Assembly (NCBI GenBank): GCA_943330235.2
Contig: CALQGY020000020.1
Span: 1-42,415 of the forward strand
DNA from: Candidatus Kuenenia stuttgartensis
GTDB lineage: Bacteria > Gemmatimonadota > Gemmatimonadetes > Gemmatimonadales > Gemmatimonadaceae
Direction of reading: 5' to 3'
Length of the DNA stretch: 42,415 bases
This document shows positions 1-42,415 of this stretch, piece after piece. The first letter of the stretch is position 1. Every line of letters starts with the position of its first letter. The position numbers and the translations under genes are program-made. The notes below the pieces were generated by a model that made no database searches, was not told the DNA's origin, and saw nothing but the letters and a program-made list of their open reading frames with translations.

Positions 1-708
1 GCGTACATCGAGCCCGATCGCCAGCTGCATCGCGGTTGGCTGTTGGTCGCGGTGCTGGGCTGGTATGTCGTCGCTTTGCTCCCGGGCACCATTCGTGATC
101 GCGATCTGCTGTTGGCCGGCGTTGCCGTCGCGATGGGGGCGGCGTGGCTGCGTCGGGCGGCCACGGCGCGCTATCGGGCGCGGAATACCTCGCGTCGCTT
201 CGAACTCCCCACGTTGCGTCTCGTGCTGCCCTTCTTTGCGGCGTATCTCGCGCTGTCGTCGTTGTGGCCGCTGGACGCGGCCGATGGCAGCTGGGTGGGT
301 ATGTGGGCGCTGCTCCCCGATCAGGAGTCGACGACGCGCGACATCTTCGTCGCCCTCGAGCATGTGGCCGCGTTTACGCTCGTCGGCTACGTGATTGCCG
401 AATACCACGGCCGCGATCTCGAGCCCTATGGAAAGATTGCCGGCCGAGTGGCGCTCTGGGGCGGCGGCTTGTCGCTGGTGCTGGAATTGGCGCGCGGGGC
501 GCACCCCGCGTATCGGGCCAGCGCGCTGATGGTGGTCTTTACCGTCGGCGCGGCCATTTTCGGCGGCTGGCTGTACCAGTTGCAGCGCGATCATGTGCGA
601 GCGTTGCTCGTGCGCCGCACCCCGTGGTCGGCGGCCGACCGCGCGGAGGCCACAACGACAACGGCAGGCACCGATGCATCGATGCCTGCCGTTGTTCCTG
701 CCATCTAA
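1..708 (+). CDS. VanZ-like membrane protein, C-terminal part (5' end outside window)
   Basis: The reading frame is open from the first base, so this is the 3' part of a longer gene; the first in-window start codon (TTG at 43) is probably internal. About 235 residues are visible. They form several hydrophobic segments, and the stretch EHVAAFTLVGYVIAEYHGRD resembles the 'EH..AF..lG' helix of VanZ-family proteins (a family first seen in teicoplanin resistance, mostly of unknown role). The last ~20 residues are Thr/Ala/Pro-rich and are encoded by a perfect hairpin, so the tail may be a by-product of the terminator. The gene converges on the helicase gene. The family call is moderate; membrane location is well supported. 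Confidence 0.6.
   Translation, partial: AYIEPDRQLHRGWLLVAVLGWYVVALLPGTIRDRDLLLAGVAVAMGAAWLRRAATARYRARNTSRRFELPTLRLVLPFFAAYLALSSLWPLDAADGSWVGMWALLPDQESTTRDIFVALEHVAAFTLVGYVIAEYHGRDLEPYGKIAGRVALWGGGLSLVLELARGAHPAYRASALMVVFTVGAAIFGGWLYQLQRDHVRALLVRRTPWSAADRAEATTTTAGTDASMPAVVPAI
658..695 (+). terminator. Hairpin terminator overlapping the end of the VanZ-like gene
   Basis: Perfect 13-bp inverted repeat: acaacggcaggca (658-670) and tgcctgccgttgt (683-695). The 12-nt loop itself contains the palindrome cgatgcatcg. It lies before the stop codon at 706-708, so the stem is translated. There is only a weak T-rich tail. It sits between two convergent genes and could act on both strands. Confidence 0.6.
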
Positions 709-765
709 TTCGCGCTCCAACCGCGCGCCGGACTGGCCGACGCGCGGTTGGTCCGTTGATCGCGC

Positions 766-2580
766 TTACTTGGTCCGGTCGCGGCGCACGGGCACCTTCA
801 TGCCCTTGATCTTGGTGGCCTTGAGCGCGGACACAATATCGTCCGCCAGATCCTCAGGGACTTCGACGGTGGAATACGCGTCCGTGATCTGAATCGCGCC
901 GATGGAGCCGGCGTCGATGCCCATCTCGTTCGCGATGGCACCCACTAGATCACCCGGGCGCATCTTCGCCTTACGGCCCGCGCCCACCCACAGGCGTGCG
1001 ACGGTCCAATTGGGCGTTTCGCGCGCCTTGGCCCCCGCCTTGGCCCCAGCCTTGGGCGCCGGCTTCCCGGTGGTCGGGCGCTCCGGACGACCATCGGTGC
1101 GGGTATCAGGACGGCTGTCGGGACGGAACGCCGGACGGTCACCCGGACGCTCGCTGGCCCGCTCGTTGCCACGGGCGCGGAACGCCGGACGACGATCGTC
1201 GGTGCTGCCCGGACGCTCGACACGCGGCGCCACCGTGGGGATGTCCGCTTCGTCAGACTCGTCGCGGGTTTCCAGCATCTTGATGGCGGCCGCAGCGACG
1301 TCCATGACATCGAACTCTTCCGCCAACGATTCCACGATGCTGTGGAACGGCTGGAAATCGCCTTCGAGAATGGCTTCGCGCAGCGAGGCCCGCGCCATCT
1401 CCAGACGGCGCGACCGCAGGTCGGCCACCGTGGGGACGGTCGCGATTTCAATGCGCTGCGAGGTCATCCGCTCGATGTTCCGCAGCAGACGATGTTCACG
1501 CGGTTCGGCGAACGTGATGGCCACGCCCTCACGCCCTGCGCGTCCGGTCCGGCCGATGCGATGCACATACGACTCCGCATCCACCGGCACATCGAAGTTC
1601 ACGACATGCGAGACGTGCTTCACGTCGAGGCCGCGAGCGGCCACGTCCGTGGCGATCAGCAGGTCCGTCTTGCGGGCGCGGAACTTGTTCATCACGCGGT
1701 CGCGCTGATCCTGCGACAGACCGCCGTGCAACGCTTCCGCCCGCAGACCGCGGCCAATGAGCGTTTCGGTCAGCTCGTCCACTTCAGTACGGGTGCGGCA
1801 AAAGACAATGGCCGACGTCGGATGCTCGAGATCGAGCACGCGGGCCAGCGCCATCATCTTGTGGGCGCGCGGCACCATGTACGCCACCTGACGCACACGA
1901 GCCGACTCACCATCGGGCACCAGCTCGCGGTCAATGCGGACCGTGACCGGGTTGTTGAGCTGCCGTTGGGCGATGGACGCGATGCGAGGGGGCAGCGTCG
2001 CAGAGAACAGCGCCGTCTGCCGCGTCTTGGGCGTCGCTTCGAGAATCGCTTCGAGCTCGTCGGCGAAACCCATGTCCAGCATTTCGTCCGCTTCGTCCAG
2101 CACGACGGTCTTCAGGAAGCCCAGCTGCAGCGTCTTACGACGGATGTGATCGAGCGCGCGTCCCGGGGTGGCCACGACGACGTCGACGCCGCGCTTGAGC
2201 GCGCGGATCTGGGTGTCCATCGAGGCGCCGCCATAGATGGCGAGCACCTGCACGCCCATGGGCTTGCCATAGCGGTGCACCGCTTCCGCCACTTGCATGG
2301 CGAGCTCGCGCGTCGGGCAGAGGATGAGCGCCGAAGTACGCTCGTTGGGTCTGGCGTCGGGCGACACATGATGCAGCAGCGGCAGCGCGAACGCTGCGGT
2401 CTTGCCGGTGCCGGTCGCAGCCTGCGCGAGGATGTCGCGTCCGGCCAGCAGGGGCGGAATGGCAGCGCGCTGGACAGGTGTCGGTTCTTCGTATCCGAGC
2501 GCAGCCAGCGCATCGGCAACCCGAGCATCAATCCCGAGCGAAGCGAATCCGCGATCGGGCGATTCGAGTGTTTCGTTCAC
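766..2580 (-). CDS. deaD: DEAD-box ATP-dependent RNA helicase with DbpA-like RNA-binding domain
   Basis: This 604-residue protein is predicted to unwind RNA duplexes during ribosome assembly or cold adaptation. Visible motifs: Q motif near 33-37, Walker A ATGTGKT (55-61), PTREL (89-93), DEAD (162-165), SAT (193-195), TDVAARGLDV (311-320) and HRIGRTGR (340-347). After the helicase core comes a disordered Arg/Asp/Pro-rich segment (about 455-525). A DbpA-type RNA-binding fold follows to the end (contains WVGAGRKAKMRPGDLVGAI). This layout matches the CsdA/DeaD group. The start is GTG at 2580, overlapping the stop of the upstream small gene by 4 bp (GTGA), which indicates translational coupling. 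The second helicase in the window (12837-14342) lacks this RNA-binding end. Confidence 0.93.
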   Translation of the reverse strand: MNETLESPDRGFASLGIDARVADALAALGYEEPTPVQRAAIPPLLAGRDILAQAATGTGKTAAFALPLLHHVSPDARPNERTSALILCPTRELAMQVAEAVHRYGKPMGVQVLAIYGGASMDTQIRALKRGVDVVVATPGRALDHIRRKTLQLGFLKTVVLDEADEMLDMGFADELEAILEATPKTRQTALFSATLPPRIASIAQRQLNNPVTVRIDRELVPDGESARVRQVAYMVPRAHKMMALARVLDLEHPTSAIVFCRTRTEVDELTETLIGRGLRAEALHGGLSQDQRDRVMNKFRARKTDLLIATDVAARGLDVKHVSHVVNFDVPVDAESYVHRIGRTGRAGREGVAITFAEPREHRLLRNIERMTSQRIEIATVPTVADLRSRRLEMARASLREAILEGDFQPFHSIVESLAEEFDVMDVAAAAIKMLETRDESDEADIPTVAPRVERPGSTDDRRPAFRARGNERASERPGDRPAFRPDSRPDTRTDGRPERPTTGKPAPKAGAKAGAKARETPNWTVARLWVGAGRKAKMRPGDLVGAIANEMGIDAGSIGAIQITDAYSTVEVPEDLADDIVSALKATKIKGMKVPVRRDRTK

Positions 2581-3014
2581 GTGGTTTGGAGAAGGTCGTC
2601 CATCAGCGAGAACACCGTCTCGCGTGCGGTTTGATTCTTGAGGGCGCCGAACGTGATGGCCAGGCGGTCATCTTCGTCGAGCAACTCGCGGGTGCAACCG
2701 TTGAGCGCGTCACGGGCCGCGGCCCGCTTTTCAGCGGTGAGCAGCGCCGAAGCGCGGGGCAAAAATTCGATTTTCGGTCCGCTGCCACGCATTGGGCGAG
2801 CGGCCCAGAACACGGCGTTCGAACCAACACGCTGAAAACTCACAACGCCCGACGCAGATTCGTCGGTACGGAATTGCAGTTGTTCGGGGCGCGCCAGGCT
2901 CCACTCGATGAGCGCATCGAGCACAGCAGCATAGCGGGGCCGATCGGAGCCTGCGGTATCCCGGTTCATCGCGGTGATGAACGCGTCGCGGGCTATTGGC
3001 AACGTACGGGTCAT
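2577..3014 (-). CDS. Hypothetical protein co-operonic with DEAD-box helicase
   Basis: A 145-residue soluble protein with no signal peptide, membrane segment or motif I can assign to a family. The ATG at 3014 is preceded by a textbook ribosome site (AAAGGAGGG, about 6 nt upstream), so the longer in-frame extension to 3098 is rejected. Its stop overlaps the helicase GTG start, so the two are almost certainly one transcript. Recognisable patches are FQRVGSNAVFWAARPM in the middle and a charged C-terminus (LLDEDDRLAITFGALKNQTA). It is divergent from the SET-domain gene across a 96-bp spacer, so a shared promoter region is likely. Function unknown; a role linked to the helicase is only an inference from the coupling. 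Confidence 0.75.
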   Translation of the reverse strand: MTRTLPIARDAFITAMNRDTAGSDRPRYAAVLDALIEWSLARPEQLQFRTDESASGVVSFQRVGSNAVFWAARPMRGSGPKIEFLPRASALLTAEKRAAARDALNGCTRELLDEDDRLAITFGALKNQTARETVFSLMDDLLQTT

Positions 3015-3110
3015 GGAACCCTCCTTTAATATAAGAAATCTAGTGGGTCGGACCCCTCGAATGTCCCGAACAGCCCCCGTCGGGCACATTTCCCTCATCT
3101 ATTTTGCGAT

Positions 3111-3572
3111 ATGGCCCACCTTCACGACCCGCCGGTCTTCGAAATCCGCCGCTCTGGCATCCAGGGCATGGGCGGTTTTGCCACGCACCACATCCCCGCC
3201 GGCACGCGACTCATCGAGTACGCGGGCGAGCGCATTACGCCCGCCCAGTCGGACGCGCGATACCCGGACGCACCGGGTGCGCGGCACCATACCTATCTCT
3301 TCGCCATCGATGACGAGGTCGTGGTGGATGCGGCCGTCAACGGCAACGACGCGCGCTTTCTCAATCATTCATGCGCGCCGAACTGCGACGCGGTCATCGA
3401 GGACGGCCGTATCTGGATCGAAACGCTGCTGGATATCGAGCCGGGTGAAGAGCTCGTGTACGACTACGCCTACGTGCTCGCCGAACGACACACGCCGGCG
3501 GCCAAGCGGCGCTTCCCATGCTCCTGCGGCGCCATCACCTGCCGCGGCACCATTCTGGCCAAAAAGCGATAA
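3111..3572 (+). CDS. SET-domain protein-lysine methyltransferase-like protein with post-SET cysteines
   Basis: A 153-residue protein that is almost only a SET domain, the S-adenosylmethionine-dependent lysine methyltransferase fold best known from eukaryotic histone modifiers. Motifs in order: GIQGMGGFATHHIPAG (N-terminal SET strand), YAGERI, the cofactor-binding RFLNHSCAPNC, the catalytic-tyrosine region GEELVYDYAY, and a post-SET zinc motif CSCG....CRG near the C-terminus. All hallmark residues are present, so it should be active. The substrate is unknown; in bacteria DNA-binding or ribosomal proteins are the usual guesses. The ATG at 3111 lacks an obvious Shine-Dalgarno sequence. A weak hairpin follows the stop. 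Confidence 0.88.
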   Translation: MAHLHDPPVFEIRRSGIQGMGGFATHHIPAGTRLIEYAGERITPAQSDARYPDAPGARHHTYLFAIDDEVVVDAAVNGNDARFLNHSCAPNCDAVIEDGRIWIETLLDIEPGEELVYDYAYVLAERHTPAAKRRFPCSCGAITCRGTILAKKR

Positions 3573-3597
3573 TCGTTGGCCGCACGCCGTCAGCATG

Positions 3598-3626
3598 CAT
3601 TGGGCACGCCGGGGGCATGCCCGATG
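3598..3626 (+). terminator. Weak hairpin after the SET-domain gene
   Basis: Arms cattgggca (3598-3606) and tgcccgatg (3618-3626) pair over 9 bp with one G:U wobble and an 11-nt loop. It lies 26 bp downstream of the SET stop and about 100 bp before the cytochrome gene. There is no T-run, so termination is plausible but unproven. Confidence 0.35.
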
Positions 3627-3722
3627 TTGTCAGCAGAATCCTAGATGACTGCGTACTTTTACGAAGATGCCGCACCCGTCCGGCAGACATTCGCGTAGCC
3701 CGTCAAATCTCGTGGAGGCAGC

Positions 3723-4361
3723 ATGCGGTCGTGGTCCGTAGCAATCGCGTTCGTCGTCGTTGGCACTGTCGTCGGCTGCGCGCACGCGCCGGCCACACCC
3801 GCCGCGGCCCCCGCGACGGCGCAGCGCCCCGGGGGTGAAGGTGGCCGCGGTGGCGAAGGGGCCCGTCCGCCGCAGGGCGTCGCGACGGTGCGGCGCGCGC
3901 CGGCACCGCCCAACTGGGAGCGTCAGGACTCGGTGCGAAAGGCCCTCATGGCCGAGGTCCTCGCCACGGTCGCAGGACGCGAGAACGAGCCGGCCGGCAC
4001 GGTCTTTAAGAACGTGAAGTTCAGCAAGAACATGCCCGTCAAGGACTTCCTCGTCATGATGGACGAGCAGTACGGCCGCAGCGTCGGCGCGACCTGCACG
4101 GGCTGCCACGCCAACACCAACGTGGGCGGGGTGCTCAAAGTCGACTACGCGGACGACAGCCCCAAAAAGAAGCAGATCTCCCGCCTGATGGAGCAGATGA
4201 CGCAGACCATCAATAAGGAGCTCTCAAAGAACAAAGGGCTGGATCAGCCCTACATTCGCTCCACCTGCGTCATGTGTCACCGGGGCACCGAGCACATGCC
4301 CACCACCATGAAGCAGCTCAAGAACTCCGATCCGCCACCGCAGACGCGTCAGAAGGGCTGA
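3723..4361 (+). CDS. Diheme c-type cytochrome lipoprotein, reaction-centre cytochrome subunit-like
   Basis: A 212-residue exported cytochrome. The N-terminus is a lipoprotein signal ending in VVGCA (acylated Cys19), followed by an Ala/Pro/Gly/Arg-rich linker (about 20-65). Two haem c sites are visible, CTGCH (125-129) and CVMCH (182-186). The segment VFKNVKFSKNMPVKDFLVMMD resembles the start of the photosynthetic reaction-centre cytochrome subunit family (PufC), where a Met helix precedes each haem. Classic PufC has four haems; this protein has two and no bch or puf genes surround it, so a respiratory electron carrier is more likely. GGAGG at 3714-3718 precedes the ATG. The 3' end overlaps the convergent acetyltransferase gene by 13 bp. 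Confidence 0.85.
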   Translation: MRSWSVAIAFVVVGTVVGCAHAPATPAAAPATAQRPGGEGGRGGEGARPPQGVATVRRAPAPPNWERQDSVRKALMAEVLATVAGRENEPAGTVFKNVKFSKNMPVKDFLVMMDEQYGRSVGATCTGCHANTNVGGVLKVDYADDSPKKKQISRLMEQMTQTINKELSKNKGLDQPYIRSTCVMCHRGTEHMPTTMKQLKNSDPPPQTRQKG

Positions 4362-4885
4362 GGCAGGGTCCGCATCATCACCCGGTCGTGCTGCAGATCG
4401 TTCCCCAGCTGGAACGTGTGCACACCGGCATCAACAAAACCGATCTTCTCGTAAAATCGAATCGCGCGTGCGTTCCGCTCCCAAACGGCTAGCCAGAGGG
4501 TGCGAGCGCCGCGCGATTCGGCCACATGGGTGCACTGCGCCATCAGCGTTGCCGCCACCCCGTGTCCATGGTGCGCCCGGTCCACATAGAATCGCTGGAT
4601 CTCCGCCGGCGCCGCGCCCGTCACGTGCGTGTTCTCAGAACCCATGCGCACGAGCGCGTATCCCGCCAGGGTGTCGCCCTGATAGGCCAGCAGATAGACG
4701 CGCTCCGGATCTTCGAGCTCGCTCCGCTGCAGCGAATCGCTGAAGGCCGAGTCGAGATACAATGCCATGTCAGCGGGATCATTGTCCGGGCCAAACGTCT
4801 CGGCGAATTGACGCGCCGCGAACGCGGCGATGGTAGCCGCGTCCAGCACGGAGGCGTGGCGAATGTCGACGAGTGAGGCGTGCAC
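4349..4885 (-). CDS. GNAT-family N-acetyltransferase, PaiA-like
   Basis: A 178-residue acetyl-CoA-dependent acetyltransferase. The acetyl-CoA pyrophosphate-binding segment reads FYVDRAHHGHGVAATLM (about 99-115). The C-terminal part LWLAVWERNARAIRFYEKIGF is characteristic of the PaiA-like subgroup, which acetylates polyamines or small amines. It starts with GTG at 4885, 3 nt after the TAA of the patatin-like gene, so it is the last gene of that minus-strand run. Substrate not deducible. Its end overlaps the convergent cytochrome gene. Confidence 0.85.
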   Translation of the reverse strand: MHASLVDIRHASVLDAATIAAFAARQFAETFGPDNDPADMALYLDSAFSDSLQRSELEDPERVYLLAYQGDTLAGYALVRMGSENTHVTGAAPAEIQRFYVDRAHHGHGVAATLMAQCTHVAESRGARTLWLAVWERNARAIRFYEKIGFVDAGVHTFQLGNDLQHDRVMMRTLPQPF

Positions 4886-4888
4886 GGA

Positions 4889-6163
4889 TTAGCGCTTCGG
4901 GTCAGGTGGTCGCTGAAACGCCGACGGAATGCTGTCCCACGGCGTGGCGCTCCGGGCCTTGGCAAACCCGAGGGCGTCGATGTGCTTGCTGAACGCCCCG
5001 TTGAACAGCGCCGACGACCCAGGCACGTTCCACAGATCCGCAGGCATGGTGGCGACGTGGAACTCCACCCGCAGGCCGGGCACGCCGTGGCTGACGGCGC
5101 GCGAGAGCAGATCCAGCAGTTCGAGCGTCTGCGGTTGATGCGCATAGAACAGCAGCACGTTTGTCCGCGCCACAATCTGTTTGATGCTGGCGGGGTCGAC
5201 CACGCGCAACGCCGGATACGCCATGAGATTCATGATCACATAGACTCGCACCGTCACGTCGCGCAGACCGCGAGCGGCCAGCGCGGCCGCGAGCCGTTGG
5301 TAGTCCGCGAAGTCCAGAAGCGGCAGCACGTTGGTGATGACACCGCCATCACCGTGCACATGCCCATCAATCACCACCGGCGGAAAGATCCCCGGAATGG
5401 CCGTCGCGGCCTTGAGCAGCTGCCGCGTGCGCGTCAGTCCGGCCGTCGTCGTGTCCAGCGCGTCGCTGAGCGACCAGGTGCGTCCGGTCCCGAGATCAAA
5501 ATCGGTCGTCCCCACGACAATCTGTCGATCGGCGTCGAACGCGCGCCGCAGATTGTCGCGAAAGGGGCCACTGACGCTTTCCGCGAGGGCCCGATCGAAT
5601 CGGGCGGTGTTCACCAACCCGCCGGTGCGACGCACGAGCGAGAACCAGTCGATGGACGGCGCCACGCGCTCTTCGGCGTGGAGATACAACTCGGTCAGCG
5701 TATCCATGGCGGCGGCCGTGCCCAGCATCACGTACGGCGCCTGCAGCGCTCCGGTGCTGATGCCGGTGACCAAATCGAACGCGGGCATGGGCGCATCGGG
5801 GCGTGACTGCCATCCGCGAAGAAAGCCCGTACCAAACGCCCCGTTTTGCCCGCCGCCGGACAGCATCAGCACATCCAGCGTGCCATCCCCACGGACAACC
5901 GCGCGCCGCACGAGGCGGGCGATGACGCTATCGCGCGTCGCGCGTTCCGTGCGGACGGCCGCGTCCGCATCCAGCGCGATCTGCGGCAACGTGGTGGGCG
6001 GTCGATGAATAACCGCACAGCCAGCGAGCATCGGCAGTCCGAATAGCGACAGTCCGAGCATCGGTAGCCGACGAAGCGGTAGCCGACGAAGCGGTAGCTG
6101 ACGAAGCGGTAGCCGACACATCGCGAGGCGCCGGAGCGCATGGGAGAACGGGAGCGGTGTCAT
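4889..6163 (-). CDS. Patatin-like phospholipase, predicted lipoprotein
   Basis: A 424-residue patatin-fold acyl hydrolase. Catalytic features are present: oxyanion loop SGGGQNG (102-108), nucleophile elbow GISTG (134-138, Ser136) and the DGG motif with the catalytic Asp (272-274). I chose the ATG at 6163 because AGGG lies upstream and a long hydrophobic signal follows; longer in-frame starts lie inside the RidA gene. The signal is odd: it contains RLPLR-type five-residue repeats encoded by a 15-bp tandem repeat (see repeat entry) and ends in a lipobox LAGC (Cys49). The enzyme is therefore probably membrane-anchored outside the cytoplasm and acts on phospholipid or another acyl ester. It lies 35 bp after the RidA-like gene. 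Confidence 0.87.
   Translation of the reverse strand: MTPLPFSHALRRLAMCRLPLRQLPLRRLPLRRLPMLGLSLFGLPMLAGCAVIHRPPTTLPQIALDADAAVRTERATRDSVIARLVRRAVVRGDGTLDVLMLSGGGQNGAFGTGFLRGWQSRPDAPMPAFDLVTGISTGALQAPYVMLGTAAAMDTLTELYLHAEERVAPSIDWFSLVRRTGGLVNTARFDRALAESVSGPFRDNLRRAFDADRQIVVGTTDFDLGTGRTWSLSDALDTTTAGLTRTRQLLKAATAIPGIFPPVVIDGHVHGDGGVITNVLPLLDFADYQRLAAALAARGLRDVTVRVYVIMNLMAYPALRVVDPASIKQIVARTNVLLFYAHQPQTLELLDLLSRAVSHGVPGLRVEFHVATMPADLWNVPGSSALFNGAFSKHIDALGFAKARSATPWDSIPSAFQRPPDPKR
6062..6117. repeat. 15-bp tandem repeat inside the patatin-like signal peptide
   Basis: Unit cggtagccgacgaag starts at 6062, 6077 and 6092 (one substitution in the third copy), with a partial fourth copy from 6107. More degenerate related sequence extends towards 6030. 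On the coding (minus) strand each unit encodes five residues of the RLPLR type, so copy-number change lengthens or shortens the signal peptide without a frameshift. Confidence 0.9.
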
Positions 6164-6198
6164 GAGAACCCTGAAGAGGCGACGACCGTTTCGGTGCG

Positions 6199-6663
6199 TC
6201 AGCGCCCGCCGGATGACGTCCCCACGACGGCAATGCACTCCACCTCGACACGCGCGTTCAATGCCAGCCCCGTTGCCCCGAGTGCGCTGCGCGCCGGCTT
6301 GTGTGTCGGAAAGAAGGTGGCGTACACGACGTTCACCGTGGGCCATTCCTTCATGTCGGCGAGAAACGCGGTGCACTTGACGACGCGGTCCATCGACGAT
6401 CCCGTCTTGGCGAGCACGTCGGCGATGTTGCGCATGGTCTGCCGGGTCTCCGCTTCCACGCCTCCCTTCACCAACGCCCCCGTACTATCCGTGCCAACCT
6501 GTCCGGCCAGATAGAGCATAGAGCCCACCCGCACGGCCGGCGAAAACGGATACACCGGCGGCCCGTATGGCGTGAGAAACGCAATCTCGGGCGGACGCGT
6601 GGTGGCGCACGCCGACAGCAGGAGCACGGCGGCACACCAGGTACTGCGACGTAGATGGGACAT
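6199..6663 (-). CDS. RidA/YjgF-family protein with lipoprotein signal
   Basis: A 154-residue protein. The C-terminal ~120 residues form a RidA (YjgF/YER057c) domain, recognisable by LYLAGQVGTDSTGALV, the ETRQTMRNIADVLAKTG helix and VVKCTAFLADM. RidA itself is a cytoplasmic enamine/imine deaminase. This member is unusual in having a signal peptide with a lipobox (LLLSACA), so it should be exported and lipid-anchored. The ATG at 6663 is chosen because it starts the signal; a GTG at 6675 is close by, and a GTG at 6726 would overlap the end of yaeQ. The conserved RidA arginine could not be placed confidently, so substrate and activity are open. Confidence 0.85.
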   Translation of the reverse strand: MSHLRRSTWCAAVLLLSACATTRPPEIAFLTPYGPPVYPFSPAVRVGSMLYLAGQVGTDSTGALVKGGVEAETRQTMRNIADVLAKTGSSMDRVVKCTAFLADMKEWPTVNVVYATFFPTHKPARSALGATGLALNARVEVECIAVVGTSSGGR

Positions 6664-6704
6664 CGCGATGTTCACGGGAAGGGCCGGAAGGCGTGAGGAA
6701 GCGA

Positions 6705-7250
6705 TTACGTCGGTTGCAGCGCGCACGATTCGACGGTGCCGGACAACGTCGTGCCGCCGACATCGAGATAGAGCATGCCATCGGTCATCGACAGCGTGAA
6801 CTTCATGCGCCGGTCCAGCCGCTCGCAGAAGGCCGCGATCAGATCGCGATCGATCGCGTAGAGCGGAATCTCGCTGGAGCGATGGATGCGCTCGCCCACG
6901 AGTTGGCGTTGCACCTGGGCCGGATCGCGGTGCGTGTACACCGCGACACGCGGCGACGCCTTCGACGCTTTGTGCAAACGCGCCGCATCGGGCGCCCCGA
7001 TTTCAATCCAGACTTTCATCGCCCCCGTCAGATCGCGCACTGACACGGTGGGATCATCCGGATCGGACACGCCCTTGGAGAACGCAATGCCTTCCGCGTA
7101 CTCCAAACAGTAGGCGAACAGGCGCGCCGTGAAATATTCCGCCGACTCCGACGGATGCATCGCGACGCGCAGGGACAGTGTTTCGTAGACGCCGCGGTCC
7201 ACGTTCGACAACGTGATGTCGAACGTGTACACGGTGGAGGTCAGCGCCAC
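6705..7250 (-). CDS. yaeQ: YaeQ family protein
   Basis: A 181-residue protein matching the YaeQ family along its full length: N-terminal VYTFDITLSNVDRGVYE, then LRVAMHPSESAEYFTARLFAY, FSKGVSDPDDPTVSVRDLTG and WIEIGAPDAARLHKAS. YaeQ has a restriction-endonuclease-like fold and was first described as a suppressor of RfaH loss; its biochemical role is not settled. The gene is in the minus-strand run between ilvE and the RidA-like gene. A 14-bp palindrome lies just upstream of its start. Confidence 0.92.
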   Translation of the reverse strand: MALTSTVYTFDITLSNVDRGVYETLSLRVAMHPSESAEYFTARLFAYCLEYAEGIAFSKGVSDPDDPTVSVRDLTGAMKVWIEIGAPDAARLHKASKASPRVAVYTHRDPAQVQRQLVGERIHRSSEIPLYAIDRDLIAAFCERLDRRMKFTLSMTDGMLYLDVGGTTLSGTVESCALQPT

Positions 7251-7260
7251 GCGAGGCTCC

Positions 7261-7274
7261 GCACCGATCGGTGC
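7261..7274. promoter_or_regulatory. 14-bp perfect palindrome upstream of yaeQ
   Basis: gcaccgatcggtgc is its own reverse complement and lies 11 bp upstream of the yaeQ start, beside the hairpin at the end of ilvE. It could be an operator or part of a more complex terminator fold. No cognate regulator is identified. Confidence 0.35.
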
Positions 7275-7286
7275 CCGCGCCGCAGT

Positions 7287-7307
7287 CCGGTGCCCTCAGG
7301 GCACCGG
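7287..7307 (-). terminator. Hairpin after ilvE
   Basis: Perfect 9-bp stem ccggtgccc (7287-7295) / gggcaccgg (7299-7307) with a 3-nt loop, just after the ilvE stop (7311-7313). No U-tract follows on the minus strand. It may only attenuate read-through into yaeQ. Confidence 0.5.
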
Positions 7308-7310
7308 TGC

Positions 7311-8237
7311 TTATCGGACATACGTGAGCCAGCCGAACGTATCCTCGGCGCGGCCGTTGGCGATATCGAGGAACGCCTTCTGCATGTGCTTCGTGATGGG
7401 GCCCGGCTTGCCAGCGCCCACGGTAATACGATCGACGCTGCGCACCGGCGTGAGCTCGGCGGCGGTGCCGGTGAAGAACACTTCGTCGGCGGTGTAGAGC
7501 ATTTCGCGCGGAATGGCCTGCTCGCGCACCGTCAGTCCGTCACGCTGCGCGATCGCGATAATGCTGGCGCGCGTGATGCCGCCCAGCAGCGTGCCATCCA
7601 GCGGCGTGGTGATGAGCGCACCATCGGCCACGAGGAACACATTCTGCCCCGAGCCTTCGCTCACCATGCCGCCCGTTCCGAGGGCGATGGCCTCCGCGTA
7701 GCCATTGGCCATCGCTTCCATCTTGATGAGCTGTCCACTCAGATAGTTGCCGGCGATCTTCGCCAGCGACGGCACCGTATTGGGCGCCATACGATTCCAC
7801 GTGGAGACGCACGCATCAACGCCGTGCTCGAGGGCCTCAGGGCCGAGGTACGCACCCCACGGCCAGCAGGGGATGTAGACCTCGATGGGGCTGTCGAAAG
7901 GCACCATGCCCGCCGCCCCGTACCCGCGCACCACCATGGGGCGGATGTAGCACGAATCGAGTCCGTTGCTGGACACCACTTCACGCGCCGCCGCGATCAG
8001 ATCATCGACGCTGTAGTCCAGCGTCATGCGATAGATCTTGACCGAGTTCACCAGGCGCGTGAGATGCTCGCGCAGGCGGAAGATGGCCGGGCCCTTGGGC
8101 GTGTTGTAGCAGCGGATGCCTTCAAACGCGGACGATCCGAACTGCATGGAATGACTCAATACGTGCACTTGCGCGTCGGCCCACTTGATGAGCTTTCCGT
8201 CCTTCCAGATCCACTCGGTTGCCGTAATCCCGGCCAT
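7311..8237 (-). CDS. ilvE: Branched-chain amino acid aminotransferase
   Basis: A 308-residue class IV PLP aminotransferase that carries out the last step of valine, leucine and isoleucine synthesis (and first step of their breakdown), using 2-oxoglutarate/glutamate. Visible features: HVLSHSMQFGSSAFEGIRCY near the N-terminus, the catalytic-lysine region PSLAKIAGNYLSG (Lys160), the cofactor phosphate loop EGSGQNVFLV and LLGGITRASII. Length is normal for bacterial IlvE. It starts with ATG at 8237, 88 bp after the SDR gene on the same strand; the gap may hold its own promoter. Confidence 0.95.
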   Translation of the reverse strand: MAGITATEWIWKDGKLIKWADAQVHVLSHSMQFGSSAFEGIRCYNTPKGPAIFRLREHLTRLVNSVKIYRMTLDYSVDDLIAAAREVVSSNGLDSCYIRPMVVRGYGAAGMVPFDSPIEVYIPCWPWGAYLGPEALEHGVDACVSTWNRMAPNTVPSLAKIAGNYLSGQLIKMEAMANGYAEAIALGTGGMVSEGSGQNVFLVADGALITTPLDGTLLGGITRASIIAIAQRDGLTVREQAIPREMLYTADEVFFTGTAAELTPVRSVDRITVGAGKPGPITKHMQKAFLDIANGRAEDTFGWLTYVR

Positions 8238-8325
8238 ACGATGCTCGCGATGAAGAGGATAAAGATGTCAGACGACGAAAACGGCCATACTTGCACAGCG
8301 ACGACAGCACCACACCAGGGAGCAA

Positions 8326-9114
8326 CTACAGCAGGGTGTTGACGGTTCCGCCATCCACGAGGATGGCTTGTCCGGTGATGAAGCCCGCACGGTCCGACGC
8401 CACGAACGCGATCGTGGCCGCGAGCTCGTCGGGGCGACCGAGCCGTCCCACGGGCGTGCTGGCCACCCAGCCGGCGTAGATCGCATCGCGCGAGGTCCCC
8501 GTCGCCTTCGTGGTGGCCTCCGCGAGCGCATCCAACCGCTCGGTGGCCGTGAACCCCGGCAACACCGTGTTTACCGTCACGCCGTCGCGCGCCACGTCGT
8601 TGGCCAGCGTCCGCAGGTATCCCGTGACCGCCGCGCGAATGCTGTTGCTCAGCACCAACCCGGTGACCGGCTCCTTGACTGCCTTGGACGTGATGCTGAT
8701 CACGCGGCCCCAGCGCCGTTCACGCATACCGGGCACGAAGGCGCGCGTGAGCTCGACGACGCTCCGCAGCAGCAGCTCGCTGGCACGGGTCCACGCCGCC
8801 CAGTCGTGCGCCATCGGCGCGCCCGTTGGCGGTCCGCCAGTGTTGGCGACGAGGATGTCCACGCGTCCGTAGCGCGCCATGGTCTCGCGCACCACGAGTT
8901 CCAATCCCTCGGTGGTGGACAGATCCGCCACCATGCTGAGCACCGGCGCGCCCATCGCTTCCAGCTTTGCCGCCGCCGCACCGATGGCGTCAGCATCACG
9001 CGAACAGATGGCCAGTTGGCACCCTTCGCGCGCGAACTCCTCGGCCGTCGCGTACGCGATGCCTTTGCTCGCCCCGCACACCAGGGCGACTTTGCCACGC
9101 AGACCGAGATCCAT
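8326..9114 (-). CDS. Short-chain dehydrogenase/reductase (SDR) lacking the usual YxxxK
   Basis: A 262-residue Rossmann-fold oxidoreductase. The cofactor loop VCGASKGIA near the N-terminus and ANTGG are classical SDR features. At the active site, however, the segment is TSKAVKEPVTGLVLSNSIRAAV: the Tyr position reads Ser and the Lys position reads Arg. Such LSN..R variants exist among proteins annotated as 3-oxoacyl reductases, but they cannot use the standard catalytic dyad. The ATG at 9114 starts 2 nt after the cupin stop (TAGCCATG), indicating one transcript with cupin and probably NmrA-like genes. Substrate unknown. Confidence 0.85.
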   Translation of the reverse strand: MDLGLRGKVALVCGASKGIAYATAEEFAREGCQLAICSRDADAIGAAAAKLEAMGAPVLSMVADLSTTEGLELVVRETMARYGRVDILVANTGGPPTGAPMAHDWAAWTRASELLLRSVVELTRAFVPGMRERRWGRVISITSKAVKEPVTGLVLSNSIRAAVTGYLRTLANDVARDGVTVNTVLPGFTATERLDALAEATTKATGTSRDAIYAGWVASTPVGRLGRPDELAATIAFVASDRAGFITGQAILVDGGTVNTLL

Positions 9115-9116
9115 GG

Positions 9117-9500
9117 CTACTTCGTCCCGCGCAAATAGGCGTCGCTGCCGTCCAGCCAATCCTGACGCGGCGGATTGAACACGTCCACGTCGAGCGTGTC
9201 TTCCAGCGCTTCGGCGCGGTGACGCACGTGACTCGGAATTACCAACACTTCGCCCGCATGCACGTCCGTGAACGTGTCGCCCGGCGCGTCCGCATGCTCA
9301 CCAATCCAGAAGCGCAGCGCCCCCGAGAGGATGTACGTGAACTGCTCGTTGTGATGATCATGCGCGGGCACGAGGGCGCCCTTCTTGAGATAGACATGCG
9401 CGAGCATCATGCGCTCAGAGGTGATGAGCTTACGGCCGATCAGCGGCGTCAGTTCTTCGAGCGGCACATCGTCCCAGGACAGCTTGCGGACTTCGGTCAT
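9117..9500 (-). CDS. Small cupin-domain protein
   Basis: A 127-residue single-domain cupin. Metal-binding motif 1 is PAHDHHNEQFTYILSG and motif 2 is GEVLVIPSHVRHRAEAL, together offering the usual His/His/Glu/His ligand set. The C-terminal DTLDVDVFNPPRQDW is typical of short bacterial cupins. These may be dioxygenases, isomerases or sugar-binding proteins; the exact reaction cannot be read from the sequence. It is directly coupled to the SDR gene downstream, so both may act on the same metabolite. Confidence 0.85.
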   Translation of the reverse strand: MTEVRKLSWDDVPLEELTPLIGRKLITSERMMLAHVYLKKGALVPAHDHHNEQFTYILSGALRFWIGEHADAPGDTFTDVHAGEVLVIPSHVRHRAEALEDTLDVDVFNPPRQDWLDGSDAYLRGTK

Positions 9501-9562
9501 GGACAGGATACGGAAGAGGGTGAAGACAACACGAGAGACCCAGCGCCAACGCGATGAGCGCG

Positions 9563-10195
9563 CTAGCGGTCCTTCACGTACACGGCGCTGGTCGCATACT
9601 GCGGCCGCGTGACTTCAGCGACCAGAAACGTCGCGAGCGAGAGCCGCGTGCAGCGACTGCTGAGGCCTACCGAGACGGCGGGACCGGCCTCGAACTCGGT
9701 GCCGAGACCATCCGTCAGAGTGGCCGGCTTGACCATCGTCCACGCGGCGGGGCTGCTGCGTACCGCGCGTTCCTGCGCGTCGCGGTCGGCCAACGTGTCG
9801 CCCTGCTCGGTGCGACGCGCGCCGAACGACATCAGCTTGAGCGCGAGCGAGACATTGCTGGGCCGTTCACCGATCATGGCGCCGGTCACACAGAGAATGC
9901 GTGGCACGTTTTGCGTGGCCATCCCCGCCAGAATGGCCTTGGTGGCCGTCGCACAAAACACGCGATGCGCCGACGGATGCGGGCCGAGGAGCACGACGAC
10001 CGCATCTGCACCACGCAGCACCTCGCGCACGGCCGTCGGGTCCGTGAGGGCGCCGACCACCACCGTGACCGTATCGGGCGAGGGCTCGAGCGGCGCCGTG
10101 CGATAATGCGCCCGGACATACAGCCCCGACTCCGCGGCGAGCTTGACGAACGCCTTGCCCGTGCGCCCGGAGGCGCCGAACACCGACACGATCAT
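9563..10195 (-). CDS. NAD(P)-binding NmrA/SDR-like protein
   Basis: A 210-residue atypical SDR. The nucleotide loop is GASGRTGKAF at the N-terminus, followed by a GADAVVVLLG strand and VPRILCVTGAMIG. The family (NmrA, flavin or biliverdin reductase-like) includes redox sensors and small reductases, often without a classical catalytic triad. The ATG at 10195 overlaps the stop of a possible small upstream frame. It is the first well-supported gene of the minus-strand run ending near 4349. Confidence 0.82.
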   Translation of the reverse strand: MIVSVFGASGRTGKAFVKLAAESGLYVRAHYRTAPLEPSPDTVTVVVGALTDPTAVREVLRGADAVVVLLGPHPSAHRVFCATATKAILAGMATQNVPRILCVTGAMIGERPSNVSLALKLMSFGARRTEQGDTLADRDAQERAVRSSPAAWTMVKPATLTDGLGTEFEAGPAVSVGLSSRCTRLSLATFLVAEVTRPQYATSAVYVKDR

Positions 10196-10413
10196 CGCCG
10201 AACCGCCGCGATGACGTCGGTGCGGATGACGGGCCGCCCGGTGAGGCGCACGACAGGCGTGCGGTCGATGAGGCGGTCACCACGAGTCTCGATGGGCGGC
10301 AACGGATATCCGGCGAGCGGGGGGAATCGGAACGGACGACCGGCGGCTCGCCCCGGAGAGATCGGGCGCGAGGCGGACCGGTCGCGAGTCAGGCGTCGAT
10401 AGGTATGTGACAA
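10192..10413 (-). CDS. Possible small Arg/Pro-rich protein upstream of NmrA-like gene
   Basis: A 73-codon frame whose TGA overlaps the ATG of the NmrA-like gene (ATGA), an arrangement typical of coupled genes. The product is Arg- and Pro-rich (TPVVRLTGRPVIRTD near its end) with no domain I know. Random frames of this size are common in such GC-rich DNA, and the region must also hold promoters for both divergent genes. Treat it as a candidate leader or small protein. Confidence 0.3.
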   Translation of the reverse strand: MSHTYRRLTRDRSASRPISPGRAAGRPFRFPPLAGYPLPPIETRGDRLIDRTPVVRLTGRPVIRTDVIAAVRR

Positions 10414-10517
10414 CTTGCATGACGTTCGCCTTCTGCGGGAGCACTACGGCGGTCGCGATTGCGCACTATCTTCTGCGCACTCACCGTTTGCGGCCGTTTC
10501 CCCACGCCCCCGCTATC

Positions 10518-12206
10518 ATGACGTCGTCCGTTCCCACCAGCGTTCCCTCCGACATTGAGATCGCGCAGGGCGCGCGCCTGCGGCCTATCGTCGATGTGGC
10601 CGCCGACCTCGGCCTTGGCCAGGATGAGATCGACCAGTACGGCCGCTTTAAGGCCAAGCTGCCCCTCTCGCTCGCGTCGCGCCCACCCAAGGGACGGCTG
10701 GTCCTGGTGACGGCCATCAACCCGACACCGGCGGGTGAAGGCAAGAGCACGGTGAGCGTTGGCTTGTCGCAGGCGCTCCGTCGGCTCGGTCGCGACGCCA
10801 TTCTGTGTATGCGCGAACCCAGTCTCGGGCCCGTCTTCGGGGTCAAGGGCGGCGCAGCTGGCGGCGGCTACTCGCAGGTCGTCCCCATGGAGGACATCAA
10901 CCTGCACTTCACCGGCGACTTCCACGCGATCGCCAGTGCGCACGGCCTGCTCTCGGCGCTCATGGACAACCATCTCCATCAGGGCAACGCGCTGGGGCTC
11001 GATCCCAAGCGCATCAGCTGGCCGCGCACCATCGACATGAACGATCGCGCGCTGCGTAACGCCATCATCGGGCTGGGCACCGGCAACGGCGTGGTGCGCG
11101 AGGAACGCTGGGTCATCATTCCGGCCAGCGAAGTGATGGCCATCGTCGCGCTGGCCTCCGATGCCGCCGACCTCGAGGCCCGACTCGGCAACATCATCGT
11201 GGGCTACACCGCCGGCGCGGCGCGCAAGCCTATTCGGGCGCGCGATCTGGGGGCCACCGGCGCCATGACGCTGCTGCTCAAGGACGCGCTGCGTCCGAAT
11301 CTGGTGCAGACGCTCGAAGGTGGACCGGCGTTTATTCATGCCGGTCCGTTCGGCAACATCGCGCACGGCTGTAACAGCATGGTGGCCACGCGCACGGCGC
11401 TCGCCATGGGCGAGATCGTCGTGACGGAAGCCGGATTCGGGTCGGATCTGGGCGCCGAAAAGTTCTTCGACATTAAGTGCCGCGCCGGTGGACTCCGTCC
11501 GGAAGCGGCCGTCTTGGTGGCGACGGTGCGCTCGCTCAAGATGCAGGGCGGGATGCCCAAGAACGCCCTCTCGCAGGAGGACCTGGGTGCGCTCGAGCGC
11601 GGCCTGCCGCACCTCGAACATCACGTCAACAACGTGCGGCAGTTTGGGGTGCCGGTGGTGGTCGCGGTGAACCGTCGCCTCACCGATACGGCGGCCGAAG
11701 TCGCCATGGTGATGGACTACGCGGCCAAGATTGGCGTGGCGGTCACCCTCTGCGACGTATGGGCGCAGGGCGGCGCGGGCGGTGAAGCACTGGGCCGGGA
11801 AGTGCTGCGACTGCTGGATGAGGGCACGGCCGACTTCAAGCCGCTCTACGACGCGGCGCGCCCCATTCGCGAAAAGATCGAGACCATCGCTATGCGCGTG
11901 TACGGCGCGGATGGGGTGGACTACACGCCCGCGGCGCAGCGCGCGATCGACCAGCTCGAGGCCATCGGCATGGGCGAGACGCCGGTGTGCATGGCCAAGA
12001 CGCAGTACTCGCTCACCGACGACGCCACGCGTCTGGGCACGCCCAAGGGCTTCCGCATCACCGTGAACGAAGTGTACGGCTCGGCCGGTGCCGGCTTCGT
12101 GGTCGCCAAGTGCGGCGACATCATGACGATGCCGGGGCTGGGCAAGACGCCCGCCGCCGAAGGGATGCGCCTCGCGGCCGACGGCACCATCGAAGGGCTG
12201 TCGTAG
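10518..12206 (+). CDS. fhs: Formate-tetrahydrofolate ligase
   Basis: A 562-residue enzyme that makes 10-formyl-tetrahydrofolate from formate, THF and ATP, feeding purine and initiator-tRNA formylation or one-carbon assimilation. The P-loop is TPAGEGKST (70-78). The family-specific stretch EPSLGPVFGVKGGAAGGGYSQ and the following PMEDINLHFTGDFHAI are intact, as is the C-terminal GDIMTMPGLGKTP. Length matches the family. The start is ATG at 10518 (protein MTSSVPTS...); the longer frame to 10407 runs into promoter-like sequence and lacks homologous character. It stands alone, divergent from the NmrA run and convergent with the YigZ gene 8 bp away. Confidence 0.96.
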   Translation: MTSSVPTSVPSDIEIAQGARLRPIVDVAADLGLGQDEIDQYGRFKAKLPLSLASRPPKGRLVLVTAINPTPAGEGKSTVSVGLSQALRRLGRDAILCMREPSLGPVFGVKGGAAGGGYSQVVPMEDINLHFTGDFHAIASAHGLLSALMDNHLHQGNALGLDPKRISWPRTIDMNDRALRNAIIGLGTGNGVVREERWVIIPASEVMAIVALASDAADLEARLGNIIVGYTAGAARKPIRARDLGATGAMTLLLKDALRPNLVQTLEGGPAFIHAGPFGNIAHGCNSMVATRTALAMGEIVVTEAGFGSDLGAEKFFDIKCRAGGLRPEAAVLVATVRSLKMQGGMPKNALSQEDLGALERGLPHLEHHVNNVRQFGVPVVVAVNRRLTDTAAEVAMVMDYAAKIGVAVTLCDVWAQGGAGGEALGREVLRLLDEGTADFKPLYDAARPIREKIETIAMRVYGADGVDYTPAAQRAIDQLEAIGMGETPVCMAKTQYSLTDDATRLGTPKGFRITVNEVYGSAGAGFVVAKCGDIMTMPGLGKTPAAEGMRLAADGTIEGLS

Positions 12207-12214
12207 ACGCGCCC

Positions 12215-12829
12215 CTAGTCTTCGAGGATCGCCTGTCCGCGCGTGAGGTCCATCAGCGCGCGCCGCAGGCGGTCCTCGTGTTCTTCGGGGCAGCGAAGAT
12301 GGAAGCGGACGTCAACACCAAAGGTCTCTTCGACCACCTCAGCCTCCACGTCGGGCAAGAGTTGCTGGATGGCACTGATGGCGGCGTAGCCGACGCGCAC
12401 GACGACATCCACGCGCGTGACCCGCATGCTACGCGGCGCCGTTTCCAGCGCGTGCTGCACGGCCCCGCCGTAGGCTTTGACCAGGCCACCGGTGCCCAGC
12501 TTCACGCCGCCGTAATAGCGCGTGACCACGGCCGCGACGTCGCCGACGCCACCATGCTGTAGCACGGTGAACATCGGCCGCCCTGCGGTGCCGTGGGGTT
12601 CACCGTCATCGCTGAGTCCAATGCGATCGGTGCTCCCCGGCGGCCCGACGACGAACGCCCAGCAGTTGTGCGTCGCGTCGGGAAATTCGCGGCTTATCTC
12701 GCGAATGAACGCCTGCGCCTCGTCGACCGAGGCGACCGGCGCAATGGTGCAGAGAAACCGGCTGCGATCGATGACCTGCTCAATCCGATGGCGGCCGGCC
12801 GGGATGGGATAGCGCGCCGACGGTCCCAC
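12215..12829 (-). CDS. yigZ: YigZ/IMPACT family protein
   Basis: A 204-residue protein of the UPF0029/IMPACT family. The signature is D.RIGLSDDGEPHGTAGRPM followed by VVTRYYGGVKLGTGGLVKAYG. A ferredoxin-like C-terminal domain ends the protein. Bacterial members may bind nucleic acid or ribosomes; the eukaryotic relative regulates Gcn2. The start is taken as GTG at 12829, 7 nt after the stop of the RhlE-type helicase, giving the usual family length; a longer frame to 13105 would run antiparallel in the helicase's low-complexity tail and is rejected. Coupling with the helicase supports an RNA-related role. Confidence 0.9.
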   Translation of the reverse strand: MGPSARYPIPAGRHRIEQVIDRSRFLCTIAPVASVDEAQAFIREISREFPDATHNCWAFVVGPPGSTDRIGLSDDGEPHGTAGRPMFTVLQHGGVGDVAAVVTRYYGGVKLGTGGLVKAYGGAVQHALETAPRSMRVTRVDVVVRVGYAAISAIQQLLPDVEAEVVEETFGVDVRFHLRCPEEHEDRLRRALMDLTRGQAILED

Positions 12830-12836
12830 CGCGCGC

Positions 12837-14342
12837 TCAGGAGGCGCGCGGTCCCCGGCGCGGTGCCGGCGCGCCGCGACCGGAGCCGCCGGCCGGCTTC
12901 CCTTCGCCACGCGGTGCGGCGTACGGCGACGCATTGGAAGCAGCAGCGGGCGACGCCGGACGCGACGCCGGACGCGCGTCGGACCGAGGGGACGACGGCC
13001 GAGCCGCTGGACGCGCCGCCGGCTTGGCGGCCGACTTCGCGGCACCACCTCGGCCCGATCCGCCACCCTGCGCCGACTCGCGCCGCGCCACCTTGGCGGC
13101 CGCACGCGCGCGGTCTTCCGACTTCTTCTTGCGAATCTCGGCGATGCGATCGGCGAGCGGGACTTCGAGCTTGGCCTGCGGCTTGGCGGTGTAGTCGAAG
13201 CCGGAGACCGTGACGCGCGGCAGCTGCTTGCCGATGGCGCGCTCGATCTGCTTCAGCTCACCCTCTTCATCCGGCGAGACGAACGTGAACGCTTCGCCCG
13301 TGGCTTCCGCACGTGCGGTACGACCGACGCGGTGGATGTAATCCTCCGCCGCCACCGGCACGTCAAAGTTCACCACATGGCCCAGCGCTTCCACGTCAAT
13401 GCCGCGCGCGGCGATGTCCGTGGCGACGAGCACCTGATAGGCGCCATCCTTGAAGCCGGCCAAGGCCTGCGTCCGCTGCGACTGCGAGCGATTGCCGTGG
13501 ATGCGTTCGGCCTTGATGCCGTTGGTGACCAACTGCGACGCGAGCCGGTTGGCGCGGTGCTTCGTGCGGGTGAAGACCAGCGCCTGCGGCATGTCTCCGC
13601 GCTTGAGCAGCTCCACCAGCAGGGCGCTCTTCAAATCCTGCGACACCGGATACACGGCCTGCGTGATGCCCTTGGCCGGCGCCGACTGGCGCTGGAGGTT
13701 GAGCGTCACCGGCTTGTTCAGCATCTCCTGCGAGAGCGCGGCGATCGGGGCCGGCATGGTCGCACTGAAAAACAGCGTCTGGCGCTTCTTCGTGGGAAGA
13801 TGGCGCAGGATTTTCTTGATTTCCGGCAGGAAGCCCATGTCCAGCATGCGGTCGGCTTCATCCAGCACCAAGAATTCCAGCTGATCGAGCTTGGCGTACG
13901 GCTGGCGGAAGTGGTCCAGCAGGCGTCCGGGCGTGGCGATCAGCACATCGGCGCCGCTGCGGAACGCGTGCTCCTGCGGTCCCATGCCGACGCCGCCGAA
14001 GATGGCGGCCGAGGTCAGGGGGGTGTGAATGGCGACATCGCTGAGGCTCTGATTGATCTGCGCCGCCAACTCGCGGGTGGGCGTCAGCACGAGCGCGCGC
14101 GTTGAGCCGCGCGGCTTGGCCATCAGATGGTGCAGGATGGGGAGCAGAAACGCGTACGTCTTGCCGCTGCCGGTCATGGCGCAGGCCAAGAGGTCCCGGC
14201 CTTCGAGTCCGGGCGGGATGGCGTCGGCCTGAATAGGCGTCGGACGCGCGAACCCCAGCTCCTTAAGACCACGCTGCAGGTTGGGGTGCAGCGCGAGGCT
14301 GGCGAAGGACGGCGAAGGGCTCAGGGTCTGTTCCATAGTCAT
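12837..14342 (-). CDS. rhlE: DEAD-box ATP-dependent RNA helicase, RhlE-type
   Basis: A 501-residue RNA helicase. Motifs: PTPIQADAIPP (34-44), Walker A MTGSGKT (56-62), PTREL (88-92), ATPGR (136-140), DEAD (161-164), FFSATMP and HRVGRTARAEATGEAFTFV. The core ends near 390. After it comes a low-complexity Ala/Arg/Pro/Ser-rich tail to the C-terminus with no folded domain, as in many RhlE proteins, which takes part in RNA binding. The start is ATG at 14342, with a second in-frame ATG two codons later. It leads an operon with yigZ and is divergent from the LacI-type regulator. Confidence 0.93.
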   Translation of the reverse strand: MTMEQTLSPSPSFASLALHPNLQRGLKELGFARPTPIQADAIPPGLEGRDLLACAMTGSGKTYAFLLPILHHLMAKPRGSTRALVLTPTRELAAQINQSLSDVAIHTPLTSAAIFGGVGMGPQEHAFRSGADVLIATPGRLLDHFRQPYAKLDQLEFLVLDEADRMLDMGFLPEIKKILRHLPTKKRQTLFFSATMPAPIAALSQEMLNKPVTLNLQRQSAPAKGITQAVYPVSQDLKSALLVELLKRGDMPQALVFTRTKHRANRLASQLVTNGIKAERIHGNRSQSQRTQALAGFKDGAYQVLVATDIAARGIDVEALGHVVNFDVPVAAEDYIHRVGRTARAEATGEAFTFVSPDEEGELKQIERAIGKQLPRVTVSGFDYTAKPQAKLEVPLADRIAEIRKKKSEDRARAAAKVARRESAQGGGSGRGGAAKSAAKPAARPAARPSSPRSDARPASRPASPAAASNASPYAAPRGEGKPAGGSGRGAPAPRRGPRAS

Positions 14343-14378
14343 AGGTAGACAGGAAAGGTCGCCGATTACGCTCCGAAT

Positions 14379-14389
14379 GTGCAGTGCAC
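14379..14389. promoter_or_regulatory. Small palindrome between rhlE and the LacI-type gene
   Basis: gtgcagtgcac is symmetric around its central base and lies in the 138-bp divergent spacer, 37 bp before the helicase start and 91 bp before the regulator start. LacI-type proteins bind short palindromes and often autoregulate, so it is a candidate operator, but such a short site may occur by chance. Confidence 0.25.
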
Positions 14390-14480
14390 CGCATTTATTA
14401 CCGCAACAACTTCCGTAAATGTGCGGGATAGACGATGCTCATGGAGGATTTAGCGCCTTTCACCCCCCGTCTCCCTCCCG

Positions 14481-15497
14481 ATGGCCGGACGCCGCGTCAC
14501 CCTGAAGGACATCGCTCGGTCGTTGGGCTTGTCGCTCCCGACCGTCTCGCGGGCCCTCGCCGACCATCCGGACATCAGCGAGGCCACGAAGGCCCGCGTG
14601 CGGGAGACGGCGCAGGCGATGCACTACATCCCGAACTTCCGCGCCCGATACCTGCGTGCGAAGAATTCGCGGCTGCTGGCGCTGATTCTGCCGGAAATGA
14701 ACATGTTCTTCTTTCCGTCGCTGATGACCGGCATCAGCCGCGTGGCGCAGGAGCACGACTATTCGCTGATCGTGTTCCAGTCGGACAATTCGGTGGCGCA
14801 GGAGCGGCGCCTGGTCGAGTACTGCACGCATCTCTCGGTGGACGGCGTACTGGTCGCACTCTCGTCGGAAACGACGGACCTCGCGCACCTGGACATCCTG
14901 CACGCGTGCGACATTCCGGTGGTGCTGCTGGACAACACCATCGAGACCACGAAGTACTCGACGGTCACCATCGACGACGAAGATGTGGGCGCGGAGGCCG
15001 CGCGGTTCCTGCTGGATCGCGGGCACCGCCGCGTGATCGGGGTGTTCGGCGACCAGCGTCAGCGCATCAGCGCCCTGCGGATGCGCGGCTTCATGGGCGC
15101 GCACGCGCAGCACGGCATCGCGCTGGACGACACGCAGCTGGTGCATGTCTCCGATGCGGAGTCGATGGAGCAGGCGCTGGCCCGCGCGCTCGATGCGCAC
15201 CCCGATGCGACGGCGGTGTTCACCATGACGGATGAGCTACTCATGCGCTCGCACTGCGTCCTGATGGCGCGGGGGCGGAAGGTGCCGGACGAGCTGTCAC
15301 TGCTGGCGATCAGCGACGGGCTGGCGCCGGCGCTGCTCTATCCGAACGTGACGCACTTCCGGCACTCGGGCATGGAAGTGGGGGAGCGCACGGCGGACAT
15401 TCTTATTGGCCTGATTGCGCACCGGTCGGAGGCGATGCTGGATGTACGAATCCGCACGACCATTGTGGAGCATGGGTCGGTGCGGACGCTCTCGTAG
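14481..15497 (+). CDS. LacI-family transcriptional regulator
   Basis: A 338-residue repressor-type protein. The N-terminal helix-turn-helix reads VTLKDIARSLGLSLPTVSRAL (about 6-26), followed by the hinge. The periplasmic-binding-protein-like effector domain (about 60-335) shows LALILPEMNMFFFPSLMTGI and LLDRGHRRVIGVFGD. This fold usually binds a sugar or nucleoside. No sugar operon adjoins it, so the regulon and effector cannot be deduced. Its 3' side carries a strong palindromic terminator shared with the convergent ABC exporter gene. Confidence 0.93.
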   Translation: MAGRRVTLKDIARSLGLSLPTVSRALADHPDISEATKARVRETAQAMHYIPNFRARYLRAKNSRLLALILPEMNMFFFPSLMTGISRVAQEHDYSLIVFQSDNSVAQERRLVEYCTHLSVDGVLVALSSETTDLAHLDILHACDIPVVLLDNTIETTKYSTVTIDDEDVGAEAARFLLDRGHRRVIGVFGDQRQRISALRMRGFMGAHAQHGIALDDTQLVHVSDAESMEQALARALDAHPDATAVFTMTDELLMRSHCVLMARGRKVPDELSLLAISDGLAPALLYPNVTHFRHSGMEVGERTADILIGLIAHRSEAMLDVRIRTTIVEHGSVRTLS

Positions 15498-15510
15498 CGG
15501 CACCGTGAAC

Positions 15511-15674
15511 GGGCCGCGGACGGCGCGGACAGGCGCGGATGGTGTGGTGCCGACGGACGTAATGGTGAGCGATGGCGAGAGTGCTTCAAAAGGAACGACA
15601 GGGCTCCCGGAACGCGCGGGGAGCCCTGTCGTCTTCACGGCGCCATCCGCGCCTGTCCGCGCTGTCCGCGGCCC
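15511..15674. repeat. Nested palindrome: 32-bp inverted repeat around a terminator
   Basis: The left arm (15511-15542) and right arm (15643-15674) are inverted copies agreeing at 31 of 32 positions; the core reads gcgcggacaggcgcggat on the plus strand. Between them, asymmetrically placed towards the right arm, lies the perfect 14-bp terminator stem at 15595-15632. The element fills the gap between two convergent genes. Confidence 0.9.
15595..15632. terminator. Strong bidirectional terminator between LacI-type gene and ABC exporter
   Basis: Perfect 14-bp stem acgacagggctccc (15595-15608) / gggagccctgtcgt (15619-15632) with a 10-nt loop. On the minus strand it is followed by the T-rich TTCCTTTTG, so it fits an intrinsic terminator for the ABC exporter gene. 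On the plus strand the tail is only weakly T-rich. Confidence 0.85.
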
Positions 15675-15677
15675 CAC

Positions 15678-17486
15678 TCACCCCGTCGCCACGATCTCTT
15701 CGCCGGGGTTGATGAACTGATCCACCTCAAACTGATACTGCCGGCTATACAGATCGCGATACCGTCCGCCCAGCGCGAGCAGTTCCGCGTGCGTGCCGCG
15801 CTCGACGATCTCGCCGGCTTCGAGCACGAGAATCTGATCCGCGCTCGTGATGGTCGACAAGCGGTGCGCAATGACGAACGTCGTGCGCCCGGTGCGCAGG
15901 CGACGCAGTCCTTCCTGAATGGCCTGTTCGCTTTCGCTGTCCAGCGATGACGTGGCTTCGTCGAGAATGAGCACGCGCGGATCGGCCAGAATGGCGCGCG
16001 CGATCGCGACGCGCTGACGCTGGCCGCCGGACAACTTCACGCCGCGTTCGCCGACGATGGTGTCATAACCCTGCGGGAAGCCCGAGATGAATTCGTGCGC
16101 GTTGGCGATCTTCGCCACCGCTTCGACTTCTTCGTGCGTGGCCCCGGGCTTGGTGAAGGCGATGTTCTCCTTCACCGTGCCGTCGAACAGGAAGTTGTCC
16201 TGCATGACCACGCCCAGATGCCGCCGATACTCGCGCAGCTTGAGGTCGGCGAGTGGGCTGTCATCAATCAGGATCTTGCCCTGCTGCGGTTGCGCGAACG
16301 CCATGATGAGCGAGATGAGCGTGCTCTTGCCCGAGCCGCTGGAACCCACCAGCGCGGTGGTGGTACCGGCGGGGGCGATGAACTGCACGCCCTTGAGCAC
16401 CGGCACATCCTTCTCGTACTCAAACCACACGTTGTTGAACTCCACGCGACCGACCACCGCCGGTACGGGATGCTTGGTCGCGTCTTCCTGATCTTCCGTG
16501 GCCATGTCGCGCAGTTCGCGAATGCGATCAAGCCCGGCAAACGCTTCGGTGATTTGCGTGCCGATGCTGGCGATCTGCACCAGCGGCATCGTCACCATCG
16601 CGATGAAGAAGACGAACGTGATCAGACCACCCACCGTCATGCGGCCTTCGATGACATCGCGTCCGCCGACGTACATCGCGATCAGGCCAATCACGCCGAC
16701 GACCGCAAGCCCCAACGTGCCGGTGAGTGATGTGCCGGTGATGGTCTGCGCAATATTCTGGAACAGTCGCTGCACGCCTTCACCGAACACCGCCTTCTCG
16801 CGTTCTTCGGCGGTGTACACCTTGATCAGGCGGATGCCGCCAATCGTTTCGGTGAGGCGTCCGGTGACTTCTGCCGTGATGACGCTACGTTGACGGAAAA
16901 TGGGGCGCAGCCGTTTGAAGGCGATGCTCATGCCGGCGCCGAAGAAGCCGAGGAACACCACCGTCGCCAGCGTGAGGCGCCAGTTGAGATAGAGCAGCAC
17001 GCCCAAGGCCGCGATCGCGCTCAGGATGCCGCCGGTGAGCTGGATGAGTCCCGTGCCGATGAGATTGCGGATCCCTTCCGGATCGTTCATCACGCGCGAG
17101 ACCAGCACCCCGCTCTTCGTGCTGTCGAAGAAGCGCACCGGCAACCGGATGAGGTGTCCCTGCACTTCTTCACGCAGCCGCGCGATGGCCTGTTGCGCCG
17201 CGACGCTCACGACCTGGGAGAGTGCATAGCCGGTGATGGATTGCACGATGGTCGCCGCGAGGCCGGCGAGCGCGATGTAGCCGAGCAATCGCACATCGCG
17301 ATTCGGCAGGACCTCATCGAGGACCTTCTTGGTGGAATACGGCAGCACGAAGCCGGCGGTGCGGCTGATAACCATCAGCACGAGACCGATCGCCACGGAC
17401 TGACGGTGGCTCCAGATGAGGGCACGGGCTTCTACCCACGCGCGCTTCGAGTCGTACTTGGGCTTTTTTGAGTTTGGGGTCGCCAT
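15678..17486 (-). CDS. ABC exporter, fused permease and ATPase (MsbA-type)
   Basis: A 602-residue half-transporter. Six transmembrane helices fill roughly residues 30-310. The ATPase follows with Walker A GSSGSGKST (382-390), Q-loop MQDNFLF, signature LSGGQ (485-489) and Walker B LILDEATS (506-513), then a switch His in VIAHRLST. It should act as a homodimer exporting a lipid, drug or peptide; MsbA-like lipid flipping is one option. ATG at 17486 is preferred, but a GTG five codons earlier (17501) is equally possible, since neither has a clear ribosome site. It is divergent from the desaturase gene. Confidence 0.93.
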   Translation of the reverse strand: MATPNSKKPKYDSKRAWVEARALIWSHRQSVAIGLVLMVISRTAGFVLPYSTKKVLDEVLPNRDVRLLGYIALAGLAATIVQSITGYALSQVVSVAAQQAIARLREEVQGHLIRLPVRFFDSTKSGVLVSRVMNDPEGIRNLIGTGLIQLTGGILSAIAALGVLLYLNWRLTLATVVFLGFFGAGMSIAFKRLRPIFRQRSVITAEVTGRLTETIGGIRLIKVYTAEEREKAVFGEGVQRLFQNIAQTITGTSLTGTLGLAVVGVIGLIAMYVGGRDVIEGRMTVGGLITFVFFIAMVTMPLVQIASIGTQITEAFAGLDRIRELRDMATEDQEDATKHPVPAVVGRVEFNNVWFEYEKDVPVLKGVQFIAPAGTTTALVGSSGSGKSTLISLIMAFAQPQQGKILIDDSPLADLKLREYRRHLGVVMQDNFLFDGTVKENIAFTKPGATHEEVEAVAKIANAHEFISGFPQGYDTIVGERGVKLSGGQRQRVAIARAILADPRVLILDEATSSLDSESEQAIQEGLRRLRTGRTTFVIAHRLSTITSADQILVLEAGEIVERGTHAELLALGGRYRDLYSRQYQFEVDQFINPGEEIVATG

Positions 17487-17630
17487 GCCGGAAACTACCA
17501 CGGCAGGCGACCTGCCGCCGCCACCGCTGACGGCCTCGATGGCTTGGCGCTATCTTTCCGCCGTGATGTCCGTCGCGCGCCCGGAGCCATCGGGGTGCGC
17601 CACGTCCCAGCCTCTCCCTTCCTTTTGGGC

Positions 17631-18599
17631 ATGTACATACCGAACGCGGAAACCATCGCCAAGATGGAAGTGCTCGCCGACCTCGAGCCGGTCGTCGACG
17701 AACTGATGGAAGCGCATGAAGCCAAGCGCATCCTGTGGTTTCCCAGTGAAATTCTGGCCGCGCCGCCGGATACCGATCCGGACGCGCACGTCAAAGGGCT
17801 GCGCGAGCGCGCCCGCGGCATCAGCATGCCCAGCCGTGTCGCGCTGGCCCTCAACACGCTGACCGAAGAAGGGCTGCCGCACTTCCATCGCCTCTTGGCC
17901 GTGTACCTGGGCAATGAGTCGTTCTGGTCGAAGTGGACCAACCTCTGGACGGCCGAGGAAGACCGGCACGGCGCCATCCTGCACGACTACGCGCACGACA
18001 GTCAGGTGCTCGTCAATCCGGTGCTGGAGCGGATGCAGTTCGAGTACATGAAGGCCGGCTTCGCGCCCGAGTGGGACCGCGACCCGTACCGCGTCTTCGT
18101 CTACACCTCGCTGCAGGAGCGGGCCACGCAGGTCAGCCACGCCAACACGGGCAAGCTGGCCAGTGAGTACGAGCCGCTCATCGGGACCGTGCTCTCCCAC
18201 GTCGCCAAGGAAGAGGCGCGTCACTACGTGTTCTACCGGGAAATCTTCGCGCGGGTGCTCGAGCGGGATCCCAACAATGCCATGGTGTCGGCGGCGCTCA
18301 TCATGCCGTCCATCGACATGCCCGGGCTGAACATGCCGCATTTCCGTGAGATGGCCGATGTGATTCGACGTGCCGGCATCTACGGCCCGCGCGATTACCT
18401 CAAGATCGTGGAAGATCTCATCAAGTTCTGGGCTATTGACGCGGTGGACGGGCTCAACGAGATGGGACGGAAGGCGCAGGAGAAGATCATGGCGGTGCCG
18501 GCGCGTCTTGAGCGCGTGGCCGACATGATGGAAACCCGCAGTCGCGCCAAGACGTTCTCCTTTGCGGTGGCATTCGAACGCGAGTTCGCGATGGACTGA
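17631..18599 (+). CDS. Acyl-[acyl-carrier-protein] desaturase
   Basis: A 322-residue soluble di-iron enzyme predicted to introduce a double bond into acyl-ACP, like plant stearoyl-ACP desaturase and mycobacterial DesA. The iron ligands are visible: LTEEGLP (Glu79/80 region), EEDRH (109-113), LQERA (Glu163) and EEARH (194-198). WTAEEDRHG and SHANTGK are family signatures. The start is placed at ATG 17631; the frame is open further upstream (TTG at 17544), but those residues do not look like the family's N-terminus. No strong Shine-Dalgarno is seen. The divergent MsbA-type gene and this one may both serve membrane lipid composition. Confidence 0.92.
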   Translation: MYIPNAETIAKMEVLADLEPVVDELMEAHEAKRILWFPSEILAAPPDTDPDAHVKGLRERARGISMPSRVALALNTLTEEGLPHFHRLLAVYLGNESFWSKWTNLWTAEEDRHGAILHDYAHDSQVLVNPVLERMQFEYMKAGFAPEWDRDPYRVFVYTSLQERATQVSHANTGKLASEYEPLIGTVLSHVAKEEARHYVFYREIFARVLERDPNNAMVSAALIMPSIDMPGLNMPHFREMADVIRRAGIYGPRDYLKIVEDLIKFWAIDAVDGLNEMGRKAQEKIMAVPARLERVADMMETRSRAKTFSFAVAFEREFAMD

Positions 18600-18709
18600 T
18601 GCGGTGCGCGATGCCGGGTGCCCTGTGTGGCGCTCGGCATCGGCACTGGCACTGTGCGCGATCGCCGCACGGGATGGGTCTTCGCGCAGGCACTCCGCAC
18701 TTTCTGCCA

Positions 18710-19387
18710 ATGTCCGAGCTACTCCGGGCCCCTGCGCCCCTTCTCGACGCCATCCGGGCGCGCGATGCGCAGGCCGTGGCGGCCTCGCTCGACGCCAATC
18801 GGCGACTCGTGTCGTCCCTTGGGCCGGCAGGCGAGACCCTCGTGCTCTACGCCTGCTACGTGGGCGCGCCCGAGCTGGCCCCGATTGTGTCGGTCGAGCG
18901 GCCGTATGACGCCTGTGAGGCGGCGGCGCTTGGTGACTTGGCGGCCCTCAACGCCGCCCTCGATCGCAATGCGGACCTGATTTCCCGGCGCAGTAAGGAC
19001 GGGTGGACACCACTGCATTTGGCCGGCTTTTTCGGTCGCGACGACTGCGCGGCGTATCTCATCGACAACGGCGCGCCGCTGGATGCGCTCTCCACCAATG
19101 CCACGCGCAATACGCCGCTGCACGCGGCGCTGGCCGGCGCCACCAACGCCACGCTGGTGCGACGCTTGGTGTTTGCGGGCGCCGACGTGTCATCGCGGGG
19201 GGAGGGGGGCGTGCAACCGCTGCATCTGGCGGCGTCGCGCGGCAACCAGCCGCTGTGCGAGCTGCTTATCGCCCGCGGCGCCAACCCGGCGGCCACGACC
19301 GATGACGGGGCGACCCCGGCGACACTGGCCGCGGCCCGTGGCTTTCCTGAACTGGCAGCGGCGTTGACCGCACGTACCGCGTCCTGA
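18710..19387 (+). CDS. Ankyrin-repeat protein
   Basis: A 225-residue protein made of ankyrin repeats. Clear units include DGWTPLHLAGFFGRDDCAAY, NTPLHAALAGA, VQPLHLAASRGNQPLCE and DGATPATLAAARGFPEL, each the usual ~33-residue helix-turn-helix. The first 80 residues are a more degenerate repeat region. No signal peptide or catalytic domain is seen, so it is likely a cytoplasmic protein-binding scaffold; partner unknown. The ATG at 18710 gives a clean soluble N-terminus. It lies 110 bp downstream of the desaturase on the same strand. Confidence 0.9.
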   Translation: MSELLRAPAPLLDAIRARDAQAVAASLDANRRLVSSLGPAGETLVLYACYVGAPELAPIVSVERPYDACEAAALGDLAALNAALDRNADLISRRSKDGWTPLHLAGFFGRDDCAAYLIDNGAPLDALSTNATRNTPLHAALAGATNATLVRRLVFAGADVSSRGEGGVQPLHLAASRGNQPLCELLIARGANPAATTDDGATPATLAAARGFPELAAALTARTAS

Positions 19388-19432
19388 TCGCGCGGTCAGT
19401 CACGGTTGGTGCCACGACCGCCTGCCGGTCCC

Positions 19433-19496
19433 GCGTGCCGCGACCGCGTGCCGCGACCGCGTGCCGCGACCGCGTGCCGCGACCGCGTGCCGCGGG
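19433..19496. repeat. 13-bp tandem repeat in the spacer after the ankyrin gene
   Basis: Unit gcgtgccgcgacc repeats exactly four times from 19433 to 19484, with a nearly complete fifth copy to about 19496. It abuts the hairpin at 19494-19517 and lies between the convergent ankyrin and creatininase-family genes. No coding role is evident. Confidence 0.92.
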
Positions 19497-19517
19497 ACCG
19501 TCACCATGGACGGTCCC
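19494..19517. terminator. Hairpin between convergent ankyrin and creatininase genes
   Basis: Perfect 9-bp stem gggaccgtc (19494-19502) / gacggtccc (19509-19517) with a 6-nt loop, located between two gene ends. No U-tract on either strand; a bidirectional terminator is plausible. Confidence 0.55.
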
Positions 19518-19528
19518 ACGGCCACGGC

Positions 19529-20410
19529 TCACTGCGGAATGAACGTCTTAATCTGCCGTACGGCGTAGCTGACCTTGTTCTCGAAGGCCATCTTGCCGAT
19601 GGCGCGCGTGGACTTCCGGGCGTCGCCGGTGATGCCGTTGTTGATGCGCTTCGCGTTCGGGTCGCGCGGGGCGCCGCGCTCCATGACCGGGTCGCCGACA
19701 GCCGTCGGGATGAGCTCTTCACGCGTCCACGCCTGTCCGCCGAGGAACAGCATTTCGGACGTGTCGGGGATGCCGGCGTGCGAGCTGACGGGCAGCCCCT
19801 TCTCGGCCAGCATCTTGTCGAAGTCGTCCTGCGCCTTGGCGTACACTTCGTCGCAGAAGAACACGTGAATGCCCTGCGACGCGTACTTGGCTTCGAGCTT
19901 GTCGGCGACGGACTTGTAGGCGTTGGGCTGTCCGCCGCCGTGATCGCCCATGATGACGACGTTCTTGAAGCCGGTGGCGATGGCCTGTTCCGAGACGCGC
20001 TCAAGAATGGCGCTGAGTAATTCGGGGGTGAGTCCGATGGTGCCGGGCAGCGTGGCGCTGGCATTGTTGGGCGTATACGGCAGCACCGGCATGGCGATGG
20101 CGTTCCCCAAGCGCAGTGCGATTTCCTTGACCGTGAGCTGACCCATCAGGGTGTGGCCGCCGTTGACGTTCTGGGGGCCACGCTGTTCGGTGCCGCCGGT
20201 ATAGAACAGCGCCGTGGTCTTCCCGGCGTCGATGGCCGCCTTCACTTCGGGCCAGGTCATCATCCCGAACTCGACCAGCGGTTCGGCCGACTTGGCGGCT
20301 TTGGCCGACTTGGATGCGGCCTTCTTGGCGGGGGCCTGAGCGTGGCTGCTGGTGGGAAGGGCCAACGCAGCGGTGAACGCCAGGGCGGTGGCGAATGCAG
20401 TGGGGCGCAT
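19529..20410 (-). CDS. Creatininase-family amidohydrolase, exported
   Basis: A 293-residue protein with a Sec signal peptide (hydrophobic core then SSHAQA) and a short Lys/Ala-rich linker. The rest matches the creatininase fold, a metal-dependent amidohydrolase family: GGTEQRGPQNVNGGHTLM corresponds to the family's first metal loop, GDHGGGQPNAY to the central Gly-rich loop and SSHAGIPDTSEML to the third. Some positions that are His/Asp in characterised enzymes differ (Arg after EQ, for example), so metal binding may be altered. Family members act on creatinine, formamides or peptide-maturation substrates; this one's substrate is unknown. ATG 20410 begins the signal peptide. Confidence 0.85.
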   Translation of the reverse strand: MRPTAFATALAFTAALALPTSSHAQAPAKKAASKSAKAAKSAEPLVEFGMMTWPEVKAAIDAGKTTALFYTGGTEQRGPQNVNGGHTLMGQLTVKEIALRLGNAIAMPVLPYTPNNASATLPGTIGLTPELLSAILERVSEQAIATGFKNVVIMGDHGGGQPNAYKSVADKLEAKYASQGIHVFFCDEVYAKAQDDFDKMLAEKGLPVSSHAGIPDTSEMLFLGGQAWTREELIPTAVGDPVMERGAPRDPNAKRINNGITGDARKSTRAIGKMAFENKVSYAVRQIKTFIPQ

Positions 20411-20582
20411 AGGAGGGGAGTTCCGGTGGAAAGGCGGCCAGGAGGGAGGGCCGGTGGGACGCGCGGACAACGTCGGTCCGCGCGATGCTGCCATGAACAG
20501 AACGAGCGGCGGGCCAGATCGTTGAGGTCCGCGAGCGGCCGCCGCGCGAGCGGGTTGATGGCTCGGAAGCCGAGGCCGAACG

Positions 20583-20617
20583 CAACAGGGCGTCGCAACC
20601 ATTGCGACGCCCTGTTG
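20583..20617 (-). terminator. Hairpin after the cytochrome b562-like gene
   Basis: Perfect 16-bp inverted repeat caacagggcgtcgcaa (20583-20598) / ttgcgacgccctgttg (20602-20617), with a loop of only 3 nt, so the inner pairs may open. It lies 22 bp after the stop of the minus-strand gene at 20639. No U-tract follows. The remaining upstream spacer of the creatininase gene (20411-20582) shows nothing else I can assign. Confidence 0.7.
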
Positions 20618-20638
20618 ACCATGAGTGCGTTACCGCGC

Positions 20639-21091
20639 TCAGTGAGCCGGAGGAACGGCCTTCTTGATGCGGAACTCCTTGTGCCCTTCCTTCTGCTGAT
20701 CCTTCATGGCATCGAGGATGGTGACCGCTTCGGTGTTCTTCCCGGCCTTGATCGCGGCCCGCATTTTGTCGACCGTGACGAGGAACTGCTTGATACCGGC
20801 CTGATAGTCCGCGACGAACTTGGCCTGCTCAGCGGCGGGCACCTGACCCTTCTTCTCCGGCTCGAGCGCCAGCGCGGCCTTGGCGTTGGTCTCAATCACC
20901 GTCAGCTGCTCGAGCGTGGCGGCGTTCTGGGCCGCATCGTCGATCTGACGCCCCACAGCCTTAAACGCCGTATTGATGGCGCTCATCTTCTTGGCGAGCG
21001 GGGTCTTTTCTTCCTGCTGGCCGGACGCGACCTGCGACAGAGACAGCGCGAGGACGCAGAGGGCACCAAGCTGCCGAATTCGAAATTGCAT
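20639..21091 (-). CDS. Exported cytochrome b562-like four-helix-bundle protein
   Basis: A 150-residue protein with a Sec signal (cleavage near VASG/QQ). The mature part is helical and aligns by eye with cytochrome b562: KKMSAINTAFKAVGRQIDDA near its start places Met36 where the haem-ligating Met lies, and MKDQQKEGHKEFRIKK near its end places His137 where the ligating His lies. A single non-covalent haem b is therefore likely, with a periplasmic electron-carrier role. Family similarity is weak in the middle, so a haem-free relative is possible. It lies divergently next to the Rieske/cytochrome b operon. Confidence 0.68.
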   Translation of the reverse strand: MQFRIRQLGALCVLALSLSQVASGQQEEKTPLAKKMSAINTAFKAVGRQIDDAAQNAATLEQLTVIETNAKAALALEPEKKGQVPAAEQAKFVADYQAGIKQFLVTVDKMRAAIKAGKNTEAVTILDAMKDQQKEGHKEFRIKKAVPPAH

Positions 21092-21463
21092 GGCGGAGTG
21101 GGTACGAAGGGTCAGAAAGGTGGATCCTCGGCGTATGCCGAGTGGCGTATGCCGAGTGGCGAAAGCCGAGCAACGACGGCCGAATTGGATGTGCCGAGCG
21201 GCATATACCAAGGGGCGCCGTGCTGCGGAAGGTACGCACGAGACCGCGTGTTTGCTGAGGTACCGTCGGCAGCGGGAACTGTTCCCCTCAACCCACCGCG
21301 CACGGGCGAGAGCCTCGACAGCGAAGCGTGCGTACGGTACGTATACTACCGATCGGGACCGACCGGCTGGGATGGCTGCGTTCCCACCGTCGACCGCGCG
21401 GCCTAGACCCGCTCTGAGCCGCTATGTCCCCCCCGCCTGCTGCATTCCGGATCCCACGCGGAC
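21092..21463. other. 372-bp divergent intergenic region
   Basis: Spacer between the b562-like gene (minus) and the Rieske gene (plus). It contains the 14-bp repeat array at 21130-21171 and a related imperfect copy near 21191-21209. No RNA gene or convincing small ORF is visible. It must hold the promoters of both respiratory genes, but I could not assign -35/-10 boxes with confidence. Confidence 0.6.
21130..21171. repeat. 14-bp tandem repeat in the spacer upstream of the Rieske gene
   Basis: Three units: ggcgtatgccgagt (21130), an identical copy (21144) and ggcgaaagccgagc (21158). The first two units contain a small self-complementary core (ggc-gtat-gcc; the third reads ggc-gaaa-gcc), giving possible mini-hairpins. 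An imperfect relative, gccgagcggcatatacc, follows at about 21193. Confidence 0.85.
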
Positions 21464-22000
21464 ATGACCGAGAATCACCCTGCGCCTGACCGGCGCAACT
21501 TCCTCGCCAAGGCTGCGTCAATCGTCATTGGCGGCCTCATTTCGATCGTGGCGCCTGTGGCGGGCGTCTTCACGTTCCTCGATCCGCTGCGCCGAAAGTC
21601 GGACACGCGCGGTCTGGTGCGGGTGGCCTCATTGGCCTCGTTGCCCAGCAGCGGTGAGCCGCGCAAGTTCCCAGTGCTCGACACGCTGGTGGACGCGTGG
21701 AACACCACCGAGAACGTGCCGGTCGGCTCCGTCTACGTGCAGAAAACCGAGGAAGGAAAGGTGCGAGTGCTCAATGCCGTCTGCCCGCACCTGGGCTGCT
21801 CGGTGGGCTACAATGCCACGTCGCACGGCTACTTCTGCCCCTGTCACAAGAGCAGCTTTGCGGTGGACGGTCGCATCCTCGACCCCAAGAGCCCCAGCCC
21901 GCGGGCGATGGACGAACTGGAGTCGGTGGTCCGTGATGGCGAAGTCTGGGTGAAATTCCAGAACTTCCGCAAAGGCTCTCCCGACAAGATCCCCGTCTGA
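21464..22000 (+). CDS. qcrA: Rieske iron-sulfur protein of a cytochrome bc-type complex
   Basis: A 178-residue quinol-oxidising subunit. The N-terminus has a Tat-like RRNFLAKA motif followed by one membrane anchor (about 17-40). The [2Fe-2S] ligands are in CPHLGC (107-112) and CPCHKSSF (125-132): two Cys, two His, plus the disulfide pair. It would move electrons from quinol at the cytochrome b Qo site to a cytochrome c. Its stop overlaps the start of the next gene (TGATG), so the two are coupled. Confidence 0.95.
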   Translation: MTENHPAPDRRNFLAKAASIVIGGLISIVAPVAGVFTFLDPLRRKSDTRGLVRVASLASLPSSGEPRKFPVLDTLVDAWNTTENVPVGSVYVQKTEEGKVRVLNAVCPHLGCSVGYNATSHGYFCPCHKSSFAVDGRILDPKSPSPRAMDELESVVRDGEVWVKFQNFRKGSPDKIPV

Positions 22001-23784
22001 TGGCCGACGGATCCAACTGGCTGGACCACCGCACCGGCTACAAGTCGCTGCTGCACGAAGCGCTGTTCGAGAACGTTCCGGGCGGTGCGCGCTGGCGCTA
22101 TGTGTGGGGCAGCACGCTGACGTTCTTCTTCACCGTGCAGGTCATCACGGGACTGTTCCTGTGGATGTCCTACAGCCCCAGTTCGCAGACGGCGTGGGAG
22201 AGCGTGAACTTCATCCAGCACCAGATGTGGGGTGGCTGGTTCTTGCGCGGCCTGCACCATTTCGTGGCACAAGCCATGACGGTGCTGCTGGTGCTTCACC
22301 TCATGCAAGTCATCATCGACGGCGCGTACAAAGCCCCGCGCGAGGTGAACTACTGGTTTGGCGTGGGGCTGTTGGTGTTGGTGCTGGCGCTGTCGCTCAC
22401 GGGCTATCTGCTGCCGTGGGATCAGAACGGCTATTGGGCGACGGCGGTCTCCACCAACATCGTGGGGATGAGCCCGGGGATCGGCCAGCCGCTCCAGACG
22501 GTCGTGGTGGGTGGCGACAGTTACGGACACCACACGCTGACGCGTTTCTTCGCGTTGCACGCGGGGGTCATTCCGGGGCTGATCATGCTGCTGATCGTGG
22601 GGCACGTGTATCTGTTCCGCCGTCACGGCATCACGCCCAAGCTGCCGCCCAAGGGTCCGGACGAAGGCTTCTGGCCGGAGCAGGTGCTGCGCGATGCGGT
22701 CGCGTGTCTGGCCGTGTTGGCCGTCGTGGTGTTCTTCATTGTGCGGGAGCATGGCGCGCCGCTGGGTGCCCCGGCCGACCCGGCCGAGCAGTTCTCGGCG
22801 GCGCGCCCGGAGTGGTACTTCCTGTTCCTGTTTCAGCTGCTCAAGTATTTCCCCGGCAAGACGGAGATCTTGGGCGCCATCGTGCTTCCGACGGTGTGCA
22901 TGCTCCTGCTGGTGGCGATGCCCATCCTGGGCCGGTGGAAGCTGGGGCATCGCTTCAATCTGGGCTTCATGGGCGTGCTGCTAGCGGGCGTGGTACTGCT
23001 GTCGTGGCAGGCGGTGGCCGCCGACCGTAACGATGCGGACTATCAAGTGGCCAAGCGTGTCGCCGCGCGTGACGCGGAGCGTGCGACGGTCTTGGCCGAT
23101 GCGGGTGTGCCCATCACCGGCGCGCTGACGCTGATGCGCAACGATGCGTACACGCAGGGGCCGCGCATCTTCTCGCGCAATTGCGCGTCATGCCATCGCT
23201 ACGACGGTCACGACGGTATGGGCAACGCGCTACCCAAGGACTCCATCTCGGCGTCGGATCTGAAGGGCTACGGATCGCGCGCGTGGGTGAAGGGATTCCT
23301 CAACGTCGACACCATTGTGACGGCGCGCTACTGGGGCCGCACCGAGCACGCGGAAGGCGACATGGTGGGGTGGCTGAACGATCACATCCCCGAGACGCCG
23401 GAAGCCATCGCGAATCGTCAGCTCGCGGTGCTGGCGTTGTCGTCGCAGGCGCAGCTCAAGTCGCAGGCGGCGCTCGATCACGCGGACAGCGCGCAGATCG
23501 CGGCCGGCATTGCGTACATGCGCAACACGAAGGGCGGCTGCGCCGAGTGCCACGTGTTTCAGGACGTGGGCACCGACAGTCCTGAGCTCACCGGCTGGGC
23601 CTCACGGGAGTGGATGATCGCCTTCGTGAACGATCCGAGTCATCCGCGCTTCTTCGGCCGCGACAATGATCGCATGCCGTCGTACGGCAAAGAGAAGAGC
23701 TTGAGCGATCGCGAGATCGCGCTGGTGGTGGACTGGATTCGCGGGGAGTGGTACACGCCGAAGGTGGCGGGGAAGACGCCGTAA
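22000..23784 (+). CDS. qcrB: Cytochrome b fused to a C-terminal diheme cytochrome c
   Basis: A 594-residue fusion. Residues 1-340 are cytochrome b with about eight membrane helices. Haem-ligand His pairs are H86/H100 in helix B and H187/H202 in helix D; the latter spacing of 15 is one more than in mitochondrial cytochrome b and is typical of cytochrome b6. The Qo motif PEWY is at 270-273. Residues 345-594 form a periplasmic cytochrome c region with two haem sites, CASCH (395-399) and CAECH (514-518), replacing separate c1/f and carrier subunits. Together with the Rieske protein this would be a complete quinol:cytochrome c reductase in two genes. A hairpin follows immediately. Confidence 0.93.
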   Translation: MADGSNWLDHRTGYKSLLHEALFENVPGGARWRYVWGSTLTFFFTVQVITGLFLWMSYSPSSQTAWESVNFIQHQMWGGWFLRGLHHFVAQAMTVLLVLHLMQVIIDGAYKAPREVNYWFGVGLLVLVLALSLTGYLLPWDQNGYWATAVSTNIVGMSPGIGQPLQTVVVGGDSYGHHTLTRFFALHAGVIPGLIMLLIVGHVYLFRRHGITPKLPPKGPDEGFWPEQVLRDAVACLAVLAVVVFFIVREHGAPLGAPADPAEQFSAARPEWYFLFLFQLLKYFPGKTEILGAIVLPTVCMLLLVAMPILGRWKLGHRFNLGFMGVLLAGVVLLSWQAVAADRNDADYQVAKRVAARDAERATVLADAGVPITGALTLMRNDAYTQGPRIFSRNCASCHRYDGHDGMGNALPKDSISASDLKGYGSRAWVKGFLNVDTIVTARYWGRTEHAEGDMVGWLNDHIPETPEAIANRQLAVLALSSQAQLKSQAALDHADSAQIAAGIAYMRNTKGGCAECHVFQDVGTDSPELTGWASREWMIAFVNDPSHPRFFGRDNDRMPSYGKEKSLSDREIALVVDWIRGEWYTPKVAGKTP

Positions 23785-23808
23785 GCGACCACGGATCAGG
23801 TGGTCGCT
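23784..23808. terminator. Hairpin after the cytochrome b/c fusion gene
   Basis: Perfect 9-bp stem agcgaccac (23784-23792) / gtggtcgct (23800-23808), loop 7 nt. It begins at the last base of the stop codon and lies in the 43-bp gap to a convergent gene, so it may serve both. No U-tract. Confidence 0.6.
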
Positions 23809-23827
23809 CCAGGCCACAACGAACCGC

Positions 23828-24892
23828 CTAGTTTCTCAGCCACACCACGAGGCCGACGTTGCCGCACTCTCTGGGTGCCGCGGGTTGACTGAATGTTGGC
23901 GTCGTGAATTTGGTTCGGTGGCCGTTGATACTCGTGCCCCCACGAACTGAACCGATTTTCGTCGGTAGATACAGCTCTACGAATTCGATGTCGGCCGCCG
24001 CCAGCGACGAAACCGGTACGGTGTCATTGGACGGCATGAGAGCCACCATGCACTCCGGCGTGAGCCGGCCGGTGCTCCAGCGCAGCACCAGCGCCTGCAA
24101 ATCGATGATCCCTTGCTTCGTGAAGTCCTCGCGCGAATAGAATCGCGAAGACGCCGGGCTGACGCGCATCATGCGTTGGCCGAGGTCGAACAGTTGCTGG
24201 GATTCGAGATGACTCGGCTCGCCGTCTTGCGGCGTGAGCCACGCCGCGATGCGGCGCCCTTCGTTGTCGGGGATGGTGACGCCCATCGTCTGGCGGGCGA
24301 AACCGTCGCGCTCCAGGCGTATCATGTAGTGTCCCGGTTTGAGCGGCATCCAGAACGCGCCCGTCGAGTCGGTTGTCGCGAGGTGTGAACCGCCGACGGC
24401 GGTCACAACGACGTTGGCGAGGGCGTGGTAGGCGGTGTCGCCGATGACGCCACTCAACCCGCCGCGTTCGGCCGTAGTCACCATCGATGGCAGCGATGTC
24501 GAGAAGCGAATCATCGCGATGGCGGCGGAGCCACCATCGGCGGCCACCACGACGTTCTGCGTGGCGGCAATCAGACCCACGCCGCGGGCGCTCACCGCAT
24601 ACGTGCCCGGCGGTAGGCTGTCGAAACGAAAGAGTCCCTCTTCATTTGTGCTGGCGCGCCGCGTCGTGCGCCTCAGCTGCACGGTGACGTTGGCCAGCGG
24701 CATGCCGGTCGTATCAGTGACGACGCCGACTAGCGTCCGTGGTCCTCCGCGAGGCGGCGGCGTGACCTGTGCGCCGAGCGAGGACACGGCCATCAAGGCC
24801 AACGCGCATGCGGTAAGCAGCGGGAGACGCTGCCAACCCCGCCACGGTTGCCGAGGCGGGGTAGTCACCGGTGCATTACGGGGTGCCGACAT
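23828..24892 (-). CDS. Exported protein with carboxypeptidase-like regulatory domains
   Basis: A 354-residue protein with a signal peptide (hydrophobic stretch ending near SSLGAQ). At least one carboxypeptidase-regulatory-like domain follows (GVVTDTTGMPLANVTVQLRRT ... STNEEGLFRFDSLPPGTYAVSARG), with a second similar region around GVIGDTAYHALANVVVTAVGG. The C-terminal ~120 residues resemble plug-like segments of TonB-linked proteins only loosely. These beta-sandwich domains usually mediate surface binding. ATG 24892 has a good ribosome site (GGAGAG). The gene is last in the long minus-strand run, 22 bp after the transporter gene. Confidence 0.8.
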   Translation of the reverse strand: MSAPRNAPVTTPPRQPWRGWQRLPLLTACALALMAVSSLGAQVTPPPRGGPRTLVGVVTDTTGMPLANVTVQLRRTTRRASTNEEGLFRFDSLPPGTYAVSARGVGLIAATQNVVVAADGGSAAIAMIRFSTSLPSMVTTAERGGLSGVIGDTAYHALANVVVTAVGGSHLATTDSTGAFWMPLKPGHYMIRLERDGFARQTMGVTIPDNEGRRIAAWLTPQDGEPSHLESQQLFDLGQRMMRVSPASSRFYSREDFTKQGIIDLQALVLRWSTGRLTPECMVALMPSNDTVPVSSLAAADIEFVELYLPTKIGSVRGGTSINGHRTKFTTPTFSQPAAPRECGNVGLVVWLRN

Positions 24893-24914
24893 CCGCTCTC
24901 CGGATAGGGAGTTC

Positions 24915-26243
24915 CTACGCCATCGCCACCCGAGGCGCCGCCAGCTCCGGCGTTTCCGCGGCCTGCATTTTCGCATGCCGCCGTCCCAGCCACAGCGCGA
25001 CGAACAGCCAGATCGCGCTCATGGGCGCCGCCAGCCACGAGATGGCCAACACGCCCAGCCCTGCGCTGGCGAGATACGCCGACGTCCAGGCGCCGATCTG
25101 ATCGCCGGTGCGATAGACGAAGGTGTCGATGAAGTTCTTGGCCTTGTATTTGTCTTCGGCCGAGACGACGGTGAAGAGCACTTCGCGGCCGGGGCTGGAG
25201 AAACCGTAGTTGCCGGCGCGACGAATCACGTTGAACGCCACGAACACCGCCAACACCGGCCACACGCCCATCGCAGTGAAGCCGATGATGCTCATGACAG
25301 GCAGGATGGCCAGCGTGATACCGACGCCCAGCCACTTGATGATGCGTCCCGTCAGAAACACCTGCGCGAAGAACGTCAGGATCTGGACGGTGAGATCGAT
25401 TTTCGCCAGGAACGCCGTCTGTGAGTTGCGGTCATGGAACTCCGCTTTCACGATGACGGCCTGCTGGAAGTACAGCAGTGTCGTGCCGATGGTGAAGAGC
25501 AGCATGAACAGGCAAATCATCATGAGGTACGGCGACGACATGACGTGCGTGATGCCGCTCAGGCTGCCGCCGCCCACGGGGCGCTTGGCGTCTTCGCGCG
25601 CGCGCGTGTCCGAGCGGAAGCTGGACGGAAATTTGCGCACGCACTGCACGGTAATCTCGAGCATGATGGCCGAGATCAACACCAGCGGCGCGGTGCCCAG
25701 CTTTTTCGCGAGGAGTGCGGTGATGGCGGAACCGGCGATGGCGCCGATGGTGCCACCGACGCTGATGAAGCCGTAGAGCCGCTTGCTCTGTTCCACCGTG
25801 AAGCTGTCGGAGATGAATCCCCAGAACACGGACACGACGAACAGGTTGAAGACGCTGGTCCAGATGAAGAACACCGGCGCCAGCCATTTATCGCTGTGCG
25901 GCCACCACGTGAGCGCGGCACCGAAGAACAACAGGCACGCCCCGAACGCGCGATAGACAATGGGGATGAAGCGGCGCACAGGAATCCGTGCGACCAGCGA
26001 CGCCGAGATGGGCTGCAGGGCGAGCGTAGAGAGCAGCGTGCCGGTGAACAGATACGGCAACGTGCCGACGCCAGCCTGCACGCCAAGGGCGTCGCGGATA
26101 CTGCGCAGGATGAAGTACGACGCGAGCAGGAAGAAGAAAAACGTGAAGGCGAGCAGCGTTGCGCGCCATTCACCGTCTTCCACCGTGACCAGCTTAGACA
26201 CCCACCGTCGAATCACCGAGCCCCGCTTTGTTGCGCGTGCCAT
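24915..26243 (-). CDS. Tlc/NTT-like nucleotide transporter family (MFS-type) membrane protein
   Basis: A 442-residue protein with about 12 hydrophobic helices. The N-terminal LAFTFFFFLLASYFILRSIRDALGVQAG and the segment GGTIGAIAGSAITALLAKKLG resemble the ATP/ADP-translocase (Tlc/NTT) branch of the major facilitator superfamily. That family is famous in intracellular parasites as energy-stealing carriers, but related proteins occur in free-living bacteria with unknown substrates. It overlaps the end of the preceding epimerase-like gene by 31 bp, with GCAGG upstream of its ATG. Substrate should not be assumed to be ATP. Confidence 0.75.
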   Translation of the reverse strand: MARATKRGSVIRRWVSKLVTVEDGEWRATLLAFTFFFFLLASYFILRSIRDALGVQAGVGTLPYLFTGTLLSTLALQPISASLVARIPVRRFIPIVYRAFGACLLFFGAALTWWPHSDKWLAPVFFIWTSVFNLFVVSVFWGFISDSFTVEQSKRLYGFISVGGTIGAIAGSAITALLAKKLGTAPLVLISAIMLEITVQCVRKFPSSFRSDTRAREDAKRPVGGGSLSGITHVMSSPYLMMICLFMLLFTIGTTLLYFQQAVIVKAEFHDRNSQTAFLAKIDLTVQILTFFAQVFLTGRIIKWLGVGITLAILPVMSIIGFTAMGVWPVLAVFVAFNVIRRAGNYGFSSPGREVLFTVVSAEDKYKAKNFIDTFVYRTGDQIGAWTSAYLASAGLGVLAISWLAAPMSAIWLFVALWLGRRHAKMQAAETPELAAPRVAMA

Positions 26244-27280
26244 GCCGCGAGCACCTGCTGCTCACGCTCCGGCGAGATGCCGGCCCGCAGTTTTTCCTGC
26301 TCGGCCGCGGGTTTGGCATGATACCAGGCCAACGCGGACCGCACTGTATCTTCTAGGGAACGAAATGTGAGCCCCGCCGCTTTGGCCCGGTCGATCACGC
26401 TGGTGCAGAACGCCACCGTGCTCGCACCGGGATAGCTCCAGACCGGCATGTCGCCCCACGACCGCACTTTTTGCTGCGTGAGGAATTCCTGCGACGCCCA
26501 GGTGAAGTGCGCGTCGTTGCTGAAGCACGCCTTGATGCCGAACAGCAACTCACCGATGCCACATACGGTGCGCGGTCCGACGGCGTTGAAGGTGCCACCG
26601 GTGCTGTTCTCGCCCAGTCGCACCATCCACTCGGTGAGATCGCGCACGTCAATCCACTGCGCCGGATCGTCGGGCGTGCCAGGGGCGAGAATCTCGCCGC
26701 CCTTCTCGATACGCACCGGCCAGTAGGTAAAGCGATCGGTGAGGTCACCGGGGCCGACAATCAATCCCGGGCGCACGATGGTGGCGGTGGTGGTCGCCGT
26801 CGAATACGCCTCACGCACCAGCATTTCGCAGCGCACTTTGCGCGGCCCGTAGGTGCTGCGGTCGGCGTCGGACGCATCCAGCGGCGACGGCGTCTGCGTA
26901 GGCGACTCCTCGGTGGGGAACGACGCCGTGAAGTCTTTGTACGCGGCGGTGCTGGAGACAAACACGTACTGGCCAACGTTCCCCTTCAGCACCGCGGCAG
27001 CGTTGGCGATCCAGAGGGGCGCACCCGTGGGCAAATCGTACACGACGTCCCACGTGCGGCCTTTCAGCGCCGTGTGTCCCTCGGGGAGATTGCGGTCACC
27101 GATGAGTTTCTCCACGCCCGGAAAAAGCCCGGGCGCGGTCTTGCCGCGATTGAAGAGCGTGACGGTGTGACCGCGCGCGAGCGCCGCCTCCACGAGGTGC
27201 GGACCGATGTAGCCGGTGCCGCCCAGCACCAGAATTTTCTTGGGCGCCGACGCGGCCCCGTGCGCAGAGAGATCGTTCAC
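26213..27280 (-). CDS. NAD-dependent epimerase/dehydratase-like protein, paralog 3
   Basis: A 355-residue extended SDR. Cofactor loop LGGTGYIG, then VTLFNRGKTAPGLFP, the catalytic-type YGPRK (YxxxK) and VRPGLIVGPGDLTDRFTYWP. It is the third of three tandem homologues (26213-29482) that share the GGTGfIGP, NRGqT and RPGLIVGPGDL blocks. It starts with GTG at 27280, overlapping the stop of its upstream paralogue by 4 bp. The overall style resembles CSP41/epimerase-like SDRs. Substrate unknown; cytoplasmic, as no signal is seen. Confidence 0.88.
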   Translation of the reverse strand: MNDLSAHGAASAPKKILVLGGTGYIGPHLVEAALARGHTVTLFNRGKTAPGLFPGVEKLIGDRNLPEGHTALKGRTWDVVYDLPTGAPLWIANAAAVLKGNVGQYVFVSSTAAYKDFTASFPTEESPTQTPSPLDASDADRSTYGPRKVRCEMLVREAYSTATTTATIVRPGLIVGPGDLTDRFTYWPVRIEKGGEILAPGTPDDPAQWIDVRDLTEWMVRLGENSTGGTFNAVGPRTVCGIGELLFGIKACFSNDAHFTWASQEFLTQQKVRSWGDMPVWSYPGASTVAFCTSVIDRAKAAGLTFRSLEDTVRSALAWYHAKPAAEQEKLRAGISPEREQQVLAAWHAQQSGAR

Positions 27281-28317
27281 GAGCCCTGCTTCGCGTGCCA
27301 CGCCGCCAGCACGTCGCGCTCACGTTCCGGTGCCAGACCGGCCTTGAGCGCGGTCTGCCGCTCGGGCGTCTGCGCGTGATAGTACGTCAACGTATCGCGC
27401 GCTGTCTCGGCCAGCGGACGGAACGTGAGCCCGGCCTTCTTGGCCTTGCTGCAATCCATACGCGCCCACCCCTCGCTGTCGCCGCGCGGCGGCATCCACA
27501 CCGGCAGGTCGGCGTAGGGACGCAGCTTATTGGCGAGCACGAAGTCCGCATCCACCCACGTAAAGCGCGCGGTGCTGGTGGTGACAGCTTTGCAGCCGTA
27601 CAGCATCTCGGCGATGGTGAGCATATAACCCGGACCGACGACGTTGTACGTGCCGTTGGCCTGCTGCTCGCAGAGGCGAATGATGAACTCGGTCAGGTCG
27701 CGTTGATCGATGAAGGCCACCGCGTCGTCCGGCGTGCCGGGGGCGAGAATTTCGCCGCCCTGCTCGACACGAATGGGCCAGTACGAAAAGCGATCGGTGA
27801 GATCGCCGGGGCCGACGATGAGTCCCGGGCGCACAATGAGCGCCTTCTCGCCCCAGATCTCCTTCGCATCGTTTTCGCAGCGCACCTTGAGCGGCCCGTA
27901 GGCCGCCTTCGGCGGCTCGGCATCCGCAGCGGCCGGCTCGTTGAGGCGCGCCGTGTCCTCCTCGGTCATGCCGATCTTGCCGCGATTCTTGTACGTGGAG
28001 AGCGTGCTCACGAACACGTAGCGCTGCGCGCTGTCTTTCAGCGCCGCCCCCGCTTCCCGCACCCAACGCGGAATCTGCGTGGGATTGTCGATGACCACGT
28101 CCCACGTGCGCCCCTTGAGCGCGGCGTACCCGTCGGGCGCGTTGCGATCACCGATGAGCTTCTCGACGGTCGGGAAGAGGCCGGGATTGGTCTGGCCGCG
28201 ATTGAACAACGTCACGGTGTGGCCGCGCGACATGGCGTACTCCACCTGATGCGGTCCGATGAATCCGGTACCGCCCAGAATCAGAATGCGCAGCTTCTTC
28301 GGCTGTGATGGGGTCAT
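27277..28317 (-). CDS. NAD-dependent epimerase/dehydratase-like protein, paralog 2
   Basis: A 346-residue extended SDR, middle member of the tandem trio. Motifs: LGGTGFIGPHQVEYAMSRGH, LFNRGQTNPGLFP, WDVVIDNPTQIPRWV, YGPLK (YxxxK) and RPGLIVGPGDLTDRF. No signal peptide. The ATG at 28317 begins 1 nt after the TAA of the Tat-bearing paralogue, and its stop overlaps the next paralogue, so all three are translated from one message. Conservation of cofactor and catalytic residues in all three copies argues that each is functional. Confidence 0.88.
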   Translation of the reverse strand: MTPSQPKKLRILILGGTGFIGPHQVEYAMSRGHTVTLFNRGQTNPGLFPTVEKLIGDRNAPDGYAALKGRTWDVVIDNPTQIPRWVREAGAALKDSAQRYVFVSTLSTYKNRGKIGMTEEDTARLNEPAAADAEPPKAAYGPLKVRCENDAKEIWGEKALIVRPGLIVGPGDLTDRFSYWPIRVEQGGEILAPGTPDDAVAFIDQRDLTEFIIRLCEQQANGTYNVVGPGYMLTIAEMLYGCKAVTTSTARFTWVDADFVLANKLRPYADLPVWMPPRGDSEGWARMDCSKAKKAGLTFRPLAETARDTLTYYHAQTPERQTALKAGLAPERERDVLAAWHAKQGS

Positions 28318-28318
28318 G

Positions 28319-29482
28319 TTACTTGCCCGACTTTGCATGCCACGCCGCCAACACCGCCTTCTCCCGATCGGGCGCCAGACCGGCACGCGCCTTCTCCTGT
28401 TCGGCGGCCGGACGCGTGCGATACCAATCGAGTGTGGTCTTGGCCGTGTCGGCGAGCGGACGGAACGTCAGCCCCGCCGCATACGCCTTCTGACAGTTGA
28501 CCGCCATGAAGCCCGCCGTGCGCCCAAAGCCGGGCTGCCACACGGGCATGTCGCTCCACGCGCGCACCTTCTGCTCGTCGAGGAAATCCGCCGGCGCCCA
28601 CGTGAAGTGCGCGTCGCTCGTGGTGACGGCTTTGATGCCGTACAGCATCTCAGCCATGGTGGTGGGCGTCTTCGGGCCCGTGGCGTTGAAGGTGCCGATG
28701 GTGTGGTTCTCACCGGTGCGCACAATCCACTCGCCCAGATCGTGCACGTCCACATACTGCACGGGATCGTTGGGCGTGCCCGGCGCGAGAATCTCGCCGC
28801 CCTTATCGATACGCACGGGCCAGTACGAGAAGCGGTCGCTCAGATCGCCGGGGCCCACAATGAGACCCGGGCGCACGATGGTGAGTTTGTCTTCGCCGAA
28901 CTGCGTCTTCGCTTCCATCTCGCAGCGCACTTTGTTCGGACCGTAATCCTTGCCTTCGGCGCTCGCCCACACGCTCTGATCAGCCGGCGGATTGAGCGAG
29001 CCGTTCTCGTCCATCCCGGGCTTGGAGTAGTCGTTGAAGACGGAGATCGTGGAGACGAAGATGTACTGCCCCACGCGCCCCTTGAGCGCTTCACCAGCGC
29101 CGCGCACCCACAGCGGATTGCGCGTGGGATTGTCGATCACGACATCCCACTTCCCCTTCGCCAGCCCCTTATGACCATCGGCCACGTTGCGGTCGCCGAT
29201 GATGCGTGGTACGTCGGGAAACAGCGTGGCGTTGGTCTGCCCGCGATTGAACAACGTGAGCTTATGCTTGCGATCGAGGGCGTACTGCACCTGCTGCGGT
29301 CCGATGAATCCCGTGCCGCCGAGAATGAGAATGCGCAGCGGCTTGGGCTCCGCGGGGCCGGTCTCAGGGCGATACGCGCTCGGACGCACACCATCCGCGC
29401 CGAACGCCGGCATCGCGCCGAGGCTCATGGCGCCGGTGAGCACAGCCGAGGTCTTGATGAAGGTGCGGCGATCGAGGGTCAT
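28319..29482 (-). CDS. NAD-dependent epimerase/dehydratase-like protein with Tat signal, paralog 1
   Basis: A 387-residue member of the trio. It begins with a twin-arginine signal (DRRTFIKTSAVLTGAMSLGA, Arg5-Arg6), so it is predicted to be exported folded with its cofactor bound. The SDR core has LGGTGFIGPQQVQYALDRKH, NRGQTNATLFP, YGPNK (YxxxK) and RPGLIVGPGDLSDRF. Free NAD(P) is not available in the periplasm, so a tightly bound cofactor or a binding-only role is implied. It is the first of the three tandem genes and follows the M19 dipeptidase gene by 50 bp. Confidence 0.9.
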   Translation of the reverse strand: MTLDRRTFIKTSAVLTGAMSLGAMPAFGADGVRPSAYRPETGPAEPKPLRILILGGTGFIGPQQVQYALDRKHKLTLFNRGQTNATLFPDVPRIIGDRNVADGHKGLAKGKWDVVIDNPTRNPLWVRGAGEALKGRVGQYIFVSTISVFNDYSKPGMDENGSLNPPADQSVWASAEGKDYGPNKVRCEMEAKTQFGEDKLTIVRPGLIVGPGDLSDRFSYWPVRIDKGGEILAPGTPNDPVQYVDVHDLGEWIVRTGENHTIGTFNATGPKTPTTMAEMLYGIKAVTTSDAHFTWAPADFLDEQKVRAWSDMPVWQPGFGRTAGFMAVNCQKAYAAGLTFRPLADTAKTTLDWYRTRPAAEQEKARAGLAPDREKAVLAAWHAKSGK

Positions 29483-29532
29483 GGGGTGCGTCGAGGGTGG
29501 GGGGGACCGCAGTGTTAAATGTCGTTCTGCTG

Positions 29533-30849
29533 TTACTGCCGCGTACGATCCAACTGCTGAATAGTCTTCGTGCTGGCCGGACGCGTCTTCCGCAGTTGCG
29601 CCGACACGACCTCGGCCCGCGTGAGCGCCCGCAGCACATTCTCGCCGGCCACGCCACGAATTTCCTTGTCCGTCCAGCCACGCTTCACGAGCTCCGCCAG
29701 GAGGTCCGGATACTTCGACACATCCTCAAGACCTACGACGGTTTCCGTGATGCCATCGTAGTCACCGCCCATGCCAATGTGCTCGGCGCCGGCAACCTTC
29801 TTGATGTGATCCATGTGGTCGGCGACGTTCGCGATGGTGGAGCGCGGCGTGGGGTGTGCTTCGCGCCACGCGGCCACGGCCTTGAACTGCGCATCGTTGT
29901 CGCCCGGATGCGCCTTCGTGATCGAATCGCGGATGGCGGTCACGCGCTTTTCAAAGTCGGCCACGTCCTGCGACGTGAAGCCGGGCACGAACGTCATCAT
30001 GACCACGCCGCCGTTTTTCGGCAGGCGCGCAAGAATGGAGTCGGGCACATTGCGGGCGACATCGGTGACACCGCGCGCGGCCGAGTGCGAGAAGATCACG
30101 GGCGCCTCGGTGACATCGAGCGCGTTGCTCATGACGGCCGGCGAGACGTGCGACAAGTCCACCAGCATGCCGAGCCGGTTCATCTCGCGCACCACTTCCT
30201 TGCCGAAGGGCGTGAGCCCCTTGTGCGTGGGCACATCGAGCGCGGCGTCGGCCCAGTCCAGCGTGACGTTGTGCGTGAGCGTCATGTAGCGCGCGCCCAA
30301 CTCGTAGTAGGCACGCAGCGCACCGAGTGAGTTCTCGATGGCGTGTCCGCCTTCCATGCCCAGCAGCGAGCCGATCTTGCCGGCTTTATGCGCGGCGCGC
30401 ACGTCGGCGGCGGTGAGCGACCACTTGAGATCTTTCGGATAGCGCGCGATGACGCGGCGTGCGATGTCGATCTGCTCGAGCTGCACGCGCGCGTAGCCGG
30501 AGTCGCGGATTTCGCCCGGGATATACACCGACCAGAACTGGCCACCCACGTGGCCCTGACGGAGTCGCTTGATATCCGTCATGCCCTTGGTGGTCTTGTT
30601 CAGATCATAGACCTCCACATCAAGCGGCGCGTTGGCGAACTCGCGCATGGCCCACGGGAGATCGTTGTGCGAATCCACCAGCGGCGTGGTGGCCAGCAGC
30701 TGCTTCACATGCGCGACGCGCGTGGCGAAGTCGGCGTTGCGGAGCGGCTGTCCGCCGGCGGCCTTGGCACCTTGTGCGGACAGCGCTCCGGGCAGCACGA
30801 GCGCAAGCGTGGCCACCAGTGTGCGTGTACGACGCGACAGCATGTGCAT
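29533..30849 (-). CDS. Membrane dipeptidase-type zinc peptidase (M19)
   Basis: A 438-residue exported renal-dipeptidase homologue. A signal peptide ends near LSAQG. Zinc ligands and active-site blocks are visible: HxD in VDSHNDLPW (His61, Asp63), EGGHAIENSLGALR, LTHN, LVDLSHVS, IFSHSAA and MGGDYDGI. M19 enzymes cleave dipeptides, some with D-residues. Two ATGs lie close together; the one at 30849 is chosen because it overlaps the TGA of the upstream esterase gene (TGATG). Likely periplasmic. Confidence 0.93.
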   Translation of the reverse strand: MHMLSRRTRTLVATLALVLPGALSAQGAKAAGGQPLRNADFATRVAHVKQLLATTPLVDSHNDLPWAMREFANAPLDVEVYDLNKTTKGMTDIKRLRQGHVGGQFWSVYIPGEIRDSGYARVQLEQIDIARRVIARYPKDLKWSLTAADVRAAHKAGKIGSLLGMEGGHAIENSLGALRAYYELGARYMTLTHNVTLDWADAALDVPTHKGLTPFGKEVVREMNRLGMLVDLSHVSPAVMSNALDVTEAPVIFSHSAARGVTDVARNVPDSILARLPKNGGVVMMTFVPGFTSQDVADFEKRVTAIRDSITKAHPGDNDAQFKAVAAWREAHPTPRSTIANVADHMDHIKKVAGAEHIGMGGDYDGITETVVGLEDVSKYPDLLAELVKRGWTDKEIRGVAGENVLRALTRAEVVSAQLRKTRPASTKTIQQLDRTRQ

Positions 30850-31607
30850 CAGACCCCCAACCGTTCGAGATAGTACGGCAACATCTTGCGCCACCAGGGC
30901 CAATCGTGATTCACATCGTGCCCCCACAGATCAAAGCTGTGCGGGATGTGCTTGCCGTCCAACAGATCGTGCAACTGCCGTGTGGCGTCGGGCTCCTCGA
31001 AGGCGCCCTGCCCCGCCACCAGCGCCATGCGGCTGTGATGGCGCAGCGTGTCCAACGCGCCGCCTTCGAGATTGGCCAGATACCACAGCGGATTGTTGAA
31101 GTAGCAGTTGTCGTCGCTGTAGCCGCGGAAATAGCGCGTCGAGAGATCGTAGAAGCCGCTCATACCAATCACGCCACCGAACAGGTCGGGACGACGGAAA
31201 AACGCGTTGGCCGCATGGAACGCGCCGAAGCTCGCCCCGGCGGTGATCGCACGCGCGCCACCGTCGCCCGCGACGTGACGGATAAACGGCACGATTTCTT
31301 CTTCGACGTAGCGCGAGTACAGCGCCTGCCGACGCGCCTGCTCGGGCACACCGACGTCGCGATCCATCCACGCCATGGTGTTGATGCTATCGATGCTGAA
31401 CAGCCGCAGGCGACCCGCGGCGATGAGCGGCTCGACAGCCTTCACCAGTCCGAAACGTTCGTTCTCGAGGAAATCGGCGGCCGCCGTGGGGAACAGCAGC
31501 ACCGGCTGCCCCGCATGACCGTAGCTGACGATGGGCATGTCCAGCCCCAGCGCCGGACTGTACCAGCGGTCGATCCGCCTGGGCATCCGAGGGTCGATGT
31601 ATTGCAT
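30849..31607 (-). CDS. Esterase-family alpha/beta hydrolase
   Basis: A 252-residue alpha/beta hydrolase of the putative esterase (Fes/antigen-85-like) family. The nucleophile elbow is GASFG (124-128, Ser126) and the likely catalytic His lies in GHDVNHDW near the C-terminus; an acidic residue lies between. No signal peptide, so probably cytoplasmic. These enzymes hydrolyse acyl esters such as siderophore or S-formylglutathione-type substrates; this one's substrate is unknown. It is the first gene of the minus-strand run to 23828 and is divergent from the OlsB-like gene over a 190-bp spacer in which I see no other element. Confidence 0.87.
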   Translation of the reverse strand: MQYIDPRMPRRIDRWYSPALGLDMPIVSYGHAGQPVLLFPTAAADFLENERFGLVKAVEPLIAAGRLRLFSIDSINTMAWMDRDVGVPEQARRQALYSRYVEEEIVPFIRHVAGDGGARAITAGASFGAFHAANAFFRRPDLFGGVIGMSGFYDLSTRYFRGYSDDNCYFNNPLWYLANLEGGALDTLRHHSRMALVAGQGAFEEPDATRQLHDLLDGKHIPHSFDLWGHDVNHDWPWWRKMLPYYLERLGV

Positions 31608-31797
31608 CGCTCTAAGGTGGCTCTCGCTCGCACCCTCGGCCAGTGGAGACGCGCAGGTCTCGGTGCCGAAGTGCCTGTTACAGAACGTTGCCGAGGCGTG
31701 ACCCTTCCGTCATCGGTCCGCCATCGTGTCGCGACGGAGGCCGGACACTCTGCATCGTCCGGGGGGTTGGCTCCCGGCACTTTGCCAGGAGGCCCGT

Positions 31798-32667
31798 ATG
31801 CCCGCCCGCTCGTTGCTCGAGTCGGACCCGCTGTTCGTGCCCGCCGGCTCGTCGCGTGAGCTGTACCGCGACCAGCCCGTCTTTCCGCATCACACCGACG
31901 CCATCCCGCCGGGCGTGATCGATGCGGGGGCGTACCAGCTGCGCTTCGCCTGGACCCGTGCCGACCTGCACGCCGCGCAAACGCTGCGCTTTCGCGTCTT
32001 CAACGATGAACTGGGCGAAGGGCTGGCCTCCTCGCAGGCCTCCGGGCGCGACGAGGACGCGCGCGATCCGTGGTTTCATCATTTGCTGATCTGCCACCGC
32101 GAGTCGGGTGAGGTGGTGGGCACGTACCGGTTGCAGACCGCCGTGATGGCCGCCTCCCGCTTCGGCTTTTACAGCGCGTCGCTGTTTGAGCTCGGGGCCG
32201 TCCCGGGCAAGATTCTGGGCGAAGCGGTGGAAGTGGGACGCGCCTGTGTCGCGCCGGCGCATCGGAGCGGCCGCGTGTTGCGCCTGCTGTGGCGCGGGCT
32301 CGCGCGGTATATGCAGTGGAACCAGAAACGTTATCTGTTTGGCTGCTGCTCGCTGGCCGGGGTGGATCCGGAGACCGCACAGGATGCCTGGCGGATTTTG
32401 CACGCGCGAGAGGCGCTGCATGACCATGTGCTGGTGCGGCCGCGCCCCGAAGCCAGCGCCTTGGCCGATGAAGGTCGCATGCGCCCGCAGATCGCGGCCG
32501 ACGCCTGCAAGGAAGCATTGACGCCCCTCTTCGACGGCTATCTCGCGCTGGGGGCAAAGGTGTGCGGCGCGCCGGCGGTGGATCGCGAGTTCGGCACGAC
32601 CGACTTTCTGGTGTTGCTGGACGTGCAGGAGTTGGACGACCGCACCTACCGCTCGCTGTTCGGCTGA
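31798..32667 (+). CDS. olsB: OlsB-like ornithine N-acyltransferase
   Basis: A 289-residue GNAT-related acyltransferase of the OlsB/hemolysin-like family, which links 3-hydroxyacyl-ACP to ornithine as the first step of ornithine lipid synthesis. Features: LRFAWTRADLHAAQTLRFRVFNDELGEG, then DPWFHHLLICH, VVGTYRLQT and EVGRACVAPAHRSGRVLRLLWRG. A perfect AGGAGG (31787-31792) sets the ATG at 31798. Its stop overlaps the next gene's start (TGATG), and that gene looks like OlsA, which strengthens the assignment. The product would be a phosphorus-free membrane lipid. Confidence 0.85.
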   Translation: MPARSLLESDPLFVPAGSSRELYRDQPVFPHHTDAIPPGVIDAGAYQLRFAWTRADLHAAQTLRFRVFNDELGEGLASSQASGRDEDARDPWFHHLLICHRESGEVVGTYRLQTAVMAASRFGFYSASLFELGAVPGKILGEAVEVGRACVAPAHRSGRVLRLLWRGLARYMQWNQKRYLFGCCSLAGVDPETAQDAWRILHAREALHDHVLVRPRPEASALADEGRMRPQIAADACKEALTPLFDGYLALGAKVCGAPAVDREFGTTDFLVLLDVQELDDRTYRSLFG

Positions 32668-33491
32668 TGTCGGCAACGGCTCGCGGCCCGCGTGCGACAC
32701 TGCGTGCGATAGCCCGGGTGCCCGCGCTCGGGCTCACGCTGCTCTGTCTGATGTTCGTCGTGCTGCTGGTCGTGCTGTGTCCGCTGCGCACCACGCGGCG
32801 GCGCATGGCGCAGCAGGGCCTGCGGTGGGTCTGTCGCGTGCTGCTGGCGGCGCTTGGGGTGTCTATCGTGCACCGCGGGCCGCGTCCGCCGCGTGGCGCG
32901 CTCGTGGTGGCGAATCATCTCTCGTGGCTGGACATCCCGGTGGTGCTCTCGGCGTGGCCCTGCGCGTTCGTGGCCAAGCGGGAGGTGCGCCGCTGGCCGT
33001 TGATTGGGCGTGTGGGCGACGCGCTGGGGGTCATCTGGATTGACCGCCGTCGCCCGCGCGATCTGCTGCGCGTGGTGCCGCTGCTGGAGCAGGCGTTGGC
33101 GCGCGGCGAGCAGATCATGCTCTTCCCCGAAGGCACCACCACCGACGGGCAATCGGTGCTGCCGTTTCGCTCAGGGCTGTACGAGGCGGCGGTGCGCGCC
33201 GGGGCGCCCGTGTATCCGGTGGCGCTCAGCGGCCAGAGCACATCGGACGATGCGGACGCGCTCTGCTGGTACGCCGACGAGACCCTGTTTCATAATTTGC
33301 CGCGCGTCGCCGCGCTGCGCGGTGCGCAGATCACCGTGCATGTCGGGGCGGCGCTGAGTCAGGAGCCGAACCGCAAAGCGCTGGCCCGCTGCTCACGGGC
33401 CGAAGTCGTCCGCCGATGCCGCGGCGTGCAGCGCGTCGCGGTGGGTGAGGAGGGCTGGGCGCCGGCGTGGGCTCAGCCGGCGCGCAGCTGA
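32667..33491 (+). CDS. olsA: OlsA/PlsC-like lyso-lipid O-acyltransferase
   Basis: A 274-residue 1-acyl-glycerol-phosphate acyltransferase-family enzyme. An N-terminal membrane helix (about 20-40) is followed by the acyltransferase motifs NHLSWLD (HX4D, 83-89), FPEGTTTDG (153-161) and PVYPVAL. Next to an OlsB-like gene the natural substrate is lyso-ornithine lipid, giving ornithine lipid; lysophosphatidic acid is the alternative. The start overlaps the olsB-like stop by 1 nt. Its 3' end overlaps the convergent acetyltransferase gene by 19 bp. Confidence 0.85.
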   Translation: MSATARGPRATLRAIARVPALGLTLLCLMFVVLLVVLCPLRTTRRRMAQQGLRWVCRVLLAALGVSIVHRGPRPPRGALVVANHLSWLDIPVVLSAWPCAFVAKREVRRWPLIGRVGDALGVIWIDRRRPRDLLRVVPLLEQALARGEQIMLFPEGTTTDGQSVLPFRSGLYEAAVRAGAPVYPVALSGQSTSDDADALCWYADETLFHNLPRVAALRGAQITVHVGAALSQEPNRKALARCSRAEVVRRCRGVQRVAVGEEGWAPAWAQPARS

Positions 33492-33994
33492 CGCGCGAAA
33501 CAGAACTTCCGGCCGATTGAGAGCTCGGAGCGGGAGATCTTGGCGTAGCGCGCGATTTTCTCGGGAAAGACGTCGATGTTGGACTCGCGGAATCCGGCGC
33601 TTAAAAACAGCTGATCGGCCAGCGACACCGCGAAAATTTCCGGGAAGCCGCGCTGACGGGCCAGATCTTCGGCGGCCACGATGAGCCGCCGTCCGATCCC
33701 CCGCCCCTGCGCCGACGGGGCGACGGCCAGCGACACCAGCTCCACCAGCGACGGCGAGTATTCGTCGAGCGCCACGCAGCCGAGGACGGTGGCGTCCGTA
33801 TCGCGGACCACCTGATAGTCCTGCAAGTGCGCGGTGACGAAGCCTTCGCTGCGCGGGAGCGTGAGGCCGTCAGGGGCGAACAGGTTATTGAGTGCGGAAA
33901 TGGCCGCGATATCGTGTTCGGCGGCGTGCTCCACCACCAACGGCGCGGTCGTGGAGGTAGAGCTCGAGGACATAGCAGTTCCGGCGTTGGCCAT
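33473..33994 (-). CDS. GNAT acetyltransferase, N-acetylglutamate synthase-like
   Basis: A 173-residue single-domain GNAT protein. Acetyl-CoA-binding motif VSLAVAPSAQGRGIGRRLI is clear, and the tail IFAVSLADQLFLSAGFRES with RSELSIGRKFCFARQL resembles stand-alone amino-acid N-acetyltransferases related to the C-terminal domain of ArgA. It may therefore serve arginine synthesis, but no arg gene adjoins it. ATG 33994 is used; an in-frame ATG at 33973 is equally possible. It lies 8 bp after the DUF411 gene on the same strand. Confidence 0.82.
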   Translation of the reverse strand: MANAGTAMSSSSTSTTAPLVVEHAAEHDIAAISALNNLFAPDGLTLPRSEGFVTAHLQDYQVVRDTDATVLGCVALDEYSPSLVELVSLAVAPSAQGRGIGRRLIVAAEDLARQRGFPEIFAVSLADQLFLSAGFRESNIDVFPEKIARYAKISRSELSIGRKFCFARQLRAG

Positions 33995-34002
33995 GGACGC
34001 GC

Positions 34003-34497
34003 TCAGCGGGAGGCGTAGACGCGCGTTTTCCCCGCCGCGTCGAACAGGAGCACATCATACGCCTGCTTCGTGCCGCCTTCCATGCCCGGCGAGCCCGTGA
34101 CCATACCGGGGACGGCCAACCCGCGCGCGGCCGGGAGTTCGGTCATCAGGCGGGTGATCAGGTCCGCCGGCACGTGCCCCTCGATGGAGTACTTGCCGAT
34201 ACGCCCCGTGTGGCACGACTCGAGCGCCTCCGGCACGCCGAGGCTCCGTTTGACCGTGACCATGTCGGTCATGTCGTGCACCGTGACCACGAATCCCGCC
34301 TTCTTGAGGTGCGTCACCCATTCGCGGCAGCAGCCGCAGTTGGCGTCTTTGTAGACCACGATGTCGCGCACGGGGGCGACCGCGGTGGCGGACAGCGCCT
34401 GGGCGGCACCCGCGGCGACGAGGGTAGCCGCTGACGCGACCGTCGCCAGGAAGGCGCGACGGGTGGGCTGACTGGTGGATGTGGCGGAATCGGTCAT
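34003..34497 (-). CDS. DUF411 metal-binding protein with Tat signal
   Basis: A 164-residue exported protein. A twin-arginine signal (TRRAFLATVASAATL) precedes a DUF411 domain whose first strand ends in KDANCGCCREW, a Cys-rich metal-binding loop; a later ESCHTG offers another Cys/His. DUF411 proteins are generally found in copper and silver resistance clusters. Here the gene is divergent from the copper-dependent cbb3 oxidase operon, so a role in periplasmic copper handling for that enzyme is a reasonable inference. ATG 34497 starts the Tat signal. Confidence 0.88.
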   Translation of the reverse strand: MTDSATSTSQPTRRAFLATVASAATLVAAGAAQALSATAVAPVRDIVVYKDANCGCCREWVTHLKKAGFVVTVHDMTDMVTVKRSLGVPEALESCHTGRIGKYSIEGHVPADLITRLMTELPAARGLAVPGMVTGSPGMEGGTKQAYDVLLFDAAGKTRVYASR

Positions 34498-34600
34498 CGG
34501 CTCTGGTCGAAATGGAGTCCAAAGATAGCGACGTCGAGTGGCTTGCATTCAAGCCTCGGCGCCCGCCGTGCGGATATGAACGCCAAATCTCACCCGCGTA

Positions 34601-34615
34601 TCGGGGATTCCCCGA
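34601..34615. promoter_or_regulatory. Inverted repeat upstream of ccoNO
   Basis: tcgggg-att-ccccga, a perfect 6-3-6 inverted repeat in the 211-bp divergent spacer between the DUF411 and ccoNO genes. No FNR-type TTGAT-N4-ATCAA box is visible here. Candidate operator only. Confidence 0.35.
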
Positions 34616-34653
34616 CGCAGACGCGTGTACTGCCTGACGGGCTCGACGAAGGC

Positions 34654-34672
34654 GCTCAGTCATACTCTGAGC
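34654..34672. promoter_or_regulatory. Second inverted repeat upstream of ccoNO
   Basis: gctcag-tcatact-ctgagc, a perfect 6-7-6 inverted repeat ending 36 bp before the ccoNO start codon. Its place in the 5' region suits an operator or a leader hairpin. No known consensus matched. Confidence 0.38.
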
Positions 34673-34708
34673 ACTGTTTTCGGACATTCGACCCGTCAGA
34701 GGCTCCTG

Positions 34709-36973
34709 ATGCCCCTTGCCAACGGCCCCACGGCCGCGCAACCGCCGCACGCCGCGACCGGCGCGCAGCTCGATCGCTTTTCGTACGATGACGACATCGT
34801 CCGCAAGTTCCTGTTCGCTACCCTGATCTGGGGTGTGGTGGGCATGCTGGTGGGGATCTTGATTGCCCTGCAGCTCGCGAACCCGTTCTTCAACTTCAAT
34901 ACCCCCTGGCTGTCGTTCGGCCGTCTGCGACCGCTCCACACCAACGCGGTGATTTTCGCGTTCGCGGGCAATGCGTTCTTCACCGGCTGCTACTACTCCA
35001 CGCAGCGGCTGCTCAAGACGCGCATGCTGTCCGATGCGATGAGCCGGTTCCACTTCTGGGGGTGGCAGGCCATCATCGTCAGCGCCGCCCTCACGCTGCC
35101 CTTTGGCTACACGCAGGCCAAGGAATACGCCGAGCTGGAATGGCCGATTGATATCGCGATTGCCGTCGTATGGGTGGTGTTTGCCGTGAACTTTTTCGGC
35201 GCGCTGATCAAGCGGCGCGAACGGCACATCTACGTAGCGCTCTGGTTCTACATCGCCAGCATCGTCACCGTGGCCATTCTGCACATCTTCAACAACCTGT
35301 CCATTCCAGCAGGACCGCTCAAGAGCTACAGCATCTACGCCGGTGTGCAGGACGCGTTCATGCAGTGGTGGTACGGACACAACGCCGTGGCCTTCTTCCT
35401 CACCACGCCGTTCCTCGGCCTGATGTACTACTTCATGCCCAAGGCGGCTGAAGGGCCGGTATTCTCGTACAAGCTGTCCATTCTGCACTTCTGGTCGCTG
35501 GTGTTCATGTACATCTGGGCCGGCCCGCACCATCTGCACTACACGGCGCTGCCGGAGTGGGCGTCGACGGTGGGCATGCTGTTCTCGGTGATGTTGTGGG
35601 CGCCATCGTGGGGCGGCATGATCAACGGCCTGCTGACGTTGCGCGGCGCGTGGCACAAAGTGGCGCAGGATCCGATTCTCAAGTTCTTCGTGGTCGGCAT
35701 CACTGCGTACGGCATGTCCACGTTTGAAGGTCCCATGCTCTCCATCAAGAGCGTGAACGCCCTGGCGCACTACACCGACTGGATCATCGCCCACGTGCAC
35801 ACCGGTGCGCTGGGATGGAACGGCTTCATGACGTTCGGCATGATCTACTGGTTGCTGCCGCGGCTCTTCCAGACCGAGGTGTACAGCAAAAAGGCGATGG
35901 AGCTGCACTTCTGGATTGGCTCGGTGGGCATCGTGCTGTATGTGGTGGCCATCTACAGCGCCGGCGTGACGCAGGGGCTGATGTGGCGCGCCTTCGACGA
36001 AACGGGACGCCTCGCGTATCCGGATTTCATCGAGACCGTACTCAAGCTGATGCCGATGTACTGGATGCGCGTGGTGGGTGGCACGATGTACTTCACCGGC
36101 GTACTGATCTTCGGCTGGAATATTCTGATGACGTGGCGCCGTCGCCCGGCGACGTATCACGTGCCGGTGATTGAAGCCGCGCCACTCACCAAGACGTACG
36201 TACCGTCGCCGTCAACGCACCCCGCACCCGTGGGAATGTGGGCGCGCTTCACGTCGGCGCAGTGGCACCGGTCGTGGGAACGCGCGCCGATGCTCTTCAC
36301 GGTGCTGACCGTGTTGGCCGTCGTGGTGGCGTCGCTGTTCGAGATCATCCCGACGTTCCTCATCAAGTCCAACGTGCCCACCATCGCATCGGTGAAGCCG
36401 TACACGCCGCTGGAGTTGGCCGGGCGTGACATCTACATCGCCGAAGGGTGCTTCAACTGCCACTCGCAGATGATCCGCCCGTTCCGCTACGAGACCGAGC
36501 GCTTCGGCGAATACTCGAAGCCGGGTGAGTCGGTGTACGATCACCCGTTCCTGTGGGGCTCGCGCCGCATCGGTCCGGATCTGGCGCGCGAAGGTGGCAA
36601 GTTCCCCGACCTGTGGCATGTGCGGCACTTCGAGAATCCGCGTGCGGTCACGGCCAAGTCCATTATGCCATCATATGCGCAACTGCTCACGAATCCGATC
36701 GACTTCGAGCAGATCCAGTCGCGCGTGGATGTGATGGTGATGCTGGGCGTGCCCTACGGCGAAGCGGTAACGCGCGCGCCGGCCATGGCGCGTGAACAGG
36801 CCATGCAAATTGGTGCGGCCATCGCGCAGCAGGGCGGCCCGAAGGGGCTGGAAGACAAGCAGGTGGTCGCGCTCGTGGCGTACATGCAGCGCCTCGGTCG
36901 TGACATCAAGGCGCAGAAGACCGCAGTGATCGCCGCGCCGAGCAGTGCGGTCGCTATCGGAGGGACGCGCTGA
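34709..36973 (+). CDS. ccoNO: Cytochrome cbb3 oxidase, fused CcoN-CcoO subunits
   Basis: A 754-residue fusion. Residues ~1-505 are the 12-helix catalytic subunit CcoN: LHTNAVIFAF (low-spin haem His), WYGHNAVAFFLT and GPHHLHYT (CuB ligands) and AHVHTGALGWNG (haem b3 and b ligands). After a loop and another membrane helix (about 545-570), residues ~590-754 are CcoO, with haem c site CFNCH. The oxidase reduces O2 with high affinity and pumps protons. ATG 34709, after AGAGG, removes a spurious N-terminal extension. The stop overlaps the CcoQ-like start (TGATG). Fused CcoNO is known in several non-proteobacterial lineages. Confidence 0.95.
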   Translation: MPLANGPTAAQPPHAATGAQLDRFSYDDDIVRKFLFATLIWGVVGMLVGILIALQLANPFFNFNTPWLSFGRLRPLHTNAVIFAFAGNAFFTGCYYSTQRLLKTRMLSDAMSRFHFWGWQAIIVSAALTLPFGYTQAKEYAELEWPIDIAIAVVWVVFAVNFFGALIKRRERHIYVALWFYIASIVTVAILHIFNNLSIPAGPLKSYSIYAGVQDAFMQWWYGHNAVAFFLTTPFLGLMYYFMPKAAEGPVFSYKLSILHFWSLVFMYIWAGPHHLHYTALPEWASTVGMLFSVMLWAPSWGGMINGLLTLRGAWHKVAQDPILKFFVVGITAYGMSTFEGPMLSIKSVNALAHYTDWIIAHVHTGALGWNGFMTFGMIYWLLPRLFQTEVYSKKAMELHFWIGSVGIVLYVVAIYSAGVTQGLMWRAFDETGRLAYPDFIETVLKLMPMYWMRVVGGTMYFTGVLIFGWNILMTWRRRPATYHVPVIEAAPLTKTYVPSPSTHPAPVGMWARFTSAQWHRSWERAPMLFTVLTVLAVVVASLFEIIPTFLIKSNVPTIASVKPYTPLELAGRDIYIAEGCFNCHSQMIRPFRYETERFGEYSKPGESVYDHPFLWGSRRIGPDLAREGGKFPDLWHVRHFENPRAVTAKSIMPSYAQLLTNPIDFEQIQSRVDVMVMLGVPYGEAVTRAPAMAREQAMQIGAAIAQQGGPKGLEDKQVVALVAYMQRLGRDIKAQKTAVIAAPSSAVAIGGTR

Positions 36974-37164
36974 TGAAACTCTCCGACATCATGGGGAACG
37001 CGGGGCTGTCCATGTACGCCCAGGTGGCCCTGATCCTGTTTCTGGCCGTCTTCATCGCGGTGATCATCCGCACCTGGGCACCATCGCGTCGGCTGGAGCT
37101 GGAAGAAGCCGCGATGCTGCCCCTCAACGACGAACTGCCCGCGGTCCGCGGGCGTGAGGGCTGA
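36973..37164 (+). CDS. ccoQ: CcoQ/FixQ-like small cbb3 subunit
   Basis: A 63-residue protein with one transmembrane helix (about 16-34), followed by a polar tail (WAPSRRLELEEAAMLPL). Size, topology and position between CcoNO and CcoP match CcoQ, which stabilises the oxidase. Sequence similarity of such short proteins is weak, so the call rests mainly on context. Start and stop are tightly packed against neighbours. Confidence 0.8.
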   Translation: MKLSDIMGNAGLSMYAQVALILFLAVFIAVIIRTWAPSRRLELEEAAMLPLNDELPAVRGREG

Positions 37165-37167
37165 TCC

Positions 37168-37752
37168 ATGGCGGACAACGACCCGAAGTCGCCCAATGAC
37201 CGGATCCACGACCGGATCATGGAGCACGAGTACGACGGCATTCAGGAGTACGACAATCCGATGCCGCGCTGGTGGCTGCTGACGTTTGGCGGCACCGTGA
37301 TTTTTGCCGGCCTCTATTTGCTCAACATCGGACCGGTGGGCAACGGCAAGGGGCGCGTGGCCGACTACGAGGCCAGCATGAAGGCTTTCGACGACGCACA
37401 TCCCGCGGCGGTGGGCGGACCGTCCATCGAGAAGCTGATGGCCATGGTGAAGGATCACGAAGCGGTGGATGAAGGCAAGGAAGTCTTCACCAAGAACTGC
37501 GTGGCCTGTCACGGCCCCGACGGCGGCGGATTGATCGGCCCCAACCTCACCGACAACTACTGGATTCACGGCGCCGCGCTGGACAGCGTCTACCTGACCG
37601 TCACGAACGGCGTGATCGAAAAGGGCATGCCGCCGTGGGGCAAAGTCTTGAAGCCCAAAGATGTCGAACGCGTGGTGGCATATGTCACGACGCTGCGGGG
37701 CACCCATCCCGCCAACCCGAAGGCTCCGCAAGGCGTCCCGGTTCAACCGTAA
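37168..37752 (+). CDS. ccoP: CcoP-like cytochrome c subunit, monohaem
   Basis: A 194-residue protein. The N-terminal HEYDGIQEYDNPMPRWW and the following membrane helix are diagnostic of CcoP, the electron-entry subunit of cbb3 oxidase. Only one haem c site is present, CVACH (111-115), with a likely axial Met in KGMPPWG. Classical CcoP is about 300 residues with two haems; here the second cytochrome domain is absent, without sign of a frameshift. Electrons must therefore enter through this single haem. Confidence 0.92.
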   Translation: MADNDPKSPNDRIHDRIMEHEYDGIQEYDNPMPRWWLLTFGGTVIFAGLYLLNIGPVGNGKGRVADYEASMKAFDDAHPAAVGGPSIEKLMAMVKDHEAVDEGKEVFTKNCVACHGPDGGGLIGPNLTDNYWIHGAALDSVYLTVTNGVIEKGMPPWGKVLKPKDVERVVAYVTTLRGTHPANPKAPQGVPVQP

Positions 37753-37779
37753 GGGTCGTGCCCATCAAGTGAGCATTCT

Positions 37780-39201
37780 GTGAGTTCTACCGCACCACTG
37801 AGCAGCGGCCGCGTGCTGCCGACGATGAACGAAGACGGCTCGCGCCGCTGGATCCGCCCCAAACCGTCGCACGGCGCGTGGTGGCACCGGCGGCGCGTGG
37901 TCGCCTACGCACTGATGGCGCTGTTCTTCATCGCCCCGCACCTGCGGCTGTTCGGCAAGCCGATTTTTCTGATGGACTTGCCGCACCGTCAGTTCACCCT
38001 GATGGGCTACACGTTTCTCCCCACCGACACGCTGCTGTTCATGTTCGTCCTCGGCAGCGGTGTCATCGGCATCTTCCTGCTCACCGCGTTCTTCGGACGC
38101 GCGTGGTGCGGATGGGCATGTCCGCAAACGGTGTATCTCGAATTTCTCTTCCGCCCCATAGGCCGCTGGTTTGACGGCGGCTACACCGGCTCGCGCAATC
38201 TCGACAAGCAGCACGCGTGGTTTACGCCGCGGCGCATCGGCAAGTACATCACGTTCTTCCTGCTGTCGCTGTTCGTGTCGCATACGCTGCTGGCGTTCTT
38301 CGTCGGTACAGAGAACCTCTATCACTGGGTGCTCACGTCGCCGTCGCAGCATCCGTCGGCGTTCTTCTTCGTGGTGGTGTTCACCGGCATCGTCTGGTTC
38401 AACTTCACGTACTTCCGCGAGCAGACGTGTCTCATCGTCTGCCCGTACGGTCGCTGGCAGTCGGCGCTCATCGACCGGCAGTCGGTCATCGTTGCGTACG
38501 ACGCCACACGCGGCGAGCCGCGCGCGCATGGCGTGGCGCATCGTGATCCGGCCGCGGGCGATTGCATCGATTGTGGCGCGTGCGTACAGACGTGCCCCAC
38601 CGGGATCGATATCCGCAACGGCCTGCAGATGGAGTGCGTGCACTGCACGCAGTGCATCGACGCCTGCGATGATGTCATGACGCGCATCAACAAGCCAACA
38701 GGACTCATTCGCTACTCGTCGCAGGATGCGATGGCCGGCCAACCGCGCAAACTGCTGCGCCCGCGCACGGTGCTCTATCCGCTGGTGCTCGTGGTGCTGC
38801 TGACGAGCCTCGTCACGGCACTGGTCACCAAGGCGCCCGCTGACGTCACCGTGCTGCGCGGACTCGGCGCGCCGTTCACCGAAGAAGCCGACGGACGCAT
38901 CGCTAACCAGATTCGCATCAAGATTACCAATCGCCGCGGCACCAGTGAGCAGTACACGATGACGGTAAGCGGCCTCGCCGGCACGGATCTCAAACCGCAG
39001 GACATCACCGTCGTCGCGCCGGAAAATCCGCTCGTCGTCGCTGGCGGCGCCACGCGCCTCACCAGCGTGTTCATCCTCCTGCCGCGATCGGCCTTTACCG
39101 CCGGTGAGCGTCATGTGGATCTGGTATTCACGGATGGCCGCGGCTACGCCGAAACCGACGGGTACCGCCTGCTCGGTCCCGCCACTGGAGGGGCACGATG
39201 A
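37780..39201 (+). CDS. ccoG: Cbb3 oxidase assembly ferredoxin CcoG
   Basis: A 473-residue membrane protein (RdxA/FixG family) that reduces copper during cbb3 assembly. Features: several membrane helices in the first 200 residues, the CGWACPQTVYLEFLF and CIVCPYGRWQ motifs, and two 4Fe-4S clusters in CIDCGACVQTCPTG and CVHCTQCIDACDDVM. A C-terminal immunoglobulin-like periplasmic domain ends the protein. It starts with GTG (37780), 27 bp after ccoP, and overlaps ccoH. Confidence 0.95.
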   Translation: MSSTAPLSSGRVLPTMNEDGSRRWIRPKPSHGAWWHRRRVVAYALMALFFIAPHLRLFGKPIFLMDLPHRQFTLMGYTFLPTDTLLFMFVLGSGVIGIFLLTAFFGRAWCGWACPQTVYLEFLFRPIGRWFDGGYTGSRNLDKQHAWFTPRRIGKYITFFLLSLFVSHTLLAFFVGTENLYHWVLTSPSQHPSAFFFVVVFTGIVWFNFTYFREQTCLIVCPYGRWQSALIDRQSVIVAYDATRGEPRAHGVAHRDPAAGDCIDCGACVQTCPTGIDIRNGLQMECVHCTQCIDACDDVMTRINKPTGLIRYSSQDAMAGQPRKLLRPRTVLYPLVLVVLLTSLVTALVTKAPADVTVLRGLGAPFTEEADGRIANQIRIKITNRRGTSEQYTMTVSGLAGTDLKPQDITVVAPENPLVVAGGATRLTSVFILLPRSAFTAGERHVDLVFTDGRGYAETDGYRLLGPATGGAR

Positions 39202-39722
39202 AACCCGGCATGGGATGGCCCATTGGCGTTGGCGTGATTCTTGGCGTCACCGTCATCGCGAATCTGATCGTCATGCGCGTCGCGAATAACGACCCGTCGT
39301 TTGCCATCGAGCCAGATTACTACCAAAAGGCCGTAACCTTCGACTCTACCATCGCCGAAGCACGACGCAGCGCGACGCTGGGGTGGACAGCCACCGCCAC
39401 CATCGTGGCCGACGATCCAGCCGGACCGCCGACGGTCACGGTTACGCTCCTCGATGCGACACGGCAGCCAGTGGCCGGCGCTACCGTGTCCGTCAGCGCG
39501 CTCGCCAATGCGCGCGCGAACGATGTGCTCACGGCCACGCTGCACGAGACCGCACCGGGGCAGTATCAGGCGCCACTGGCCGCACGCTTCGTCGGGCAAT
39601 GGGAAGTGCGTGTCGATGCAGTGCGCCGTGACACACTCGGCGCCACGCAGCATTTTATCGGCAGCACCCGCACCGATGTGGCGCGCGGCACACGCGCACC
39701 ACAAGGCACCACCACGCCGTGA
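39198..39722 (+). CDS. ccoH: CcoH/FixH-like cbb3 assembly protein
   Basis: A 174-residue protein with one N-terminal membrane helix (about 7-28) followed by the FixH signature EPDYYQKAVTFDSTIAEARRSATLGW. The rest is a periplasmic beta-sandwich (TVTVTLLDATRQPVAGATVSV) that binds or positions assembly partners. It overlaps ccoG by 4 bp and the next gene's GTG by 4 bp. CcoH is needed for stable insertion of the oxidase subunits. Confidence 0.9.
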   Translation: MKPGMGWPIGVGVILGVTVIANLIVMRVANNDPSFAIEPDYYQKAVTFDSTIAEARRSATLGWTATATIVADDPAGPPTVTVTLLDATRQPVAGATVSVSALANARANDVLTATLHETAPGQYQAPLAARFVGQWEVRVDAVRRDTLGATQHFIGSTRTDVARGTRAPQGTTTP

Positions 39723-40471
39723 TCGGAGCCACGGGCGCCGCGCTGGGCATTCTGACCGCCAGCCTGCTCGGCAGCGTGCACTGCGCCGCCATGTGCGGCG
39801 GGTTCGTCTGCCTGTACGCGGGTGCGCCCACCCCGCAGCCCTCGTCGTGGCGCTTGCACGCGTATTACAACCTCGGCCGACTCTGCTCGTATCTCCTGCT
39901 TGGCGCCATCGCCGGTGCACTCGGTGCGGGCGTGACGAAGATGGGCGCGTGGGTTGGCATTGCGCATAGCGCGACCATCGTGGCCGGCGTGCTCATGATC
40001 GGCTGGGGCGTCAGCACCATCGCGGCGCACGCGGGACTGCGTCTCGGATTCTCCACCAGCGGCACTCCGGTGGCCTGGCAGCATTTCATCGGCGCCCTGC
40101 TGCACCGAGTGCGCGCACAGTCCGCCGCTACGCGCGCCGCACTCACGGGGCTGGGCACCACGCTCCTCCCCTGCGGATGGCTCTATGTATTTGTCGCCTC
40201 GGCCGCCGGCAGCGGCAGCGCGCTGCGTGGCATGCTGGTGATGACCATTTTCTGGGCGGGCACGGTGCCCGCGTTGGTGGCGGTAGGCGTCGGCGCACAA
40301 CGCGTGTTCGGACCCTTTCGGCGCCGGCTGCCTACGTTGGGCGCGCTCGCGGTGGTGGTGATGGGACTGCTGGCGGTCAGTGGTCGCTTGGTGATGTCGG
40401 CCGATGCGCGCATTGCCGCACCGGCCGAGGTGGGTGCCAGCGCGATGGGGGCGATGCATCATGAGCGCTGA
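39719..40471 (+). CDS. DsbD_2/SafE-like membrane protein of the cbb3 cluster
   Basis: A 250-residue protein with about six membrane helices. The first helix contains GSVHCAAMCGG and a later one LPCGWLY, cysteines shared with the DsbD-transmembrane/'sulfite exporter' family that regularly sits between ccoH and ccoI. It may carry copper or electrons across the membrane for oxidase assembly. Start is GTG at 39719 within the end of ccoH. The stop at 40469-40471 overlaps the ccoI start (40461), consistent with one operon. Confidence 0.85.
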   Translation: MIGATGAALGILTASLLGSVHCAAMCGGFVCLYAGAPTPQPSSWRLHAYYNLGRLCSYLLLGAIAGALGAGVTKMGAWVGIAHSATIVAGVLMIGWGVSTIAAHAGLRLGFSTSGTPVAWQHFIGALLHRVRAQSAATRAALTGLGTTLLPCGWLYVFVASAAGSGSALRGMLVMTIFWAGTVPALVAVGVGAQRVFGPFRRRLPTLGALAVVVMGLLAVSGRLVMSADARIAAPAEVGASAMGAMHHER

Positions 40472-42415
40472 GGCGCTGCGGTACGCGACGACGCACACTG
40501 AGGTGGTGTGTACCCACTGCGGCCTGCCGGTGCCCAGTGCGTTGATTGAGACCAACGCCGAGCGACAGTTCTGTTGCACTGGCTGCACGACCGCGTTTGC
40601 GATTTTGCGCGAGCACGGGTTGGAGCGGTACTACGAATTCCCCGAGAAGCGCGAGACGGCGGTACACACGAGCGGTCGCAGCTACGAGGAGTTCGATCAT
40701 CCGGCGTTCGCTGAGCGCTATGTGCGTGTGCAGCCTGATGGATTGTCGCGCATCGAGTTGTATCTCGAGGGCGTGCACTGCGCGTCGTGCGTGTGGCTGG
40801 TGGAGCGCATGCCCATGGTGGTACCCGGTGTGGTGCGCGCGGAGTTGCAGGTGCGTCGTGCGCTGGCGGTGCTGGAGTGGGACGCGTCCGCGGTGCCGCT
40901 GTCGACCGTGGCGCGCGCGTTGGATAGTCTGGGATATCCGCCGCATCCCTTCCGTGGTGTCGCGCGCGACGATATGCGGAAGCGTGAAGATCGCGCGATG
41001 CTGGTGCGCATCGGTATTGCCGGCGCCATCGCCATTAACGTGATGCTGGCGTCGTTGGCGCTGTACAGCGGCGAGTTGAATGGCATGGACGTGCAGTTCA
41101 CGCACTTCTTTCGCTGGATTTGCTTTGGGCTGATGGTGCCCACCTTCGCATGGCCGGGGCGCGTGTTCTTTACCGGCGCGTGGGCATCGCTGCGCACGCG
41201 GTCGTTGCATATGGATCTGCCCATCGCCATCGCGTTGGCCGTGGGGCTCATTCGCGGCGCCGTGAACACCGTCACCGATTCGGGGCCCGTGTATTTCGAC
41301 GGGCTCGCGCTGCTCATTTTTGCGCTGCTGGTGGGACGGTTTCTGCAGCAGCGCGGGCAGCGTCTGGCCACCGACGCGTCCGAGCTGTTGCACGCGCTCG
41401 CGCCCGTGTCGGCACGCATTGTGGAAGACGGCGTGACGCGCGATGTGCCCACCGACGCGCTGCTGCCCGGCATGGTGCTGGACGTGCGCGCGGGCGAGAG
41501 CTTTGCGGCCGACGGCACGGTGGTGGATGGGCGTTCGCAGGTGAATGCGGCGCTGCTCACCGGCGAATCGCGGCCCGTGCCGGTCATCACGGGCGAGCGC
41601 GTGTTTGCGGGGACGCACAACATCGAGGCGCCGCTCCGCGTGCGCGTGGAGGAGGCCGGCGAATCAAGCCGCATCGCCAAGTTGATGCAGCAGGTGGAAG
41701 AGAGCGCCCGTCGTCGTGCGCCGGTGGTACAGCTGGCGAACCGGATGGCCGGCATTTTTGTCGCGGTCGTGCTCACCGCGGCCGCGCTCACGTGGGTCAT
41801 CAAGACGCAGCGCCATGTGCCGTCGGCGCTGGATGATGCCCTCGCCCTGCTCATTGTCACCTGTCCCTGCGCGCTGGCGCTGGCCACACCGCTGGCCATT
41901 ACCGTGGCGGTCGGGCGCGCGGCCAATCGCGGCATGCTGATTAAGGGCGGCGACGCGCTGGAGCTGCTGGCCACCCAGGCCACGGTGGTGCTGGACAAGA
42001 CGGGCACCATTACCGAAGGCACCACCGCGCTGGCCACGTGGATTGGCCCCGACTGGGTGCAGCCGCTGGTGCTGGCGCTCGAGGAGGGCTCCTCGCACCC
42101 GTTGGCCGACGGCTTCCGGCGCGCCTGGCCCGCTGTGCGCGATGCCGCTTTGCGCGATGCCGCTTTGCGCGATGTCGCTTTGCGCGATGCCGCTGTACGC
42201 GATGCCGCTGTACGCGATGCCGCTGTACGCGACGCCGGAGTGCGCGACGGCGCAGGGGCCCGGCGCGTGACCGACGCGCGTCATGTGGCCGGCGGTGGGC
42301 TCGAGGGCGTGGTAGGCGGGCACCGGGTGCGGATCGGGTCGCCGCGGTTCGTGCGCGCGACGGTCACCGCGGTCGACCCCAACATTGCTGACGCACTGGC
42401 CGCGATGGACCCGAC
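40461..42415 (+). CDS. ccoI: Copper-transporting P-type ATPase CcoI (3' end outside window)
   Basis: At least 651 residues are visible and the frame runs off the window. The protein exports copper for cbb3 oxidase assembly. Motifs: N-terminal Cys-rich CTHC ... FCCTGC (about 17-42), heavy-metal-associated GVHCASC (104-110), TGES (367-370), the metal-binding CPC in membrane helix 6 (468-470), the phosphorylated DKTGT (512-516) and HP (546-547). The Cys-rich N-terminus is typical of FixI/CcoI. Just after HP, in the nucleotide-binding domain, an array of eight five-residue units (558-597, VRDAA/LRDAA type) is inserted. The start ATG 40461 overlaps the previous gene by 11 bp. Confidence 0.94.
   Translation, partial: MSAEALRYATTHTEVVCTHCGLPVPSALIETNAERQFCCTGCTTAFAILREHGLERYYEFPEKRETAVHTSGRSYEEFDHPAFAERYVRVQPDGLSRIELYLEGVHCASCVWLVERMPMVVPGVVRAELQVRRALAVLEWDASAVPLSTVARALDSLGYPPHPFRGVARDDMRKREDRAMLVRIGIAGAIAINVMLASLALYSGELNGMDVQFTHFFRWICFGLMVPTFAWPGRVFFTGAWASLRTRSLHMDLPIAIALAVGLIRGAVNTVTDSGPVYFDGLALLIFALLVGRFLQQRGQRLATDASELLHALAPVSARIVEDGVTRDVPTDALLPGMVLDVRAGESFAADGTVVDGRSQVNAALLTGESRPVPVITGERVFAGTHNIEAPLRVRVEEAGESSRIAKLMQQVEESARRRAPVVQLANRMAGIFVAVVLTAAALTWVIKTQRHVPSALDDALALLIVTCPCALALATPLAITVAVGRAANRGMLIKGGDALELLATQATVVLDKTGTITEGTTALATWIGPDWVQPLVLALEEGSSHPLADGFRRAWPAVRDAALRDAALRDVALRDAAVRDAAVRDAAVRDAGVRDGAGARRVTDARHVAGGGLEGVVGGHRVRIGSPRFVRATVTAVDPNIADALAAMDP
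42132..42251 (+). repeat. Eight-copy 15-bp tandem repeat inside ccoI
   Basis: Eight consecutive 15-bp units (consensus gctgtacgcgatgcc or gctttgcgcgatgcc) start at 42132 and run to 42251, the last two more diverged. Two sub-types form blocks (ttg-type copies 2-4, gta-type copies 5-7). All are in the ccoI frame and encode A-[VL]-R-D-[AV], 40 extra residues after the HP motif. Gains or losses of units keep the frame. Confidence 0.95.

Follow-up and report, generated by a model that had tools for sequence, protein, structure and literature searches.

The P1B-type ATPase CcoI encoded at the end of the window (contig C20, analyzed over its whole length of 42,415 nt) carries eight 15-bp units, arrayed in tandem and in frame, in the loop that links the conserved HP and GGG motifs of its nucleotide-binding domain (N-domain). 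This array is likely the outcome of a lineage-specific and probably recent minisatellite expansion, which would be mostly tolerated in a naturally variable loop. The contig belongs to a draft genome of 4.02 Mb in 223 contigs (91.6% complete).

The gene is identified as ccoI because of its neighbors in the cco operon, i.e., ccoNO, ccoP, ccoG, fixH and a gene for a DsbD_2-family protein upstream and ccoS downstream:

34625..36973, plus strand: fused ccoN-ccoO, 782 aa (NF011053, 1262.7 bits, cut-off 1080)
37168..37752, plus strand: ccoP (PF14715 FixP_N and PF13442; TIGR00782 at 113.7 bits, under the cut-off of 179.95)
37780..39201, plus strand: ccoG (TIGR02745, 425 bits, cut-off 316.7)
39198..39722, plus strand: FixH/CcoH-like protein (PF05751, E 2.1e-22; no NCBIfam match at E 1e-5)
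39719..40471, plus strand: membrane protein of the DsbD_2 family, with fixH before and ccoI after it (PF13386, E 7.3e-40; no NCBIfam match at E 1e-5)
40461..42413, plus strand: 5′ part of ccoI, 651 codons, truncated by the contig end
Contig C171, L007:4972-5724, minus strand: remainder of ccoI, joined via an exact 149-bp overlap

The next gene after ccoI on C171 is ccoS (TIGR00847, 52.9 bits, cut-off 28.35). Joining C20 with the reverse complement of C171 gives an 852-aa CcoI bearing TGE (367), CPC (468), DKTGT (512), HP (546, within SSHP at 544) and GDGVND (743) as well as GGG, hence the catalytic motifs are intact in the deduced protein. In the C20 fragment, the Pfam matches are PF12156 (N-terminal metal-binding region, E 2.3e-14), PF00403 (HMA, E 9.4e-6) and PF00122 (E1-E2 ATPase), and the C171 part matches a HAD hydrolase domain, while TIGR01511 and TIGR01525 score under their cut-offs against the fragment.

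The array and its surroundings are arranged as follows:

42096..42131, plus strand: HP motif (His 546) and following helix, HPLADGFRRAWP, immediately 5′ of the array
42132..42251, plus strand: array of eight 15-bp units, (A/G)(V/L)RD(A/V/G) x8, in the ccoI frame
42252..42266, plus strand: 15-bp array edge, encoding AGARR, which leads into the conserved sequence
42267..42415, plus strand: 149-bp overlap of C20 and C171, beginning 15 bp past the array and containing the GGG motif

TRF reports the repeat at 42130-42247 with a period of 15, 7.9 copies, 91% matches, no indels and a score of 166. Read in the ccoI frame from 42132, the assembled units are AVRDA, ALRDA, ALRDV, ALRDA, AVRDA, AVRDA, AVRDA and GVRDG. 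Repeat finder and reading frame thus agree with the first-pass annotation, which had described an in-frame minisatellite of eight 15-bp units in the CcoI nucleotide-binding domain; as its units are in tandem, in frame and of a length divisible by three, it is a coding minisatellite. Likewise, the two block-wise sub-types described there are evident, with GCTTTG starting units 2-4 and GCTGTA starting units 5-7. The array was also placed right after the HP motif: it does lie downstream of HP, but ten residues separate it from the dipeptide, so that it is situated beyond the helix that HP begins. Both HP and GGG contact ATP. Pairwise identity between units averages 0.84 (minimum 0.67), and the differences comprise synonymous as well as replacement changes. 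GC3 is 0.575 in the array versus 0.843 in the remaining gene fragment, and GCT accounts for seven array codons, whereas elsewhere in the fragment it is used for only 3 of 85 alanines. As far as codon usage can tell, both features fit copied DNA better than a peptide shaped by selection.

Three approximate dinucleotide shuffles of 400 kb from the same genome gave zero arrays of 9-20 bp with at least 3.5 copies and at least 85% matches. A two-unit pattern allowing up to three mismatches gave six overlapping matches in the genome, all within the CcoI array; since this pattern occurs nowhere else and the units of the other arrays listed differ, a mobile or dispersed repeat is rejected. Reading the DNA of 21 relatives by eye revealed no convincing source for a seed of the array. 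The VTDA codons just downstream in the gene itself loosely resemble a unit, albeit one codon out of register.

Within the genus, 29 other genomes were searched and 21 have a CcoI match at E ≤ 1e-60; the array is absent from all 21 sequences read. From HP to GGG, the distance is 65 residues in the array-bearing protein versus 26 in 20 of these relatives and 30 in the remaining one (GGG is replaced by GAG in one of the 21). Accordingly, the protein is a net 39 residues longer here than in most relatives of the genus, although the units themselves make up 40. Between RAWP and VTDA, array and edge together amount to 45 residues, compared to six in most relatives. The array is also absent from twelve loci of named relatives (MAGs labeled Gemmatimonadota, Gemmatimonadetes, Gemmatimonadaceae or Gemmatimonas sp.), ten measured by script and two, L045 and L047, judged by eye, several of the twelve being identical over the loop stretch to genus genomes already compared.

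At the family level, 179 genomes including the array-bearing one were searched, at least 120 of which have a match at E ≤ 1e-30. Among the matches listed, 70 are full-length (69 genomes, E ≤ 3.1e-53), and in these, the stretch from DKTGT to GDGVND spans 582-681 nt (median 618; 194-227 codons) versus 735 nt (245 codons) in the array-bearing gene. This set leaves out the latter, the partial matches of G023, G093 and G123, the weaker partial ones of G101, G125 and G139, and weaker full-length ones, which are probably mostly other P-type ATPases. Forty family loci were read in letters (two sets of 20, five of the second set partial), some of them overlapping the genus set, and none has the array. 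In the 36 loci measured by script, the loop spans 23-43 residues, with 24 in 28 loci, versus 63 by the same measure in the array-bearing protein. The other four (L056, L066, L237 and L238) were judged by eye; L237 is truncated where its contig begins, and in L238 (G093) the frame is lost ahead of the loop. In L238 (G093 C213, 9005-9544), the CcoI-like match starts at model position 33 although the contig continues, and this gene may be broken or misassembled before the loop, as the frame there is mismatched. The first-pass annotation knew of no CcoI with such an insert, and it is absent from the 21 genus relatives and 40 family loci read. The longest family loops, 43 residues in G159 and 33 in G157, show that this region has been lengthened in other genomes as well, though by fewer residues than in the array-bearing CcoI. 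At the G157 locus (L051, another genus of the family), a short DDAG-type repeat, DDAGHDAGDDAG, follows GSPSF in the N-domain's next variable loop.

For structure prediction with AlphaFold, a 140-residue fragment truncated by the contig end was submitted with 19 relatives as alignment. The model (pTM 0.40) has helices at residues 36-44 and, at the insert, 46-77, with blockwise pLDDT values of 88, 77 and 82 that drop to 59 and 47 toward the insert end. In the insert-free relative L010, used as control (pTM 0.71), a nine-residue coil (45-53) connects helix 36-44 with strand 54-59. Where the relative has this predicted coil, the array-bearing protein has a predicted helix, in a model of a truncated domain. 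Against the PDB, the L010 model matches ATP-binding domains of CopB and CopA (3skx, E 5e-16; 2b8e_B, E 4.3e-13), whereas the truncated array-bearing domain matches such folds weakly (best E 0.013, none at E ≤ 0.001). The 45 residues from RAWP to VTDA include 10 Arg, 8 Asp and seven Asp(i)-Arg(i+4) pairs, which, from composition and spacing, suits a charged helix. With the 140-residue fragment, the sole Pfam match is PF07382 (histone H1-like HC2; E 0.059, under cut-off), and this is taken as low complexity. Alignment and predicted structure are both in line with the earlier suggestion of a tolerated surface loop, in which the insert would presumably be exposed.

The array-bearing CcoI gene is found in a genome rich in similar repeats. 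Filtering for periods of 9-20 bp, at least 3.5 copies and at least 85% matches, 17 arrays were obtained from a first 400-kb sample (the first 20 kb of 20 contigs, leaving out the window) and 19 from a second one of the same size, with periods of 9-15 bp, mainly 12 and 15. Three genomes of the genus, G003, G001 and G002, have 1, 2 and 2 arrays in 400 kb each, and 16 further ones have 6 in 397.5 kb, with four of the six in one stretch. In total, 36 arrays in 800 kb, all outside the window, compare to 11 in 1,597.5 kb from 19 genomes (binomial p 1.6e-9 if arrays are independent), which points to a density several times that of the sister genomes; the sampled stretches of the array-bearing draft were drawn from 20 of its largest contigs and those of the relatives from mixed places. 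Arrays are clustered, with four of the first 17 in one stretch, and the p-values are therefore weaker than they appear. When a looser filter is applied (any period, TRF score ≥ 100), 33 arrays in 800 kb compare to 19 in 1,200 kb from G001-G003 (p 5e-4); from this smaller excess it follows that mainly short arrays are enriched. Scaled to 4.02 Mb, the 36 arrays extrapolate to about 180 in the full genome.

Sixteen of the 36 arrays (10 and 6 in the two samples) are in genes and 20 outside, at a called coding share of about 90% in the first sample, so arrays seem to be thinned out in genes, as far as a crude gene caller with some spurious-looking ORFs allows. A period divisible by three is found in 14 of the 16 arrays in genes and in 15 of the 20 outside, and these similar shares indicate no clear frame effect in the sample. 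Loss of mismatch repair is rejected as a cause, as mutS is present in two pieces (C120 and C215) together covering model positions 2-839.

Several individual arrays were inspected. The window itself contains three of the class; besides the one in ccoI, a 13-bp array at 19409-19494 (6.6 copies, 87% matches) is intergenic according to the crude gene caller, and a 15-bp array at 6062-6117 (3.7 copies, 95% matches) encodes RQLPL/RRLPL-type repeats at residues 87-105 of the minus-strand ORF 4892-6376. On C14, a 12-bp array encoding RGPL x4 (L084:14687-14739) stands directly before IKVLEFAGLGPAPF, which resembles the start of a CaiB-type CoA transferase, and native GPLRG-like codons may have seeded this array. 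On C9, a 12-bp array with DGAS repeats (L079:13287-13331) lies just 5′ of the conserved part of an aroE-like gene, presumably for a shikimate dehydrogenase-like enzyme, and most relatives align to a stretch located 3′ of it. In the protein encoded at C21:14495-17005, a variable stretch shows a net ASAPS expansion of nine residues compared to nine of ten usable relatives, and a larger one compared to the tenth (11 were aligned, of which L224, read in a wrong frame, was left out; identities of 42-46%, so some may be paralogues). For two further array proteins, searching the remaining 29 genomes of the genus gave no match at the thresholds chosen. In a same-genus genome, four short arrays with periods of 15, 9, 10 and 10 cluster at a contig start (L158, G014 C41, 1-1410).

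Taken together, a 15-bp unit would have been copied by slippage during replication or by unequal exchange among neighboring units, and block-wise copying could have produced the two sub-types. As the unit equals five codons, any change by whole units keeps the frame, and the array may have been retained in CcoI owing to this period and a permissive loop. The product would be a 45-residue, Ala/Arg/Asp-rich segment, predicted to be helical, leading from the HP-bearing helix to the strand before GGG, and the enzyme probably continues to supply copper to the cbb3 oxidase, with the insert being mostly tolerated and not selected. Because many other arrays of 9-15 bp are present, a genome-wide mutational tendency is a more likely cause than selection acting on CcoI, and a lineage-wide tendency to form short arrays is the most economical account. 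More tentatively, the species or its immediate lineage could have undergone, and may still be undergoing, a burst of 12-15 bp minisatellites across the genome, by which length-variable in-frame peptide repeats enter the loops and termini of proteins that are otherwise conserved, CcoI being a clear example of an internal insertion, although the odds are rather against so far-reaching a scenario.

An adaptive origin would imply a charged helical arm of variable length by the ATP site that adjusts turnover or serves as a docking site for a partner, e.g., CcoS or a copper chaperone. The position between two conserved motifs and the periodic charge with its regular-looking i,i+4 spacing agree with this idea, as does the variability of P1B N-domains, for which loop length and number of helices are given as the main differences in passages of PMC5089723, where an HMA8 insertion is also suggested to touch the P-domain. 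Yet 0 of the 21 genus relatives read have the insert, its codons resemble copied DNA, and arrays similar in kind but unrelated in sequence occur in other genes and in intergenic stretches, making an adaptive role unlikely. The tuning of ATPase activity considered in the first-pass annotation is unsupported: nothing found favors it, and many such arrays occur elsewhere in the genome. Even less probable is that the eight pentads form two coils of a right-handed pentapeptide-repeat beta-helix grafted into the N-domain. Read as A-A-L-R-D, period and Ala, Leu and Arg positions resemble those of pentapeptide repeats, and PF13599 is the sole Pfam match of the array alone; this match, however, has an E of 0.32 and 11.5 bits versus a cut-off of 38, PF00805 is absent at E ≤ 10 in the same search, the second position is mostly Ala instead of Asp or Asn, and five of the eight units have Val instead of Leu. 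With a sub-cut-off match and AlphaFold predicting helix and not strands, the beta-helix was rejected.

The proximity of the contig end, 164 bp past the array, with C171 beginning 15 bp past it, raises the question of whether short-read assembly created the array or its length at this junction. Arrays with a score of at least 60 were found within 400 bp of 5 of 44 contig ends, this one included, where 2.7 were expected. On the other hand, the array's length of 120 bp falls short of the 149 bp that overlap exactly at either end of C20, its units are imperfect, conserved CcoI sequence continues in frame on both flanks, and in the 800-kb sample, 35 of the 36 further arrays of the class lie over 4 kb away from a contig end. 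The other end of C20 shares its 149 bases with C161; being exact at both ends, this number is probably the word length of the assembler. In a comparison of the 44 ends of 22 of the 223 contigs, solely C20 and C171 overlap each other. A contig break due to copy-number polymorphism is unsupported, as the C161 overlap of equal size requires no polymorphism. Artefactual creation of array or array length is given a very small chance; that the array as such arose in assembly is unlikely, its exact copy number being that of the assembled contig.

Considered by itself, the CcoI array would be a case of a studied pump tolerating a longer loop. If confirmed, the excess of arrays would offer a way to ask what raises minisatellite formation in bacteria and how conserved enzymes absorb the resulting repeats. 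Among the literature matches listed, titles and abstract openings mention neither a repeat insert in CcoI nor an array excess in this group, and the main text of the CcoI paper PMC8475189 contains neither "insertion" nor "repeat". Minisatellites are stated to be underrepresented in prokaryotic genomes in an excerpt of PMC3324548.

Compared to CcoI/FixI proteins, i.e., CopA2-type P1B ATPases for cbb3 oxidase assembly, domains, motifs and the neighborhood of ccoNO, ccoP, ccoG and fixH with ccoS are the same here, and the protein differs by 39 extra residues in the loop between HP helix and GGG strand that are absent from the relatives examined. In-frame minisatellites and VNTRs such as those of the staphylococcal Ser-Asp surface proteins, as outlined in part of PMC3324548, share with the CcoI array a short unit that is a multiple of three and the presence of unit variants; unlike these adhesin repeats, the array is located inside a conserved pump, in its catalytic cytoplasmic domain, and is known from one genome. 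With the loop insertions in the N-domains of HMA6, HMA8 and the Menkes and Wilson proteins, CcoI has in common that the core sheet is kept and loop lengths vary, whereas the HMA insertions are situated at beta1-alpha1 and alpha4-beta5 and, in the passages of PMC5089723 describing them, are mentioned without any tandem repeat, in contrast to the array in CcoI.
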